DNA of 64,000 nucleotides from NCBI RefSeq assembly GCF_004025325.1, contig NZ_RSFE01000001.1:310001-374000 (forward strand). Direction: 5' to 3'. Below the pieces are notes generated by a model. That model saw nothing but the letters and a program-made list of their open reading frames with translations, was not told the origin of the DNA and did not search any database. Positions 1-64,000 of the stretch are shown in pieces (position 1 is the stretch's first letter; the number at the start of each line of letters is the position of its first letter). Source of the DNA: Pseudidiomarina gelatinasegens (GTDB taxonomy: Bacteria; Pseudomonadota; Gammaproteobacteria; Enterobacterales; Alteromonadaceae). A program made the position numbers and the translations under genes.

Positions 1-1578
1 AGAGTTGCGATAAATATTCTCGTCAACTTCAGTACAACCCGCTAAACGGTCTTCTTGCAGAGCAGCAGGATCACAACCGTAGTAGGTGTATGCGACACCG
101 CCAGCACGCGCTGTGTTCTCATCCGCTTCCAAATCTTCATAGTCGATACCGAAACGTAACGTATGGTCTAACGAAAGGTACCAGTCAAAGTCGATACGGT
201 AAGCAGTACGTTTATCGTTTTGCTCAGAAGGTGTTGCCAAGCCGAAGTTGGTAAACTGACCTGAGTAGCCGCTCGCATAAATTGCGACCGTGTCGCCCGA
301 TGCGTTAACGTTCGAGTAACTAGCCTCGTTCACGCCATAAAGCACACTCATGGTGAAGTCGTCAGACAAAATACCAGTATACTGCAACGCGTATGATTTA
401 CCGCCACGTTCCAGAATGTAATCACCGTACAAATCACCACGCGTATCCGACTCAACTTCGTACATATACTTGCTTGAGTCTAAATCGCTTGAGTTGTTCC
501 AACCGGTAAATTCTAGAATATGATCAGGTGTGATGTACCAATCTAATTTCGCAGCGTACAGCAAGTCGCTCGACTCGCGGTCGTAATACTGTGACGCGGT
601 TGCGAAATCACTGGTACGGTTTTTCTGATTCACCAAACCGAAGAAGAACAACTTGTCTTCAATCAGAGCACCACTTGCCCAAACGTTGACGTTCGCTTCT
701 TCACTGTTATTTTCACTGTTAACGATGTAATACGGGCTACCGTTACGATCGATTTGTGCTTGCTCAGTTAAAATAACGTCAGGTGCTTGTGATGCAAGTG
801 CATCAGGCTCCCAATATACGCTTGCGCCAGCTTCAAATTCGTTAGAACCTGATTTTGTGGTTACGTTAACAACACCGCCCGTTGAACGGCCATATTCCGC
901 AGAATAACCACCGGTTTTAACTTCGAAAGTTTCATACATTTCGAAAGGCAGTTCAGAACCACCCAAACCGTTACGGAAGTTGGTTACGTTCAAACCGTTC
1001 ACGTAGTAAACGTTTTCACCAACCGAAGCACCACCAAAAGAGGTCAAATTACCAAACGATGAATCACCTTTGGTTGTGCCTGGCGCCAATAGCGCGACTG
1101 AAGCGATGTCACGCGGGACTGGAACCTTCTCAAGGAAGTCTTGCGTAACAACCAACTGCGACTCTGATGACGAAGTGTCAATCATAGAAACGCTTGAACC
1201 ACGAACGGTCAACGTTTCCATCTGTTCAGTGGTTGGTAAGGTTAGGTTAATAGTGGTTGCACCAGCAACACCAACGTCAACACGGTCTTCTGCAACCGTA
1301 CCGTAACCTGGCTTTTCGGCTTTAAGTGAGTAAGCGCCGGGTGGCAACAATGGGAAACGGAAGTTACCGTTCGCATTCGTTTCCACGCTACGAGTCAAGC
1401 CCGTTTCAAGGTTAGTAATTGTTACAGAAACATCTGTAACCACTTTACCAGATTGGTCAACGGATTGACCTTGCAAGTAACCCTTAGACGCATCTTGTGC
1501 CATTGATGGAGCTGCAACGCCTAAAGCAGTTGCAACCGCAGCAGCGGCAACTGTACTTCTAAAAAAAGTACGTTTCAT
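1..1578 (-). CDS. TonB-dependent receptor, Oar-like (partial, 5' part)
   Basis: Outer-membrane receptor that would import a large substrate using TonB energy. The reading frame runs leftwards from ATG at 1578, preceded by GGAG, and is open to the window edge, giving 526 residues. Seen: a signal peptide ending near SMAQ (about residue 28), then a carboxypeptidase-regulatory-like beta-sandwich (about 30-110) with the typical GNFRFPLLPPGAYSL motif, then a TonB plug region (about 120-235) with VTTKSGSNEF, then barrel strands. The extra N-terminal sandwich is typical of Oar-like receptors, often linked to peptide or protein uptake in proteolytic marine bacteria. That use is an inference, though it suits the two large proteases downstream. 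The C-terminal barrel lies outside the window. Confidence 0.9.
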   Translation of the reverse strand, partial: MKRTFFRSTVAAAAVATALGVAAPSMAQDASKGYLQGQSVDQSGKVVTDVSVTITNLETGLTRSVETNANGNFRFPLLPPGAYSLKAEKPGYGTVAEDRVDVGVAGATTINLTLPTTEQMETLTVRGSSVSMIDTSSSESQLVVTQDFLEKVPVPRDIASVALLAPGTTKGDSSFGNLTSFGGASVGENVYYVNGLNVTNFRNGLGGSELPFEMYETFEVKTGGYSAEYGRSTGGVVNVTTKSGSNEFEAGASVYWEPDALASQAPDVILTEQAQIDRNGSPYYIVNSENNSEEANVNVWASGALIEDKLFFFGLVNQKNRTSDFATASQYYDRESSDLLYAAKLDWYITPDHILEFTGWNNSSDLDSSKYMYEVESDTRGDLYGDYILERGGKSYALQYTGILSDDFTMSVLYGVNEASYSNVNASGDTVAIYASGYSGQFTNFGLATPSEQNDKRTAYRIDFDWYLSLDHTLRFGIDYEDLEADENTARAGGVAYTYYGCDPAALQEDRLAGCTEVDENIYRNS

Positions 1579-1888
1579 ACTGTCATTCTCCATGGATTTA
1601 TTATTCTTTGTTGTCAGATGCGTAGCGGATCGATCGAGTACGCTAACAGGCCACATCTGTCATCTCGAAGTGTAACCAAATGTTACACTTGTACTGTTTT
1701 AACAAGATTATCCGTTAAATAAAAGTTCTGAACTGAAAAAATATACAACATATTTTTAAAGTAACGATTAGCCGTTAATAGTTATCAGATATTAGATATT
1801 GGGTGAGCGCTCGTATCTAATATCTAATATCCAATAACGCTCTTGCGGTTCAAGCAAGTTTCCGTTTAACTAACCTCATCAGCCACAC
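1579..1888. other. Divergent intergenic region of 310 bp
   Basis: This stretch separates the leftward TonB receptor from the rightward crbS-like gene. It must hold both promoters, but no convincing -35/-10 pair could be assigned. The receptor's ribosome site (GGAG) is at its left edge. The right part carries an ATATTAG inverted repeat (1783-1836), listed separately. No coding frame was recognised. Confidence 0.7.
1783..1836. repeat. ATATTAG-family inverted repeat, copy A
   Basis: Two arms built from 7-base units such as GATATTA and ATATTGG face each other across GTGAGCGCTCGTAT. The right end runs into CGCTCTTGCGG. Related elements lie at 16602-16701 and 18121-18224, all between genes. Confidence 0.75.
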
Positions 1889-4800
1889 GTGAACAGTATC
1901 GAACCAATGACCTTGCTCCTTATCCTTGCCTCGCTGGCCTACATCGCTTTGCTGTTTGCCGTTGCCCACTGGGGCGATAAGCCAAACTCGCTGGCGAATA
2001 AAATTAGTTATAAACCAATAATTTATAGTATGTCATTGGCTATTTATTGCACCAGCTGGACATACTACGGTGCGGTTGGGAACGCCGCCACCGATGGCTG
2101 GGCTTATATTCCTATCTTGCTTGGCCCTTTTTTATTATTTGTTTTTGCACTGCCGTTGCTAGAAAAGCTCGTTAGCGTCTCTAAACAACAAAACATCACC
2201 TCAATCGCTGATTTTATTGCCAGTCGTTACGGTAAACGCCAACGCTTAGCTTTGTTTGTAACCCTCATTGCTGCGCTGGCAACAATTCCTTACATTGCGT
2301 TACAATTAAAAGCGGTCGGGCTTACTTTTGTTGTACTTACCGAAAACACCTCGGCGCTCACCCAGTTTTCGATTAATGAATTAATAGCGGCCGGTATCAT
2401 GGCCGTGTTCGCCATGTTATTCGGTACCCGCCATATTGAAGTCACCGAATATCGCAACGGCATGATCTTAGCCATTGCCTTTGAATCGGCCGTGAAATTA
2501 CTCGCGCTAATCGCAGCAGCCATATTCGCCTATTCATTATTTAATGACGCCTCACCCACCAGCATGTGGCAACAAGTAACCCACCCCACCGATAAAGCGT
2601 GGAGCTGGGAAGCGTTCTCAGAGTTTGATTTTATTGTGCAAACCTTTATGGCCGCCGGCGTTATTTTGTGTTTACCGCGGCAATTCCACGTTGCGGTAGT
2701 GGATAACGTGAATGTCAGCCACCTTAAAACTGCGCGTTGGGGCTTTCCAATCTATTTAGTGTTAGTGGCCGTAGCTATAGTGCCCATCGCCCTAAGCGGC
2801 GGGCTATTTTTCGGCAATGGGTTCGATGGCGACACCTACGCGTTAAGGTTACCGCTGTTGCATGACCAAACATGGCTGGCGGTGTTTATCTTTATCGGCG
2901 GGTTTTCGGCAGCAACGGCCATGGTCATTATCGCCTCAGTAACGCTCAGCACCATGGTGACCAACGACGTTATCATGCCGGTCATTTTGCAACGCCAAAC
3001 GCGCTTCCCGGCTGATTTCCAAAAACGACTGCTCCTGATCCGCCGTGTGGCAATCGCCATCATTTTGCTGCTCAGCTACCTGTGTTATTACTTCTGGGCC
3101 GCAGGCACCGGCTTGGTCAGTATTGGCTTATTGGCGTTTTCGGTTGTGTTGCAGTTATTACCAGCCGTGCTCGGTGGCTTGTATTGGCGCCGTGGCCATG
3201 CTCGCGGCGTGTATGTCGGCTTGGGAACCGGTTTAATTGCGTGGTTATTCGCCGTAGCCGTACCCATGTACTTACCCCACACCATCAACGACACCAGCAT
3301 TATTACCCAAGGTACCGTGATCAGCATGGCGGTGAACACCGCCTTCTATATTGCCTTTTCGTTACTTGCGCAGCCTCGCTTAATCGACCGCATTCAAGCC
3401 ACCGCTTTTGTGAAGCCGCGCTCAACCGTAAAAGAGCACAGCGTTGGCCGCCATCATCAAGCCACCAACGGCGATATGATGCTGCTACTGCAAACCTTTG
3501 TGGGCGAACAGCGCACCGCACAGCTCATTGACTATTTTGCCGAATCACAAGGTGACGATACCAGCCACACCAACAAAGAAGATGTCGCATCACGGGAGTT
3601 TATCGACTACGTAGAGCGCGTGCTAACCGGCGTGTTGGGTGCCGCAACGGCGCGCTCTTTGGTCGAAGCAGCCCTGCGCGACCGTCGCTTACACCTTGAA
3701 GAAGTGGTGCACTTTTTTGATGACACCACGCAAGCGCTGCAAACGCAGCAATCAATATTGTTCAGCTCGCTGGAAAACTTAGCCCAAGGCATCTCGGTAG
3801 TCGACGCTGAACTGCGTCTGGTGGCATGGAATAAGCGCTATTTAGACCTGTTTAATTATCCCGAGGGCATGGTTAAACCGGGCCAGCCCATTGCCACATT
3901 AATTCGTTATAACGCCGAACGCGGCGAATGCGGGCCGGGCGAAATCGATGAGCTAGTCGCGAAACGTTTAAAACACATGCAAATGGGCTCACCCCACCGC
4001 TTTATTCGGCGCCGTGGCGATGGTCGGGTGATTGAGATGGTGGGTAACCCACTTCCCAATGGCGGCTTTGTAACCTCGTTTACCGACATTACCGAGCACG
4101 TGGAAACCCAGCAAGCGCTGGAAGAATCCAACATTGACTTGGAACAACGCATTAACGTGCGCCAAAAGAAAATCCGTGAAATTAACAACGAACTGACCGA
4201 AGAAATTGAGCGCCGCCGCAAAGTAGAAGTAGAACTGAAAAAAGCCAAGCAAGAAGCCGAAGAAGCCAATGCTTCAAAAACACGTTTCCTGGCACTGGCC
4301 AGTCATGATATTTTGCAGCCGCTGAATGCGGCGCGGCTGTATTTGTCCGCTATGGATGAAACCAATCTTAACCCTAACAATTTGCAACTAACCAGCAAGC
4401 TCGATACGGCCCTGGCCTCCACCGAACACTTGCTAAGTACCCTGCTACAAATTGCCAAAATGGACCAAGGTGCGTTGCAGCCCAACTTCCGGCATGTACG
4501 CTTAAGCACCATCATTGAGCCACTGATTCACGAGTACAGCGTGCTTGCTGAGCAACGCGGCATTCGTTTGAAAACTCGATTGCACGACAGTGTGGTGTAC
4601 ACCGACCCAACTTATTTACGGCGTATAATTCAAAACTTCCTGTCCAATGCCGTTAAATACAATCGTGATAACGGGAAAGTTTTACTTGGCGTGCGCAGTC
4701 GCGGTGAGCATTTACTGATTGCGGTGTGGGACACGGGCCCTGGTATTACCTCACAACAACGCCACCGGGTATTTGACGCTTTTTACCGCGGCTCCAATAC

Positions 4801-5353
4801 GCGCGCTGAAGGCGTTGGCCTCGGCTTAAGCGTGGCCAAACGCATGAGTGAACAACTGCACTGTGAACTGCGTTTAAAAACCGTGGAAGGCTCCGGCAGT
4901 TGTTTCTCGGTAAAAGTGCCGCTGGGCAGCCCAGCACAAGTTTACGACAAACCCGAACAGCCAAGCACCGCCGACTTGCACCAAGGTTTGGTGATGGTGT
5001 GCGTGGACGACGATCAGGAAAACCTCAGTGCACTGCGCGCCTTGCTGGAAAAATGGGGATGTACCGTGGAAACGTTCACCAGCAGCGCCACAGCGCTAGA
5101 GTATGCCAGCACCCATACGCGGCCGGATGGTATCTTACTGGACTATCAGCTGGGCGACGATGATCACGATGGCCTAAGCCTTGCTGCAGCTTTGCGGGAG
5201 TACTGGGGCGAAAGTTTGTCAGGAGCGTTAGTCACCGCCATGCGCGACGACAACGTGCGAAAACAAGCGCGCGAGCGTAACCTGCACTTTTTAGCCAAGC
5301 CGGTTAAGCCCGCCGCGCTTAAATCCTTACTTAAATATCTGGAACGTCAGTAA
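1889..5353 (+). CDS. crbS: CrbS-like transporter-fused hybrid sensor histidine kinase
   Basis: Membrane sensor kinase of the acetate switch. The 1154-residue protein starts with about 13 membrane segments of the sodium:solute symporter fold (residues 1-510). A linker that may be a STAC-like domain follows, then a PAS domain (about 665-790), a coiled coil, a HisKA domain with phospho-acceptor H806 in SHDILQPLNAAR, a HATPase domain (NFLSNAVKYN near 916; GLGLSV) and a C-terminal receiver with D1085 in LLDYQLG. This order is that of CrbS, which with CrbR controls acs in Vibrio and Pseudomonas. The CrbR partner and acs lie 8.6 kb downstream. The chosen start is GTG 1889. An in-frame ATG at 1907 is equally possible because neither has a clear ribosome site. 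Confidence 0.88.
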   Translation: MNSIEPMTLLLILASLAYIALLFAVAHWGDKPNSLANKISYKPIIYSMSLAIYCTSWTYYGAVGNAATDGWAYIPILLGPFLLFVFALPLLEKLVSVSKQQNITSIADFIASRYGKRQRLALFVTLIAALATIPYIALQLKAVGLTFVVLTENTSALTQFSINELIAAGIMAVFAMLFGTRHIEVTEYRNGMILAIAFESAVKLLALIAAAIFAYSLFNDASPTSMWQQVTHPTDKAWSWEAFSEFDFIVQTFMAAGVILCLPRQFHVAVVDNVNVSHLKTARWGFPIYLVLVAVAIVPIALSGGLFFGNGFDGDTYALRLPLLHDQTWLAVFIFIGGFSAATAMVIIASVTLSTMVTNDVIMPVILQRQTRFPADFQKRLLLIRRVAIAIILLLSYLCYYFWAAGTGLVSIGLLAFSVVLQLLPAVLGGLYWRRGHARGVYVGLGTGLIAWLFAVAVPMYLPHTINDTSIITQGTVISMAVNTAFYIAFSLLAQPRLIDRIQATAFVKPRSTVKEHSVGRHHQATNGDMMLLLQTFVGEQRTAQLIDYFAESQGDDTSHTNKEDVASREFIDYVERVLTGVLGAATARSLVEAALRDRRLHLEEVVHFFDDTTQALQTQQSILFSSLENLAQGISVVDAELRLVAWNKRYLDLFNYPEGMVKPGQPIATLIRYNAERGECGPGEIDELVAKRLKHMQMGSPHRFIRRRGDGRVIEMVGNPLPNGGFVTSFTDITEHVETQQALEESNIDLEQRINVRQKKIREINNELTEEIERRRKVEVELKKAKQEAEEANASKTRFLALASHDILQPLNAARLYLSAMDETNLNPNNLQLTSKLDTALASTEHLLSTLLQIAKMDQGALQPNFRHVRLSTIIEPLIHEYSVLAEQRGIRLKTRLHDSVVYTDPTYLRRIIQNFLSNAVKYNRDNGKVLLGVRSRGEHLLIAVWDTGPGITSQQRHRVFDAFYRGSNTRAEGVGLGLSVAKRMSEQLHCELRLKTVEGSGSCFSVKVPLGSPAQVYDKPEQPSTADLHQGLVMVCVDDDQENLSALRALLEKWGCTVETFTSSATALEYASTHTRPDGILLDYQLGDDDHDGLSLAAALREYWGESLSGALVTAMRDDNVRKQARERNLHFLAKPVKPAALKSLLKYLERQ

Positions 5354-5356
5354 CCG

Positions 5357-5818
5357 TTACATTCTACTCAGCGCCGTTGCCCGACAAATGCCATTTTCAA
5401 TGGTCAATTGCGGGCGCGGAATCACTTCACAGGTACTCATTTCTTGCGTCGCTTGTATGTGCTCCACACGCAACTGTGTGTATTCAGTGATCAGCTTTTG
5501 CATGGCCTGTTCATCGGTTACTTGGGTGGAATAGGCGATATAATATTCCGGCCCACCGCACGCGCGTTTACCGACTTCCGCCAGCCTGCACTGGTCCAGA
5601 GAATCGGCCCGTGGAATACCAACCATGGTGCGGATTTGGTTATCCAATGCAGCAATGCGCGCGTTACGCATTGCTGCAGCTGCCGGTTCCATGGCTTGCT
5701 CAGCAGCTGATGCACCATTCTGTGCAACATTGTCCGCTTGCGTTTCGTCAACCTGCTCGGCGTCAACACAGCCGCTAAGCAGCACCAACAAAGCAATAGC
5801 ACTTAGTCCCTTAACCAT
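5357..5818 (-). CDS. Small predicted lipoprotein, unknown function
   Basis: A 153-residue protein with a lipoprotein signal: MVKGLSAIALLVLLSGC, with the lipobox LSGC giving Cys17 as the likely lipid anchor. The mature part is acidic and Ala-rich, then has four further cysteines (QCRLAEVG, RACGGPEYY, STCEVI, NGICRA) that could form two disulfides in the periplasm. ATG 5818 is preferred over an upstream codon at 5830 because GAGGTG sits just before it. The gene ends 3 bp from the convergent crbS stop and starts 8 bp after the stop of the upstream S8 protease gene, so it is probably co-transcribed with that protease. I do not recognise the family. Confidence 0.7.
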   Translation of the reverse strand: MVKGLSAIALLVLLSGCVDAEQVDETQADNVAQNGASAAEQAMEPAAAAMRNARIAALDNQIRTMVGIPRADSLDQCRLAEVGKRACGGPEYYIAYSTQVTDEQAMQKLITEYTQLRVEHIQATQEMSTCEVIPRPQLTIENGICRATALSRM

Positions 5819-5826
5819 ACAACACC

Positions 5827-8800
5827 TCATTGTTTTCTATTAAAATACGCAAGGCGACGTAGGCCAATTAATGGCAACGCCAACATCAACATAAACCACT
5901 GCAATGCCCCGCCGGAGCTCTTCTCTGGCGCAGGCGTTACGGTCACAGATACCGTTTCTGAACTGGTGGTAATACCGTCACTCACCGTGACTTCAACTTG
6001 CACGGTAGTGTTAGTGGTCACTTGCGGTGCAGTAAAGGTTGCAACAGCAGTGGTTGCGCCCGACAAACTCACCCCAGCGCCACTTACCACGCGCCATTGA
6101 TAGCTCAAGTCATCGCCATCTGCATCAGTACTTGCCGAAGCATCTAAGCGAACCGTCTCACCCGAATTAACAGAGCCCGGTGATGACACCGAAACAACAG
6201 GTGGTTCGTTAGTCACTTCAACCGTCACCGTAGCTGTTGCAGATGTTGCACCCACGCTATCCACCAATTGCACGGTGAAGGTATCGGTACCACTCCAACC
6301 GTCGTCAGGGGTATAACTTGCCGTTAATCCGTCAAAGCTGGCAGTACCATTGCTCGGTGCACTTACCACAGTTCCTGACAAGGCACCCTGCGGTGCAGCC
6401 AAAATAGGCAACTGGGCATCGTATTCCACGCCCACGCCGTTCTCGACACTGCTAACCTGCATCAACACCACAAAATCGCGGCCCAATTGCTCGGTTTGTT
6501 GAGTAAAGTCAACGGTCGTTGCGCGGCCCGTGCTCCCTGCCACACTTACGTTGCTCAGCGCGCCAAAGTCTTGCACGGTTGCTGGCACATCAAATACCAC
6601 CGCAGCCCGTTCACCGTATGTGAAGCTGGCCGCAAGTGCCTGCCCGTTGGCCGGGTAAACACCGGTTGCAGTGTCTGAGTAATAGTAAGTTTCACCCACG
6701 GTGCCACGCATGTTTTCCAAGCCAACCGTGGTGGCATAAACAGGGCCACCGCCGTCACTAACATCCACGTAATTAAAGAATGCTTCGTTACTATTCAGGC
6801 GGAACCACACATTGAAGGTATAACGCGAACCGTCGTCCACTTCACCCGGTGCCACCCAGCTGCGGGCCCGCAACCATTCCAGCACCAAGAAAGTATCTGA
6901 ACCTTCCGTAACCAGCGCGTAACGCATTTCGCCGTCGCCATTTACAAACTCAAAGTCCGTCCACAGTGGCGCAATCACGCCATTGGGCTCGGCTTCATCA
7001 GGCAGTGCCGTAGCGCTTGCGGTAAGCAGTGCACGGCTCGGCCCCATTTCAACCAAGCCATTGCTCCACATTGAGAACACGCGGCGATCGGCACCGTCAA
7101 ATTGCCAGAATGCGCCATCACCTTCTAATTCAATTTCAGCAACCAAGTCATCACAACCTTCGGCGCAAACACTACTGATAGTAATATCTTTGCTGGTGGC
7201 CACATCGTCTAAGCTCATACCGGCAAAGGCAAAGCCCGGCGCGTCGGTTACCGAAACCGTATCCGGCACATCGTTTTGGTTGCCCTGCCACAGCAACATG
7301 CCGGTGTCTTGATTGGCACTGTAGCTTAGCTGGTCGCTGCGCGTTAAGGTCACATCAATGGCATCGTAATCCACCGCAAAGGCAGCATCGGTTGGCAAGG
7401 CCACACTGAAGTCCGTCGGGTTACCGGTAAAACCAAGTGCGCCGCGCAATTGCAACTGCATGGGTTCGCCGGCAACAACTTCACCGGAGGCCACAGCACC
7501 TGAAATAATACTGGTGTTGTCCGAAAGCGAGGTATAAACCGCCACCGGCAGCTTCGCATCAACAAAGGTGCCGCTGCTGTCAGATAGCGTAAGGCGACCA
7601 TATTGCCAACCTTCAGCCGCAAACGCTGTATTGACCGTTATGCTTAATACTTTGCTTTCGTTAGCCGCCAACGTCAGCGAACTCGGAAAGTCTGCTGTCA
7701 TATTGGCATCATCAAAGCTCATGCTCAGTTGCCAGGTACGCGAACTGTTGCTGACATTGGTGACCGTGCGCTCAAACGTACAGGTACCTATGCAAGCATT
7801 GTCATTTAACGAAGCGCGACTAAAGGTAATGCCCGTATCCGCTGCTGCTGCGACATCAATACGCCCGGCACCAATTTGGTGCGGTGTGGCTAATTCGTCA
7901 CTGTCATCCTGGCGAATGTTAACTTCCGCTGATGTCATTAATGCCGACTTGATTTGATCATGAGTCCAGCTTGGGTTCAATGCACGTAACAGCGCAGCCG
8001 CGCCAGCCACATGTGGGCTTGCCATAGACGTACCGCTTAACAACGCAATGCTTTGCCCCGGATACGCCGAAAGAATGTTAGTACCTGGCGCCGCAATTTC
8101 CGGCTTCAACAAAGTGCTGTCACGGTTCGGCCCACGCGAACTGCTCGCGCTCAGCCGGTCACGTAAATCCGCACTGATAGTTTGCTCCGGCGCATTAATA
8201 GTGACCTGCTCACCCGCTGACCAGCCTTGCTGCAACTGATTACCAATGGTTTGACTAATGGACACGCTCGGCAAGGTTGCAGCCGCCAAATCCATACTCA
8301 ACAAACCGGCTTCATTGTTGTACAGCACCATGGCTTTCGCGCCAGCGGCCTGCAAATTATTGGCTTTCTCTTCAAAGGTACAGGTGCCGCGTTGTACCAA
8401 CACAATGGCATCCGTAAACGTACCGGCATTGAACGCACTGCAAGCCAGTTCATTTGTTGGCGCTTCTTGCTTGGCAGTTAAAAACGGGCCGCTAATTGCG
8501 CTGGAAATGGTGAAGTTGCCGCTACCTACGGTCACATAAAACGCGTCGGTGTAATCGCTATGTTCCATAAAGGTGGCAAATTCACGCCCTGTTTGGGTGT
8601 TCGCCACCGCAAACATTTCATCAATACATGCCGGGCAGCCCATCGAGCTTTCTTCCGGCCCGTCGTTGCCAGCAGCCGCGATATTCACAATGCCCATTTC
8701 GTCAATGGCACGCACAATATCGGCTTCATACGGGGCTAAGCCATTGTCTAAGCTACCCCACGAGTTGTTAATCACATCCGCGCCGTCTTTTGCCGCCGCG

Positions 8801-9822
8801 TCTAACGCTTGCGCTAAGCTAATTGAAGAACCGGTGGTGGTGCCGTCGGCATTCACCCACAAGGCTTTGTAGGCAAAGATATTGGCACCCGGCGCTACGC
8901 CAGAGAAATTCACAGCCACGCCATTAAAGGTGGTGCTGAGCGGATTGCCCGCAGCCGTTCCCGCTACGTGGGTGCCGTGGCCGTCAAGGTCGGCCGGTGA
9001 ATCGGCATATTCGTCAGGGTGAAGGTCTGCGCCATCTGGCACGAAGTAACGCGCCACCGCCAGCTTGTCATTACAAAACGTTGGCTCGGTCGCACAATAG
9101 TCATCGGTAACCCCAACATCAGGTGCCGTGTGCCCCGCGTCTTGAAACATCGGATGTTCAGGGTCAATACCGGTGTCAATAATCGCAATATTCACCCCAG
9201 CGCCAGCACTGGCTTGGCCACCGAGTTGTTGCCATACCGCAGGCGCTTCAATCAAGGCATTGGAGGTGTCCGTTTGCACATACACTTCACGGTCGGCATG
9301 CACTGACTTGATGCCCGCCACACCTTTTAACCGTTGCGGCAAGTCGTCGCCAGCATACTCAACAATTACCGCGTTCAATGTAAGATTTAGCTGGCCTTTG
9401 AGTGCCACTTCCGGCACCCGATCTTGAATACTCGCCATGACCTGTTGCTGACGCTTACCCACAAAACTCGCATAGTCGCGCACAGGCGCTGACTTCATGC
9501 TCATGCGCTCTTGCCCAGTCGCTTTGGCTGAGGTGGCAACATAATCACCAATGCCGCCTTTATAGGTCGCGACACTGGGTTCTTGTAATTGAATTAAATA
9601 ACGCTGCACGTTGCTGTTGCGCACGGCACGCATTTCAGCAACCGGTTGCTGCACTTTGCGCTGCGGCGCTTTCACGGTGCGTTCATGCACGGTGACTTGA
9701 ATATCAGATGGGTTGGTTTGTTCGCCGGCTACTTGTTGGGCATTCGCGGCAGGAATCAGCGTAAAACTCGCAGCTACGGCAAGCGCAATACGACTGGCTG
9801 CTGCGATAGTTGGATACGTCAT
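5827..9822 (-). CDS. Secreted S8 subtilisin-like protease with PA insert and GlyGly-CTERM-like tail
   Basis: Extracellular serine endopeptidase, 1331 residues from ATG 9822, which has AAGGATG upstream; a codon at 9858 extends the frame but has no such site. Domains in order: signal peptide ending ANAQQ, an I9-like propeptide (about 70-185), and an S8 catalytic domain with Asp216 (IIDTGID), His282 (GHGTHVAG) and Ser599 (GTSMASPH). A protease-associated domain (about 455-545) is inserted before the serine. A long beta-rich region follows, with two Ig/cadherin-like repeats near the end (EPPVVSVSSP, DADGDDLSYQW). The C-terminus KSSGGALQWFMLMLALPLIG plus an Arg cluster looks like a GlyGly-CTERM signal. 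Such tails mark type II secretion cargo cut by rhombosortase, and gsp genes lie in this window. It is a paralogue of the next gene. Confidence 0.92.
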   Translation of the reverse strand: MTYPTIAAASRIALAVAASFTLIPAANAQQVAGEQTNPSDIQVTVHERTVKAPQRKVQQPVAEMRAVRNSNVQRYLIQLQEPSVATYKGGIGDYVATSAKATGQERMSMKSAPVRDYASFVGKRQQQVMASIQDRVPEVALKGQLNLTLNAVIVEYAGDDLPQRLKGVAGIKSVHADREVYVQTDTSNALIEAPAVWQQLGGQASAGAGVNIAIIDTGIDPEHPMFQDAGHTAPDVGVTDDYCATEPTFCNDKLAVARYFVPDGADLHPDEYADSPADLDGHGTHVAGTAAGNPLSTTFNGVAVNFSGVAPGANIFAYKALWVNADGTTTGSSISLAQALDAAAKDGADVINNSWGSLDNGLAPYEADIVRAIDEMGIVNIAAAGNDGPEESSMGCPACIDEMFAVANTQTGREFATFMEHSDYTDAFYVTVGSGNFTISSAISGPFLTAKQEAPTNELACSAFNAGTFTDAIVLVQRGTCTFEEKANNLQAAGAKAMVLYNNEAGLLSMDLAAATLPSVSISQTIGNQLQQGWSAGEQVTINAPEQTISADLRDRLSASSSRGPNRDSTLLKPEIAAPGTNILSAYPGQSIALLSGTSMASPHVAGAAALLRALNPSWTHDQIKSALMTSAEVNIRQDDSDELATPHQIGAGRIDVAAAADTGITFSRASLNDNACIGTCTFERTVTNVSNSSRTWQLSMSFDDANMTADFPSSLTLAANESKVLSITVNTAFAAEGWQYGRLTLSDSSGTFVDAKLPVAVYTSLSDNTSIISGAVASGEVVAGEPMQLQLRGALGFTGNPTDFSVALPTDAAFAVDYDAIDVTLTRSDQLSYSANQDTGMLLWQGNQNDVPDTVSVTDAPGFAFAGMSLDDVATSKDITISSVCAEGCDDLVAEIELEGDGAFWQFDGADRRVFSMWSNGLVEMGPSRALLTASATALPDEAEPNGVIAPLWTDFEFVNGDGEMRYALVTEGSDTFLVLEWLRARSWVAPGEVDDGSRYTFNVWFRLNSNEAFFNYVDVSDGGGPVYATTVGLENMRGTVGETYYYSDTATGVYPANGQALAASFTYGERAAVVFDVPATVQDFGALSNVSVAGSTGRATTVDFTQQTEQLGRDFVVLMQVSSVENGVGVEYDAQLPILAAPQGALSGTVVSAPSNGTASFDGLTASYTPDDGWSGTDTFTVQLVDSVGATSATATVTVEVTNEPPVVSVSSPGSVNSGETVRLDASASTDADGDDLSYQWRVVSGAGVSLSGATTAVATFTAPQVTTNTTVQVEVTVSDGITTSSETVSVTVTPAPEKSSGGALQWFMLMLALPLIGLRRLAYFNRKQ

Positions 9823-9835
9823 GGTACATCCTTTA

Positions 9836-9872
9836 ATAAAAAAACGGCGATAAAGCATTCTATCGCCGTTTT
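9836..9872 (-). terminator. Rho-independent terminator between the two proteases
   Basis: On the minus strand an AACGGCGATA / TATCGCCGTT stem with a loop of about 8 bases is followed by a run of seven T. It lies after the stop of the upstream protease gene (9920) and just before the ribosome site of the downstream one, so the two proteases are likely separate transcription units. Confidence 0.85.
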
Positions 9873-9919
9873 GTATTGAATTACAAAATTTAAAAAATTG
9901 TAATTTTTAACCTGTTAAT

Positions 9920-12900
9920 TTACACCTTGCGGCGACGTAACCACACCAGTGGTAACGCCAACAAGGTGAATAACCAACCGAATGAACCGCTTGATTTATA
10001 AGCGGTTATAGCAACCTTTACAGTCTTCTGACTGGTCGTGATGCCATCTGATACCGTTAATAAAAAATTCGCTTCGGAGTCTTCGTCAACACGCGGTGCA
10101 ATGAATCTTGCTGCAGCCGTGTTTGCGTTGCTTAGCGATACCGTAGCCCCACCAATAAACTGCCATTGATACGTTAAAGTATCGCCTTCAGCGTCTGTAG
10201 TGCCAGCAGCATTCAGAACCACAATAGTGTCTGGCGAAACAGTGCTTGGCGCACGAACGGAAATAACCGGTGCCGTATTTGTTACGGTTACTTCAATGCT
10301 ATTCTCAGTTGATGTTGCACCAGCTTCATCGGTGACTCGATAGGTAAAGCTATCATTTCCAACCCAGCCTGCGGTTGGCGTATAGGTTGCCGTCATACCG
10401 TCTACCACAACTGAACCGTTTGCTGGTTGTGCGGTAACTTCAGTACTCAAATCTCCGTCAGGTTTTATCACCACGGGTATAAAGGCGTCATAGGACTGCT
10501 CACCGCTAGTAACATTAATTAACGTTATTAAGTCGCGTTTCGGATCACCTATGCTGTCCGTCAAATCAATCGCTATAGGCTGACTATGAGCGCCAGTCTG
10601 CGTCGCTGCAGACACATCACCAAAGGTGCTAACGTTCAGATTCATGTCAACCTGCAATTCAGCGCGATCGCTTGCCCCAACTTTGACCAATAATGAATCA
10701 AAGTCGGTTGGGTAGGAGCCTGATACATTGCCTGCGCCGTCGTCCATGAAGTAAGTTTCACCTACGGTGCCCATAAGGTTTTCAACACCAATAACGCTTC
10801 CCCAATAAGGCATTTCTGCTTGGTTTACATCAACGTAATTGAAATATACTTCGTCGGTACCCAACTTAAACCACGCATTGAACGTGTAACGTGTGCCAGT
10901 GTTATCACCATAGGTAGCATCAAAATATGCCGCAGCGTTATACCACTCAATTATTAAGTAGGTATCAATACCGTCACTAATAATGTCATAGCGAATTTCA
11001 CCCTCACCGGTCATGAACATGAAGTCGCTCCAAAATGGTGCAATAACCCCACTTGGTGCATCTTCACTGGGTAAACGTGCAGGAACAGGGAATGTGCCCT
11101 GATAGCCACCAACAGTCATAACGCCATTCGATGTAAAAGCAATCGTATCAACGCTTTGGCCTTCATAAAGCCAACCGCTGCCTATTGCGCCAATAGGAAG
11201 TTCCCAGCCAGCTTCATCACAACCTGTAGTACATAGTGAATATGTAGCACCACCAATCATGTCGAACCCTAACCCCGCATAAGGAAAGGTTGCATTCGCC
11301 AAACTGACATTATCGGCATTGGTTTGCGTACCGACCCAGGTTATTGTTCGTGTTGAAGCGTCGTATGCTGACTCAGTTGTCGTTGTACGAAGCTCTGTTA
11401 AAACCAACGAATCCTCTGCGATGACTACATTTTCATCAGTAGGAAGTTGTACTGTTAGTTCAACGTCGTCACCAAGAAGGGTTCCCATGCGCGTAATTAC
11501 AGACAGCGTAATATCGTTGTTGGCTGCAATTTCACCGGCAGTTACTGCACCCGCTACACCGCTTTCCAAGTCAGACTGTGCGTTGTAAACCGCAATTGGT
11601 AAATTTGCGTCAACATAAGTGCCACTTGCATCAGTAAACGTCAGTGTTCCGAAACGCCAATCGCCTGCAGCCATCTCAGTACGAATTTCAAGGTTGAAAT
11701 CAATAGAGCCATTGGCATCAAGAGTTATTGTTTCTGGGAATGTCGCTACAATATTAGGGTCGTCAAAACTTACCGACACGTTCCAGGTAGTTTCAGCATC
11801 ATCCAAGCTCGTAATAACGCGCTCGAAACTGCATTCGACCATGCACCAGCTATCGGCAAATGAAGCCTTGTCAAAGGTCATGCCCACATTAATAGCCGCC
11901 GGTAAATCTAAACGCCCAGCACCCACATCAAATGGGTCTGCAGGTGTTAGCGCGTCCTCTTTCTTCACGGTAAGTGCAGCTGAGGTCATCATCACTGATT
12001 TGACCTGTTTAGGTGTAAGCTCAGGATTATGTGCCAAAACCAATGCTGCCGCTCCAGCTACATGCGGGCTCGCCATTGAAGTACCATCTAGAATCGCATA
12101 GCTTTTACCTGGTGCTGCCGACAAAATCCCATGCCCAGGCGCAGCAATCTCTGGTTTCAGCATGTTCGCATCGCCGTTCGGCCCACGCGAACTGAAATCA
12201 GACATGATATCTACAACTGCCTGATCGATAGTCGCCACCGTAGGGTTTAACGTAGCTTGCATTCCTACCGCCCAGTCCGTTTCAATCAACTGGCCATCTG
12301 CCTGTAATATGGCCACGGTCGGTAGCGTGGCTACACCTAAATCAACACCAAACGCGCCAGCCTCATTGTTATATATAATCAAACCGATAGCACCGGCCGC
12401 TTGCACATTATTAGCTTTTTGCTCAAATGCACATGTACCGCGGGAAACTAATGCAATTTGCCCCGTAAAAGCTCCTGCAGCAAACGCATTACAGGCTTCA
12501 ATATTAGCTGCATCAACTTGAGATGCTGGCAATAAGTCCGCCGTAATTGCCTCGCTGATAGTGAAATCACCCTCGGCTACTCGCGCGTCTATTACATCTA
12601 AACCTGTCACCTCAAGTGCACTTCCAAACGTACGACCCGTTTGTGTGCTTGCCACTGTAATGGTTTCTTCAACACAACCTGGACAACCGATAGTTTCTGC
12701 ACCTGCACGTCCATCGTTTCCAGCGGCGGTAACAGTTACAACACCCATTTCATCAAGTGACTTCATAATGGCTGCGTAGGGGCTTGTAGCTGGATTACCA
12801 CCTGCACCGCCACCCCAAGAATTGTTAATAACGTCAGCACCATCTTCTGCCGCTGCGTTTAAGGCTTCAGCTAAGCTTATACTTGAGCCACTGCCGGTAC

Positions 12901-13852
12901 CTGCAGTTGTAACGTATAACGCTTTATAAACCATCAGGTTCGCGCCCGGCGCAACACCCGAAAAATTCACCGCTACACCATCATACGTAATACTGGTCGG
13001 GTTACCCACGGCAGTGCCGGCAACATGACTACCATGACCATCCACGTCTTGCGGCGTCTCTGTTTCGCTTGAGCCAACGTTACTCGGTGGCGTGAAAGCT
13101 CTCGCCACTATCAATTTGTCATTACAAACACCGGTATTTAGTGCGCAAAAATCATCAGTAATACCAAGGTCTGGACGATCATGCCCATTATCGGCAAACA
13201 TTGGATGATCAAAGTCGATACCCGTATCAATCACAGCAACATTAATGCCTTTACCGGCGGCATCTTGGCCCCCAAGTAACTGCCAAACATCAGAGCTTCC
13301 AATTAAATCGTTGGATGCATCCATGCTGACTGAAATTAGGTGATCTTCGTGTACGGCCTTAATGCCCGGGATGCCTCGTAATCTATCTTTCAAATCATCA
13401 CCGGCATATTCAACCACGGCTCCATTAAACGCGAGCGTCATATGCGACTTTGCGGTTAATTGAGGCACACGTTGGGTTACTTCGCGCAATACAGTATCTT
13501 GACGTTTGTTAAGATACCCAGCGTAAGTTTGTACGGGTTTAGCTTTCAGGTCTAAACGCTCTGCGCCGCTGGCTGCAGCTGATGTTGCAACAAATCCCGC
13601 AATACCACCCTTATAAGTAGCTACTGGCGGCTCGACAAACTCTATCAAATATCGTCTTGTATCAGTAAACGCCTTTTGCTCATCTGCAATGCGCGTTGGA
13701 ATCTTCGATAACTGTTTATTGATTCGGTGTTCAGTAACTGCGGCGTTGGTGTCAACTCGAGTAAACTCTTGAGCGACAGCTACCGAAACGCTTGATGCAG
13801 CAGCAACGGCAATGGCCAAGGTTGACCATCGAGCTTTTATAATTGTTTTCAT
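9920..13852 (-). CDS. Secreted S8 subtilisin-like protease, tandem paralogue
   Basis: Extracellular serine protease of 1310 residues from ATG 13852, preceded by AGGAAGAGC. It has the same plan as its neighbour: signal peptide ending VAVAQ, inhibitor-like propeptide, S8 domain with Asp209 (VIDTGID), His273 (GHGSHVAG) and Ser592 (GTSMASPH), and a PA-type insert (about 450-540). Beta-sandwich regions follow, with a PKD/cadherin-like end (DAEGDTLTYQW). The last residues, YKSSGSFGWLFTLLALPLVW plus Arg-Arg-Arg-Lys, form a GlyGly-CTERM-like sorting tail. Long identical stretches with the neighbour, such as SGVAPGAN and ADVINNSWG, show an old duplication. Both sit between crbS and acs-crbR. Whether CrbR controls them is not shown by the sequence. 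Confidence 0.92.
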   Translation of the reverse strand: MKTIIKARWSTLAIAVAAASSVSVAVAQEFTRVDTNAAVTEHRINKQLSKIPTRIADEQKAFTDTRRYLIEFVEPPVATYKGGIAGFVATSAAASGAERLDLKAKPVQTYAGYLNKRQDTVLREVTQRVPQLTAKSHMTLAFNGAVVEYAGDDLKDRLRGIPGIKAVHEDHLISVSMDASNDLIGSSDVWQLLGGQDAAGKGINVAVIDTGIDFDHPMFADNGHDRPDLGITDDFCALNTGVCNDKLIVARAFTPPSNVGSSETETPQDVDGHGSHVAGTAVGNPTSITYDGVAVNFSGVAPGANLMVYKALYVTTAGTGSGSSISLAEALNAAAEDGADVINNSWGGGAGGNPATSPYAAIMKSLDEMGVVTVTAAGNDGRAGAETIGCPGCVEETITVASTQTGRTFGSALEVTGLDVIDARVAEGDFTISEAITADLLPASQVDAANIEACNAFAAGAFTGQIALVSRGTCAFEQKANNVQAAGAIGLIIYNNEAGAFGVDLGVATLPTVAILQADGQLIETDWAVGMQATLNPTVATIDQAVVDIMSDFSSRGPNGDANMLKPEIAAPGHGILSAAPGKSYAILDGTSMASPHVAGAAALVLAHNPELTPKQVKSVMMTSAALTVKKEDALTPADPFDVGAGRLDLPAAINVGMTFDKASFADSWCMVECSFERVITSLDDAETTWNVSVSFDDPNIVATFPETITLDANGSIDFNLEIRTEMAAGDWRFGTLTFTDASGTYVDANLPIAVYNAQSDLESGVAGAVTAGEIAANNDITLSVITRMGTLLGDDVELTVQLPTDENVVIAEDSLVLTELRTTTTESAYDASTRTITWVGTQTNADNVSLANATFPYAGLGFDMIGGATYSLCTTGCDEAGWELPIGAIGSGWLYEGQSVDTIAFTSNGVMTVGGYQGTFPVPARLPSEDAPSGVIAPFWSDFMFMTGEGEIRYDIISDGIDTYLIIEWYNAAAYFDATYGDNTGTRYTFNAWFKLGTDEVYFNYVDVNQAEMPYWGSVIGVENLMGTVGETYFMDDGAGNVSGSYPTDFDSLLVKVGASDRAELQVDMNLNVSTFGDVSAATQTGAHSQPIAIDLTDSIGDPKRDLITLINVTSGEQSYDAFIPVVIKPDGDLSTEVTAQPANGSVVVDGMTATYTPTAGWVGNDSFTYRVTDEAGATSTENSIEVTVTNTAPVISVRAPSTVSPDTIVVLNAAGTTDAEGDTLTYQWQFIGGATVSLSNANTAAARFIAPRVDEDSEANFLLTVSDGITTSQKTVKVAITAYKSSGSFGWLFTLLALPLVWLRRRKV

Positions 13853-13987
13853 TGCTCTTCCTTCTGTCCATGAGGTATGTGCGACATTCACTATTCGCAG
13901 CAGAAGAAATTAACACAACCCATTAACAAATAAACAAATTTTGTTTAAATGTTGTAACAGAATATTTCAGTCGTGTAGTTAAGTGGG

Positions 13988-14635
13988 TTAGCTCAGGTTG
14001 GATTCTAACTGCAGGCGCTCAGCCAGCAACACCGCTTGGGTGCGGCTATAAACGCCGAGCTTTCTGAATATCGCCGTAATGTGTGCTTTCACGGTGGCTT
14101 CAGTAATATTAAGTTGGTAGGCAATTTGTTTGTTGAGCAAACCTTCGTGCAGCAAATACAGCACGCGGTATTGTTGCGGGGTTAAATCGGCCACTTTTTT
14201 GGCAAGTTGTTGGTCTTCATCGGTCAGGTTGTCTAAGCGCCCGCGCATTTCTTCAGGCACCCAGGTGTCGCCCTGCAAAATCACATCTATGGCTTCCGCA
14301 ATTTTAGCCGAAGGCAGTGACTTTGGAATAAAACCCAAGGCACCGAAACCAATGCATTTAGCTACAACAGCAGGGTCTTCTGAGCCTGAAATAATCGCAA
14401 CAGGTAATAAGGGAAAGTCTTCGCGGATACGAATCAAACCATATAAATCGCCGCTGCCTGGCATGTGCAAGTCAAGCAGCAGCAGATCAAGATCATCATC
14501 GTCATTTAAAGCAGCCAAAGTCGCGTCAAGATCACCAGCCTCACGTAATTCCAGCTCGGGATAATGATTCGCGAGCGCGCCTTGCAGCGCCTCGCGAAAC
14601 AACGGGTGATCATCAGCGATTAAAAATTTGGCCAT
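13988..14635 (-). CDS. crbR: CrbR-like NarL/LuxR-family response regulator
   Basis: DNA-binding partner of the CrbS-type kinase. The 215-residue protein has a receiver domain (1-120) with acidic pocket D8/D9, phospho-acceptor D55 in LLLLDLHMPG and the conserved K105, then a LuxR-type helix-turn-helix (about 148-205) with LNKQIAYQLNITEATVKAHI. Its ATG is 3 bp after the acs stop, so acs and crbR are very probably one transcript. This matches known biology: in Vibrio cholerae and Pseudomonas, CrbR activates acs for acetate scavenging. The placement suggests an auto-amplifying loop, which is an inference. Confidence 0.88.
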   Translation of the reverse strand: MAKFLIADDHPLFREALQGALANHYPELELREAGDLDATLAALNDDDDLDLLLLDLHMPGSGDLYGLIRIREDFPLLPVAIISGSEDPAVVAKCIGFGALGFIPKSLPSAKIAEAIDVILQGDTWVPEEMRGRLDNLTDEDQQLAKKVADLTPQQYRVLYLLHEGLLNKQIAYQLNITEATVKAHITAIFRKLGVYSRTQAVLLAERLQLESNLS

Positions 14636-14638
14636 GCT

Positions 14639-16582
14639 CTACTTGTTTAAGCGGTTCTCTATTAACGAATCTACCACAGACGGATCCGCAAGCGTAGAGG
14701 TATCACCTAAGTTTTCAAACTCATTGGCAGCTATCTTGCGCAAAATACGACGCATGATTTTGCCTGAACGTGTTTTCGGCAAGTCCACTGTCCAATGAAT
14801 GAAGTCTGGCGTGGCAATTGGGCTTAACTCTTTACGCACCCAGTCGCGCACTTCTTTGGTCAGCTCGTCGGTAATTTCGGTGCCGGCCATCGCTGACACA
14901 TACACATAAATACCTTGGCCCTTCACGTCATGCGGGTAGCCTACTACTGCAGCTTCAGAAATCTTCGCATGCTCAACCAGCACCGATTCAATTTCCGCGG
15001 TGCCTAAGCGGTGACCCGAAACGTTCAACACGTCATCCACACGGCCAGTAATCCAGAAAAAACCGTCTTCGTCACGGCGCGCACCGTCACCGGTGAAATA
15101 CATGTTCTTGTAAGCGGAAAAGTACGTTTGTTCAAAGCGCTCGTGATCGCCCCACAACGTACGCATTTGCCCCGGCCACGAATCTTTCAATACCAAGTTG
15201 CCATCAACTGCGCCTTCAAGCTCATTGCCATCGGCATCCACCAAGGCTGGCTGCACCCCAAAGAATGGCCGCGTCGCTGAACCCGGTTTCAAGTCGGTTG
15301 CACCCGGCAGTGGCGTGATCATGATGCCGCCCGTTTCAGTTTGCCACCAAGTATCCACAATTGGGCAACGGCTCTCGCCAATCACCTTGTAGTACCACTC
15401 CCACGCTTCTGGGTTGATCGGCTCGCCAACTGAACCCAGCGTGCGCAATGACTTACGGGTAGAAGTTTCTGCCGCTGCAGTGCCTTTTGCCATCAACGCA
15501 CGAATTGCCGTCGGTGCCGTGTACAAAATATTCACGCTGTGTTTGTCGACCACTTCACCAATACGGCCGACACCCGGATAGGTTGGCAACCCTTCAAAAA
15601 TTAACGTCGTTGCGCCGTTCGCCAGTGGCCCGTAAACAATGTAGCTGTGCCCGGTAATCCAACCCACATCGGCTGCACACCAATACACATCGTCTTCGTG
15701 GTAATCAAATACCAGTTCGTGCGTCATCGACGCATACACCATGTAGCCACCGGTAGTATGCAACACGCCTTTCGGCTTACCAGTCGAACCTGAGGTATAC
15801 AAAATGAATAATGGGTCTTCCGCGTTCATCACTTCTGGCTGACACTCAGCTGGCACGTCTTTGACCAGTTGGTCCCACGCCACATCACGGTTGTCATCCC
15901 ACTCGGTTTCGCCATGGATAACTTTCGCCACCACCACATGCTCAACCGTCGGACAACGCCCGCCACGCAGAGCTTCATCAACATTTGCCTTAAGTGGCGT
16001 GGTTTTGCCGCCACGACGACCGCCGTCAGCGGTCACAACAACTTTCACGCCGCAGTCATTCACGCGGTCAGCAATTGCGTTCGGCGAAAAGCCGCCAAAA
16101 ATAACAGTATGTACTGCACCAATACGCGCACAAGCCAACATCGCGTAAGCCGCTTCCGGCACCATCGGCATATAAATCGCAACCCGGTCGCCCTTTTGCA
16201 CACCAAGTTTCTTCAAACCATTCGCAAACCGCGATACTTCATGGTGCAGCTGCTTGTAACTAATCTCTTCGCTAACACTTGGGTCATCACCTTCCCAAAT
16301 AATCGCAGTTTTATCGCCGCGCTCCGCCAAATGGCGATCAACGCAGTTGTAGCACGCATTCAACGTGCCATCTTCAAACCATTTAATGCTTACATTGCCC
16401 GGCGCAAAACTGGTGTTCTTCACCTTGCTGAACGGACTAAACCAACTGATACGCTGACCCTGCTCACGCCAAAAACCTTCCGGGTCTTTCACGCTCTGAG
16501 CATACATGGCTAAATACTTGTCATTATCAACATGCGCCCGCGCTTTCGCATCCGCCGGCACTTTATAAACTTCATGTTGCAT
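14639..16582 (-). CDS. acs: Acetyl-CoA synthetase (AMP-forming)
   Basis: Cytoplasmic enzyme making acetyl-CoA from acetate, ATP and CoA through acetyl-AMP. The length, 647 residues, is standard. Seen: the P-loop-like [12 protein letters not shown] motif, the WWQTETGG adenylate-forming motif, the hinge and acyl-binding region ([16 protein letters not shown]) and the C-terminal [11 protein letters not shown], whose second lysine is the site acetylated by Pat-type enzymes in other bacteria. AGGAGG lies just before ATG 16582. It is followed at once by crbR. The divergent DcaP-like porin gene across a 346-bp spacer may share its control. Confidence 0.96.
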
Positions 16583-16601
16583 AGAACCTCCTAGTGAACT
16601 G

Positions 16602-16701
16602 CGAGTTCGATATTAGCTATTAGATATTGGATATTAGAGAAAGAAGAGCAGTTTTTCGGGTTTTGCTAATATCCAATAGCTAATAGCTAATATCGCTCTT
16701 G
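16602..16701. repeat. ATATTAG-family inverted repeat, copy B (longest)
   Basis: The left arm reads TTCGATATTAGCTATTAG and continues with ATATTGGATATTAG; the right arm is nearly its reverse complement and ends CTAATATCGCTCTTG. The arms of about 35 bases are separated by roughly 30 bases with runs of A and T. The 7-base periodicity of the arms is plain by eye. Confidence 0.8.
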
Positions 16702-16745
16702 TTTTTCATGCCTATACCTTCAGTTATTGCGCGCGATCAAGCCAT

Positions 16746-16759
16746 TAGACCATAGTCTA
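16746..16759. promoter_or_regulatory. Dyad TAGAC-N4-GTCTA, candidate regulator site for acs
   Basis: A perfect 5-4-5 inverted repeat lies about 165 bp upstream of the acs start and 170 bp upstream of the porin start. Dyads of this size suit NarL/LuxR-type regulators, and crbR is the linked regulator of that class. The assignment is an inference; no second copy was noticed in the window. Confidence 0.35.
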
Positions 16760-16804
16760 GATTGATAATTAGCGCGTCATGTTAAAAGCTTAGACACTAC
16801 GTGC

Positions 16805-16905
16805 TTCGTCATTCGTACGTTCGCTTTGCTCTCTGTTCGTCCGCGCTTCGCGCTATTCGAACAGCCAAGCGGACGAACAGCGAAGCGGACGAATAACGAA
16901 CAACG
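16805..16905. repeat. Hairpin array based on TTCGTCCGC / GCGGACGAA
   Basis: TGTTCGTCCGC (16833-16843) pairs perfectly with GCGGACGAACA (16869-16879), and a second GCGGACGAA follows about ten bases later. Flanking stretches rich in TTCG and CGAA extend the symmetry. It looks like a REP-type extragenic palindrome just upstream of the porin ribosome site. Confidence 0.6.
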
Positions 16906-16928
16906 TCTTACAAAACAGGAGCACAGCA

Positions 16929-18122
16929 ATGTTGCAGAAAACTCTAACCAAATCGCTAGTTGCCAGTGCAGTTCTTGCCAGCTTGGCAGGCGGCTTAGCC
17001 ACGAACGCACATGCCGCAGAAGGGCCAGAATGGTCATTCAGCGGTTACGTTAAACTCGACGCCATGATCTCTGATTACGGTGACGGCTCGGCCGGTTCTG
17101 GTACCGACAAAAACATCGGTCGTCAGTTCTATATTCCTAGCTTAACGCCAGTTGGCGGTCAAGGCGACGACCAAGTTACTGACTTCCATGCCCGTCAGTC
17201 TCGCTTCTTCTTCGACGTAAAACAACAGCTTGAAAACGGCGAAGACATTAGCGGTCACATCGAAATCGACTTCTTAACCGTACCAAGTGGCGACGAGCGT
17301 ATCACCAACTCGTATTCACCACGCTTGCGCCAAGCCTACTTAACCTACAAGAACTGGATGATTGGACAAGCTTGGTCAAACTTCCAGGACTTGAGCATCT
17401 TGCCTGAATCAGTCGACTTCGTTGGTGCAACCGACGGTATGGTGTTTATGCGTCAACCACAAGTGCGTTACAGCAGCGGCGCCTGGAGCTTCTCTATCGA
17501 GAACCCAGAAACCACTGTGAGCTTGGTTGATCCGGTTAGCGGCGGCGTATCGCGTGCAGCCACCGGCGAAGGCATCATGCCTGACTTTACCGCCAAATAT
17601 AAAGGCAAAAGCGGCGACTTCAGCTACAGCGTAGCAGGCTTAGTACGCCAATTGGCTTATGACATCGACAGTGACGGCAGCGACGAAACCGCAACCGGTT
17701 ACGGCGTTACTTTAGGCGGTAAATTAGCCTTTGATAACGGCAATGACATTCGTGCATCGTTCACCGCAGGTTCAGGTATCGGCCGCTACATGGGCTTAAA
17801 CACCTTCAACGGTGCGTATGTTGACCAAAACAACAGCCTTGAAACGTTGGACGTAATGGGTGTGACTTTCGCTTACCGTCACAACTGGACCGACAAAACC
17901 CGTTCGAACATCGTGTACAGCCGCGGCTGGGCCGACAATACCGACAACCTGGAAGGTTCATTAGCCACTGAATTCACCCAACGCATCGGCTTCAACGTGA
18001 TGCATTCGGTAGATAAAAAGCTAACCTTCGGTGGCGAATTGTCGCTGGCACAACGTGAAAACGAATCCGATCAAGAAGGCGATTTAACCCGCCTGCAGTT
18101 TATGGCGATGTATAGCTTCTAA
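16929..18122 (+). CDS. DcaP-like trimeric outer-membrane porin
   Basis: A 397-residue outer-membrane channel. The start is ATG 16929 after AGGAG. A signal peptide ends at NAHA (about residue 29), and the mature protein begins with the barrel strand WSFSGYVKLDAM. Later motifs FHARQSRFFFDVKQQ, RLRQAYLTY and IGQAWSNFQDL are typical of the DcaP family, which carries small dicarboxylic or related acids. The protein ends in an aromatic strand (FMAMYSF), as expected for Bam-inserted barrels. Divergent placement from acs suggests it helps take up carboxylic acids, which is an inference. A strong terminator follows. Confidence 0.85.
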   Translation: MLQKTLTKSLVASAVLASLAGGLATNAHAAEGPEWSFSGYVKLDAMISDYGDGSAGSGTDKNIGRQFYIPSLTPVGGQGDDQVTDFHARQSRFFFDVKQQLENGEDISGHIEIDFLTVPSGDERITNSYSPRLRQAYLTYKNWMIGQAWSNFQDLSILPESVDFVGATDGMVFMRQPQVRYSSGAWSFSIENPETTVSLVDPVSGGVSRAATGEGIMPDFTAKYKGKSGDFSYSVAGLVRQLAYDIDSDGSDETATGYGVTLGGKLAFDNGNDIRASFTAGSGIGRYMGLNTFNGAYVDQNNSLETLDVMGVTFAYRHNWTDKTRSNIVYSRGWADNTDNLEGSLATEFTQRIGFNVMHSVDKKLTFGGELSLAQRENESDQEGDLTRLQFMAMYSF

Positions 18123-18224
18123 CTGCAAGTACGATATTAGCCATTAGACATTAGAAAGGCACCGCGAGGTGCCTTTTTGTTTTGCGAATATCTAATATCG
18201 AACGGCTAATATCGCCTTTGTAGT
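18121..18224. repeat. ATATTAG-family inverted repeat, copy C, enclosing a terminator
   Basis: The left arm has ACGATATTAGCCATTAG and the right arm AATATCTAATATCG, then CTAATATCGCCTTTG. The right end resembles that of copy B. The space between the arms is occupied by the porin terminator. Confidence 0.7.
18155..18185 (+). terminator. Rho-independent terminator after the porin
   Basis: The stem AAGGCACC / GGTGCCTT with loop GCGA is followed by TTTGTTTT, 33 bp after the porin stop. Confidence 0.9.
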
Positions 18225-18227
18225 TCG

Positions 18228-19379
18228 TCAGACCATTGGTTTGGTGATTTTGCCGTGATTGCCGGCGCGATTAAAGATACTGGTGATGCGTGCTGAACGC
18301 ACAATCAGCCAGGTCATGCCGAACAGGCCAAGGCCAAGTGCTAACGCCAACCAGCGGTTATACACAGTAGACGAGTAAATGCCGCCGTTACCCACGGGCA
18401 CAGGCTCAACCGGTGCAATCGGTAATCCGTAACGATTCGCCAAGTTCTTTATACCAATGAAATGCACGCCGGGTATCTCTTCTTGTAAGAAATAACCCAT
18501 CACGGTGTCTACCGCAAAAGCACGGGCTGGGGCATCTTTTTGTAAGCCTGATTTGAACATATCATCAATACCTGGCGGGCCAACAATGGTCGCACCACCG
18601 CCCACGTTCACAAAAGCTTTGTAGCTGCGGTCCGCTGAATACTCGCGGAATATCGCAATTCTGTCCGCCACAGCTTCTTGATAGTTCGCAGGCTCAATCA
18701 CATTCAAATCGGCGCGTTCAATTGAATTACGCAGTGACGCAATGCCCTCTTCCGAAATACCAATACCGCGGTCTTCAATGCCGCCCAACGAGGCATAAAT
18801 CGGTTTTAGCGACAACACGCCGGCGTCACGCAAAGCGCGTTCCATGTCCAGCCAACTGAAACCGGGCACGTTCGCGCCCCACTGTGACGACGACGCCGAA
18901 GCAATAATCACCGCATCGGCTTCCAGCGCCTCAAGAGCCGAATAAACGGCTAAGTTCATCGCAGGGAACGAGCCCGAAATAGTCACCGCAACCAAATCAC
19001 CGCGGCCAACACCTGCATCTGCCATGAGTTTCACCGCCACCGCAGCCCAGTTCGGGTTCACGGTGGTTTGCTTCGACTCGCGGCCACCTTGGTTGGTGGT
19101 AATTATCGAGTTTTCTAAACCCACCAAACCTGACCGCTGCGGGTCAAATTCAGGATTAATCGGTGCCATTTGCGCACGCATCGGTTTCAACACATCCATG
19201 CCGTCGCGCATTATTTTGGCGGCGTTCACCATGGTGGCATAGTTGTCATCCACCACCGGATCGCGCTGGCGCAAATTCTCGGCCAACACCATCGCCAACA
19301 GCGCCAATGCAATCAAAAATACCTGACCCCACAAGGGTACACCTGATGAGCGCCAATAAATCTTCGTAAATTTACTCAT
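18228..19379 (-). CDS. pgsW: Poly-gamma-glutamate system protein PgsW
   Basis: A 383-residue protein with one N-terminal membrane segment (about 17-34), a large extracytoplasmic region and a C-terminal membrane segment (about 343-365). It matches the PgsW-type protein that accompanies pgsB and pgsC in many Gram-negative bacteria. Its biochemical role is not settled; it takes the place in the operon where Bacillus has pgsA/capA. AGGAG lies about 11 bases before ATG 19379. It is the last gene of a three-gene leftward operon, 27 bp after pgsC. Confidence 0.8.
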   Translation of the reverse strand: MSKFTKIYWRSSGVPLWGQVFLIALALLAMVLAENLRQRDPVVDDNYATMVNAAKIMRDGMDVLKPMRAQMAPINPEFDPQRSGLVGLENSIITTNQGGRESKQTTVNPNWAAVAVKLMADAGVGRGDLVAVTISGSFPAMNLAVYSALEALEADAVIIASASSSQWGANVPGFSWLDMERALRDAGVLSLKPIYASLGGIEDRGIGISEEGIASLRNSIERADLNVIEPANYQEAVADRIAIFREYSADRSYKAFVNVGGGATIVGPPGIDDMFKSGLQKDAPARAFAVDTVMGYFLQEEIPGVHFIGIKNLANRYGLPIAPVEPVPVGNGGIYSSTVYNRWLALALGLGLFGMTWLIVRSARITSIFNRAGNHGKITKPMV

Positions 19380-19406
19380 ACCACTATCTACTCCTGTTGG
19401 CGTTTC

Positions 19407-19982
19407 TTACCAGCCCGGCATTTCAAACGCGCGGCTCGCTTCGTACATGTGCAGTGACTCTGGCATGATCACAATCAATGCCAAACGTACCAACACCGCG
19501 GTAACGGCTAAACCACACAAGGTTTGCAGCACCCCCTGGCGCTCAAACCAAATGGCAATTAAGCCCGGAATAATGTAGCCAATAATGCTGCTTTCCATTA
19601 CCGACATCATGAAGCTCGACTCCAGCGCCTGCACTTGAGCTTGCGCCTCATCGGCACCAGCTATCATTTGCAAGTCGGTCCAATTCACTAAATTGCCAAC
19701 AAACAAATCGAACAAGCCTGCGATAATGTAGCCGGTTAAAATCATGATGATGGTTTGGCGACGGCCATACACAATCACGAAACTGGATACAATTTTCACA
19801 ATCAGATAGGTGACAAAGGCGGCCACTAAGGTCAGCGTCAGGCTTAACGGATCGGTCAGCTGCAGCGCCACATAACCGGGTACCACCAAACCACCCGCCG
19901 CCAGCCCCAGGGTTTGGGTCAGTAACAGCGTAAAAAACAGCCCGATGCCAATGGCTACGGCTAGAATATTGAGCGCTATCAT
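19407..19982 (-). CDS. pgsC: Poly-gamma-glutamate biosynthesis membrane protein PgsC/CapC
   Basis: A 191-residue polytopic inner-membrane protein with about five membrane segments and the family features GGLVVPGYVALQL near the N-terminus and RRQTIIMILTGYI in the middle. PgsC partners PgsB in the membrane complex that polymerises glutamate. The ATG overlaps the pgsB stop (ATGA), showing translational coupling. Confidence 0.85.
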   Translation of the reverse strand: MIALNILAVAIGIGLFFTLLLTQTLGLAAGGLVVPGYVALQLTDPLSLTLTLVAAFVTYLIVKIVSSFVIVYGRRQTIIMILTGYIIAGLFDLFVGNLVNWTDLQMIAGADEAQAQVQALESSFMMSVMESSIIGYIIPGLIAIWFERQGVLQTLCGLAVTAVLVRLALIVIMPESLHMYEASRAFEMPGW

Positions 19983-21184
19983 ACGTCTTCCTCTTCAATT
20001 GCGCGGTTTTGGAAAAAGCGAGCGACTTCTTCGCCTCCGCCATGAATATTGCACATGCCAACAATCAGCGCGTTACCCTGCGACTGTTCCAGCAGCACTT
20101 CAGTGATTTCGGTCATGTGGGCGCCTTCCATAACAAGTAAGGTGTCCGGGTCAAGGCCATACTTCATGGCCTCACGCACAAAAATAAAGGTGCCGGAGCC
20201 CATCAAGATAACTTTACTGCCGGGAGTCCATTGTGCCACCGCTTCCGCCATTTGTTGCGAGCGGTGTGGCCGGTCCGCGCGGCAGTTAATCAGCATGATT
20301 GAACGGCGACCCTCACCGTGCTTTTTCAGCATGGTTTCCCAAATGCGCCCGGTCGACTCCGGGTCGTTGGCAGCAAAGGCATTCACAAACACCAACTCAC
20401 GTTCAAAGTAGCGCACATGCAAAACCTGCATTGCGCCTGCTTCGGGCTCCAGGGTCAGCATGCCTTGCAAGGCATCTTCGCGGCTCACACCCAAGAACTC
20501 ACACACGTTCAACGCCAAGGCGATGTTCTCAGCATGTTCGGCGTATTTGAATTGGCCTATTACGGTATCGGGAATCGCGGCAACTTCATCTTCAGTTACG
20601 CCGTGCAGGGTGCTGCGTCGGTCTTGGCACGACTCCTGAAACACGTCCAACAAATCGCGCTCGGCGGTAAACAAATCACCGCGCACCGGTGTGCTGCCCG
20701 CTAATGCCAATGCCACATCGCGCTCACCGGGCCCCATTACGTCGAGGTGATCGGCGCGGGCATTGGTAATCACCCCCACGGTGGAGCGCACCATGCGTAA
20801 TTCACTTAAACTTTGGTAATGCGGTTGCAGCGCCATGCATTCCACCACCACAATTTCAGGCTTTAACGTGGCCATGCGTTTGAGCATGCGCATTTGCTCA
20901 ATGATGTTGGCACCGCTGATGCGGTAGATAGGAAATTCACGGCCTTCGGGGTCGGTCATGGCCGCTGCTGAGCCGGTGGTTTTGGCGCACACGCGTTTGC
21001 CACCGCCACGTAGGCCGGCGGCAATAAGACGGGTGACACTGGTTTTACCGCGGGTACCGTTCACATGCACGCGTACTGGGATGGAACGCAACAGCAGCTT
21101 ATGGCGTAAAGCTTCGAAGGCGCCACCGGCCACCAACAGCAGCCACAGCAGCACCACAATGCTTAACAATAAGGGAAATGACAT
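19979..21184 (-). CDS. pgsB: Poly-gamma-glutamate synthase PgsB/CapB
   Basis: ATP-dependent amide ligase of the Mur ligase type that joins glutamates through the gamma carboxyl. The 401-residue protein has an N-terminal membrane helix (about 3-22), a P-loop VNGTRGKTSVTR, and conserved VVECMAL and NARADHLDVMGP motifs. ATG 21184 is chosen because AAAGGA precedes it; an upstream ATG at 21217 adds eleven residues without a site. The product may serve as a capsule or salt-stress polymer, as inferred for halophiles. Confidence 0.88.
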   Translation of the reverse strand: MSFPLLLSIVVLLWLLLVAGGAFEALRHKLLLRSIPVRVHVNGTRGKTSVTRLIAAGLRGGGKRVCAKTTGSAAAMTDPEGREFPIYRISGANIIEQMRMLKRMATLKPEIVVVECMALQPHYQSLSELRMVRSTVGVITNARADHLDVMGPGERDVALALAGSTPVRGDLFTAERDLLDVFQESCQDRRSTLHGVTEDEVAAIPDTVIGQFKYAEHAENIALALNVCEFLGVSREDALQGMLTLEPEAGAMQVLHVRYFERELVFVNAFAANDPESTGRIWETMLKKHGEGRRSIMLINCRADRPHRSQQMAEAVAQWTPGSKVILMGSGTFIFVREAMKYGLDPDTLLVMEGAHMTEITEVLLEQSQGNALIVGMCNIHGGGEEVARFFQNRAIEEEDV

Positions 21185-21287
21185 CCAAGCGTCCTTTAGA
21201 TTGTTAATTACATGCATAAGTGTATGTAATTAATAGTTCAAAAGATCGCTATTAACAAAGGATTTACACAATGGCTCAATTAATCGG

Positions 21288-23984
21288 CTAGAGCTCTTCC
21301 AACGGCATTGGCCGCCCGAAATAGAAGCCCTGCATGTAGTTGCACCCCAATTCAGTGACAAACTCAGCTTGCTGCGGCGTTTCGACACCTTCGGCGACTA
21401 CCGCGAAGTTCAGGCTTTGCGCAATCTTGATCACCGAGCCAATCAATACGCGGTCTGATCGATGCGTACGAATGCCAGCAATAAAGCTGCGGTCAATTTT
21501 GACTTTATCCACCGGCAAGCGCTTCAAATAACTCAGTGACGAGAAGCCAGTACCAAAGTCATCCAAGGAAATACTGATTTTCTTATCGCGCAGGTTCTGC
21601 AGAACCTCAACCGCATAGTCCGTGTTTTCCATCAGGATGCTTTCAGTAAGCTCAAGTTCAAGCCACTCCGGATTACAGCCGGTTTCTTCCAGCGTCTGCT
21701 CCAAAAACGGCGTGAATTCAGTGCGATTAAAGTGCAGCGTCGACAAGTTCACCGCCACTTTACACGGCCCGTGTTCTTGTAGAGTTACCGCGGCTTCACA
21801 AGCCCGACGGAATACCCACTCGCTTAACGGAATAATCTGTCCGGTCATTTCGGCCAATGGAATAAATTCGGTTGGCGAGATAAACCGACCCGGCTCGCGC
21901 TCCCAGCGCAATAAGGCCTCGTAGCCAACCGTGGCACCGTCGTTACAGCGCACAATCGGTTGATAATGCAGCGTCAACTGGTTCTTCTCAATGGCCTCTT
22001 GCAAGCTCGAGCGCATCGCCGCCGATGACTTAAACTGCAGGCTCATACTGTCCTGATAAATCTGTACGTGGTTATGGCCCTGGCGTTTGGCTTGATGCAT
22101 GGCCATATCTGCGCGCTGAATCAGCTCCAACGGCGCATACTGGTCTTCGGTTTGATGCGCCACACCAATACTGGCTGTCAGGTAAATCTTGTGGTGCATA
22201 ATGCGGTACGGCTGCGCCACGGCGCTCAATATTTTGCTGGTAATTTCCGCCAGGCCTTCTTCATCGTCCTGCATTTTTTGCATCACGATTAAGAACTCAT
22301 CGCCACCGAAACGGGCCAACATGCCGCGCTTGCCAATAATATTTGTTAAGCGCTGCGCCAGTACCTGAAGTAAGCGGTCACCCACTTGCAAGCCCAAGCT
22401 GTCATTAATCAGCGTAAAGCCATCCAGATCAATAAACATGGCGGTTAAGTCACGCTGTTTATGGAAACGGTCGGCAATCATGTGTTCAATGGTGGTGCGG
22501 TTGTACAAGCCGGTTAAAGCGTCGTGTTCAGCCTGGAAGCGCAATTGCCGCCCCTGCACCACCAACTCGCGGTTACGTTCAATGGTTAGCGCCATAAATA
22601 GCACAATGGCGATACCTGCCAAGGTAACCAGAATCTGCAAATTGGCGCGCGCCTGCATTTCTTGCAAGTCATACATGTACGAATAAATTGGCGTGCCGGT
22701 AGTGAACTCAGTTTCTAGTGAGCTCTCATACAAAAACAGCGCATGATTGTGCAGGTAGTCCAAAGTTGGGCTGGTTACCCAATGGCCGTGTTGATCAAGC
22801 AACATGCCATTAGATATTGCGGTGTAGGTATAAATAGGTGAACGGTACGTAAGTGCTTGGTTGCTGAGCATTTGCGGTACATTCATAACCGCCAGAATAC
22901 CCCAGTAGCCCTTCTCGTAATTGTCGTCTTTAAAATCTATCGGAATATGAATATAAACCCGGGCGCCATCCTCGGTGTTCGAGCGTGACGCAACCAGCAT
23001 TTGCACCTCTTCTTTGCGCAACGGATCAAACTGCTGCTGCACGTAGCCATCGTTTTGGTACATTTCTTTGAACGAGGTGTCTTGATCGCGCGAACGTTCC
23101 CACATAAGCTCGGTGCCGCGTCGCAAAATAATACTTTCTAAGAAATCGACATCACGCAAAAACGCGTTCATGTCCAATTCCATTAAACTGTTGTGAATGC
23201 TATCGGGATAGTTTTCCCAGCGCTCAGCTAAGCGCTTCAAGGTGCTCACATGCTCGTTGCCCGCCGCACGGCGCGCAATATTCAAGTTAACCGCCGCCTC
23301 TTCGCCACGGTCACGCAGCTCATTCATTTCATTATGAAACAGCACCACACCGATACTGGTAGAAACCAACAAACCCACCAAAGCAATGGACGTGGTTAAC
23401 ATACTCACACACGGCAGTTCTTGCTCGCTGGCGGTACTTAGGTTCCACAGCGCAATCATTGTAATCAGCACCAATGCGCCGGCAACCAGGCTACCGGAAG
23501 GGTGACGTGCCAGCAGTGGCGTTTCCATCACAAAATGCATCAACAGCACCACCGCCAGCGCCAGTGCCGCAATGCCAGCAATAATGCGTTGAGCGCGAAT
23601 GGCCCAGTGCGCACGTAAACGCAACGACATCCACAAACCAGCTATGCCGCTCGCAATGTAAAGGCTTGGGTGAATCTGGGCATCAAAACTATCAAACAAG
23701 TTGCCAGCCATACCATCGGCTGAAGCAATAATGGCGAGTACCGCGAACACCCGCGACACGGCAGGCTTCCATTCACGTTGACTATTTAAATCGTAGGTTA
23801 ATAAGGCAATACCGTTGGCACAGGCTGCAATTAATAAAGAAGAGCTTAACGAATGGTAAACCTGCAGTTGAGTCGGTTCAAACAATCGATACAGCAAGAT
23901 CACAAAAGCTGCGATAAATAATGCTGCCCCAAGCACCAAATTCACCACAGCTTTGGCTTGTTGATCCACCTGAATTATGCGCAT
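21288..23984 (-). CDS. Membrane GGDEF-EAL c-di-GMP enzyme
   Basis: A predicted bifunctional regulator of cyclic di-GMP, 898 residues from ATG 23984. The N-terminal third has about seven membrane helices (residues 10-190). A periplasmic sensor-like region with a CHASE-like look (about 215-440) and another helix (about 455-475) follow. The diguanylate cyclase domain has an intact GGDEF (ARFGGDEFLIV, near 560), with no RxxD inhibitory site in the usual place. The phosphodiesterase domain has intact EALLRW (near 690), LELELTES and DDFGTGFSSL motifs. Both halves could therefore be active. c-di-GMP often controls exopolysaccharide output, and a large locus for this lies downstream, but no direct link is visible. 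The start could be the codon at 24038. Confidence 0.88.
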   Translation of the reverse strand: MRIIQVDQQAKAVVNLVLGAALFIAAFVILLYRLFEPTQLQVYHSLSSSLLIAACANGIALLTYDLNSQREWKPAVSRVFAVLAIIASADGMAGNLFDSFDAQIHPSLYIASGIAGLWMSLRLRAHWAIRAQRIIAGIAALALAVVLLMHFVMETPLLARHPSGSLVAGALVLITMIALWNLSTASEQELPCVSMLTTSIALVGLLVSTSIGVVLFHNEMNELRDRGEEAAVNLNIARRAAGNEHVSTLKRLAERWENYPDSIHNSLMELDMNAFLRDVDFLESIILRRGTELMWERSRDQDTSFKEMYQNDGYVQQQFDPLRKEEVQMLVASRSNTEDGARVYIHIPIDFKDDNYEKGYWGILAVMNVPQMLSNQALTYRSPIYTYTAISNGMLLDQHGHWVTSPTLDYLHNHALFLYESSLETEFTTGTPIYSYMYDLQEMQARANLQILVTLAGIAIVLFMALTIERNRELVVQGRQLRFQAEHDALTGLYNRTTIEHMIADRFHKQRDLTAMFIDLDGFTLINDSLGLQVGDRLLQVLAQRLTNIIGKRGMLARFGGDEFLIVMQKMQDDEEGLAEITSKILSAVAQPYRIMHHKIYLTASIGVAHQTEDQYAPLELIQRADMAMHQAKRQGHNHVQIYQDSMSLQFKSSAAMRSSLQEAIEKNQLTLHYQPIVRCNDGATVGYEALLRWEREPGRFISPTEFIPLAEMTGQIIPLSEWVFRRACEAAVTLQEHGPCKVAVNLSTLHFNRTEFTPFLEQTLEETGCNPEWLELELTESILMENTDYAVEVLQNLRDKKISISLDDFGTGFSSLSYLKRLPVDKVKIDRSFIAGIRTHRSDRVLIGSVIKIAQSLNFAVVAEGVETPQQAEFVTELGCNYMQGFYFGRPMPLEEL

Positions 23985-24070
23985 GCCCCCGCCCCAATCT
24001 TTTATAATTGTTATGGGAACAATATAACCACAACACACTACGAATGACTAGCGCGTTTTTGTAAATATTG

Positions 24071-24331
24071 TTAAGCGGCGAACAGTTGAATCTTTAACCG
24101 TTTGAAGTACGAAATAGATCGCGGGATAACCCAGGTTTTACCGTTGCGATCACGAAATACCGCATGCGTAAGAATCGGCGAGCGGTGCAGTTCCTGCAAG
24201 GTACGCTTCAGCGCGGCGTGATTTGACTCCGCCATCGGCACCCCTAAATCAGACAGTTTTTCATCGCCATTGTACAACGAAATTTTTCGCGGCCGCTTGC
24301 GCCGCTCATGGTCGATGTATTCTTCTCTCAT
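24071..24331 (-). CDS. Small basic protein, unknown function
   Basis: An 86-residue protein starting MREEYIDHERRKRPRK, rich in Arg and Lys, with no membrane segment. ATG 24331 is chosen because GGAGG lies five bases before it; two in-frame codons further upstream (24343, 24352) lack such spacing. It lies 86 bp before the GGDEF-EAL start on the same strand and could be co-transcribed with it. The family is not recognised. The end TWVIPRSISYFKRLKIQLF could be a small beta-hairpin or nucleic-acid-binding surface, but nothing proves it. Confidence 0.6.
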   Translation of the reverse strand: MREEYIDHERRKRPRKISLYNGDEKLSDLGVPMAESNHAALKRTLQELHRSPILTHAVFRDRNGKTWVIPRSISYFKRLKIQLFAA

Positions 24332-24471
24332 TGATACCTCCATGTAGTGCATTTGCTAATCACAATGTAAAGAATACGCTATAAAGTAATTTAAACAAAT
24401 ACATGCACAAATCATAACATCATGTTAAATTTAATGGCATATTAAGTTTCATTTTATCGAGAGCCATTTAC

Positions 24472-25845
24472 ATGGAAGTTACTCAGATTGTTCATCACGG
24501 CGCGCACCAAGGCGTAACCGGTTCATGCCACGAGTTTTATCTAACCGAAACCGCATCCATGCTGGTTGACTGCGGCCAGTTTCAAGCGCGCGATGCTGAA
24601 AGCAACGACTTTGATCGGCGTGTGCAAGACATCGACTTTTATATCGATAATCTGATTGGGCTGGTGGTCACTCATTGTCATATCGATCATGTTGGCAGGC
24701 TGCCCAGTTTACTCATGGCTGGCTTTCGCGGCCCCATTTATTGCACCCCAGCCACCGCCCAACTGCTGCCACTGGTGCTGGCCGATGCCATGAAAGTCAC
24801 CCGCTTCCCCTACCCTGAAAAGGTATTAAGTGGGGTGCAGTCCCAGCTCCGCACCCTACCTCTTGACCAGTGGCACGGGTTGGAACATGGGTGGCGCATG
24901 CGTTTGCGTAACGCAGGGCATATCATGGGCTCGGCGTACGTTGAGTTTGAACAGTCGCTTGCGAAAGGCGCCGAAGGCTTGCCAAAGCGGGTGGTATTCT
25001 CTGGTGACTTGGGCTGCAAGAATACGCCGTTGTTGCCAGACCCTACCCCGCTGGAATATGCCGACACCTTGGTGCTGGAAAGCACCTACGGCGACCGCTT
25101 GCACGAAGACCGCGACACGCGGCAGCAGCGGCTGAAAAATGTTATTGAGAAAGCCTTCGTCGATAAAGGCACCGTGTTGATTCCGGCCTTTAGTATCGGT
25201 CGCACGCAAGAACTGCTGTATGAAATAGAAGACATCATGCATCAAGACCCCGACTGGCGAAAAATGACGGTAATTTTAGATTCGCCGCTAGCCAGCCAAT
25301 ACACCAAACACTATCGGCGGCTCAAGGCGCTGTGGGACGACGAAGCGAAACAACGCTTGGCGGATGACCGTCACCCGTTAAACTTCGAGCGCCTGCATGT
25401 GGTTGAAAGCCATCACCAGCACGAACAAATCATCGAACTGCTGCGCAGTAGCGGCGAGCCTGCCATTGTTTTAGCCGCCAGCGGCATGTGCACCGGTGGC
25501 CGCATCGTGAATTACCTCAAGGCATTGCTGGACGATGAGCGCACCGACATTGTGTTCGTTGGCTATCAAGCAGCAAATACCCCCGGGCGCGATATTCAGG
25601 AGCATGGCCCCGGTGGCGGCTATGTGGTGCTTGACCATCAGCGCTACCAAATTCGGGCGCGCGTACACACCTTGGGCGGTTATTCCGCGCACGCTGATCA
25701 GCGCGAATTGCTGGAATTTTTACAAACCACGGTGAAGCCGGTGCACAACGTGCGCCTGGTGCACGGCGAAGAAAACGCGAAAAAAGTCCTTGCGACAAAG
25801 ATTTCGGACGGCGGGTATGTTACTGGTGATGTTTCCTTTGTATGA
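24472..25845 (+). CDS. Metallo-beta-lactamase / beta-CASP RNase-like hydrolase carrying a palindromic-element peptide
   Basis: A 457-residue hydrolase of the YSH1/CPSF73-like group. The zinc motif H68-C-H70-I-D72-H73 (VVTHCHIDHVGR), the distal HIMGSAYVEF and FSGDLG, the beta-CASP part with ILDSPLA and ASGMCTGGRIVNYL, and the C-terminal GGYSAHADQRELL are all present, so activity on RNA or a phosphodiester is expected. Residues 120-130 (SGVQSQLRTLP) are encoded by one copy of the window's palindromic element, inserted in frame in a loop after the second zinc-region helix. It is the first gene of a rightward run into cysC; the cysC ATG is 40 bp after its stop. Its link to sulfate activation is unknown. 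Confidence 0.85.
   Translation: MEVTQIVHHGAHQGVTGSCHEFYLTETASMLVDCGQFQARDAESNDFDRRVQDIDFYIDNLIGLVVTHCHIDHVGRLPSLLMAGFRGPIYCTPATAQLLPLVLADAMKVTRFPYPEKVLSGVQSQLRTLPLDQWHGLEHGWRMRLRNAGHIMGSAYVEFEQSLAKGAEGLPKRVVFSGDLGCKNTPLLPDPTPLEYADTLVLESTYGDRLHEDRDTRQQRLKNVIEKAFVDKGTVLIPAFSIGRTQELLYEIEDIMHQDPDWRKMTVILDSPLASQYTKHYRRLKALWDDEAKQRLADDRHPLNFERLHVVESHHQHEQIIELLRSSGEPAIVLAASGMCTGGRIVNYLKALLDDERTDIVFVGYQAANTPGRDIQEHGPGGGYVVLDHQRYQIRARVHTLGGYSAHADQRELLEFLQTTVKPVHNVRLVHGEENAKKVLATKISDGGYVTGDVSFV
24829..24862 (+). repeat. Palindromic element inside the beta-CASP gene (short subtype)
   Basis: GTGGGGTGCAGTCCCAGCTC continues with CGCACCCTACCTC. Its reverse complement matches the copy in gspM almost base for base. 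The insertion keeps frame and adds about eleven codons. Confidence 0.85.
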
Positions 25846-25885
25846 TGCCTGCAGCCGTAAAGGAATTTCTCAAGGAAGTATAACT

Positions 25886-26509
25886 ATGAGCGCCGACAAA
25901 AACGCCAACCCTAACAACGAAAATATTGTCTGGCATAACCATCAAGTTGGCCGCGACCGCCGCGCCGCACAGAAGAATCAAACGCCTGTGGTGCTGTGGT
26001 TTACCGGGCTTTCCGGCTCGGGTAAATCAACCATCGCCAACGCGGTGGATGAGCTGCTCAATCGCAACCAAAACCATACCTATTTGCTTGACGGCGACAA
26101 CATTCGTTTAGGCCTCAACCACGGGCTTGGCTTTAGCGAAGAAGACCGCGTCGAAAACATTCGCCGCATTGGTGAAGTCAGCAAACTGTTTGTCGATGCC
26201 GGGTTAATTGTGTTGAGTGCTTTCGTGTCGCCGTTTGCGCGTGACCGTGAACAAGTGCGCCAGCTACTGAACGAAGGCGAGTTTGTTGAAGTGTTCGTGG
26301 ATACGCCATTGGAAGTTTGCGAACAGCGCGACCCAAAAGGCCTCTATAAAAAGGCCCGTGCGGGCGATATCGCCAACTTTACCGGCATCAGCTCGCCCTA
26401 TGAGCAACCCACCACACCAGAAATTCACTTAAAAACCGCTGAACTCAGCATTGAAGGTGCCGCACAACAGGTCATTGACTACCTGCGCACCCACAACTAT
26501 ATCGCGTAA
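25886..26509 (+). CDS. cysC: Adenylylsulfate (APS) kinase
   Basis: Cytoplasmic enzyme that phosphorylates APS to PAPS with ATP. The 207-residue length is normal. Seen: Walker A GLSGSGKST, the DGDNIRLGLNHGLGF substrate loop, ENIRRIGEVSKLF and the family motif FVSPFARDRE. ATG 25886 follows CAAGGAAG at good spacing; the open frame upstream overlaps the beta-CASP gene and is not needed. A palindromic element lies immediately after its stop. Confidence 0.96.
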   Translation: MSADKNANPNNENIVWHNHQVGRDRRAAQKNQTPVVLWFTGLSGSGKSTIANAVDELLNRNQNHTYLLDGDNIRLGLNHGLGFSEEDRVENIRRIGEVSKLFVDAGLIVLSAFVSPFARDREQVRQLLNEGEFVEVFVDTPLEVCEQRDPKGLYKKARAGDIANFTGISSPYEQPTTPEIHLKTAELSIEGAAQQVIDYLRTHNYIA

Positions 26510-26512
26510 GAG

Positions 26513-26554
26513 GTGGGGTGCAGTCCCTGCTCCGGAGCAGGGACTGCACCCCAC
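26513..26554. repeat. Palindromic element, perfect 42-bp palindrome between cysC and cysQ
   Basis: Two 21-base arms starting GTGGGGTGCAGTCC are exact reverse complements with no loop, three bases after the cysC stop. It is the fullest copy and can be taken as the reference for the long subtype, with a CCTGCTCC/GGAGCAGG centre. In RNA it would form a very strong hairpin, but no T-run follows, so it is not a standard terminator. Confidence 0.95.
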
Positions 26555-26577
26555 TTCATCAGCTAAAGGGATTTACC

Positions 26578-27363
26578 ATGATCACCGAACATGCACTAAG
26601 CCAACTTGAAGCCGTCGCCAAAAAAGCTGGCGCCGCCATCATGCAAATATACAACGCGCCTGATTTTGAACAGCGTATTGCCGTGCAAGCCAAAGGCGAC
26701 GACAGCCCGCTTACTCAGGCCGACCTCGCGGCCCATGAAATCATTAAGGCTGGCATTTTAGAGCTCGCTGATATCGAACTTGCGCAGCTGCCGCAACTTT
26801 CTGAAGAGTCTGCAGAAATAGACTGGGACGTGCGCCAGCAGTGGAACACCTATTGGCTGATTGATCCGCTGGACGGCACCAAAGAATTCATCAAACGCAA
26901 CGGCGAATTCACGGTGAACATTGCGCTTATTCACAACCATGAACCGGTGGCTGGCGTGGTGTACGCCCCTGCTACAGACACCTTATACAGTGCGGCGCGC
27001 GGCCTTGGTGCCATGAAGAATGGTCAAGCCATCACTGCCCGGCAGAAAAAACCAGCCACGCTGCGCGTCGTTGGCTCACGGTCACACCAGTCGCCAAGCA
27101 TGCAGGCATATCTCGATAACCTAAACGAACCGCACGAAATGGTGCCCATGGGCAGCTCGCTCAAGCTCTGTTTAATTGCTGAAAGCGCCGCTGACTTGTA
27201 CCCACGCCTCGGGCCAACCAGCGAATGGGACACCGCCGCCGCGCACGCCGTAGTGCTTGCCGCAGGCGGTACGGTTAACACCCTAACCGGCGAGCCATTG
27301 CGCTACAACACCAAAGAATCGCTGCTGAACCCGTACTTTATTGCCGAATCAGCAGGCGAATAG
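26578..27363 (+). CDS. cysQ: 3'(2'),5'-bisphosphate nucleotidase CysQ
   Basis: Cytoplasmic phosphatase that removes the 3' phosphate of PAP (and PAPS), recycling the by-product of sulfate transfer. It has 261 residues. Inositol-monophosphatase fold signatures are present: DDSPLTQADLAAH, LSEESAEI, WLIDPLDGTKEFI (metal-binding Asp residues) and GPTSEWDTAAAHAV. ATG 26578 follows AAAGGG. An earlier in-frame codon at 26518 lies inside the palindromic element and is not used. Confidence 0.94.
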   Translation: MITEHALSQLEAVAKKAGAAIMQIYNAPDFEQRIAVQAKGDDSPLTQADLAAHEIIKAGILELADIELAQLPQLSEESAEIDWDVRQQWNTYWLIDPLDGTKEFIKRNGEFTVNIALIHNHEPVAGVVYAPATDTLYSAARGLGAMKNGQAITARQKKPATLRVVGSRSHQSPSMQAYLDNLNEPHEMVPMGSSLKLCLIAESAADLYPRLGPTSEWDTAAAHAVVLAAGGTVNTLTGEPLRYNTKESLLNPYFIAESAGE

Positions 27364-27387
27364 GTTGCCGAATAAGGAGAACGCAGC

Positions 27388-29181
27388 ATGTGGCTGTGGA
27401 TTGCGTTAGGAACGCTGCTGGTTGCAGTGGTTTTGTTTTTTAAATTCCAAGGGTTTCGGAAGTTTGTTTTCCTTACCGTACTGGCCGTGCTGCTGGGCAT
27501 CGTGCTCGGCCCGCCTACCTATGTGGTGCTGGAAGAACACACCGCGCGCACCGCTGCTGACAACCGCGAACACGTGCACTATTTTGGCTGGCAGATAAAC
27601 CCACTTGGCCCCACCAGCGCCAAGCACGCCAGAGTTGGCATTTATGACCCTGAGAACAAAATTTTTCGCCGGTTGGATCAAGCCCAAGCCGCGCAGGTCG
27701 CCCTGCCCTTTGTACCGCCGCCCGGCAACAGCATTTGGTTGCATCTGTGGTGGTGGATATTCCCAGCCGTGTACCTTGGCTATTGGCTGCTGAAACGCGC
27801 GCCTATCGTTAACTTGTTCGGCTTTGCCACACGCCGCAAAGAGCTGCGCGAGGCACTCGAGCGCGCCGAGGCCGAAAACACCGTCTGGGCTTTTGAAAAC
27901 GTCATAAAGCGCGGCAACCAGTTCCGCCTGAAGCCAAAAAAGACAATTCTGGCCGCCGAAGAAGGCCGTCGCCAAGTGTTCGCCAAATACCATCGCCGCC
28001 TACAGCTGTTAGAAAAAGCCTCGGCCACCGCAGCACAGTTAATTACCACCAACGGCCAGGACCAAATTCAACAACAAGGGCACAACCGGGCACTAGCCGC
28101 CAACCGTGACTTTTATCGCATGCTGCGCGAGCTGCTTAACTTGCGCGCCGCCAGCACCCAGCGCGGGCTGCCTATGGACGTAAGCCTTGCCGAAGGCTGG
28201 TACACCACCGACACCACCTTTAACAACCCAACCAGCCACGGGTCGCTGTCGGCACATGCGCATGCCTCAGCGGAAGAAGCTGCAGCCTACTGGCGCAAGA
28301 GCATCTCCGACACCGTAACGCTCGAGCAGGTATACCAAGCGTTCACCGACCAAACCGAATCCATGGCCGCCATGGCTGAACGCTTCAAGGCCGACAACGC
28401 ACAAACCGCCAAGGTCGTCGGCCAGTACCGCGAGTTCGTAACCAACTACCTACGCAGCCATCTACCGGAAGCCAACGTTGGCAGCGCCACCTATTTAGCC
28501 ACACAACACTTCAATCAGAAGCTGTTCTTGCAACTGGCCAGCCCAACCCGCGAGGGCGCCTATCGCCGCTCGTTTACCAAACACTTGCGCGCTGATGTAG
28601 TGCGCTTAGTCACCAGTTTCTTCCCCGAAGAAACCTACAGCGACCAAGGCTGCGAGCTGTTTGACGAGAGCACTAACAGCAGCACCGCCGGGCTGAAGTT
28701 TAGCATCATGCTGATTCCGTTTAGCCGCCGTTACAGCGGTGAGCCAACGGTGGGCGCACAAATGGTCGCCACCGATCAGTACGGCAGCTTATTGTGGGAA
28801 CGCCGCTTAGGCACTGTTTCTGTGCCCGTGGACAAGAAAATCAGCAGCGATGCCTTCGGCCGCTTAGAAGCCGCACTGCTGCTGAAAAATTCCATTCAGT
28901 CGCCCCTTAGCCCAAGCGGCAAGCCGCAACAGGTATCGGCTGCACAAAAACGCCGCTTAATGGATGAGCTGAACGACGCCGCCAAAGAAGTCGCCAAAGG
29001 CACTGGCGAAGACATTGTGCTGGAGCTTATCAACGAAGCCTTGGCTGGCAACGCTGGCTCGGCATTGCAACAATACACCGGCGCCATCGAGGCCGACATG
29101 GATGCGCTGTACGAACTGGCATTCGAAGCCGCAACCGACATGATGCTGGCCGGACTGAGTTTCTTAGCAGGGGACGACTGA
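27388..29181 (+). CDS. Unknown membrane protein of 597 residues
   Basis: Not recognised. The N-terminus has two close hydrophobic helices (about 2-18 and 25-46), and a third sits near 110-130 (WLHLWWWIFPAVYLGYWLL). The rest is a long polar, Ala-rich, mostly helical region with charged stretches (KELREALERAEAEN; SAEEAAAYWRKSI). It continues to an Ala-rich C-terminus (FEAATDMMLAGLSFLAGDD). AAGGAG lies eight bases before ATG 27388. Its stop overlaps the start of the SH3-domain gene by one base, so the two are translated together. Being enclosed by cysQ and cysD suggests joint transcription with sulfate activation, not a proven shared function. Confidence 0.6.
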   Translation: MWLWIALGTLLVAVVLFFKFQGFRKFVFLTVLAVLLGIVLGPPTYVVLEEHTARTAADNREHVHYFGWQINPLGPTSAKHARVGIYDPENKIFRRLDQAQAAQVALPFVPPPGNSIWLHLWWWIFPAVYLGYWLLKRAPIVNLFGFATRRKELREALERAEAENTVWAFENVIKRGNQFRLKPKKTILAAEEGRRQVFAKYHRRLQLLEKASATAAQLITTNGQDQIQQQGHNRALAANRDFYRMLRELLNLRAASTQRGLPMDVSLAEGWYTTDTTFNNPTSHGSLSAHAHASAEEAAAYWRKSISDTVTLEQVYQAFTDQTESMAAMAERFKADNAQTAKVVGQYREFVTNYLRSHLPEANVGSATYLATQHFNQKLFLQLASPTREGAYRRSFTKHLRADVVRLVTSFFPEETYSDQGCELFDESTNSSTAGLKFSIMLIPFSRRYSGEPTVGAQMVATDQYGSLLWERRLGTVSVPVDKKISSDAFGRLEAALLLKNSIQSPLSPSGKPQQVSAAQKRRLMDELNDAAKEVAKGTGEDIVLELINEALAGNAGSALQQYTGAIEADMDALYELAFEAATDMMLAGLSFLAGDD

Positions 29182-29579
29182 TGACAACCAAACGAATCTG
29201 CGCGCTCGCACTGACAGTAACATTGGGCAGTGGTGTACCAAGTGCACAGGCTGCCGAGGGCTGGGGTTCAAAGCTCGGCGAGTTTCTTACTGAATTGCCG
29301 CTGGCCGACGCCTGGAGCTGGTTTACCGGCATGAACAGTGTGGCATGGGTAAATGAAAACGACCTCAAGGCCGCCAACGTGCAGTATGTGGTGAATGCGA
29401 ACAGCCGCGTGCTGGTGCGCGCCGGCGCCTCCACCGACACCGCCATCATCGACAAGCTAAACCCGGGTGATACCGTGCAAATTATCGGCAAAAACCCATT
29501 TCAAAGCTGGTACCACGTGCAACTCAGCGACAACCGCGAAGGCTACATCCATCAGGATCTGTTGCGGGTGCAGTTTTAG
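29181..29579 (+). CDS. Periplasmic SH3-domain protein
   Basis: A 132-residue protein with a signal peptide ending SAQAAEG (about residue 24) and a bacterial SH3 domain (about 70-130) with NSRVLVRAGASTDTAIIDKL and SWYHVQLSDNREGYIHQDLL. Such domains bind cell-wall peptides or other proteins in the periplasm. The coupled start (TGATGA) ties it to the unknown membrane protein before it, so the two may form an envelope complex; this is an inference. Confidence 0.75.
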   Translation: MTTKRICALALTVTLGSGVPSAQAAEGWGSKLGEFLTELPLADAWSWFTGMNSVAWVNENDLKAANVQYVVNANSRVLVRAGASTDTAIIDKLNPGDTVQIIGKNPFQSWYHVQLSDNREGYIHQDLLRVQF

Positions 29580-29593
29580 CACCGAACCCCAAC

Positions 29594-29625
29594 GGGGTGC
29601 GGAGCTAGGACTGCACCCCACTTCC
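29594..29625. repeat. Palindromic element, short subtype, before cysD
   Basis: GGGGTGCGGAGCTAGGACTG followed by CACCCCACTTCC. It differs by one core base from the gspM copy (TAG in place of TGG). It lies between the SH3-protein stop and the cysD start. Confidence 0.9.
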
Positions 29626-29656
29626 AACCACCCACCACTTAAGATAAACTCGGCTC

Positions 29657-30559
29657 ATGCACCAAATAACCCACTTACAACAGCTTGAAGCCGAAGCCAT
29701 TCACATTATGCGTGAGGTGGTGGCTGAGCTGCGCAATCCAGTCATGCTTTACTCTGTCGGCAAAGACAGTTCTGTGCTGTTACACCTTGCGCGCAAGGCA
29801 TTCGCGCCCGGTAAAATTCCATTTCCGCTGATGCATGTTGACACCACCTGGAAATTCAAAGAAATGATTGAATTTCGTGATAGCATGGCCGAAAAACACG
29901 GTTTCAAACTCATCACGCACACCAATCCAGATGGCATCGAACAAGGCATTGGCCCATTTACTCATGGCAGCGCCGTGCATACCGACGTGATGAAAACCCA
30001 AGCGTTGAAGCAAGCGCTCAATAAGTACCAGTTTGACGCAGCCTTTGGTGGTGCTCGCCGCGACGAAGAAAAGTCGCGCGCCAAAGAGCGTATTTACAGC
30101 TTTCGCGACAAAAACCACCGCTGGGACCCCAAAAATCAGCGCCCAGAGCTGTGGAATATCTACAACGGCAAAGTACACCCGCAAGAAAGTATTCGCGTGT
30201 TTCCGCTAAGCAATTGGACCGAACTGGATATCTGGCAATACATCCATCTGGAACAAATCGAAATTCCCGAGCTGTATTTCGCCAAGCCGCGCCCCGTAGT
30301 CAAACGTAACGGAGCCCTCATCATGGTCGATGACGAGCGTATGCCATTACAACCGGGCGAAACACCAGAACTCAAAACCGTGCGCTTCCGTACCCTCGGT
30401 TGCTATCCACTCACCGGCGCTATCGAATCCAGCGCCAGCACCTTGCCGGAAATCATCCAAGAAATGTTGCTCACGAACACATCGGAGCGACAAGGCCGGG
30501 TGATTGATAATGATGCCAGCGGCTCCATGGAAAAGAAGAAAATGGAAGGGTACTTCTAA
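29657..30559 (+). CDS. cysD: Sulfate adenylyltransferase subunit 2
   Basis: Catalytic subunit of ATP sulfurylase, which makes APS from sulfate and ATP. The 300-residue length is typical. The PP-loop motif [13 protein letters not shown], the [16 protein letters not shown] region and the [17 protein letters not shown] signature are present. Its stop overlaps the cysN ATG by one base (TAATG). The ribosome site is weak, so translation may depend on upstream coupling. Confidence 0.97.
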
Positions 30560-31890
30560 TGGACTTTTTGCGGTTTATCACCTGCGGCAGCGTTGACGAT
30601 GGCAAGAGCACCCTCATCGGCCGACTGCTGCACGACAGCAAAATGATCTATGAAGACCAATTAGCCGCCATTACCAAAGACTCTAAAAGAACCGATAACA
30701 CCGTTGATTTAGCATTGCTCGTTGACGGCTTACAGTCAGAACGCGAGCAAGGCATCACCATCGACGTGGCCTACCGGTATTTCAGCACCGACAAACGGAA
30801 GTTTATTATCGCGGACACGCCCGGGCACGAGCAATACACCCGCAATATGGCCACCGGCGCCAGCACCAGCGATTTAGCCGTCATACTTATCGATGCCCGC
30901 TATGGCGTACAAACCCAAACCAAACGCCACAGCTATATTGTGAGTTTATTGGGTATTAAACACGCCATTGTCGCCGTAAATAAGATGGACTTAGTTGGCT
31001 TTAGCCAAGCGCGCTACAAAGAAATTCAAGACGACTACCTAAAGCTTGCCGGGCAGCTGGATATTCCAGATATCCACTTTGTGCCTATCTCAGCGCTCGA
31101 CGGCGACAACGTGGTAAACCGCAGCGAACACACGCCATGGTTCCGTGGCCGTACCTTAATGGAATACCTGGATACCCTCGAAATCAACCGTGATGCCGAC
31201 CACAGTGACTTCCGTTTCCCCGTGCAATACGTGAATCGCCCCCACCAAGACTTCCGTGGGTTTAGCGGTACCATTGCCTCAGGGGGCGTGAAAGTTGGCG
31301 ATACCATTCGTGCCCTGCCGTCTGGCAAAGTATCCACCATCAAAAGCATTTATACCTTCGAAGGCGATCTGCAGGAAGCCCATGCACCGCAGGCGGTGAC
31401 ATTAACACTGAACGATGAAATAGATGTAAGCCGCGGGGATATGATTGTTGATAAGAACGCCATGCCGCATATGTCGAGCCGACTGCGCGCAAAAATGGTG
31501 TGGTTAAACGAGGATGGCCTTGTGCCGTTTCGGGAATACTACGTGAAGATGGGTACCAAGTTGACCATCGGTTCGGTCGAATCAATTCGTTACCGGGTGG
31601 ATGTGAACAGCTTGGAAGAAAACGAAGCGGAAACCTTGATACTGAATGAAATTGGCTTGGTGGATTTAAACCTGCACGAGCGCGCAGTGTTCGACAAGTA
31701 TCGTATTAACCGCAACACCGGCGCCTTTATTTTGATTGATAAACAAACCAACGCAACCGTCGGCGCAGGCATGGTGCAGCAGCCGCTTAACGATGAACCC
31801 GCGAAACCGGGCGAGGTCAGCGAATTCGAGAAAAACCTCAATGCCTACGTGCGTAGGCATTTTCCACATTGGGGGGCGAAGGAAGTGTGA
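30559..31890 (+). CDS. cysN: Sulfate adenylyltransferase subunit 1 (GTPase)
   Basis: GTPase subunit that drives ATP sulfurylase. The 443-residue protein has an EF-Tu-like G domain with [15 protein letters not shown] (G1), [14 protein letters not shown] (G2), [12 protein letters not shown] (G3) and NKMDLVG (G4), then two beta-barrel domains. It ends after the barrels with no APS kinase fused; that enzyme is the separate cysC 4 kb upstream. Together cysD, cysN and cysC make PAPS. No sulfite reductase or sulfotransferase gene is in the window. Confidence 0.97.
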
Positions 31891-31967
31891 CGGGGCTTAC
31901 ACCTGATTGACAAGCGAGAAAAATTGACACAATTTAAACCCATCCTATTGACGAAAATATTCTAATT

Positions 31968-32381
31968 ATGCGACTTATTGATAAGAAGATAATTGACAAG
32001 CTATTAAAGGAGGCTGAGCAATCTTCACGCAAACGAGCTCATTTACTTTTACATTCAAATCACCAAGAACCAGTTCAGCGAATTTTAATAGGTTTAGTAA
32101 AGGGCAGCTTTGTTGAACCTCACTACCACAAATTACCTACAAAATGGGAAATGTTCTCGATAATCCATGGCGAGTTATCTATAAAGATATATGATGATCT
32201 AGGAAATGTTACTCAATCGGAAACCATAAGTAACAACGAAGCCCATCCGAAGCTAATTGAGTTTCAACATGGTGAAATACATAGCGTTGAATGTATGTCG
32301 GAAACCGCTCTTATTTTAGAGATAAAAGAAGGCCCATTTATACATAAAAATGCCAAGTTTTTCCCCAGTTGGGGGCTTTAA
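31968..32381 (+). CDS. wbuC: WbuC-family cupin protein
   Basis: A 137-residue cupin-fold protein with probable metal-binding histidines in EPHYHKLPTKWEMF and FQHGEIHSVE. WbuC genes are found in O-antigen loci beside fnl genes, as in E. coli O26, with no settled biochemical role. The gene is AT-rich compared with cysN and is the only rightward gene of the polysaccharide locus, 28 bp from the convergent rfbC stop. A start at ATG 31968 fits the family length. Confidence 0.85.
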   Translation: MRLIDKKIIDKLLKEAEQSSRKRAHLLLHSNHQEPVQRILIGLVKGSFVEPHYHKLPTKWEMFSIIHGELSIKIYDDLGNVTQSETISNNEAHPKLIEFQHGEIHSVECMSETALILEIKEGPFIHKNAKFFPSWGL

Positions 32382-32409
32382 CAAAATGCATGTGCCGTAA
32401 ATGTACCCT

Positions 32410-32952
32410 TTAAAGTTTAGGGGCGTCTACAAAATTAAACCCACTTTTGTCTTTTTCCGATAATTTTGGGTCGGCACTCATTAACGGCCATTCAATGCTC
32501 ACATCCGGATCGTTCCATAATAACGACACTTCGTACTTGGGAGCATAATAGTCGGTGCACTTGTAAACGAACTCAGCTTCCGCGCTGGTAACGTAAAATC
32601 CGTGGGCAAAACCTGGCGGTACCCACAGCATTTTCTTGTTATGCTCACTTAAATAAGCACCAACCCACTTTCCAAAAGTCTCTGAATTTTCACGCATATC
32701 TACCGCAACATCATAAACTTCTCCGCGAATGACACGAACTAATTTTCCTTGAGTGTGCTGTAACTGGTAGTGCAGGCCGCGTAAGATACCATGAGCAGAT
32801 CTTGAGTGATTATCTTGGACAAACTCATAGTCACCACAATATTTTTGAAATTCACTACGACGGAATGTTTCAAGAAAAAAACCGCGCTCATCACCAAAGA
32901 CTTTCGGTGTTATAAGAACCACATCTGGAATAGCGAGCTTCTTATAATTCAT
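32410..32952 (-). CDS. rfbC: dTDP-4-dehydrorhamnose 3,5-epimerase
   Basis: Third enzyme of dTDP-L-rhamnose synthesis, 180 residues, of cupin fold. Seen: GDERGFFLETFR, the catalytic-His motif DNHSRSAHGILRGLHYQ, VYDVAVDMR and WVPPGFAHGFYV. It is the last gene of rfbB-rfbD-rfbA-rfbC, 11 bp after rfbA. Confidence 0.97.
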   Translation of the reverse strand: MNYKKLAIPDVVLITPKVFGDERGFFLETFRRSEFQKYCGDYEFVQDNHSRSAHGILRGLHYQLQHTQGKLVRVIRGEVYDVAVDMRENSETFGKWVGAYLSEHNKKMLWVPPGFAHGFYVTSAEAEFVYKCTDYYAPKYEVSLLWNDPDVSIEWPLMSADPKLSEKDKSGFNFVDAPKL

Positions 32953-32963
32953 AAACCACCTAT

Positions 32964-33833
32964 TTAATTCAAAAGCGTTGCCAGATACTGACCATATTGT
33001 GTTTTACTCAGTGCTTTTGCATGAGCCGCCAATTGCTCATCAGATATCCATTTTTGCTTCCAAGCAATTTCTTCCAAGCACGCCACTTTTAAACCCTGTC
33101 TGTGCTCAATGGTTTGCACGTAAGAGCTTGCTTCAAGTAATGAATCATGTGTGCCTGTATCAAGCCATGCAAAACCACGCCCAAGGCGTTCCACATGCAG
33201 CGAGCCTCGTTCTAAATAAGCATTGTTAACTGACGTAATTTCTAACTCACCGCGTTCGCTCGGTTTTACTTGCTTTGCAATGTCGACAACATCATTATCA
33301 TAGAAGTACAAACCAGTTACAGCGTAGTTTGATTTTGGTCTCGCAGGTTTTTCTTCAATGCTTAGGGCCTGACCTTTATCATCAAATTCAACCACCCCAA
33401 AGCGCTCGGGGTCTTTTACCAAATAACCGAATACTGTCGCGCCAGTTGCGTGACTTGCAGCACGTTTCAGTTGGTCTGAAAAAAATTGTCCGTGGAAAAT
33501 GTTGTCGCCTAATACAAGGCATACATTGTCATTACCGATAAACTCTTCGCCAATAATAAATGCTTGCGCTAATCCATCAGGACTTGGTTGTACGGCATAT
33601 TCAAAACGCACGCCTAAATCATCACCATTTCCTAATAATTTTTCGTATTGGGGTAAATCTTCCGGCGTTGAAATAATCAAAATTTCACGTATACCGGCTA
33701 ACATTAATACCGATATCGGATAATAAATCATTGGCTTGTCGTAAATGGGTAATAACTGCTTCGATACACCGCGAGTAATTGGATGCAAGCGCGTCCCAGA
33801 ACCGCCAGCTAAAATTATTCCTTTATAAGCCAT
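32964..33833 (-). CDS. rfbA: Glucose-1-phosphate thymidylyltransferase
   Basis: First enzyme of the dTDP-sugar route, 289 residues. It carries the nucleotide-binding signature [20 protein letters not shown], with [19 protein letters not shown] and the sugar-binding [19 protein letters not shown]. Its start overlaps the rfbD stop by one base. Confidence 0.97.
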
Positions 33834-34711
33834 TAGTTAAACCTTCCAAAATATTCTTTCAATGTTAGTTCTAGTTGTGACTGCCAACGAGGTAACTCAA
33901 TACCAAGTTCAGACTCTATCTTGTTAGTATTCAACCGAGAATTTAACGGGCGCTTTGCTGGTGTTGGGTATTCTTCGGTTGATATTGCCTGAACCGTTTC
34001 GATATCTAGTTTTTCCCCTAGTTGACGAGACAACTCAAAAATTTTATTCGCAAATCCATGCCAACTAGTCTCTCCTTTCGGAGCGATGTGGTATACACCA
34101 GATTCAATCTCATTGCGCTTTGCGACAAATTCTGTCGCTACTTGAGCAAGTAGCCTAGCCGCTGTTGGCGCCCCTACTTGATCTGCGACAACTGAGAGTG
34201 ATTTCCTTTCTTTAGCTAATCGCAGCATGGTTTTCATAAAGTTATTGCCGCGTGCACTATACACCCAACTTGTTCGCAATATAACAGCATTTGCTTTCGA
34301 GCTTATTATCGCTTCGTCACCGGCAAGCTTTGAGCTTCCATACGTGCTAAGTGGCGCAGGTTCGTCTGTTTCTTTCCAAGAAATATCGCCAGAACCAGGG
34401 TAAACATAGTCCGAAGAAAAGTGGACAAGAAACGCACTATTACGTTGAGCATATTTGGCAAGCTCTGCGGGCAGTTCGGCATTAATTCGAAAAGCCAAGT
34501 CCTGCTCAGTTTCAGCCTTGTCGACCGCTGTGTATGCCGCAGCATTAACAATTACATCAGGCTGAGTTGCTTGAAGATAATCGTTAACAGCTTCTAACCT
34601 AGTCAAATCAAGTTCGCTACGCACGGGGGCCAAAATTTCGCCGTATATCGATAAACTTCGAACGATTTCAAAACCAACTTGCCCGTTTACACCTGTTACT
34701 AAAATCCTCAT
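33833..34711 (-). CDS. rfbD: dTDP-4-dehydrorhamnose reductase
   Basis: NAD(P)H-dependent last step to dTDP-L-rhamnose, 292 residues. The Rossmann motif [22 protein letters not shown] and the catalytic YGSSKLAGD (Tyr and Lys of the SDR type) are present. The start overlaps the rfbB stop by four bases (ATGA). Confidence 0.96.
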
Positions 34712-35775
34712 GCCGACTTTTCGTCCAATTTATAACTACCATCCAACACTCGTTGCCACCAATTCTTGTTATCTAAGTACCATTGAACTGTTTTACGCAA
34801 ACCTGTCTCAAAGGTTTCTTGGGGCTTCCACCCAAGTTCTTTTTCGATTTTAGAGGCATCAATAGCGTAGCGGACATCGTGGCCTGGGCGATCTTTTACA
34901 AACGTAATCAAGTCACTGTAACTACTTACTGATTCTGGCTTGTGTTGCGATGCCAGCTCTTCTAACAACTCACAAATCAGCTTCACCACATCGATATTTT
35001 TCTGTTCATTATGACCACCGATGTTGTATGTGTCATTTATTGCACCATTTTGAGCAACATGAATTAATGCTCGCGCATGGTCTTCGACGAAAAGCCAGTC
35101 TCTGATTTGATTACCATCCCCATAAACAGGCAGTGGTTTACCACCCAAAGCATTGAGTATCATCAATGGAATAAGTTTTTCTGGGAAATGGTATGGCCCG
35201 TAGTTGTTTGAACAATTAGTTATTAATGTTGGCAGACCAAATGTACGGTGCCATGCTCGAACCAGATGATCTGAGCTTGCCTTGCTGGCCGAATATGGTG
35301 AACTCGGTGCATAAGCTGTTGTTTCAACAAATAAATCTGAAGTCCCGTGTAAATCACCGTAAACTTCATCAGTTGAAATATGATGAAAACGAAATGCAGA
35401 TTTTTTTTCCGATGGCAAATTATCCCAATAACCTCTTGCCGCTTCAAGTAAAGTGTAAGTGCCAATTATATTGGTTTGAATAAATTCCGAAGGGCCATCA
35501 ATTGATCGGTCAACATGACTCTCCGCTGCTAAATGCATTACGATTTCAGGTTGATACTTTTCAAATATCACTTTCATAGCCGAAGAATCACTAATATCGG
35601 CTTTTTCAAACGAGTAACGTGAATCATTAGCCACTGTACTTAATGATTCGAGATTACCTGCGTATGTCAGTTTATCGACGTTCACGACCTGATGTTCGCT
35701 GTTCTTAATAAGTTCACGTACTACCGCCGAACCTATGAATCCTGCGCCACCCGTTATTAAAAATGTCTTTCCCAT
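34708..35775 (-). CDS. rfbB: dTDP-glucose 4,6-dehydratase
   Basis: Second enzyme of the pathway, 355 residues. The Rossmann motif [35 protein letters not shown] and active-site [15 protein letters not shown] are present. It heads the leftward rfbBDAC operon. The wza remnant lies 39 bp upstream, so its original promoter setting may have been changed by the IS-linked rearrangement. Confidence 0.97.
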
Positions 35776-35814
35776 AAATTAAAACTCGCTAACTTTTACT
35801 TGTTATTAAATGAT

Positions 35815-36052
35815 CTAGTTACTTCCGATATCGTCTTGGAAACGGCCTAAACTATATAAACCAGTTATCGATGGCAATAGCTGGCTGATGACGCGGTTCC
35901 AGCGGGCTACTGGTGCAGCCGTTACGTAAACAATATCGCGCTGCTGCAGCTTAAATTGTTCGGCTAAAACCAGTGCAGTCGCGTTTTTGGCGTTAAGTTG
36001 GTACACGTCTGCGACACGTCCTGTCGCAGCATCGGCGGCACGAATAACAAAT
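35815..36052 (-). pseudogene. wza: C-terminal remnant of a Wza-type polysaccharide export gene
   Basis: The frame encodes [17 protein letters not shown], then [20 protein letters not shown] and [20 protein letters not shown], which is the C-terminal end of Wza-like export lipoproteins. The 5' part is missing: the IS starts at the break, and on the other side of the IS only the rfaH stop is found. If the IS is removed, the remnant starts three bases after that stop, so most of the gene was lost before or during the IS event. It is not a copy of the intact SLBB gene at 49400, whose C-terminus differs. Confidence 0.75.
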
Positions 36053-36110
36053 GTATTCCCCCCATTTTAAGCAGCAGTTATTCGTAGAATTAATGAACCG
36101 CTTGCGTTAA

Positions 36111-36779
36111 TTATTGTTTGGGCGAAATGCCTCCGATGGCCGTATTAGGCCGTTCGTTGTTATAAAGCCAAAGCCACTGAGTGGCAAGTTCATGTGCATG
36201 TTCGACGCTTTCAAACAGGTGTAACTCGAGCCATTCATGCCGCACTGTTCGATTAAATCGTTCAACATAGGTATTCTGAGTCGGTTTACCTGGTTGAATG
36301 TAAAGCATCGTAATTTGATGCTTTTCAGCCGAGTTAATCAGCTCGCTTGACAAATATTATGCCCCATTGTCGCAGCGAATAGCAGCAGGTTTTCCTCGCC
36401 ATTCAATAACTTGCTCTAAGGCGCGAATAACACGAGCACTTCGCAGCGAAAGGTCGACTTCGATGGCTAACGCTTCGCGGTTGTAATCGTCGATGACGTT
36501 AAATGTTCGCAGTGAACGCCCGTCAGCCAAGCTGTCGGACATAAAATCCATCGACCAGACTTGATTCATTGCGGTTGGCACACTTAAAGCATCTGGTGTA
36601 TCGCGTCGCAGGCGACGCTTGGGTTTGATTCTTAAGTTCAGCTCTAGCTCACGATAAATGCGATACATGCGTTTGTGGTTCCATGGATACCCTTTCACGT
36701 TACGTAAGTGCAAAAAGCACAAACCAAAACGCCAGCGCTTCTGCGCGGTGGTTAGGCGTAGCAACCAATCAGCAATCAC
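36111..36779 (-). pseudogene. IS3-family transposase OrfB (DDE), interrupted by an in-frame TAA
   Basis: The rve-type integrase core is readable: QVWSMDFMSD (first Asp), FNVIDDYNREAL, AIRCDNG (second Asp), then after a stop SSELINSAEKHQI, and PTQNTYVERFNRTVRHEWL with the catalytic Glu. The break is at 36357: the usual NGPEY/NGxEY codons read GGG-GCA-TAA-TAT, a GAA-to-TAA change. Both halves are otherwise in one frame. In IS3 elements this part is normally made as an OrfAB frameshift fusion. Confidence 0.85.
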
Positions 36780-37069
36780 AGCGTTTTCATCGCTGAGATG
36801 GCTTTACAACTTTCCCTCAAGGGCTCCTTGCGGATCTCAGCCTTGAGTCGCTCTTCGACATACATTTTTTTGAGACGTTTATTTTCGTCCTCAAGCTCTT
36901 TGAGACGCTTCATCATTAATGCGTCCATGCCACCAAACGTGGCGCGCCATTTATAAAATTGAGCTGAGCTCATACCGTGTTCACGGCAGAGCTCTGGAAC
37001 GGGTACACTGTTCTCGTTTTGTTTCAGAATCGCTAAGATCTGACTGTCTGTGTATCGTGATTTGCGCAT
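36776..37069 (-). CDS. IS3-family transposase OrfA
   Basis: A 97-residue protein with an HTH of the Tnp_1 type (SRYTDSQILAIL; LCREHGMSSAQFYKW) and a leucine-zipper-like helix (RLKELEDENKRLKKMYVEER). The last 20 residues (PLRESCKAISAMKTL) do not fit the family. The neighbouring frame reads the expected end as EGKL-stop, so one base seems to be missing near 36829. OrfA overlaps OrfB by four bases. Confidence 0.8.
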   Translation of the reverse strand: MRKSRYTDSQILAILKQNENSVPVPELCREHGMSSAQFYKWRATFGGMDALMMKRLKELEDENKRLKKMYVEERLKAEIRKEPLRESCKAISAMKTL

Positions 37070-37144
37070 AGAAAACTCCCTCGTTTTAGTTTAACGGAAT
37101 TTTCTACTTATAACTGCTCCGATTCTTCGGGGGGATTACAATGG

Positions 37145-37645
37145 TTAAATTTTATTCAGATCATTGTAAGAAAATGTTGCTTTTACTTCTTGTTGCAGCC
37201 AATCAAGCAAAACGATGCAACGCGAGTCGCCGTCAAGTTCAATAATTTTTGCAACGAAACCCGCAAACGGCCCCGTTGATATCTCAACGTTATCATTCAC
37301 TTGCGGTGATGACTGGTGTTCCGCTGCATTCCGAGTATGCGGATCAAGCTCAATGTTTTTCAGTTCTTCAATCAGTGCGTCAGGAATTGTCGCAGGCTGT
37401 TCGCCGAACATCAACATCTTCTGCACCCCAAAAGTACTGCGAATTTTATGGAAGCGCCCTGCAAAGTCATCCAACTGCGCAAAGATATACCCCGGAAACA
37501 ACGCTTCAGTCGCAGCTGTGCGCTTACCACGACGGACTCGTTGCAATGTCACCTGCGGTAAATAGGCTGCAATGTCTTGGTTTTCTAGGTTCACCAGTGC
37601 GCGTTGTTCTTGACGCGGCTTGGTGCGGATTACGTACCATTTCAT
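37145..37645 (-). CDS. rfaH: Transcription anti-terminator RfaH
   Basis: NusG paralogue that loads on RNA polymerase at ops sites and lets it read through long polysaccharide operons. The 166-residue length fits. The N-terminal NGN domain starts MKWYVIRTKPRQEQRA, with EALFPGYIFAQL; the C-terminal KOW region has STGPFAGFVAKIIELDGDSR. A matching ops element heads the polysaccharide operon at 52179-52191. The IS lies 5 bp after its stop, and a galE remnant lies 28 bp before its start. The remnant makes its present promoter uncertain. Confidence 0.93.
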   Translation of the reverse strand: MKWYVIRTKPRQEQRALVNLENQDIAAYLPQVTLQRVRRGKRTAATEALFPGYIFAQLDDFAGRFHKIRSTFGVQKMLMFGEQPATIPDALIEELKNIELDPHTRNAAEHQSSPQVNDNVEISTGPFAGFVAKIIELDGDSRCIVLLDWLQQEVKATFSYNDLNKI

Positions 37646-37673
37646 AAACTGTTATTCTTATAGTCTTGTGAGG

Positions 37674-37830
37674 CTAAATGTCATACGCCAAGTCAACTAC
37701 ATGAATGTAATCTCGAACGCCGGTATCATAGTCCTTGCCGAATGCACTCAATTGCTTTAAACGCTCGGCCACTACCTGCGAAATTTACGGAACCAAATTA
37801 TTGAGATATCGTTTGGGTCTGCACCAATCT
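37674..37830 (-). pseudogene. galE: galE (UDP-glucose 4-epimerase) remnant
   Basis: The minus strand reads [20 protein letters not shown] then [13 protein letters not shown] before a stop at 37674. This is the GalE C-terminal half motif (normally [24 protein letters not shown]) with four codons lost. Upstream, IGADPND and NNLVP are recoverable only by allowing a frameshift and a TAA where Tyr is expected. The N- and C-terminal parts of the enzyme are absent. Confidence 0.8.
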
Positions 37831-37858
37831 ATTATGTTCTTTTAGTTTCGTTCAATCA

Positions 37859-38917
37859 CTACGACTGGACGGCCTTGCTTCGTAGTATCTTAAATTGATA
37901 GCAATATACCGTGTAAGCGCCTAAGAATAATAGCAACGACGCCCAAGCTGGTGTTTGAAGTTGATTCAAAACAACACCAATTACTGCCAATACAACAGCT
38001 TGACCACATAGAATCGCTAATGTTTGACTCTGACAAAATCCGGCTCGAATGTAAAAGTGGTGAATATGATCACGATCCGGTGAGGTTGGATTCTTACCAT
38101 TTATAGCGCGGCGAACCATTATCGTCACCATATCCATTATTGGGATGGCAACTAACCATAGGGAGGTTACTGGGCTAATAATCACTGTTTGAGTACTCGT
38201 AAATTGCGACTGTGTAGCTAAAGTCAATAACCAAACAACCGCTAAGCCAACAAACATCGATCCTGCATCACCCATAAATACTTTACGACAATGTTTTGAA
38301 ATCGACAGATTACAGAATAAAAATGGAAATAATGCAAACCCCGCCAACGTTGCAATCAGCTGTAATTCAGCGTGCCCGTTCAAAGCTGCTAGCAAACCGA
38401 TACTAAAGAAAGAGATGACTCCCATTGAGCCTAACAAACCGTCAATGCCGTCGATCATGTTGTAAGCATTCATTGCTGCTAACACAGCAAGATAGGTAAA
38501 GACGATTCCCGCCATACCCATATCAACATTTCCTAAACCGAACAGATTACCAAGATTTGAAATATATAAGTCACCGCCGAAGATTATAACACTCGCAGCA
38601 ATGAATTGACCAATTAGGCGTATACGTACACTTAAATCGTATTTATCGTCGAGCATGCCAATAAAAACCATCATCGCGGCGCTCACTAAGAATAAGCGAC
38701 TGTGCAGTGCTAATTCGGCCGAAAAAAGCATAGCTACGGCCAAGCCACCAAACACCGCAATACCTCCTATCAGAGGTACTGAGCCTGTGTGCTGTTTACG
38801 AACACAGGGTTTGTCCAACAAATCGATCAAAACGGCTACTGGATGCATAAGGCGCAACATTAAAGCTGTCGCAGTTAATACGATCAGAATTGGTAAAACG
38901 GACATACTCTGAGTCAT
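37859..38917 (-). CDS. wecA: Undecaprenyl-phosphate GlcNAc-1-phosphate transferase (WecA family)
   Basis: Polytopic inner-membrane enzyme that starts the lipid-linked glycan by moving a HexNAc-1-phosphate to undecaprenyl phosphate. It has about 352 residues and some ten membrane helices. Family motifs are FIGMLDDKYDL, NAYNMIDGIDGLLG, FMGDAGSMF and the HIHH-type loop DRDHIHHFY. The start could be ATG 38917 or ATG 38905; a TTG at 38923 is less likely because the GGAG overlaps it. It is the last intact gene of the RfaH-type operon. Confidence 0.9.
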   Translation of the reverse strand: MTQSMSVLPILIVLTATALMLRLMHPVAVLIDLLDKPCVRKQHTGSVPLIGGIAVFGGLAVAMLFSAELALHSRLFLVSAAMMVFIGMLDDKYDLSVRIRLIGQFIAASVIIFGGDLYISNLGNLFGLGNVDMGMAGIVFTYLAVLAAMNAYNMIDGIDGLLGSMGVISFFSIGLLAALNGHAELQLIATLAGFALFPFLFCNLSISKHCRKVFMGDAGSMFVGLAVVWLLTLATQSQFTSTQTVIISPVTSLWLVAIPIMDMVTIMVRRAINGKNPTSPDRDHIHHFYIRAGFCQSQTLAILCGQAVVLAVIGVVLNQLQTPAWASLLLFLGAYTVYCYQFKILRSKAVQS

Positions 38918-39065
38918 CTCCAAGCGGAATGCTTTGTTTTCATAACCAAATTAAGCAGAATTTTACACTATTGTTGTTGCGAGTGCCACGCGCAGTAAGC
39001 ACATTTACATTTACATACGTTAAGTTTATGTGGTTACAAATTACGCAGGCTTAGCATTCTTCGCG

Positions 39066-40268
39066 CTATTTGGTCAATTTATCGGAGATTTGATTTGCGG
39101 CGGACTCTACAGAAAACTCTTTCGTTAACAATTTGTAACTATTTTCACCCAATTTTGTACGTGCTTGCGAACTCTTTAGCAGAACTAGGGCATTTTTATA
39201 GAGCTTCTCATCTTCGCCGTTGATGGTGATATAACCTGCTTGGTTTGCTTCGATGATATCAATTAAATCATTCCCACTATTGACACTACCCAATATTGGT
39301 AACTTACGCTGCATATACCCCAAGAGCTTTCCAGGAAAATTATGTGACGAATGTTTATTCGATAGAGAAAACAAGCCTACGTCAACCTCATCGAGCAACG
39401 CTATAAATGCCCCTTGATCAATAGGTGGAAGATAGCTGAAGTTATTCAATTCCCAGTCTTCAGCTAAGCGATTAATCAATTCAACTTCGTCACCTTGGCC
39501 TACAAACAAAAAGTGGGCTTGAGTTTCATTTTTTAGAGCTCGTGCTAATCGCATGAGGTTTGCCATATCTTGCGCATGGCCAATATTGCCTCCGTAGAAG
39601 AAAGTAACTTTATCTTGTAACCCGAGATATTCTCGCTGAGAAATTACTGTTTGTAATTTGCGAGGTTCATTAATCGATGCCCAGTTCCGTAACACTTCTA
39701 GAGGAAAATTATCCCCGTGAAGCTCTTTAAAAAAATTGATACTTGCTTGGGACATCATCCCAATCATGTCTGCCTGACGATAAGACCGCAGCTCAAAATG
39801 TTTAAAATAGCGATGAATGAGAGAGCCTTCACAAACCATTCCCGCATCAATAACCCACTGCGGAAAGATATCACGCAGCACAAGATAAGCGGGTATTTGA
39901 TAGCGTTGTTTTAATCGTTTTACCAACCCACCCCAAAATATTGACGGTGAATAATAAATAATGCCGTCGAACACTTCGGTTTTGAATTTCGATTTGAGGC
40001 TGGTCCACGCTCTGTTAGACAGTAACGTTTCGTTGATGGCTCGTTTGATTTTAGATGGAGTTTTTACATCACCGCTCTTAAAATACCAAACGCGAATGCC
40101 ATCGATTACCTGCTCATCAAATAACCCTTCTTGCACTGCCTTCGGGGTAACAACAGTCACCTCGTTGCCTTGCTTCACTAGCTCTAATGCGAGCTCATGA
40201 AACATTTTCGCAGCAACGCGCGTACTATGGGGCAAATAGTCATCGATTAATAAAAGCAACTTAGCCAT
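39066..40268 (-). CDS. wbuB: Glycosyltransferase family 4, WbuB-like
   Basis: A 400-residue GT-B enzyme. The N-terminus LLLIDDYLPHSTRVAAKMFHE is typical of the WbuB group, the presumed L-FucNAc transferases of E. coli O26-like loci. The C-terminal half has the donor-site region GNIGHAQDM, FLFVGQGDE and a GLFSLSNKHSSHNFPGKLL motif. It starts 8 bp after the fnlC stop, in keeping with use of UDP-L-FucNAc. The exact linkage cannot be read from sequence. Confidence 0.8.
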   Translation of the reverse strand: MAKLLLLIDDYLPHSTRVAAKMFHELALELVKQGNEVTVVTPKAVQEGLFDEQVIDGIRVWYFKSGDVKTPSKIKRAINETLLSNRAWTSLKSKFKTEVFDGIIYYSPSIFWGGLVKRLKQRYQIPAYLVLRDIFPQWVIDAGMVCEGSLIHRYFKHFELRSYRQADMIGMMSQASINFFKELHGDNFPLEVLRNWASINEPRKLQTVISQREYLGLQDKVTFFYGGNIGHAQDMANLMRLARALKNETQAHFLFVGQGDEVELINRLAEDWELNNFSYLPPIDQGAFIALLDEVDVGLFSLSNKHSSHNFPGKLLGYMQRKLPILGSVNSGNDLIDIIEANQAGYITINGEDEKLYKNALVLLKSSQARTKLGENSYKLLTKEFSVESAANQISDKLTK

Positions 40269-40276
40269 GCGTTCAA

Positions 40277-41431
40277 CTACCAGTCATACCGACTAAACGA
40301 GTCCATATTTTTCCAATGTGGTGTAAGCTTGGCGGTGCCAGTGATTAAACGCACAACGCGCTCTGACGTGTTTCTGATTTTGTATTCTTCTGGAATTTCA
40401 CGTTCTGTTCCTGAGAATACATCGCGCGAGGCAGTCGCAATTCTTACGCCTTCTATCAAGGTGTCAGCGTCTAAGCCAGTTAATGCAATCGCGCCAGTAT
40501 CCAATGCCTCAGGGCGTTCAATCGAGCGACGCATCGTTACTGCTGGGAAGTTCAGTATCGAGGATTCTTCACTAATTGTGCCGCTGTCTGAGATTGCACA
40601 AAAAGCTTCCATTTGAAGTTTGTTGTAGTCAAAGAATCCGAACGGCTTCAAGAAGCGAATACCGTCGCTAACTTTATCTAAGCCTAGTTTTTCAAGGCGG
40701 TTGCGTGTGCGCGGGTGCGTTGACACAACGACTGGATACCCAAAGGTTTCATGTAAGGCATTTAATGCTTCAACTACTTTTGCAAGGTTCTCTTTACTAT
40801 CCACGTTTTCTTCACGGTGCACACTCACAATAAAGAACTTGCTGGCCTCTAGCTCAAGTTGGTTCAATACGTCCGAGTTTTTAATCGATTCAAGTGAATG
40901 TTCGAGCACTTCGCGCATTGGCGAGCCGGTCAGGTAGATAAACCGGTGCGATAGCCCTTCGCTAATTAAGTGACGCCGCGCATGCTCGGTATACACCAAG
41001 TTAAAATCTGCCAGATGGTCAACTAGCTTACGGTTAATCTCTTCTGGTACGTTAGCGTCAAAGCTTCGGTTACCCGCTTCCATGTGGTAAGTCGGTACTT
41101 TCATCCGCTTGGCCATAATGGTTGCGGTGGCACTGTTCGTATCACCAAGCACTAAAACTGCATCCGGCTTTTCTTCGAGAATTACCTGTTCGGTTTTAAT
41201 TAAGATTTCACCGAGGCTACGGCCTAAGCTTGACGTATCGACGTTTAAGAAATGATCGGGCTGACGTACGCCAAGCTCTTCAAAAAATACGTCATTGAGT
41301 TCGTAATCGTAGTTTTGTCCGGTGTGCACAATTTTATGATCGACAACTTGGTCCAGTGCGGCCATAACACGCGATAGACGAATGATTTCTGGGCGCGTCC
41401 CCAATATCGTCATTACTTTTAATTTCTTCAT
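40277..41431 (-). CDS. fnlC: UDP-HexNAc 2-epimerase for UDP-L-FucNAc (FnlC/CapG type)
   Basis: Third enzyme of UDP-N-acetyl-L-fucosamine synthesis, 384 residues, of the WecB-like epimerase fold. Seen: LGTRPEIIRLSRV, HTGQNYDYELND, LGDTNSATATIMAKR, MEAGNRSFDANVPEEINRK and VSVHREENV. ATG overlaps the fnlB stop by four bases. Context with fnlA and fnlB, not sequence alone, separates it from WecB. Confidence 0.92.
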   Translation of the reverse strand: MKKLKVMTILGTRPEIIRLSRVMAALDQVVDHKIVHTGQNYDYELNDVFFEELGVRQPDHFLNVDTSSLGRSLGEILIKTEQVILEEKPDAVLVLGDTNSATATIMAKRMKVPTYHMEAGNRSFDANVPEEINRKLVDHLADFNLVYTEHARRHLISEGLSHRFIYLTGSPMREVLEHSLESIKNSDVLNQLELEASKFFIVSVHREENVDSKENLAKVVEALNALHETFGYPVVVSTHPRTRNRLEKLGLDKVSDGIRFLKPFGFFDYNKLQMEAFCAISDSGTISEESSILNFPAVTMRRSIERPEALDTGAIALTGLDADTLIEGVRIATASRDVFSGTEREIPEEYKIRNTSERVVRLITGTAKLTPHWKNMDSFSRYDW

Positions 41432-42585
41432 TTTTTCAACTCTCGCGGTTGTGCCACTGGGCTTGCATAGGTATCAGGGTTTTCACGATCGAATATTTCG
41501 TTTGCCCACAACATGACAACCATTTCGTCATCACCAACATTGGTAATGTCATGGCTCCAGCCTGGCACAGTTTCGACGATTTCTGGATTCTCACCATCGG
41601 TAAAAAGTTCATAAAACTCATCGGTCACCATATGACGGAAACCAAAACAGGCTTTACCTTTAATCACCAAAAATTTTTCTGTTTTAGTGTGGTGATAATG
41701 ACCACCGCGAGTAATACCCGAGTGTGCAGTGAAATATGAAAATTGTCCGGCGTCAGGTGTTTTTAACATTTCAACAAACACGCCACGCTCGTCACCGTAT
41801 TTCGGCACGCTATAAGTAAATTTGTCTGTCGGTAAATAACTCACGTAGGTTGAGTAGAGCTTCCGAGTAAAGCCGGTTCCAACACGTTCAGAAATTAGCG
41901 TATTGCGGCTTTCTTTAAAAAAGTTAAGCTGCTGCGCTATATGCCCAACGGTTTTTGTGTAAACGGGCCCTGCTTGTACAAAGCCCGATGCAGGCGGCAT
42001 TTTATTGGTTCGAATAGCATTAACAGCGTCTTGCACACACTCAAGCATCATTCGTACAACATCATCTACATAGACAAGCTGCACTTCGGCAGTTTCATCG
42101 TGAACTTGAATGGGTATATCTCGAATGATGTTATGGCAAAAGGTAGCAACCATCGAGTTGTAATTCGGCTTGCACCATTTACCAAAGACATTTGCTAATC
42201 TAAAGATGTAAACAGGATTACCCGTTTTTTCTGACAAACTCAACAACGCATCTTCGGCAGCCTTTTTGCTGCAGCCATATGCGTTATTCCGATCGGCTTG
42301 AATCGACGAGCTGAACACGATGGGAATAGCGCGCGCTTGCTGTTTCACTGCTTCGCATAACGCGACAGTTAAATCAGCATTTCCAACCTGAAATTCATAG
42401 TCATCTTTAGGTCGATTAACACCTGCTAGATGAATTACTGCATCAACCTTATTAAGCAGGTGAGGCAACTCATCTATTTTATTTTCGCGGGTAAAACTAA
42501 TCACCTCAATATCATCTATTTCGCCTAAATGAATAATGAGGTTTTTACCGACGAACCCGTTTGCTCCAGTAATTAACAACTTCAT
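41428..42585 (-). CDS. fnlB: Bifunctional reductase/epimerase for UDP-L-FucNAc (FnlB/CapF type)
   Basis: Second enzyme of the pathway, 385 residues from ATG 42585. An N-terminal Rossmann reductase (GANGFVGKNLI; YGCSKKAAED) is fused to a C-terminal cupin domain (about 260-385) with GGHYHHTKTEKFLVIKG, the CapF layout. An upstream codon at 42630 lies inside fnlA and gives a non-family N-terminus. fnlA ends 4 bp before the start. Confidence 0.93.
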   Translation of the reverse strand: MKLLITGANGFVGKNLIIHLGEIDDIEVISFTRENKIDELPHLLNKVDAVIHLAGVNRPKDDYEFQVGNADLTVALCEAVKQQARAIPIVFSSSIQADRNNAYGCSKKAAEDALLSLSEKTGNPVYIFRLANVFGKWCKPNYNSMVATFCHNIIRDIPIQVHDETAEVQLVYVDDVVRMMLECVQDAVNAIRTNKMPPASGFVQAGPVYTKTVGHIAQQLNFFKESRNTLISERVGTGFTRKLYSTYVSYLPTDKFTYSVPKYGDERGVFVEMLKTPDAGQFSYFTAHSGITRGGHYHHTKTEKFLVIKGKACFGFRHMVTDEFYELFTDGENPEIVETVPGWSHDITNVGDDEMVVMLWANEIFDRENPDTYASPVAQPRELKK

Positions 42586-42589
42586 GGCG

Positions 42590-43624
42590 TTAACCTTCTG
42601 GACTGACGTATTTGCCAGCGGCAAATGCATTCATAAAGTCGAGTTTTCGCAATAATTGTTTCATACCTTCGACGTCTAAACGTTCGGTATTGTGTGAGTT
42701 GTAATCTTCTATTTCCGATATGTTGGTATCGCCCTGCTCAACATACTTGGCATAATTTAAGTCACGCAGATCTGGCGGTACGCGGAAATACTGCCCCATG
42801 TCTTCTGCACAGGCCATCTCTTCTCGCGATAATAATGCTTCGTAGAGTTTCTCACCGTGGCGTGTACCCATGATATTAATTGGATACTCTGTTCTATTGA
42901 TTAGCGACAAAATAGCCTGCGCCAATGTTTCAATTGTTGCTGCGGGTGCTTTTTGTACAAAAATATCACCATTTTTGCCGTGTTCAAAAGCATAGAGAAC
43001 AAGGTCAACCGCATCATCCAGCGTCATCATAAAGCGCGTCATTGATGGGTCAGTAATAGTAATAGGCATGTCAGCCCTGATTTGGTCAACAAACAGTGGA
43101 ATAACAGACCCGCGAGAGGCCATAACATTCCCATAGCGCGTACCGCAAATGACGGTTTTTGTCTCGTCGACATTCCGCGATTTAGCCACCATCACTTTTT
43201 CCATCATGGCTTTTGAAATGCCCATTGCATTGATCGGATAAACCGCTTTATCTGTGCTCAAGCAAACAACGCGTTTAACACCGTTTTGGATAGCAGCTTC
43301 CAGTAGATTTTCGGTACCTACAACGTTCGTTTTCACCGCTTCCATAGGATGAAATTCACAGGATGGTACCTGCTTCAGTGCCGCTGCATGATAAATATAG
43401 TCGACACCGCGTGTCGCATTCAGGATACTTTGATAGTCGCGCACATCACCGATGTAAAATTTTAGCTTCGGATTGTTGTAGGCTTTACGCATATCATCTT
43501 GTTTCTTCTCGTCGCGACTGAAGATGCGAATCTCGGCAATATCTGTATCGAGAAAACGACGAAGAACCGCGTTACCGAAAGAGCCTGTGCCGCCGGTAAT
43601 CATTAATACATTATCTTTAAACAT
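42590..43624 (-). CDS. fnlA: UDP-GlcNAc 4,6-dehydratase/5-epimerase (FnlA/CapE type)
   Basis: First enzyme of UDP-L-FucNAc synthesis, 344 residues. Rossmann motif GGTGSFGNAVLRRF, YHAAALKQVPSCEF, LSTDKAVYPINAMG and the SDR-type MGISKAMMEKV are present; the last shows the Met-x3-Lys form in place of Tyr-x3-Lys known in this group. It starts fnlA-fnlB-fnlC. Confidence 0.95.
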   Translation of the reverse strand: MFKDNVLMITGGTGSFGNAVLRRFLDTDIAEIRIFSRDEKKQDDMRKAYNNPKLKFYIGDVRDYQSILNATRGVDYIYHAAALKQVPSCEFHPMEAVKTNVVGTENLLEAAIQNGVKRVVCLSTDKAVYPINAMGISKAMMEKVMVAKSRNVDETKTVICGTRYGNVMASRGSVIPLFVDQIRADMPITITDPSMTRFMMTLDDAVDLVLYAFEHGKNGDIFVQKAPAATIETLAQAILSLINRTEYPINIMGTRHGEKLYEALLSREEMACAEDMGQYFRVPPDLRDLNYAKYVEQGDTNISEIEDYNSHNTERLDVEGMKQLLRKLDFMNAFAAGKYVSPEG

Positions 43625-43772
43625 AGTTTGCCTATTTTACCCTGACATAGGTTGGTTGTTTGATCTCATTAGCGGGAATGACCAGTTATGAAGTATTTAG
43701 CTTTTTACACTGATTAAAATATCAAAAACTAGGTTCTCGTTTAACCGCTCGATGCTACCATTTCTAAATTTC

Positions 43773-44909
43773 TTATCCAAAACGCTCTAACAAACTTCTG
43801 AACATTGTTAGATTAGCTTCTTCTATTTCTGGTCTCGCAAACTGCTTGGATGCCCACGTGCTAATATTTTTTCTCATTGTTAAATGATCAGCACTGCTGG
43901 CAGCAGCCGTTTTATTTATTGCTTCAACAAATTTTTGGCGGTTATCTAATGCCACATCCCAACCGAGACCCAACTCTTCAAGATTCCTCCAAGGCGTTTT
44001 ATCTGATATCAGTACCGGAAGGCCAGCGCATAAAGCTTCAACAATCGCATGTCCGTAATTCTCCCCGAGTGTGGGAAGAAAGAAAAGATCATAATCTGCA
44101 AGAGTGCTGATCACCTTGCTTGGCTCAAGCATACCTCGATAATTTGTCTTTATTCGATTAGGAAGCTTGTGAATCAATTTCTGGCACTGCTGCCAGTAAG
44201 AGTCATCTTCAACTGGACCAAAAATATCAAACTCAATTTCAGTTGCCGCATCACTCAAGACATCCAGCGCGAAAAGTAAATTTTTCTTCTCAGATATTCG
44301 AGAAAGAAAGGCAACTCGTAACTTATCGCTATCTTTCACTCTACATATTTTCGGAGACTCAACATTTGGAATATTCTCAGCTATTACAATATCGACCTTA
44401 TCTCCAAATATTTCTTTAATATCATCTCTTTCATGCACAGTGGAAGCGTGAAAAACAACATTCTTGTGCAAGAGCAGCAATTTATAAACTGCAATATATG
44501 ATTTCTTCTTTAGGTATCGAATACGAAGTGCACCATCAGAAAATTCGCCTCTGGGTGCAATTAAAACCTTTCTGTTAAATAATCTTGCTAGCAGCTGCGG
44601 TACTATTGAAAACTTTACTGAGAAAAAACTATTTATGTACAAAAACGAGTACTTTTTATCTCGTACTAATGCGATTAGCTTGGATAGCCCGTTTGAAAAA
44701 TAGAATACATTTGCTTTTCCTACCGCTTCCCAGCTATTTTTGCTCACACTATGAAACCGATATTTGTCTCCAATATCTCTATCGGATGTCACTATATCAA
44801 AAGATATGCCATGAGGGGATATTTTGTTAACAATGTTCTTTAAAGTTTTAATTGGACCACCAGCACGCTTAGCTGGAAGATAGTACGAAGTAAATACTAA
44901 TATACGCAT
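43773..44909 (-). CDS. Glycosyltransferase family 4
   Basis: A 378-residue GT-B enzyme: N-terminal acceptor part MRILVFTSYYLPAKRAGGPI, and a donor-binding part with VAFLSRISEKKNLLFALDVL and FFLPTLGENYGHAIVEALCA (E-x7-E motif). The donor and acceptor sugars are unknown. Base composition is clearly AT-richer than the fnl genes. It lies 7 bp after the GT2 gene, and a 148-bp spacer with no recognised feature follows before fnlA. Confidence 0.88.
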   Translation of the reverse strand: MRILVFTSYYLPAKRAGGPIKTLKNIVNKISPHGISFDIVTSDRDIGDKYRFHSVSKNSWEAVGKANVFYFSNGLSKLIALVRDKKYSFLYINSFFSVKFSIVPQLLARLFNRKVLIAPRGEFSDGALRIRYLKKKSYIAVYKLLLLHKNVVFHASTVHERDDIKEIFGDKVDIVIAENIPNVESPKICRVKDSDKLRVAFLSRISEKKNLLFALDVLSDAATEIEFDIFGPVEDDSYWQQCQKLIHKLPNRIKTNYRGMLEPSKVISTLADYDLFFLPTLGENYGHAIVEALCAGLPVLISDKTPWRNLEELGLGWDVALDNRQKFVEAINKTAAASSADHLTMRKNISTWASKQFARPEIEEANLTMFRSLLERFG

Positions 44910-44916
44910 TAAAAAA

Positions 44917-45861
44917 TCAATTCCTTAAGTCCTTCATAAAACTAAGAATGCCATTGAAAAATCTATACCGGCCACGAAGAAGTAGGGTCGAAGCACTCAT
45001 AAACCTGTAAAATAAATTCATCTGAGTCATTGCAAGTCTGCGTTTACAAATATCAATTAATAAGTTGAGCCGGTTAGATACTATCAGGTAATCAAAGTCT
45101 TCTAAAAAAACAAAATCATTTCTATGTCGATCTATAAATTTGCTCATAACATTGTAATTCTCTAGTTCTCGTAACCTCAGATCATAAGAACTTCTGCTCG
45201 ATATAAAATTTAACGGATTTCCCTCTTCCTGATTAAGCTTATCGTCAAATGTTACAGTGGACTCGTGACGTCGATAATCCGCAAGACAGTTATTAATAAT
45301 TACTTTTCGGCCCAATAAGATCGACCACTCATTAAACCAGTTATCATGGCCCGCGGTCCACTCTGAAGGGATTGGTGTAACCAACTGAACAAGCTCTTTT
45401 TTTATCATCATCGCCATACCCGTAGCGTAGGCTCGATTTAGATTTCGTTGAAACCTTAGCCGTTTAAGTTTGGTATCCCCAACTCTCTTCAAATTTCCGT
45501 TGCAAAACCAAATATCATGCATCAATAGCAGATTATCACCAATGCTATCCATGCATACTTTCACTTTATCTTCAACCCAACTGTCATCTTGGTCACAAAG
45601 AAATATAAAATTACCACCTGCATGGCTCAAAGCGATATTGAAATTTTCTTTATAACCAACATTATTATTGTTTTTTATTACCTTTATCTTAGAACAGGAT
45701 ATCGATCCAATTACCTCTAATGTGCGGTCGCTAGAGTTATCATCAGAGATAATTATTTCATCAACCTCGACGCTTTGATTCAAAATACTTATTAATTGTT
45801 CTTTCAGATACTTTTCACCGTTATATGTAGCTATAACGACTGAAATTTTACCGTCCTTCAT
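44917..45861 (-). CDS. Glycosyltransferase family 2
   Basis: A 314-residue GT-A enzyme: VVIATYNGEKYLKEQL, IIISDDNSSDRT, and the metal-binding FLCDQDDSW (DxD-like), then WTAGHDNW. This pattern is common in rhamnosyltransferases of O-antigen loci, and dTDP-L-rhamnose genes are nearby, so transfer of rhamnose is a reasonable guess. The start overlaps the end of the polymerase gene by 14 bases. Confidence 0.85.
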   Translation of the reverse strand: MKDGKISVVIATYNGEKYLKEQLISILNQSVEVDEIIISDDNSSDRTLEVIGSISCSKIKVIKNNNNVGYKENFNIALSHAGGNFIFLCDQDDSWVEDKVKVCMDSIGDNLLLMHDIWFCNGNLKRVGDTKLKRLRFQRNLNRAYATGMAMMIKKELVQLVTPIPSEWTAGHDNWFNEWSILLGRKVIINNCLADYRRHESTVTFDDKLNQEEGNPLNFISSRSSYDLRLRELENYNVMSKFIDRHRNDFVFLEDFDYLIVSNRLNLLIDICKRRLAMTQMNLFYRFMSASTLLLRGRYRFFNGILSFMKDLRN

Positions 45862-47080
45862 TGTTAAGACCTTTAAAGCAAACTAGCATTACAATTCCCC
45901 AAACAATCATTGTGGAATACATATAAAACGTATTACCGTTCGAGCCGCTGTAGAGCAAAACCCCATAATATGTGAATAGAACTTTAAGGTAACCGAAATC
46001 ATTATTCGAAATTGAGTTTATGATTAAAAATACAGATGGAAGAAGTATATAAAGTATCGCAATAAAAGCAGCCAAAAACCCAAACTTCATTAGAACGTCT
46101 AAATATTGATTCTCATACATAGATTGGTTTAGCTCTTTTGTGTCGCCAAAGCCCTTCCGATATTCGCTATATGCCGGACTTTCATACCCCAATCCCGCAC
46201 CAAACGGCAGATGAGCTTCTGCTTCATGAATAAGAATCTCTGCCTGATCTTTTCTAATGGATACCGTATTAAATGATTGAGATTGGTTAAAGCCTTCAAT
46301 TTTTTCCTGAACTAATCCAAATAAACCTAAGTTTACGATCAATACAATCATAGATATTGCACCAGCTATACCAATTAGGAAATGGCCTAAATGCAAGCGC
46401 AATTTTAGAAAAAATCGCATGATTATTTCGGATGCAATCAACGTTAAGAATAGTAACAGTATAAAATATTGAGTAATCGACGCCGATAACCCGATAGTTA
46501 CTATTAAAATACCAATCAGTAATCGTCGTTTATAAAAAAATATCTCTATGCCTAGACAAAAAATTATCAAAGAAGTGAGGTTACTATAAACTTTTAAACC
46601 ATTTTCAGCTGCGCCCGCAAATCCAAATGCATAACCCAACCGTCCCACTAGCGTTGTATCAAAGAAAACGTGAAATTTAGGAGATAACAATGCAGCAACA
46701 TAGATAAAAATATGTGCTGTACATATCAAAAATACAGAAAAATTTATTTTAGCCAGAACATTTCTTAAGGTTCCATAGTTTAACGTGCTGATCAAAACAT
46801 AAGGAAACAGAAAATAATAAATGGAGAAATAATTATTTCGCAGCATGTGCTGTAGGCTATTACCTTTTAACGCACCGACGTAAAACGAGATATGAAATAA
46901 GAAAATCACAATGAGGAAGTATAAGAAATAATCTCTTTCCCAAGCTCTTAAACCACGCTCAAAGACGACTATAAACATTATCAGTAGAATTGAAAAATAA
47001 AGAAATTTCCCTGCCGTGAAAAACGCCAAAGAAAGAATAAGAGAGTAGAATAGGAATTTATTAAACCAATCTTGTTTCAT
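45848..47080 (-). CDS. wzy: O-antigen/EPS polymerase, Wzy-like
   Basis: A 410-residue membrane protein with about eleven hydrophobic helices and a large periplasmic loop near 270-335 (VQEKIEGFNQSQSFNTVSIR; HLPFGAGLGYES), the layout of Wzy polymerases and O-antigen ligases. Very AT-rich. It overlaps both neighbours by 14-20 bases. Ligase (WaaL) is possible, but the position next to wzx and wzz favours Wzy. Confidence 0.75.
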   Translation of the reverse strand: MKQDWFNKFLFYSLILSLAFFTAGKFLYFSILLIMFIVVFERGLRAWERDYFLYFLIVIFLFHISFYVGALKGNSLQHMLRNNYFSIYYFLFPYVLISTLNYGTLRNVLAKINFSVFLICTAHIFIYVAALLSPKFHVFFDTTLVGRLGYAFGFAGAAENGLKVYSNLTSLIIFCLGIEIFFYKRRLLIGILIVTIGLSASITQYFILLLFLTLIASEIIMRFFLKLRLHLGHFLIGIAGAISMIVLIVNLGLFGLVQEKIEGFNQSQSFNTVSIRKDQAEILIHEAEAHLPFGAGLGYESPAYSEYRKGFGDTKELNQSMYENQYLDVLMKFGFLAAFIAILYILLPSVFLIINSISNNDFGYLKVLFTYYGVLLYSGSNGNTFYMYSTMIVWGIVMLVCFKGLNNEGR

Positions 47081-48260
47081 AGAACTTAGTTAAAATAATA
47101 TAGAAACAAAGACTCAACGGCAGGGAGAGTGCGGAATGAATACCTAAGCCGAACTTTAAAAACACTATCATAAGGAAGCCATTTAGACCCACGCTCACAA
47201 ATATGAATACAATCATTCGCTTTAAATGACCTGACATCTCGAGTGACTTGTGGAAAACTAAAGCAATTTGAGCTAGAACGGCTGAGAGCAAGCTGTATAT
47301 TTGTAACTCAATCGATGAGATTCCAATTCCATTAATCACATTAGGCCAGACCACATTCATAGCAAGCAGTGAAACAAATCCGAGCAAACCAATAGCGACT
47401 TGTATATATATTATGTGTCCACGAATTTGGTAGAATTTTTTTAGTAACCCTCGGTTGAATAAGTTCGAGAACTTGGGGTGGCTCCACGTAACTATAAAAG
47501 AAAGCATCACGGTAGTGATGTTAAAAACCACGTCATGCACTCTAACAAAGGAATTTAACAATTCAAGTTCATCAGATATTAATAAAATATACCTGAACGT
47601 CATATTGTTAAATGTATAAAACAATATCCAAACCGCGATCGGAATAGAGAAATTTAATATCTTTTTGAATTCAGGTTTTGAAAACGCGGATAAAGATATC
47701 GTCCCCAAAGGCCGTACTGCCCACTTAATGAATAGTCCAATAGGTATCAAAAATGAAATGGATAATATCCAAAGTGCACTCGAACCGTTTGGTTGTACTT
47801 TATTGAATGCAAATACAACCACAATAGTTGAAATAAAAATTAAAGACCTAGCTATATTGGATATTAAAAATAGTTTAGATTGCTCACTTCCTTGAAAGAT
47901 TGAATAAAGGACATTTAATAAAAACATCATCGCAGTGAGGAATACCAACAGACGATAGTCATCTAGTATTACAAATAGAACTGCTAGAAAACTAAGAACA
48001 ATTAGAAAGAAAAATACCCAAGTACTATTAAACTCAGCATCAGTTTTATTCCCTGGGAAGTACCTTAAAAACGATTGTCCTAACATGCTCGAACAAGTCA
48101 GAGACAGCAACGTTGCGGTAGCAAATCCATTTGAATAAAGAATATAATCATTTGGGCTTAATATTTTCATCAAATAAATATTTGATATGAACATTAAAAC
48201 CGCTGGTATAACTCGCGCGAGAAAATAGAACATCAAAGGAATTAATTCCTTTGGGTTCAT
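47061..48260 (-). CDS. wzx: Oligosaccharide flippase, Wzx-like
   Basis: A membrane protein of about 399 residues with some 12 helices, of the MATE-like polysaccharide flippase group, which turns lipid-linked repeat units to the periplasmic side. The N-terminal helix pair (LMFYFLARVIPAVLMFISNI) and the loop SPNDYILYS are typical. ATG 48260 is used; an in-frame TTG at 48284 with GGGT before it could add eight residues. The overlap with wzy shows an operon. AT-rich, suggesting transfer. Confidence 0.78.
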   Translation of the reverse strand: MNPKELIPLMFYFLARVIPAVLMFISNIYLMKILSPNDYILYSNGFATATLLSLTCSSMLGQSFLRYFPGNKTDAEFNSTWVFFFLIVLSFLAVLFVILDDYRLLVFLTAMMFLLNVLYSIFQGSEQSKLFLISNIARSLIFISTIVVVFAFNKVQPNGSSALWILSISFLIPIGLFIKWAVRPLGTISLSAFSKPEFKKILNFSIPIAVWILFYTFNNMTFRYILLISDELELLNSFVRVHDVVFNITTVMLSFIVTWSHPKFSNLFNRGLLKKFYQIRGHIIYIQVAIGLLGFVSLLAMNVVWPNVINGIGISSIELQIYSLLSAVLAQIALVFHKSLEMSGHLKRMIVFIFVSVGLNGFLMIVFLKFGLGIHSALSLPLSLCFYIILTKFYETRLV

Positions 48261-48428
48261 TAATTGCGAATTTAATTTAATCAATTTGTACCCAATTTTC
48301 TACAGCTGTAACCTATGGCCAAGAGTCAATCACTATTGTTTCGTAACGTTCAAGTGTCGTTAAAATAGGGAGTGTGCTAATTAACGAAGAAGGACTTTTT
48401 TATACGCTTTGGATATCTAATCGAATGT

Positions 48429-49361
48429 CTAGGAGTTACGTGGATAGTAGCGAATTAATACATAAGCCATCGAAAGGAAAGAACCTAAAATTCCGCCTAA
48501 TATAACAATGAGGAACCTTGAAGGTTTGTGCTTTTCTTCGGGAATGATTGCGGGGTCTAATACCTGAAACATATACTCAGACCTAATATTGGCGAGCATT
48601 AATGTTTGTAATTGACTTTCTATTAGATCATACAACCCTTGTTGTATTGTACTTAAAGATGTCGATTCAAGCTGTTCTTCCAAATATTTAAGGCTAGACT
48701 CTGCGTCTTTTATATCTCTTTCACGCATAGTTTCATTGATCGTATAAATTAAAGAATCAACTGTATTCTTCGCAAAAATTGGAGATTCGTGTTGCACAGC
48801 TATTCTTATAAAGCCGGTTTCACTTTCCTGTCTAATAATTAAATTACTTTCTTTAAACTCAGTTACGTATTCCCAGCTTGAAGGTTTAAGATTTTTCGGT
48901 GGTTTTACATCTCTCACCCACTTTTTCTCGTTGGGGTCGTAAATTTCGTCATCAAAAATCAAATTTTCAGAAGGGCTCCATTTCTCCACAGCCATAATCT
49001 CAGGAATGATATCTTGAGTCTCGATGTATTCTCTAAGAAAATTATGGGATTCTAGGAGTTGCAATGCAATCTTTGTTTTATCTGCGTTCCCACCGGATCC
49101 TAAATCTATACCAGCAAGGCTAGCTAAGCCTCCTAGCTGTCCAATCATTTTTGTTATATTACTATTGCTCGATTCATCATGCGGCGCGACAATCGCTTCA
49201 GCTTTATATATATTGGGTAGAAATAACGAATATGCGATAGATATGATCACAAACGCCCCAGTGATTACTACAATAAGCTTCTTGCCTAACCATAAAGTTG
49301 ACGCAACTTTTCTTAAATCGATTGCTCCATCAGTATTAATATCGCGCTTGATGTTAGTCAT
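48429..49361 (-). CDS. wzz: Chain-length determinant protein, Wzz family
   Basis: A 310-residue inner-membrane co-polymerase. N-terminal helix (about 30-52) after DLRKVASTLWLGKKLIVVI, a periplasmic part with long helices (about 60-280) and a C-terminal helix near 285-305 preceded by the Pro-rich PAIIPEEKHKPSR, all as expected for Wzz. No cytoplasmic kinase domain follows, so this is not Wzc. It is the second gene after ops, 38 bp after the SLBB gene. Confidence 0.9.
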   Translation of the reverse strand: MTNIKRDINTDGAIDLRKVASTLWLGKKLIVVITGAFVIISIAYSLFLPNIYKAEAIVAPHDESSNSNITKMIGQLGGLASLAGIDLGSGGNADKTKIALQLLESHNFLREYIETQDIIPEIMAVEKWSPSENLIFDDEIYDPNEKKWVRDVKPPKNLKPSSWEYVTEFKESNLIIRQESETGFIRIAVQHESPIFAKNTVDSLIYTINETMRERDIKDAESSLKYLEEQLESTSLSTIQQGLYDLIESQLQTLMLANIRSEYMFQVLDPAIIPEEKHKPSRFLIVILGGILGSFLSMAYVLIRYYPRNS

Positions 49362-49399
49362 TTATCACACTCTTTAATAATATTCGATTTTGATTAGAG

Positions 49400-52123
49400 T
49401 TAAATTGCAGCCAATGCGGCGAGCGCAACACCGATCTGATACACAATTTGCGTCGCTTGTGACCAAACCGTTAAACCGTCTTTATATTGTGTATCTAATG
49501 GCACCACAATGGTATCGCCAGGCTCTAAACGTTTATCATTTCCTAAACCGAACCAACCGCCATTTCCCAGCATTTCGATACTACCGTTTGATTTAACGAT
49601 GAAAATTCGCTCTTCGTCCGCTTTCTTACGAATACCCCCTGCGCGACGAATGTAATCATGCGCATTTAAGCTTCCGTCGTATACATAGGAGCTAGCCATT
49701 TGAACTTCTCCGATAATATTCACCGTATTGCGACGATTCGGTATCACTAACCGGTCACCATCTTTAAGTTCAATGTCGTCTGAAACGTCGCCGGAAATTA
49801 TTTGTGGCAAATCAATAATGAGTCGCCCTACCGGCTCGACATTCATCAAATCCGTTAACAACTGGCGAATTTCGTTGTAGCTGCGCGTATTATTTTCAGA
49901 GCCAGTAATCGCATTAGTGGCAATCTCTTGTTGTAACTGCTGCGCCAGCACTCTCATGCGCTCTTTTTCTAGAGTTTTAAGCTCTTCGCGGGTGAAAATA
50001 GCTCCCTGTGGGAAGGCATAATCGGTAAATCCACCAGCCCGTTCAACCAATGCTGACAAGGTTTCACCACGGCGAACAGTATAGGTGCCAGGAAAACGTA
50101 CTTCGCCTTTTAACGTTACTTCAACCGTGTTTTGCCATTCCGGAATTTGGAATACGTGTAGGCTATCACGACCTTTAAGCTGCACGTGTTCGCGACCGGC
50201 TAAGCTTTCGCGTAAATTTACGGTCACATAGTCGGTTTGTGTTTGCCCATCAACAATTGACGAGCGGGTCACTTCTGCGCGGTCTAGGTACGCCGACTCT
50301 TTGAAGCCACCTGCAGCAGAGATCAAATCCATTTCGCTGGCGTTACGCGCTAACGGGTAAATTCCTGGATAACGTACCTCACCGGTAACGCTCACTATTG
50401 GTAGTTCGCGATCGTAACTGAACTGGTTACGTAGTTTTGCTAATATCGGCTCAAGCAAATTATTGCGAGAATACAGCGCATACTCTTCTATCTCGTCACC
50501 TTCATCTGTGTCACTGCTTGAAAATAACCCTTGCAGCTTCGATGCAACTTCTGATTCACCAAAGGTACCCTCTTCTTCGTCTTTTTCCTCAACACCTGCT
50601 AATTCACGATAGTACTTCTTGCGGTATTCACGCAACAGCTCTTGCCGCTCTTTGCGCTCTTTCTCGCTTTCGTTCAATATCCAATCGCTTAATAGCAGCT
50701 TCTCGTCGGAAGCATTTTCGTACCGCGAGAAAATAACAACCTGATCACGTGGCAAGAGTTCTATATTATCTTGCGTTTGTCCCGAAACCGCGGCGGCTAC
50801 ATCAAACTGATAAATATCAATATCACGGCGCAAATTACGTTCACGCACTACTATGCCGTAGCCCAAGTCGGCGATGCCCAACAACCCACTGCTTACGTTT
50901 TTAATAATATTATTTATGCGAATTCCTTCGCGCCATTCATAATAGCCTGGGCGCGCCACCGCGCCGACCAGCATGATGCTTTGGTTCATTTCATCTGAAA
51001 CCGCACTAATTTCCACTTCATCACCATTACGCAATTGAATGGCGTTTGCCGCATCTAAATCAACGGTTTGGGTAATACGCTTACTGCCATCAATACGTTT
51101 AATCCGAATGGAATCGGTATATGCACCAGCTTTGGTACCGCCGGCAAGCTGAATCACTTCCTTTAAACTACGTTCATTTCTCAACTCATAAATGGCAGGG
51201 CGTAACACTTCACCATACACGCGCACCATGTCACCGCGCGGTGGAATAAAGACAATATCCCCCTGCTGCAACAAACGGTCGCCGGAGGGGTCGCCTTTAA
51301 TCAAGAAATCGTACAAATCAAGTGTAGTTAGGGTGTTACCATCGCGCTTTAATTGAATATTTCGTAGCGAAGCGATATCCGATACCCCACCACTCACAAT
51401 CAACGCCTGCATTATGGTGGTGAGCGAGCTGACCGTGTAAGTACCTGGCTGATAAGCTTCACCCATCACATAAATTTGGATACTACGCAGCTTCCCCATC
51501 GAAACCGCTGCTTGCATGCCGATCATTCGGTTCGCGACTTCGTTTTTTATCAAAGCTTGAACATCGCTAAAGCTTAAACCGGCTACCTGAATAGGGCCCA
51601 ACTCAGGAATTGTAATACGCCCTTGGCGGTCAACAGTAAATTCGTAATCTTGACTTTCTTTGCCATAGAGTTGAATGCTTACTGTGTCGCCCGAACCCAC
51701 GGTATAATTCGACGGCACTGGCGCATGACTAACGGGTGCAAACGTTGTTGGTTTACCGGCAAAAAGTTTATAACCAAACGGCTGCAAACTTTTATCACTC
51801 ACATCGAACTGCTTTTCGAGATCGTCTGGGGTGGTTTGTTCCCGCTGCTGATTATTCTTGTCCCGCGCTTCCATAATTTCTGGATATTCTTGACCGGCCG
51901 TGTCTGAGGCTTTATTACTTGCGCCTCCTTCCAGCATACTCAAGTCAAAACCGTACTGGCGCGCCAGCATTTCTTGTTGACTGCGCGGTAGCTTTTTAAA
52001 TTGCTCAATCTGTGCTTGGCTTATGGCTTGTGCATTAGCCGTCGACAGCGGGTTTATTGCCGCCGCAAACAAGAGTGACGCAGCCATGGCTGTGATGAGA
52101 AGTTGTTTGATAATGCCTTGCAT
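49400..52123 (-). CDS. Polysaccharide export protein with several SLBB domains (Wza-related)
   Basis: A 907-residue secreted protein, more than twice the length of E. coli Wza. Signal peptide ends STANAQA (about 32) with no lipobox, so it is not a lipoprotein. A poly-export domain (about 137-215; SNYTVGSGDTVSIQLYG) is followed by at least five SLBB-like repeats (VMGEAYQPGTYTV; VYGEVLRPAIYEL; LVGAVARPGYYEW; VTGEVRYPGIYPL; LKGEVRFPGTYTV; IIGEVQMASSYVY). A charged insert (about 480-555) separates two groups. A C-terminal hydrophobic stretch ends LAALAAI. AAGGAG precedes ATG 52123. It is the first gene of the ops-headed operon and probably forms the periplasmic/outer-membrane conduit with the GfcD/YjbH-type barrel. 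Confidence 0.92.
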   Translation of the reverse strand: MQGIIKQLLITAMAASLLFAAAINPLSTANAQAISQAQIEQFKKLPRSQQEMLARQYGFDLSMLEGGASNKASDTAGQEYPEIMEARDKNNQQREQTTPDDLEKQFDVSDKSLQPFGYKLFAGKPTTFAPVSHAPVPSNYTVGSGDTVSIQLYGKESQDYEFTVDRQGRITIPELGPIQVAGLSFSDVQALIKNEVANRMIGMQAAVSMGKLRSIQIYVMGEAYQPGTYTVSSLTTIMQALIVSGGVSDIASLRNIQLKRDGNTLTTLDLYDFLIKGDPSGDRLLQQGDIVFIPPRGDMVRVYGEVLRPAIYELRNERSLKEVIQLAGGTKAGAYTDSIRIKRIDGSKRITQTVDLDAANAIQLRNGDEVEISAVSDEMNQSIMLVGAVARPGYYEWREGIRINNIIKNVSSGLLGIADLGYGIVVRERNLRRDIDIYQFDVAAAVSGQTQDNIELLPRDQVVIFSRYENASDEKLLLSDWILNESEKERKERQELLREYRKKYYRELAGVEEKDEEEGTFGESEVASKLQGLFSSSDTDEGDEIEEYALYSRNNLLEPILAKLRNQFSYDRELPIVSVTGEVRYPGIYPLARNASEMDLISAAGGFKESAYLDRAEVTRSSIVDGQTQTDYVTVNLRESLAGREHVQLKGRDSLHVFQIPEWQNTVEVTLKGEVRFPGTYTVRRGETLSALVERAGGFTDYAFPQGAIFTREELKTLEKERMRVLAQQLQQEIATNAITGSENNTRSYNEIRQLLTDLMNVEPVGRLIIDLPQIISGDVSDDIELKDGDRLVIPNRRNTVNIIGEVQMASSYVYDGSLNAHDYIRRAGGIRKKADEERIFIVKSNGSIEMLGNGGWFGLGNDKRLEPGDTIVVPLDTQYKDGLTVWSQATQIVYQIGVALAALAAI

Positions 52124-52178
52124 TATCTGCTCCTTATGATGCTTAATATAGCTTGCCGTTGTTAATATTATGTTCCAG

Positions 52179-52191
52179 ACACGCTACCGCC
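52179..52191 (-). promoter_or_regulatory. ops element (RfaH recruitment site)
   Basis: The minus strand reads GGCGGTAGCGTGT, matching the ops consensus GGCGGTAGCGTG(C/T). It lies 56 bp before the first ATG of the operon, a usual distance for JUMPstart leaders. A perfect dyad TAGTTTAC-G-GTAAACTA sits a few bases upstream in the transcript. Confidence 0.93.
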
Positions 52192-52439
52192 CATAGTTTA
52201 CGGTAAACTAAAGCCCGATGTGCTCCGCGAATACTGAAATATTAAGGTTTAAATAGACAATAAATACATGTGTAGTTATTGTAATTTTGTAAATAATACT
52301 ATCACGCCTGGTTAGTTGTGAATACCGCCAATACCCTCTTATACAAGCGTCTGCTTCTTATTTAGCCAGTACATTTTGAGCGCCGACTTTCCATGTTGAT
52401 GTTCGTTAACTCTGCTCAATCTGGGTATAGTTAACGCTT

Positions 52440-52800
52440 GCACAAACCTGCTGATTTAACCTGTCTAAAAAACAAAGCAACGGCTTGCGCCATGTAATTT
52501 AAATCACTTTCGCCAAGAAGAAGCCGTTAAATGGGCCATCATTTAATATGACGCTATCACCTGGCTTCTGGCGCTGACTTTACTGTTATCATCTGTTGCG
52601 TATTTAATTGTTGCATTTCAACGATAAACTAGTCATTCACTTCGGTAAGTTTATGACCAAATCGTAGTAAGTGAAGTACACCTAAAGTATTTTTAATTTT
52701 ATGTATGTTTTCTAATCCCTCGGGTAACTGTACAACCAGATAACCGAGAAACAAAATGCCTCTTCACTAACACCCCGCTTGTCTCGGCGTAGATTGCTCC
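52440..52800 (-). pseudogene. rfaH: Decayed second rfaH (NusG-family) gene
   Basis: The minus strand from 52760 reads GILFLGYLVVQLPEGLENIH then KIKNTLGVLHLLRFGHKLTE before TAG at 52629. This matches the NGN domain of the intact rfaH (EALFPGYIFAQL, HKIRSTFGV). After a frameshift it reads RQKPGDSVILNDGPFNGFFL then AKVI and TAA at 52499, matching the KOW part (STGPFAGFVAKII). At least one nonsense codon and one frameshift are visible, and upstream codons include TAG-TGA. Confidence 0.85.
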
Positions 52801-52828
52801 TACCGTGAAGGCTGCAACTGCTGACCGA

Positions 52829-54325
52829 TCACATGCGTTTAATTATATTATTAGTGCTGGGATCAAACACCATGCTGCGGTTTCCATCAATAACATCAAG
52901 AATATCGACTGCGCACTTTTTGCCTTTTTCAACACCTGGCTGGTCAAAGCTATTGATTCCCCAAATAACTCCCTGCGTAAACACTTTGTGTTCATAAGCA
53001 GCAATTAGTGCGCCAAAGCTTTGTGGGGTTAGCTCATCGACATACAACAAGTTGGTTGGATGACCTCCTATATAGGCGTTGCGAGGGTCGCCCGAACTTT
53101 GAGCACCTTCCCACATAAGTTTTCTATGGGCTAAGCAATTACTCACAGATAAACGTTGTTGTTCGCGCAATGCGCGTTGCACATCGCTGCTAAAATTCGG
53201 CGCTTGTCTGTGTAATACCGCAATGAAGTCTGCAGTAAAGTGATCCCAGCCTTGGTGCAGATGCTGGAAAAATGCATGTTGACCATTTGGCCCGTAGCCC
53301 CCCCAAATAATAGGCCCTGTCGGCGCGTTTAGCGGCTGATTATCATGCGTAGCTTGTTTGCCATTACTTTCCATATCAAGTTGTTGCATATAACTTGGGA
53401 GATAACGCAAACGGCCATCATAGGGCAAAATAGCTAGGTTATTTATACCACGCACTTCGCGGTTATAAATCCCAATAAGGGCCAATAACATAGGAATATT
53501 TTCAAGAAATGGAGCCTTGGAAAAATGGTCATCCATGGCCTTCGCACCTTCTAACATTTTACTGAATTGGTTTGCTCCAATGGTTAACGCTATCGGTAAA
53601 CCAATAGCCGACCACAAACTATAGCGCCCGCCAACCGAATCAGCGAAGCTCAATTGTTGCGCTGGTGGAATCCCAAAATCAGTCATGCCCTGACTGTTGG
53701 CGCTCACACCAATCACATGCCGTTCTAGCCATTGGTGTTCAGTTAATTTTGGTTCTAACCAAGCTTTTACGGTGTTGACATTGGCGAGCGTATCAATTGT
53801 GCCAAAGCTTTTACTCGCGATAATAAATACCGTGGTTTCGGGGTTCAGAATCGGGAGCACGGCATAAAGCTGCCCCCCGTCCATTGAGCTCACAAAATGT
53901 GTGTGCAGCGTGTGCAGGCTGTTATCGTCGGCAAATTCTTTCAAGGCGAATGAGCCCATCATGGGGCCAAGGTCACTGCCACCAACGCCAATATTTACCA
54001 CATCAGTAATGACTTTACCTGTAGTACCGAGCCACTGACCACTGCGTAACTCTCGCACAATCTCAGTGAACCGGTTTTTTCCATTACCAGCTTTCACCAC
54101 GTTGTGAATACTTCGGTTCAAACAGTGGCTTACTTTTCGACCTTCGGTTTTGTTGTCAAACTCACCTGCAAGAAGTTCTTTACGTAGCAGCTCAAAATTT
54201 TCGGGAAGCCTGCGCTCCGCAAGCTCGTTTAGTTGCTTTTGGGTTAAACCTTGAAAACTAAAATCAAGGTTTAAAAGGTCCGTCTCTATGCAATAGAAAT
54301 TATTTGCTGGAGAATTATTTACCAT
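52829..54325 (-). CDS. pgi: Glucose-6-phosphate isomerase
   Basis: Cytoplasmic interconversion of glucose-6-P and fructose-6-P, feeding nucleotide sugars. The 498-residue protein has VVNIGVGGSDLGPMM, the active-site YLPSYMQQLDMESNGK (PGI signature) and GPNGQHAFFQHLHQG. It is shorter than the 549 residues of E. coli at the N-terminus. ATG 54325 follows GGAG at 8 bases; a codon at 54361 would add twelve residues. It is placed 50 bp after ugd. Confidence 0.95.
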   Translation of the reverse strand: MVNNSPANNFYCIETDLLNLDFSFQGLTQKQLNELAERRLPENFELLRKELLAGEFDNKTEGRKVSHCLNRSIHNVVKAGNGKNRFTEIVRELRSGQWLGTTGKVITDVVNIGVGGSDLGPMMGSFALKEFADDNSLHTLHTHFVSSMDGGQLYAVLPILNPETTVFIIASKSFGTIDTLANVNTVKAWLEPKLTEHQWLERHVIGVSANSQGMTDFGIPPAQQLSFADSVGGRYSLWSAIGLPIALTIGANQFSKMLEGAKAMDDHFSKAPFLENIPMLLALIGIYNREVRGINNLAILPYDGRLRYLPSYMQQLDMESNGKQATHDNQPLNAPTGPIIWGGYGPNGQHAFFQHLHQGWDHFTADFIAVLHRQAPNFSSDVQRALREQQRLSVSNCLAHRKLMWEGAQSSGDPRNAYIGGHPTNLLYVDELTPQSFGALIAAYEHKVFTQGVIWGINSFDQPGVEKGKKCAVDILDVIDGNRSMVFDPSTNNIIKRM

Positions 54326-54375
54326 TGCACCAACTCCATCATAAATATGTCCAAATACCAATTTTTAAAAGGGCA

Positions 54376-55542
54376 TTAATCAGAACCAAACAAGTCACGT
54401 GTATAAACGCGGTCCGCTACATCATGAAGATCGACTGTTAATCTATTTGATACGATTAAACAACATGCTTCTTTGAATTCATTTAAATCCTTTATAACTC
54501 TCGAGTGAAAAAATGTTTCTTCTTTCAATACTGGCTCATACACCACTACCTCAATCCCTTTGGCTTTCAGGCGTTTCATAATGCCTTGAACGGCCGAGGC
54601 ACGGAAGTTGTCCGAACCTTGTTTCATCACTAGGCGGTATATACCCACCACCTTCGGATTGCGACGCAGTATGTCTTCGGCAATAAAGTCTTTGCGCGTG
54701 CGGTTGGCATCCACCACGGCACGAATCATATTCTGCGGTACTTCGTCGTAATTCGCCAGTAACTGTTTGGTGTCTTTGGGCAGGCAGTAGCCGCCATAGC
54801 CAAAGCTGGGGTTATTATAGTGGTTGCCTATGCGTGGGTCTAAGCACACGCCTTCAATAACCTGACGACTGTCTAAGCCATGCACTGCGGAATAGGTATC
54901 CAGCTCATTAAAGTAAGCCACGCGCATGGCCAAGAAGGTATTGGCGAACAATTTAATAGCCTCGGCTTCGGTTGCGTCAGTAAAGAGTACATTAACGTCT
55001 TTTTTGATGGCGCCTTGCTGCAGCATTTGCGCGAAGGTTTCAGCGCGTGGTGAGCGTTCACCCACAATAATGCGCGACGGGTATAGGTTGTCGTACAGCG
55101 CTTTACCTTCGCGCAGGAATTCCGGTGAGAATATAATATTGTCAGTTTTGAATTTAGCTTTTAATTCGTTGGTGTAGCCCACTGGAATGGTCGATTTAAT
55201 CACCATCACGGCCTGTGGATTATGCGCCAACACGGTTTCAATTACGGCTTCAACTGAACTGGTATTGAAGTAGTTATTCTTGGCGTCGTAATCGGTTGGC
55301 GTGGCAATAATCACCCACTCCGCGCTTGCGTAAGCTTGCGGATCAGTGGTTGCCGTCAGGTTTAAGCGTTTATTGGCTAGAAAGTCCGCGATTTCCTTAT
55401 CTTCAATTGGGCTTCGTTTGCCGTTTACGGCATCCACGCGGCTTTGCTGAATGTCTACAGCGGTCACTTCGTGGTGCTGCGCTAGCAACACCGCGTTCGA
55501 TAACCCGACATATCCGGTTCCGGCTATTACGACTTTAGCCAT
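54376..55542 (-). CDS. ugd: UDP-glucose 6-dehydrogenase
   Basis: Makes UDP-glucuronate from UDP-glucose with two NAD+. It has 388 residues, the same length as E. coli Ugd and very similar to it: [48 protein letters not shown], and catalytic Cys in [16 protein letters not shown]. It suggests that the polymer may contain glucuronic acid or a derivative, which is an inference. Confidence 0.97.
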
Positions 55543-55572
55543 GCTTAAATTCCCTCTTTAGTCGACATTCTC

Positions 55573-58500
55573 TTAATCCACATAGTACGGACTACGCTTA
55601 TCCGTCGCGCCGAACAAGCTAAATTCGCGGCCTAGCATTTGGCCGCCATCACGCGTTAGCGGGCTCCAGCCGATACTGCCTCGGCCTGCACTGTGACGCA
55701 ATTGAATTAGATCAAACGGAATACTGATATAAAAGCCTTTGGTGAAGCTTCCTTCGCCGTATTCTTCTGACGACACATTAGTCTTCGCGGCATAAGCACC
55801 GGCGATAATGCCACTTTCGAATTTATGTTCAAACGCCACTTGCACACCACGGTCGCCGGCCAGAAACTGGCCCGCCGCCACGGTTAACAAGGTGTTCGGG
55901 AAGAAGTTCGGACGCCAATAGCCGGTTACGTGTCCGGTTATTACGTCATAATCACGGAAGCCAAAATGATTTTCCCAGTCGCGCTGACGGGCATAGTTCA
56001 CGTCTACGCCAACGGCCCAATTGCTGTCGAGTTCACGATACAATAACTCGCCACCAAAGCCGCCAAACATTTCTTCTTGGTAACCCACGTAACCGAAGGC
56101 AAACAGGTCTTTGCTCAGCTGTTCTTGATGGCCAATAATCAGGTTGCGCAAGTAGATGTCGGAGCTGGTCACGTATTCACGCACATAGGTACGCACCCGC
56201 GGCAGCGGACCTTCTTCTCTACCACCAAGGTAGTTAAACTTGTCGTAGTTATCGAGAATACGTCCGCTAACAGTGGTATACGCAAAGGTATTCTTGCTTA
56301 AGGCGTAATGGGCGCGCACGTCTAGCCCTACCTGGTACATATAAAATGCCTCGGGCCCGCCAAAGCTTTGATTTATATAAGGCTTGACGCTCATGGTCGG
56401 TAATTTAGCAAATTTAAATTCGCTGCCATATAGGGTTTCACCCGGGGCGTCGGTGACTTCGCTGCGGCTATAGGCTTGCTGCGTGGTCGCGTTAATGGTG
56501 CGACGCGCTATCGCATCTTTGAAAATTTCGGCATCAATGTTGTCCTGTGCCAATTCGGTGTTACCTGACACGGTCACGAACTGGTAGGTTTCAATGCTTT
56601 CTGGAGTTTCCGAGGCCAACACACGGCCTAAGCGCTCAAGCGCTATTTCGCTGTCACGGTAACGGTTTTGGCCACCGTATAAAGTTAAGGTTTTGTCTTC
56701 TTCGTTTAACGCAATTTCGCTAACCCAAGTGCTGGCTTCTTGACTGATGGCACTGCGCAGCTGATTCATTTGTTCTTGCTGCTTGAGCTCTTCAATGCTG
56801 GCAACCTTGGTTGGTTGGGGTTCGCGCGGTGGTGTGTCCAGCTTTGGCTGCGTCATTTGATCAAAATTGGTGCGAATGGTGAAACCGAACATGAAGGTGT
56901 TGCCACGCTCGTAGCTGAACTTCAGGCTCATATTACGGCCAAGATCATACTCAAGCCCGTAGTTCCAACGTGAGTCTTGCGGCATGGGAACGGTTGAAGG
57001 CTCACGAATGTAGTTGTTGCTGTCGTATTCTACTTTTACGGTCAGTGGGTCCCACGGTGTTTGATATTCCAGACCACCGAACCAAGCAGCCCGGCCTTTA
57101 AACCATTTATCGACTTCAAATGTGCCACCTCGGCCTGAAAAACCGCCTTCACGACGGCAAAACTCATCGGCGAGTTCACAAAACGGGTTGTTGATGTTGC
57201 CGTTCTTGCCTAAATAACCCCAACCGATACCGGCAGTGAAGTCAAAGTTACCGAAGCGCTTGCTCGCGGCGACATATTCACCGGCAAACAAACCGGTACC
57301 GGCTAAATCGCGGATACCCACACTGGTTTCAGGTACCCAGCGCGACTCTTCAGTCAGACGGAATTTGAAATCTACGCCACGATCTTTATAGGTTTGATCG
57401 CCCGAAAAGCTCTCATATGGGCTGTAGCGACGGGTGCGAATGTCGTTATAGCGCAGCGTGGCTTCTAGCCATGGAAACACCTGCAGGTTAATGGCCCAGC
57501 GGCGGTATTCCTCGGAATCAAAATAGGTGAATGCGAATTCGCCCACATCGGCATGACGGCCACTTGGCATTTGCAATAAGCCCCAGCTACCGAAGTCATT
57601 GGTGCTTGGCTGTTGGCGTTTATGCAATTCACCCAGCCATAACATGGGCGGTTCCTGTTTATCTTTTATGTATTGACTCAAGGTGGTGAAATGCTCCTGC
57701 TGGCTTATTTGCGGCTGCATGGGGCTCCAGTAGCGCGCCAGCTCAATCATTTGCTCGTTGATATGTTTGTAGCGGCTTGGCAGCTTGCTGGTATCAAACA
57801 GGGCAACAACTTTTGCACCGGCAGAAAATTCTTGCTGGTAGGCATTGTGTGGGTCAATGTACAGGGTTTGTACGTCACCGGCGGCGGTGATTTGCACCAC
57901 TTTTTCTTGCAGCGTAATGGCTTCAAAGCGCTGCTTGAGTTTTTCGGCAACGGCGGTTTCACGCGCGGTGAAATCCGGATGATAGGTCATTGCAAACGGC
58001 ACCCACACGGCACCAATAATTTGCAGGTGCTCAAACTGGTGCTGCTTGATGCTCGGTAGCAGCAATTGATAGCGGTCGGCAGTGAGCGCTGGGTTAGCAT
58101 TTAGAAACAAGCGCGCTTCGTCGTAGCTGCTGGTTAGTGCGCTCTTTTTGTTGATATCAACGCCAAAGGTGATGCTCTTCGGGCCTTCCTCAACGTGGCC
58201 ACGCCCGATAGGCTCGGCGCCAATAAGCGGCCAATTCGCCACTTGCACGGCGACACGGCCAGCAAGCTGCGCGTAATTGTGTTCGTCATTGTCGCGAAAA
58301 TGCGCTTGCAGCTGATACAGTTGCTGAGTGAGTTCGCGCTGCTGCTGCATGATTTGGTTTTGCATGTTAGCACTAACGAGCCGCACGCCGGGCCAAAATA
58401 TTTCGGTTTGACTGATTTGTGCTTGTTCATACACTTGGTGCAGGCGCGGGGTGCCTAAAAACTCAAGTTGCTTCTTTTGCGCGGGGCCTTCAATTTTGAT

Positions 58501-58647
58501 GGCGACTTTTTGTTGCTGGCTTGGTTGTTGCTGGCTTGGCTCTTGGGCTGACTCTTGTGCATTGGCACTAGCGCTGGTGGCGAGCACGGCGGCAATCACG
58601 AGCGTGCTCAGCGTGTTTGCGGCCTTGATAAAACGGCGTTGGTTCAT
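55573..58647 (-). CDS. GfcC-GfcD (YjbG-YjbH) fusion outer-membrane protein
   Basis: A 1024-residue secreted protein. After a signal peptide (ending ASANAQ, about 30), residues about 40-320 look like GfcC/YjbG: RLHQVYEQAQISQTEIFWPG, RLVSANMQNQIMQQQ and a later LPSRYKHINEQMIELAR. The remaining 700 residues are a YjbH/GfcD barrel (NDFGSWGLLQMPSGR, RRWAINLQVFPWLEATLRY; end VQVAFEHKF, YISIPFDLIQL), the expected YjbH length. In E. coli these are two genes of the group 4 capsule or yjb operons. The start overlaps the gfcB stop by four bases. It would form the outer-membrane exit for the polysaccharide. Confidence 0.85.
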   Translation of the reverse strand: MNQRRFIKAANTLSTLVIAAVLATSASANAQESAQEPSQQQPSQQQKVAIKIEGPAQKKQLEFLGTPRLHQVYEQAQISQTEIFWPGVRLVSANMQNQIMQQQRELTQQLYQLQAHFRDNDEHNYAQLAGRVAVQVANWPLIGAEPIGRGHVEEGPKSITFGVDINKKSALTSSYDEARLFLNANPALTADRYQLLLPSIKQHQFEHLQIIGAVWVPFAMTYHPDFTARETAVAEKLKQRFEAITLQEKVVQITAAGDVQTLYIDPHNAYQQEFSAGAKVVALFDTSKLPSRYKHINEQMIELARYWSPMQPQISQQEHFTTLSQYIKDKQEPPMLWLGELHKRQQPSTNDFGSWGLLQMPSGRHADVGEFAFTYFDSEEYRRWAINLQVFPWLEATLRYNDIRTRRYSPYESFSGDQTYKDRGVDFKFRLTEESRWVPETSVGIRDLAGTGLFAGEYVAASKRFGNFDFTAGIGWGYLGKNGNINNPFCELADEFCRREGGFSGRGGTFEVDKWFKGRAAWFGGLEYQTPWDPLTVKVEYDSNNYIREPSTVPMPQDSRWNYGLEYDLGRNMSLKFSYERGNTFMFGFTIRTNFDQMTQPKLDTPPREPQPTKVASIEELKQQEQMNQLRSAISQEASTWVSEIALNEEDKTLTLYGGQNRYRDSEIALERLGRVLASETPESIETYQFVTVSGNTELAQDNIDAEIFKDAIARRTINATTQQAYSRSEVTDAPGETLYGSEFKFAKLPTMSVKPYINQSFGGPEAFYMYQVGLDVRAHYALSKNTFAYTTVSGRILDNYDKFNYLGGREEGPLPRVRTYVREYVTSSDIYLRNLIIGHQEQLSKDLFAFGYVGYQEEMFGGFGGELLYRELDSNWAVGVDVNYARQRDWENHFGFRDYDVITGHVTGYWRPNFFPNTLLTVAAGQFLAGDRGVQVAFEHKFESGIIAGAYAAKTNVSSEEYGEGSFTKGFYISIPFDLIQLRHSAGRGSIGWSPLTRDGGQMLGREFSLFGATDKRSPYYVD

Positions 58648-59357
58648 TCGTTCACTGCCTTCAAGTCATTCGCGTAGGGTTTCACTTCTTCAATTTCAAC
58701 ATAGCCGGTGCTTGGCGCCACAAATTGACGTGACTTCACGGTGCGCCCGGTGTTTTGTTCAAGATAGAAGGTGTTAGTGAACAGCTCGCTGGTTTCTTCA
58801 ATTTTGTATACGGTGAGCTCGGTGGTGTCTGGATGGGTCCACTGCTCGGTGCCAAGCACGGCAAATTCGCTGCTGTAGGTTAGCACTGAATCTTTTAAGT
58901 TTTTCTCGGTGGCGCTGGTTATCCACACTTTACGCTGCCATGTGGTTGGGCACTGGCTGGGTTCTTGTAGGTTGCGCTTCAGGCAGGCAAGCGGATCAGC
59001 GTTTAGGTTATCGGTGTGTGCGATGGCGCCACTGATGTTCACACTACCAATAAAACGGCCATGCCGGGTGTGGATGATTTCGTCGCCTCCGGTACGCCAC
59101 TTGAGTACGTTGTCGTCATCAAAAGCCAGCGCCATGAGTGCGCGTGGACGATCGTCTACACGAATATATTGGGCGGCATACGGATAATCTTTAATTTCTT
59201 GCACGCTCAGGCTTACGTCATCCGGCGTTTCGAACGCACGTTGGGCAATTTCTACGTAGTTTTTTACACGCACACTGCATCCGCTAGCGGTGGTGACTAG
59301 TAAAGCGATAATGGCTGCTTGTTTGAGCATTTGGGATGGCTTGCGCTGGGTTGTCAT
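58644..59357 (-). CDS. YjbF/GfcB-family lipoprotein
   Basis: A 237-residue lipoprotein of the group 4 capsule/yjb type. Lipobox TASGC near residue 27, then YPYAAQYIRVDDRPRALMAL and a C-terminal beta-rich half with SRQFVAPSTGYVEIEEVKPY. It probably works with the GfcC-GfcD fusion at the outer membrane; the two are coupled by an ATGA overlap. A hairpin terminator lies upstream between it and the gfcA-like gene. Confidence 0.88.
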   Translation of the reverse strand: MTTQRKPSQMLKQAAIIALLVTTASGCSVRVKNYVEIAQRAFETPDDVSLSVQEIKDYPYAAQYIRVDDRPRALMALAFDDDNVLKWRTGGDEIIHTRHGRFIGSVNISGAIAHTDNLNADPLACLKRNLQEPSQCPTTWQRKVWITSATEKNLKDSVLTYSSEFAVLGTEQWTHPDTTELTVYKIEETSELFTNTFYLEQNTGRTVKSRQFVAPSTGYVEIEEVKPYANDLKAVNE

Positions 59358-59442
59358 GCTTCCGCTTCGTTGTTGTTTTCGTTATTTTTGTATGCTGGTT
59401 GTGTGCCACGAATAGTAGCATATTTGTTGCCTGTTCAAAATA

Positions 59443-59474
59443 AAAAAGCCGCGGGATTGCTCCCACGGCTTTGG
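59443..59474 (-). terminator. Terminator/attenuator between gfcA-like and gfcB-like genes
   Basis: On the minus strand AAAGCCGTGGGAGCAATCCCGCGGCTTTTTTATTTT-like sequence: a GC-rich stem (GCCGTGGGA / TCCCGCGGC) followed by six T. Because the downstream gene is part of the same functional set, partial read-through is likely. Confidence 0.85.
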
Positions 59475-59494
59475 CATCTCTAGCTAGCTCTAAC

Positions 59495-59773
59495 TTAGTT
59501 AGTGCCAGTAGTGGTGCTGGTTTGCGTACCAGTACCTGGGCCTGGACCCGGACCTGGACCTGGAGGCGTTGGCTCTACGAAGTCGTCGTCGTCGTCAGTT
59601 GCAACAACTAATACTGCCGCAGCAGCTACACCAGCAGCTACCATAGCACCAGTAGTATACGCTGCACCTGAACCAGATGCGCTGCTACCACCAGCAGAAC
59701 CAGCGTCTTGTGCAATAGCGGCTGGCGCAAGCGCCATCACTGCTGCAGCAAATAATGCTGTTAATGTTTTCAT
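59495..59773 (-). CDS. GfcA/YjbE-like small exported protein
   Basis: A 92-residue protein with a signal peptide (MKTLTALFAAAVMALAPAAI, then AQDAG), a Gly/Ala/Ser-rich part with a hydrophobic stretch, an acidic DDDDDF, a Pro-Gly repeat (PGPGPGPGPG) and a Thr-rich end. The E. coli proteins GfcA and YjbE are short, low-complexity and Thr-rich in the same way and stand first in their operons. ATG 59773 follows GAGGT at 6 bases. Confidence 0.7.
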   Translation of the reverse strand: MKTLTALFAAAVMALAPAAIAQDAGSAGGSSASGSGAAYTTGAMVAAGVAAAAVLVVATDDDDDFVEPTPPGPGPGPGPGTGTQTSTTTGTN

Positions 59774-59803
59774 AATATACCTCTTCCATACTTTGATTGG
59801 CCA

Positions 59804-59828
59804 ATCACCCCACATCTATGTGGGTGAT
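59804..59828 (-). other. Hairpin in the gfcA-like leader
   Basis: ATCACCCCACAT pairs with ATGTGGGTGAT with one bulged base. It lies 31 bp before the ATG of the gfcA-like gene in its transcript. No T-run follows, so it may affect RNA stability or translation; no function is proven. Confidence 0.5.
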
Positions 59829-59889
59829 CATTTGTAAATTTAACAGCTTGTTATAAGGCTGTAAAGGTGATTTTTGTAAGCTAATTTGT

Positions 59890-60501
59890 TTAAAAGTGGA
59901 AGCTACCAGTTAAAGCCATATAACTGTTATCACTGTCAATTAACGTGTAACCAGCGCCCAAGCTGAACTCTTGGGTGATAAAGTAACGACCGGCAACAGT
60001 CCACTCTTGATCGCTGCCATCGTAAATGTCGACGTGGCGCACGTTCGCGTCCACTTCAATGTCGTTGGTTAAACGCGAACGTAAGCCAATCTGTGCGTTC
60101 CAACCGGTATCGTCTTCGCTGTAGTTACCAAAACCTGACGAGCGCACTTCGGCGTCGTTATACACCAGGCCGCCGGCCACGTAGCCTACGGTGTTGCCCA
60201 TGTTGTAGAACTTATAGCCGATGTTGCCGTACAGGCTGGCAGATTCCGCATCTACCGAAAAACCGCCTGCATTGTAATCGTCGCTGGCATAGATGTACTC
60301 AGCGCTGAAGAACCACTCCGGGTTGATGGACATATTCAAGTGCGCGCCTGCGCCGTTGAGGGTTTCTCCATCAAGATCATAGCTAATGTAGCTAACACCA
60401 AGCTTATCGAAGCTTGGAGCCTGTTGCGCATTCGCGGCGGTGGTACCCATTGCAGTAGCCATTACTGCGGCGATGGCAGAAATTTTAAATATTGTTTTCA
60501 T
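59890..60501 (-). CDS. Small outer-membrane beta-barrel protein
   Basis: A 203-residue protein: signal peptide ending ANAQQA (about 26), then alternating strands of an eight-stranded barrel (LGVSYISYDL, AGAHLNMSIN, WFFSAEYIYA, SLYGNIGYKF) and a terminal strand ending in Phe (ALTGSFHF), as needed for Bam recognition. It resembles OmpA-like or YfaZ-like small barrels, without a peptidoglycan-binding domain. GAAGGA precedes ATG 60501. The substrate or role is unknown. Confidence 0.75.
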   Translation of the reverse strand: MKTIFKISAIAAVMATAMGTTAANAQQAPSFDKLGVSYISYDLDGETLNGAGAHLNMSINPEWFFSAEYIYASDDYNAGGFSVDAESASLYGNIGYKFYNMGNTVGYVAGGLVYNDAEVRSSGFGNYSEDDTGWNAQIGLRSRLTNDIEVDANVRHVDIYDGSDQEWTVAGRYFITQEFSLGAGYTLIDSDNSYMALTGSFHF

Positions 60502-60546
60502 TCTTGTAGTCCTTCTGTGGAGTTCCTATCCACAGTATAGACCTAT

Positions 60547-60578
60547 AAGTGGGGTGCAGTCCTAGGACTGCACCCTCT
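60547..60578. repeat. Palindromic element, minimal copy upstream of the barrel gene
   Basis: GTGGGGTGCAGTCCT meets AGGACTGCACCCTCT, a near-perfect hairpin without the long centre. It is 45 bp upstream of the barrel ATG and 25 bp after the mscS stop. Confidence 0.92.
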
Positions 60579-60603
60579 TTTGCTCTTTATTTACGTGCGG
60601 TGT

Positions 60604-61422
60604 CTAATCTTGCTTGTGTAAATGCACATCCATTTGTGGATATGGAATACCAATTTCGTTTTTGTCTAATGCGATTTTAATTTCGCGCATCAGATCCCAG
60701 TACACGGGCCAATAGTCGGTGCTGTTCACCCAGGGGCGTACTATGAAATCTACCGATGAGCTGTTTAATGCATGCACTTGAATATTCCAGGCAGGGTCTT
60801 TTAACAGACGGCTTTCGGCTTTCAACACGTTTTCCAGCACTTCTTTGGTTTTGTGCAGGTCTGCGTCATACGACACACCAATCAGCAAATCGACGCGGCG
60901 CGTGTCTTCGCGGTTGTAGTTGGTGATGGGCTGGCTGGTAATTTGCGCGTTTGGCACAAACACCACTTTGTTGTCAGGCGTTTTCAGGATGGTTTGGAAT
61001 ATATTCACTTCTTCCACGGTTCCTGACACACCGCCTGCGTCGACGTATTCACCGGCGCGGAATGGGCGGAACAGGATAATTAATACGCCTGAGGCCATGT
61101 TCGACAGTGAGCCCTGCAGCGACAAGCCAATAGCTAAGCCGGCTGCACCCAAGATGGCGATAAACGAGGTGGTTTCAACCCCCACTTGCGACAATGCCAT
61201 GAGCACCGCGGCGATGAAAATCACTGAGCGCACGATGGCGCCAAGGAAACTGATCACGGCTTTATCGGTGCCGCGTTTTTCCATGCCTTTGCCCATTATT
61301 CGAGCAACTGAATTCGCAACTATTTTACCCACAATCAAGATGATGATTGCGACAATGAATTTTACGGTGTAGCTGAGAATCAACTCTTGGTTCTCGCTAA
61401 TCCATGTCATGACCTGTTCCAT
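60604..61422 (-). CDS. mscS: Small-conductance mechanosensitive channel
   Basis: Inner-membrane tension-gated channel that releases solutes on osmotic downshock. It has 272 residues. Three N-terminal helices, with the pore helix GAAGLAIGLSLQGSLSNMASG, then the beta domain with FRPFRAGEYVDAGGVSGTVEEV and the alpha/beta vestibule up to GIPYPQMDVHLH. It is 12 bp after gspN on the same strand. Confidence 0.95.
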   Translation of the reverse strand: MEQVMTWISENQELILSYTVKFIVAIIILIVGKIVANSVARIMGKGMEKRGTDKAVISFLGAIVRSVIFIAAVLMALSQVGVETTSFIAILGAAGLAIGLSLQGSLSNMASGVLIILFRPFRAGEYVDAGGVSGTVEEVNIFQTILKTPDNKVVFVPNAQITSQPITNYNREDTRRVDLLIGVSYDADLHKTKEVLENVLKAESRLLKDPAWNIQVHALNSSSVDFIVRPWVNSTDYWPVYWDLMREIKIALDKNEIGIPYPQMDVHLHKQD

Positions 61423-61434
61423 GTGTACTCCTTT

Positions 61435-62196
61435 TTACCATTTAAAATTATAGCGGCCTTGGGCGTCTGGCTTGCCGAGAAACACTAACAAATCTGTGAT
61501 GGGTTTCGGTGTTTGCAAGGTTGGCTGCATACTGCCTGTTAGGCTTACTTGCGGCGAATCGATGCGCCCATTCACTTGTGCGTTTAAGCGTAGCCCAACC
61601 AAATTATTATCGTCAACTTTCACGGCAATACCGTTTTGCTCGTTGCAGCTGAGCGTCGAAACGTAATCGCCCAGCGCATGCCATTGCTGGTTGATGCGCA
61701 TTTCTGTGGTGCGCGCATTAAAGCGTGCATCCAGGCTATCACAGATTTTTCCGCTTTGATAATCAGACAGTTGATAATCAGCGACTGCCAATTCCCAATT
61801 GCCGGCCATGGTGATGGGTACGGGTAATTTGAGCTGTTGGATCGCCGGTTGCATCGCGCCTTGCAAGTTCGCGGTAATCGTCGCTTTTGATGCACTGGCG
61901 TTGATGGTCGCGCTGCCGTGGATGTAATTTGTCGACGGAATTTGCAGTGCGATATCGGCTTGCCCTAAGAATAACTGCCAAGGGCTTAAGCGCCAGCTGA
62001 CATCCTGCAAGTTTAACGTTCCACCGGTTGGCAATTCGGCACTCATGGATGTCTTACCATGCCATAGCGTGCCCTGCGTTGAGGTGGGGTGCAGTCCCGG
62101 GACTGCACCCCACTTAATAACGGCGGCGGGAGTGAGCGCGACCAGCGCAACAAGATAAAGTGGAATCAACCACAGTAACCAACGCCACGACATCAT
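61435..62196 (-). CDS. gspN: Type II secretion protein GspN
   Basis: Minor inner-membrane component of type II secretion, 253 residues. N-terminal helix (about 6-24), then GTLWHGKTSM, LQDVSWRLSPWQLFLG and C-terminal LTGSMQPTL, typical of GspN. Residues about 28-40 (KWGAVPGLHPTST) are encoded by a palindromic element at 62082-62115, placed right after the membrane helix. The start overlaps gspM by four bases. Confidence 0.9.
   Translation of the reverse strand: MMSWRWLLWLIPLYLVALVALTPAAVIKWGAVPGLHPTSTQGTLWHGKTSMSAELPTGGTLNLQDVSWRLSPWQLFLGQADIALQIPSTNYIHGSATINASASKATITANLQGAMQPAIQQLKLPVPITMAGNWELAVADYQLSDYQSGKICDSLDARFNARTTEMRINQQWHALGDYVSTLSCNEQNGIAVKVDDNNLVGLRLNAQVNGRIDSPQVSLTGSMQPTLQTPKPITDLLVFLGKPDAQGRYNFKW
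62082..62115. repeat. Palindromic element inside gspN
   Basis: A perfect 30-bp palindrome at 62084-62113, GTGGGGTGCAGTCCC and its complement, lacking the long centre. The peptide frame gives GAVPGLHPTS, the same frame as the gspL copy. Confidence 0.95.
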
Positions 62197-62723
62197 TCGC
62201 TCACCTGCAGTCGGCGCACGCGCACCATACCTGGTTCGCCGCCTTCAGTGGCGTCGAGGTGCTCAATGGTGAGGCCCGCTTCGGTTTGTAGACTTTCGAT
62301 AAATTGCAGCAAGGTATTAAAGCCAACTTGGTCGATGACCACCAACAGGCTGTCGGACTGCGGCTGCATGCGCGTTACTTCAATTTTTGCGGCGCTTGCC
62401 AAGGTTGTCACCCGCTCGCTGACGCTGCCACCCATGCTTGAGGTGGGGGTGCGGAGCTGGGACTGCACCCCACTTCCGCTTTGCGCGAGGTAGCGGCCGG
62501 TATTTTCACGCACCCATTGCAGCAGTTCTTGCTGGGCATTGATTTTGGTTTCACGCTCGGCGATACCGTCGGTAACTGGCTTCCACAGCAGGAAGTACGC
62601 CAGCGTGATGACCAGCAATACGGCGGCAGTGCTCACCAACACCTTTTCGCGTTGGTTCATTTGATTCACGCGTGCTTCAAGCCCGGGCACACGGTGGATA
62701 AGTTGTTGCAGCAAATTGGCCAT
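62193..62723 (-). CDS. gspM: Type II secretion protein GspM
   Basis: Inner-membrane platform protein that pairs with GspL. It has 176 residues: short cytoplasmic start, helix (about 28-46; VLVSTAAVLLVITLAYFLLW), and a ferredoxin-like periplasmic domain with VIDQVGFNTLLQFIESLQ. Residues about 82-95 (GSGVQSQLRTPTSS) come from a palindromic element in the linker between helix and folded domain. The start overlaps the gspL stop (TAATG). Confidence 0.93.
   Translation of the reverse strand: MANLLQQLIHRVPGLEARVNQMNQREKVLVSTAAVLLVITLAYFLLWKPVTDGIAERETKINAQQELLQWVRENTGRYLAQSGSGVQSQLRTPTSSMGGSVSERVTTLASAAKIEVTRMQPQSDSLLVVIDQVGFNTLLQFIESLQTEAGLTIEHLDATEGGEPGMVRVRRLQVSE
62441..62476. repeat. Palindromic element inside gspM (short subtype)
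   Basis: GTGGGGGTGCGGAGCTGGGA followed by CTGCACCCCACTTCC. Its core of 22 bases is the exact reverse complement of that in the beta-CASP gene at 24829. Frame is kept, and the peptide SGVQSQLRT is shared with that gene. Confidence 0.95.
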
Positions 62724-63928
62724 TATACGTCCTTCTTCACGGTCAAAGCGCCGCTAACGGCTCCCGACTGGTTATTCACAGGGCCCTGCTCAACAGTCAC
62801 CTGCCCGCCTTCGTTCGCCACTTTGCGGAAATTCTCTAAGCTACCGAAACTATTGGCTTTTACTTGCATACGTAAGGTTTCATTTTCGAAGCGCAGCATC
62901 TCAAGGCGTACATCGCGGTTCGCTTTAAACGCCGGTTCCAGATGGGCCAACAACTCCAGTGGCGACGCGGTGACACCCTCAACGCCAAGGCTTTCAAGGT
63001 GACGGTTCAACTGCGAGCGCACGTTAACAATGCGCTTTTCATTCGGGAAGGTATCGCGGTAGGTTTGCTCAATGGCTTGTTCAAGCTGCGCGCTTTGCTC
63101 CCCTAACTGCACATATTCAACTACCTGCGAGCTGTAACCGACAGCCAATAACACCGCAGCAGCTATCGCAGCCGGTTTGTAAGCGCCCACATTAGATGCG
63201 CCCTTGCGCTTCTTACGCTGTACCCGATACTGATGCTGCCGTAGGTTAATCATTTCTGGCTGGGATTTGCGCGCGTTGTAAGTGGTTGCCACGATGCTCA
63301 GCGGCACCTCAATGTCCATCTGCTCAACGGCCTGCAGTTGCATGCCTTCAGCCATAACCGGCAACAGCGCGATGTCCGTGCTAAAGCCACTGTATTGGCC
63401 GGTGCGGATGATGACGGTTTCGCCGAGCGTGAGCGAGGTGGGGTGCAGTCCCTGCTCCGGAGCAGGGACTGCACCCCCCTCCTGCGGAGCCGGAACCATG
63501 AAGATATCCGGATACATTTCATCGCACTCGATGTCAGCGGCATCCAGCGCTTGCAGCCACTTGGTCATGGCTTCGTGCGCGACCACGGCAACGTGCAGCG
63601 ATAAACCTGTGCCGCTCTTTTTCACCGGCGGCCAGGCAAAATGCAATTCACTGATGTCTTGCGCCAACTCGTCTTCCAGCGCATTGGGGATTACTTGCGA
63701 CAACATGCGCATCGCGCTATTGGGCAACTCAACGGCAGTGATCAGCACGTCGGTGCCCGGCGCGAAACAAATCACCTCACGGCTGCGCGCATGATCGCTC
63801 AATTGGCTTAGCTCGGACAAATCGTTGAGCGTGCCGCTGGCAATAAGTTCTTCTTGCACCGGGCTCCAAATCAGCCAGTGCAGCGGCTCATGCGGTTGCG
63901 AGCTCAAACGAATGAATAATTGTTCCAT
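62723..63928 (-). CDS. gspL: Type II secretion protein GspL
   Basis: Inner-membrane platform protein that recruits the GspE ATPase. It has 401 residues: an actin-like cytoplasmic domain (1-235), a helix (about 253-272; PAAIAAAVLLAVGYSSQVV) and a periplasmic ferredoxin-like part (about 310-400). Residues about 150-164 (GGAVPAPEQGLHPTS) come from a long-subtype palindromic element in a loop of the cytoplasmic domain. It is placed after gspK as in standard gsp operons. Confidence 0.93.
   Translation of the reverse strand: MEQLFIRLSSQPHEPLHWLIWSPVQEELIASGTLNDLSELSQLSDHARSREVICFAPGTDVLITAVELPNSAMRMLSQVIPNALEDELAQDISELHFAWPPVKKSGTGLSLHVAVVAHEAMTKWLQALDAADIECDEMYPDIFMVPAPQEGGAVPAPEQGLHPTSLTLGETVIIRTGQYSGFSTDIALLPVMAEGMQLQAVEQMDIEVPLSIVATTYNARKSQPEMINLRQHQYRVQRKKRKGASNVGAYKPAAIAAAVLLAVGYSSQVVEYVQLGEQSAQLEQAIEQTYRDTFPNEKRIVNVRSQLNRHLESLGVEGVTASPLELLAHLEPAFKANRDVRLEMLRFENETLRMQVKANSFGSLENFRKVANEGGQVTVEQGPVNNQSGAVSGALTVKKDV
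63436..63479. repeat. Palindromic element inside gspL (long subtype)
   Basis: Two 21-base arms with one mismatch at 63478 compared with the perfect copy between cysC and cysQ. The inner centre CCTGCTCC/GGAGCAGG is identical. The copy adds about 14 codons in frame. Confidence 0.95.
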
Positions 63929-63931
63929 GAT

Positions 63932-64000
63932 TTAAGGTTCTCCTGCACCGCGATACAGCACCTTTGCTGTTTCGCTGGTGATTAAAAACTGGCTTTCGGC
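63932..64000 (-). CDS. gspK: Type II secretion minor pseudopilin GspK (C-terminal end only)
   Basis: The frame open to the window edge gives AESQFLITSETAKVLYRGAG, then Glu-Pro and TAA at 63932, three bases before the gspL ATG. Only 22 residues are visible. Position before gspL and the FLITS...VLYR pattern fit GspK, which caps the pseudopilus. Confidence 0.7.
   Translation of the reverse strand, partial: AESQFLITSETAKVLYRGAGEP

Follow-up and report, generated by a model that had tools for sequence, protein, structure and literature searches.

The type II secretion genes gspL, gspM and gspN of Pseudidiomarina gelatinasegens each contain a copy of one palindromic element, and no copy breaks the reading frame. 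In this study, we found that the palindrome recurs in and between further genes, that its copies crowd at two places, and that sister species carry a Y1 HuH transposase gene at one or other of these places, with palindrome families that pair with branches of the enzyme. The palindromes are probably locally copied, non-autonomous elements of a group-1 RAYT/TIRYT Y1 HuH transposase, of which the surviving copies were selected and the gene was lost or left unassembled in P. gelatinasegens.

Palindromic elements in the window and in the genome

The elements and genes of the window, that is, the whole 64,000-nt stretch of DNA that was analysed, are listed in Table 1. The 14-bp core GTGGGGTGCAGTCC had 15 matches in the window at up to three mismatches, compared with a mean of 3.45 in shuffled sequence, and 0 of 100 shuffles of the window reached 15. 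As described in the initial annotation, gspL, gspM and gspN remain open across the palindrome; we found it perfect in gspN, near-perfect in gspL and degenerate in gspM. Translation gave the peptides claimed for the three genes, with gspM read in another frame. All three copies had been placed near membrane helices; by hydropathy only, this held for gspN, but in GspL the copy, at residues 151-163, and the hydrophobic stretch 252-273 are separated by about 90 residues, and in GspM the copy starts at residue 85, more than 30 residues past a hydrophobic stretch that ends near 52. The proposal that the inserts form loops agreed with the predicted structure of GspL, in which a well-predicted domain has a loop of low confidence at the insert (mean pLDDT 48 over block 151-160).

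Table 1. Palindromic elements and neighbouring genes in the window
Feature	Position	Strand	Remarks
gspN palindrome, perfect, 30 bp	62084..62113		reads in frame as WGAVPGLHP
gspM element, degenerate	about 62443..62473		exact arm 62460-62473 plus imperfect left half; read as SGVQSQLRTPTS
gspL element, 42 bp, one outer mismatch	63438..63479		perfectly palindromic over the inner 38 bp; translated as GAVPAPEQGLHPT
30-bp element at docking place 1	60549..60578		between outer-membrane-protein gene and mscS; spot of the Y1 transposase gene in sister lineages
Perfect 42-bp intergenic element	26513..26554		2 kb downstream of MBL gene start
Element-like stretch in MBL-fold (RMMBL/Beta-Casp) gene	24830..24855		doubtful as insertion
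Degenerate intergenic element	29570..29621		single exact arm 29608-29621
gspN	61435..62196	-	Pfam T2SSN
gspM	62193..62723	-	Pfam T2SSM
gspL	62723..63928	-	Pfam T2SSL, GspL_C
mscS-like gene	60604..61422	-	borders docking place 1
OMP beta-barrel gene	59890..60501	-	other neighbour of docking place 1
MBL-fold RNA-processing hydrolase gene	24472..25845	+	marker of docking place 2

A genome search for further copies, which the initial annotation had proposed, gave 39 core matches at up to two mismatches, compared with 4 for the reversed pattern, and 27 of the 39 fell into 16 element loci; the other 12, two-mismatch single arms elsewhere, were dropped before loci were counted. Contig C11 holds 13 of the 16 loci within 91 kb (304-395 kb), C22 has two and C26 one. 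Seven fall within 9 kb at gsp (0.06 expected), and three, counting the doubtful copy, within 6 kb at the MBL gene (0.04 expected). The palindrome was clearly genic at seven loci, in gspF, gspJ, gspK, gspL, gspM, gspN and a cNMP/CBS/DUF294 gene, so that the three adjacent genes first reported are part of a larger set. Eight loci are intergenic, and their copies share sequence with the genic ones. The hairpins are GC-rich, and some between genes are followed by T-rich runs. The remaining copy, in the MBL gene, is doubtful as an in-frame insertion because it aligns without gaps to native residues in relatives (clade B and G023, see below), and it is still counted among the 16 loci. The element is read as GAVP/GLHP, or nearly so, in gspL, gspN, gspJ and DUF294, as GVQS in gspM, and as GTAP in gspK and gspF; this use of three frames argues against a protein motif. 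A two-arm pattern with exact 10-bp arms occurred at 9 places in this genome. Among 59 genomes, this one included, only three others carried it, all of the same genus, and the reversed-pattern control gave 0.

Presence in relatives, length and reading frame

For comparison, related genomes were grouped by similarity under working names: clade A comprises P. gelatinasegens (G000) and its close relatives Pseudidiomarina marina PIM1 and P. tainanensis PIN1 (G023, G011), and clade B comprises G012, G018 and G020. When the element residues of P. gelatinasegens were aligned with four reference genomes (G010, G007, G022, G004), the gap fractions were 0.79 for gspL, 0.57 for gspK, 0.25 for gspF, 0.10 for gspJ, 0.06 for gspM and 0.0 for gspN. 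Compared with the closest element-free relatives, GspL gains about 10 residues through the element. Relatives have a linker of about equal length in gspM and gspN, where the element takes the place of variable residues. By alignment, the element is thus a net insertion in gspL and gspK and a replacement of variable linker in gspM and gspN, and the copies in gspM, gspN, gspJ and the MBL gene show little or no net insertion. The initial view of clean in-frame insertion is therefore kept for DUF294, and as net insertion for gspL and gspK, but not for gspM and gspN.

Judged from the aligned sequences, the DUF294 gene is the cleanest presence/absence case. Among 21 genomes, 11 have a short turn, with 126-129 nt for the aligned stretch, two have 8 unrelated extra residues, and one (G015) has 38 extra residues without a palindrome. 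Element DNA occupies the turn in the other seven (clades A and B and G024), where the stretch measures 150-225 nt. No target-site duplication was evident between empty and filled DUF294 sites, whose sequences are highly diverged, and neither target duplication nor excision was seen at the element sites. The element peptides are not kept in the genus's more distant orthologues of gspL, gspM, gspN and DUF294, in line with the initial view that they are inserts and not native sequence. Taken together, the three frames, the lineage-specific DNA palindrome and the clean DUF294 site support the conclusion that these are repeated palindromic elements and not native protein motifs.

In clades A and B, most paired elements differ in length by steps of 12 bp: the outer G-to-C run spacing is 26, 38, 50 or 74 bp, or 30, 42, 54 and 78 bp with full arms. 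With the four arm-end bases added, 61 of the 75 copies listed have a length divisible by three (clade A, 40 of 43; clade B, 21 of 32, with one copy nested in another). The other 14 (37, 49, 55 and 61 bp) lie between genes or at most about 33 residues from an ORF end, and several of these ends are probable frame over-extensions. Among the translated forms, five that belong to clades A and B contain no stop in any of the six frames. A TAG-centred form, found between genes in P. gelatinasegens, has stops in two of six frames, and the forms tested from G025, G015, G014 and G006 have stops in 1, 2, 2 and 4 of six. Openness thus characterises clades A and B, but not every family. In a sequence-free palindrome count, perfect stems of at least 11 inside ORFs at gspL-N were found in only 2 of 24 genomes (G000 and G014), so most genic copies in the sister species are imperfect palindromes.

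Palindrome families and the linked Y1 transposase gene

Clade B carries a related element with GGGGTGCAGACC arms in gspD, E, F, J, K, L and N. Other lineages hold other palindromes: GGGGCTGCCCC boxes in gspC, D, E, F, H, J, K, L and N of G025, GGCCCCAGCT elements in gspF and possibly gspN of G015, and GGGGCAGGCACTTAA in G014 and G016. The family RGGGCWGCCCY is that of G025 and five place-2 genomes (defined below), and it has 64 sites in G003, which lacks the linked transposase gene. Four different palindromes stand at one GspF linker across lineages. Since only a few linkers may tolerate inserts, such shared places are no proof of targeting. The clade B genomes contained 40, 42 and 36 copies of GGTCTGCACCCC, and the other 23 genomes 0-1. 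In the cross-family genome-wide search, which covered the families other than that of G015, a family had 0-2 matches in genomes holding another family.

Clades A and B have insertion places in common in gspF, gspK, gspL, gspN, DUF294, the 3-prime end of a 232-aa gene and near msrA. Arms of the clade B type are kept in some clade A copies, namely gspF of G023 and the left arms of gspL in G023 and G011, and their sequence suggests old shared insertions that were later partly overwritten. Copies start with GTGG only in some of clade A and mostly with GAGAGGGG or AGAGGGGG in clade B. The sequence GGACTGCACCCC presumably resembles IS3/IS150-type ends; this assignment was set aside because the copies stand alone as palindromes and Y1 genes are flanked by the sister families.

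The element cluster of clade B includes a Y1_Tnp gene (PF01797). PF01797 matches were found in 19 of 26 genomes and not in that of P. gelatinasegens, and tblastn of Y1 proteins against stretches of its genome (about 129 kb of 2.47 Mb, window included) gave no match. Of the gene linked to the palindromes (type 2), 11 genomes have a complete copy, and in G016 it runs off a contig end. Ten of the 11 have palindromes on both sides of it at distances up to about 1 kb, and G013 has them on a single side. It occupies place 1, beside mscS/gspN, in G015, G025, G014, G020, G012 and G018, and place 2, within a few kb of the MBL gene orthologue, in G013, G006, G017, G004 and G002. Both places fall in the syntenic block of the window and coincide with the element clusters of P. 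gelatinasegens, which keeps elements at both although it has no type-2 gene. In the enzyme tree, the place-2 enzymes form one clade (97/98); support was 99/96 for clade B, 93/99 for G014 with G016, 90/91 for clade B with G015 and no more than 81/59 for G025 with the place-2 branch. Four other palindrome families each pair with one branch of the transposase.

The Y1 enzyme, about 238 aa long, has a HuH domain with NHxH and YIELNP motifs. It scored 72.6 bits against NCBIfam REP_Tyr_transpos, under the family cutoff of 80. The best match of its predicted fold (mean pLDDT 76) was REP-bound TnpAREP 4er8 (E 1.9e-9), which was also matched by sequence profile (E 2.3e-7). A helical C-terminal tail was predicted, with no Pfam HTH match. 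Its motifs, length and flanks appear to fit TnpAY1 subclass 2.1, as far as the available text of PMC6006769 describes it. In other genera, among the top repeats listed, 12 of 27 loci had exact GGGGTCAG within shared inverted repeats in the flanks, and 17 of 27 had GGGTCAG in such repeats; the GGGGTCAG repeats look to be a fitting form of the GGGGWSAS motif. The type-2 flanks of Pseudidiomarina carry related but altered repeats, GGGGTGCAG and GGGGCAGC.

Distances were analysed in seven genomes for which all element loci were listed (G012, G018, G020, G004, G025, G017 and G002), a set outside which G013, G006, G014, G015 and G016 lay. Within 50 kb of the type-2 gene were 23 of 28 element loci in G012, 21 of 28 in G018, 15 of 27 in G020, 9 of 26 in G004, 14 of 29 in G025, 18 of 34 in G017 and 9 of 20 in G002, that is, 35-82% of loci, with 0.7-1.3 expected per genome. 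The p values, 5e-9 to 2e-28 (8.5e-8 for G004), are overstated, as the events are not independent: loci are related by descent and copying, and many copies are old. Copies in gsp genes were present in the place-1 genomes G020, G018, G012, G025 and G014 and sparse in G015. In the place-2 genomes, the core of each genome's own family was not found in the 3.5-kb gspL-N stretches of G013, G006, G017 and G002, nor in the 20-kb gsp stretch of G004, whose type-2 gene is 100 kb away. Clusters that hold no Y1 gene also occur: C22 of P. gelatinasegens, its clade B orthologues (G012 C8, G018 C11, G020 C1/C2), and C6 and C7:215-227k of G025. The genomes G000, G011, G023 and G003, and also G024 (88% complete), bear elements without a type-2 gene, so the presence of elements does not need the gene now. 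In other genera, the GGGGTCAG 8-mer had 6, 2, 2, 3, 11, 0, 1 and 2 copies in eight RAYT-centred 20-kb stretches, 2, 2, 0, 0 and 0 in five neighbouring stretches, and 0, 0, 1, 0, 0, 0 and 1 in seven control stretches. These low counts indicate that, as far as tested, the dense clustered form is mainly a Pseudidiomarina trait.

Origin of the elements and known systems

In the mechanism that we propose, elements built from near-palindromic 12-bp units would be mobilised by the Y1 HuH transposase, whose gene sits at either place in sister species and would be lost or unassembled in P. gelatinasegens. Judged by the association of elements and gene, the enzyme most likely copies them via single-stranded intermediates, mostly near its own gene. 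Most new copies would land close to the gene and to one another, and this local spread may arise from an enzyme acting in cis or from intermediates re-inserted at the same replication region (fork). Landings that break genes would be purged by selection, leaving survivors in intergenic DNA or flexible linkers, and elements would build up in the T2SS operon beside docking place 1. Since they are mostly divisible by three in length and mostly free of stops, clade A and B elements may be tolerated as extra or replacement residues. A broader and tentative reading, to which we give less than an even chance, is that group-1 Y1 transposases run a distance-limited, gene-tolerant palindrome system of mostly stop-free units that add whole codons, in which linkers of the secretion machine next to the gene are repeatedly rewritten and a new family arises as the transposase diverges.

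The strongest rival, which we hold to be unlikely, is that ancestral insertions changed in place by hairpin-templated repair, 12-bp slippage and gene conversion between neighbouring copies, with the transposase a bystander. The places common to clades A and B, the unit-length changes of 12 bp, the older-type arms left in G023 gspF and G023/G011 gspL, and the perfect palindromes in a genome without a type-2 gene would all follow from such a history. By itself, however, it leaves unexplained the clusters at the places of the transposase, the pairing of families with branches and the distinct family that G025 has in its gsp genes.

Two further explanations are very improbable. An element like the Rickettsia RPE, unrelated to RAYTs and with no dedicated transposase, would also lie in frame, in several frames and in unrelated proteins, but the sister families flank a specific Y1 gene. 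Moreover, CGTC, the tag reported for rickettsial elements (Di Nocera 2013, PMC3733652, available text), was found at the arm ends of none of the copies listed. Regulatory hairpins selected in operons as terminators or mRNA-stability elements would suit the GC-rich hairpins, of which some between genes precede T-rich runs, but several copies lie mid-gene, sister species hold different palindromes at the same linkers, and an Rfam search of window 24000-64000 gave no match. Least probable of all are native conserved protein segments that are palindromic by chance, for which the ungapped MBL match in clade B and G023 speaks; against them stand the three frames, intergenic copies identical to genic ones, and distant orthologues of gspL/M/N and DUF294 in which the segments are absent or unlike.

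The transposase reading is closest to the TIRtron/TIRYT system (PMC3733652) and subclass 2.1 (PMC6006769), which in their available text likewise have a Y1 enzyme some 230-250 aa long that carries NH[FIV]H, YIELNP/YIEMNP and a C-terminal extension, together with inverted repeats beside the gene. Quentin 2018 (PMC6006769) ties subclass 2.1 to the TIRYTs of Di Nocera 2013 and, in a table, equates it with Bertels group 1. Unlike TIRYT repeats as described there, those of Pseudidiomarina are palindromic arrays of 12-bp units or paired boxes, with 20-34 merged loci in each of the seven genomes counted, near the gene and also inside genes; TIR families are described as moderate (Di Nocera 2013, PMC3733652, same portion). 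REP/REPIN-RAYT systems (PMC3116915, partial text) similarly have non-autonomous palindromes beside one resident Y1 gene, diverging together, and REPIN clusters adjoin each of three RAYTs (Bertels and Rainey 2011, PMC3116915). In that account REPs are extragenic and randomly spaced beyond 200 bp, whereas clustering here extends over tens of kb and includes intragenic copies. Against canonical REPs, repeated palindromes do stand beside a Y1 gene in the sister genomes (P. gelatinasegens has none); the copies share no constant GT[AG]G foot and are not mainly extragenic and dispersed.

In-frame REPs outside Rickettsia are already known in several species, one family being clustered (Di Nocera 2013, PMC3733652, available text), a precedent that the initial annotation had missed. 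Like the elements described here, Rickettsia RPE and the intragenic GTAG/CGTC REPs of that source are in-frame palindromes in unrelated proteins, with double insertions in one gene, and linkers or loops were proposed there as tolerant places. Those of Pseudidiomarina differ in being tied to a Y1 gene and one genomic block. The clustered GTAG-23 REPs of T. roseum likewise form blocks at few loci; the available description is of blocks only and states no in-frame colonisation of an operon (PMC3733652). No report of the system was found in the literature on palindromes in Idiomarina/Pseudidiomarina or on TIRYT, in a search that covered few subscription journals. The new findings are the link to a transposase, the local crowding of elements and the repeated colonisation of one operon. 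The initial annotation had not noticed the transposase family of sister species or the local clustering.

If group-1 enzymes do use local, gene-tolerant palindromes, a large enzyme group would gain candidate substrates, and the distance range of a Y1 transposase would become measurable. It would also provide a natural series in which one secretion machine has different peptides placed in the same linkers. Relatives of the enzyme are widespread, yet the available text of Quentin 2018 (PMC6006769) reports that no REP-like sequences were found beside subclass 2.1 genes. In the family studied here, 75 of 196 genomes match the enzyme profile at E<=1e-30, some of which may be other Y1 subclasses.

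Elements and enzymes in other genomes

The genome G003 carried 64 sites of the RGGGCWGCCCY palindrome family, a dense cluster among them, yet had no type-2 Y1 transposase gene. It is a further lineage with elements but without the enzyme, in addition to the window's clade. In G194, from another genus, 11 copies of GGGGTCAG surrounded a group-1 Y1 gene, with 0 copies in the next 20 kb and 0 in a control stretch. This crowding is possibly a second case of local spread.

Other Y1 genes

A second kind of RAYT (MRNVRRYFERGYYFFT...) was seen at 8 loci. The G020 copy matched NCBIfam REP_Tyr_transpos (151 bits), and 19-bp REPs, such as CCCGTGGTNNNACCACGGG, adjoined the gene. Its neighbour in several genomes is presumably an Hsp33-like gene. 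The type-2 Y1 gene of G014 had a C-terminal extension of ~120 residues, within which lay in-frame copies of the core of the enzyme's own palindrome.

In G015, four IS200-like Y1 genes (frames of 149 aa) had nearly equal scores and were distinct from RAYTs. The turn of DUF294 that carries palindrome elements in other genomes held a 38-residue insertion in G015 (stretch L162); the palindrome consensus was absent from it.

Positions of features in the compared genomes (C, contig; L, stretch)
Feature	Genome	Position
IS200-like Y1 genes	G015	C1 529860, 596277, 1185205, 2151120
Type-2 Y1 gene	G014	L097 5022-6092
Palindromes in this gene	G014	L097 5176-5209 and 5308-5320
Second-kind RAYT	G011, G021, G019, G008, G007, G003, G012, G020	L074-L077, L079, L080, L082, L083
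RGGGCWGCCCY site region (example)	G003	C1:35244-47108
GGGGTCAG copies	G194	L148 7523-15340
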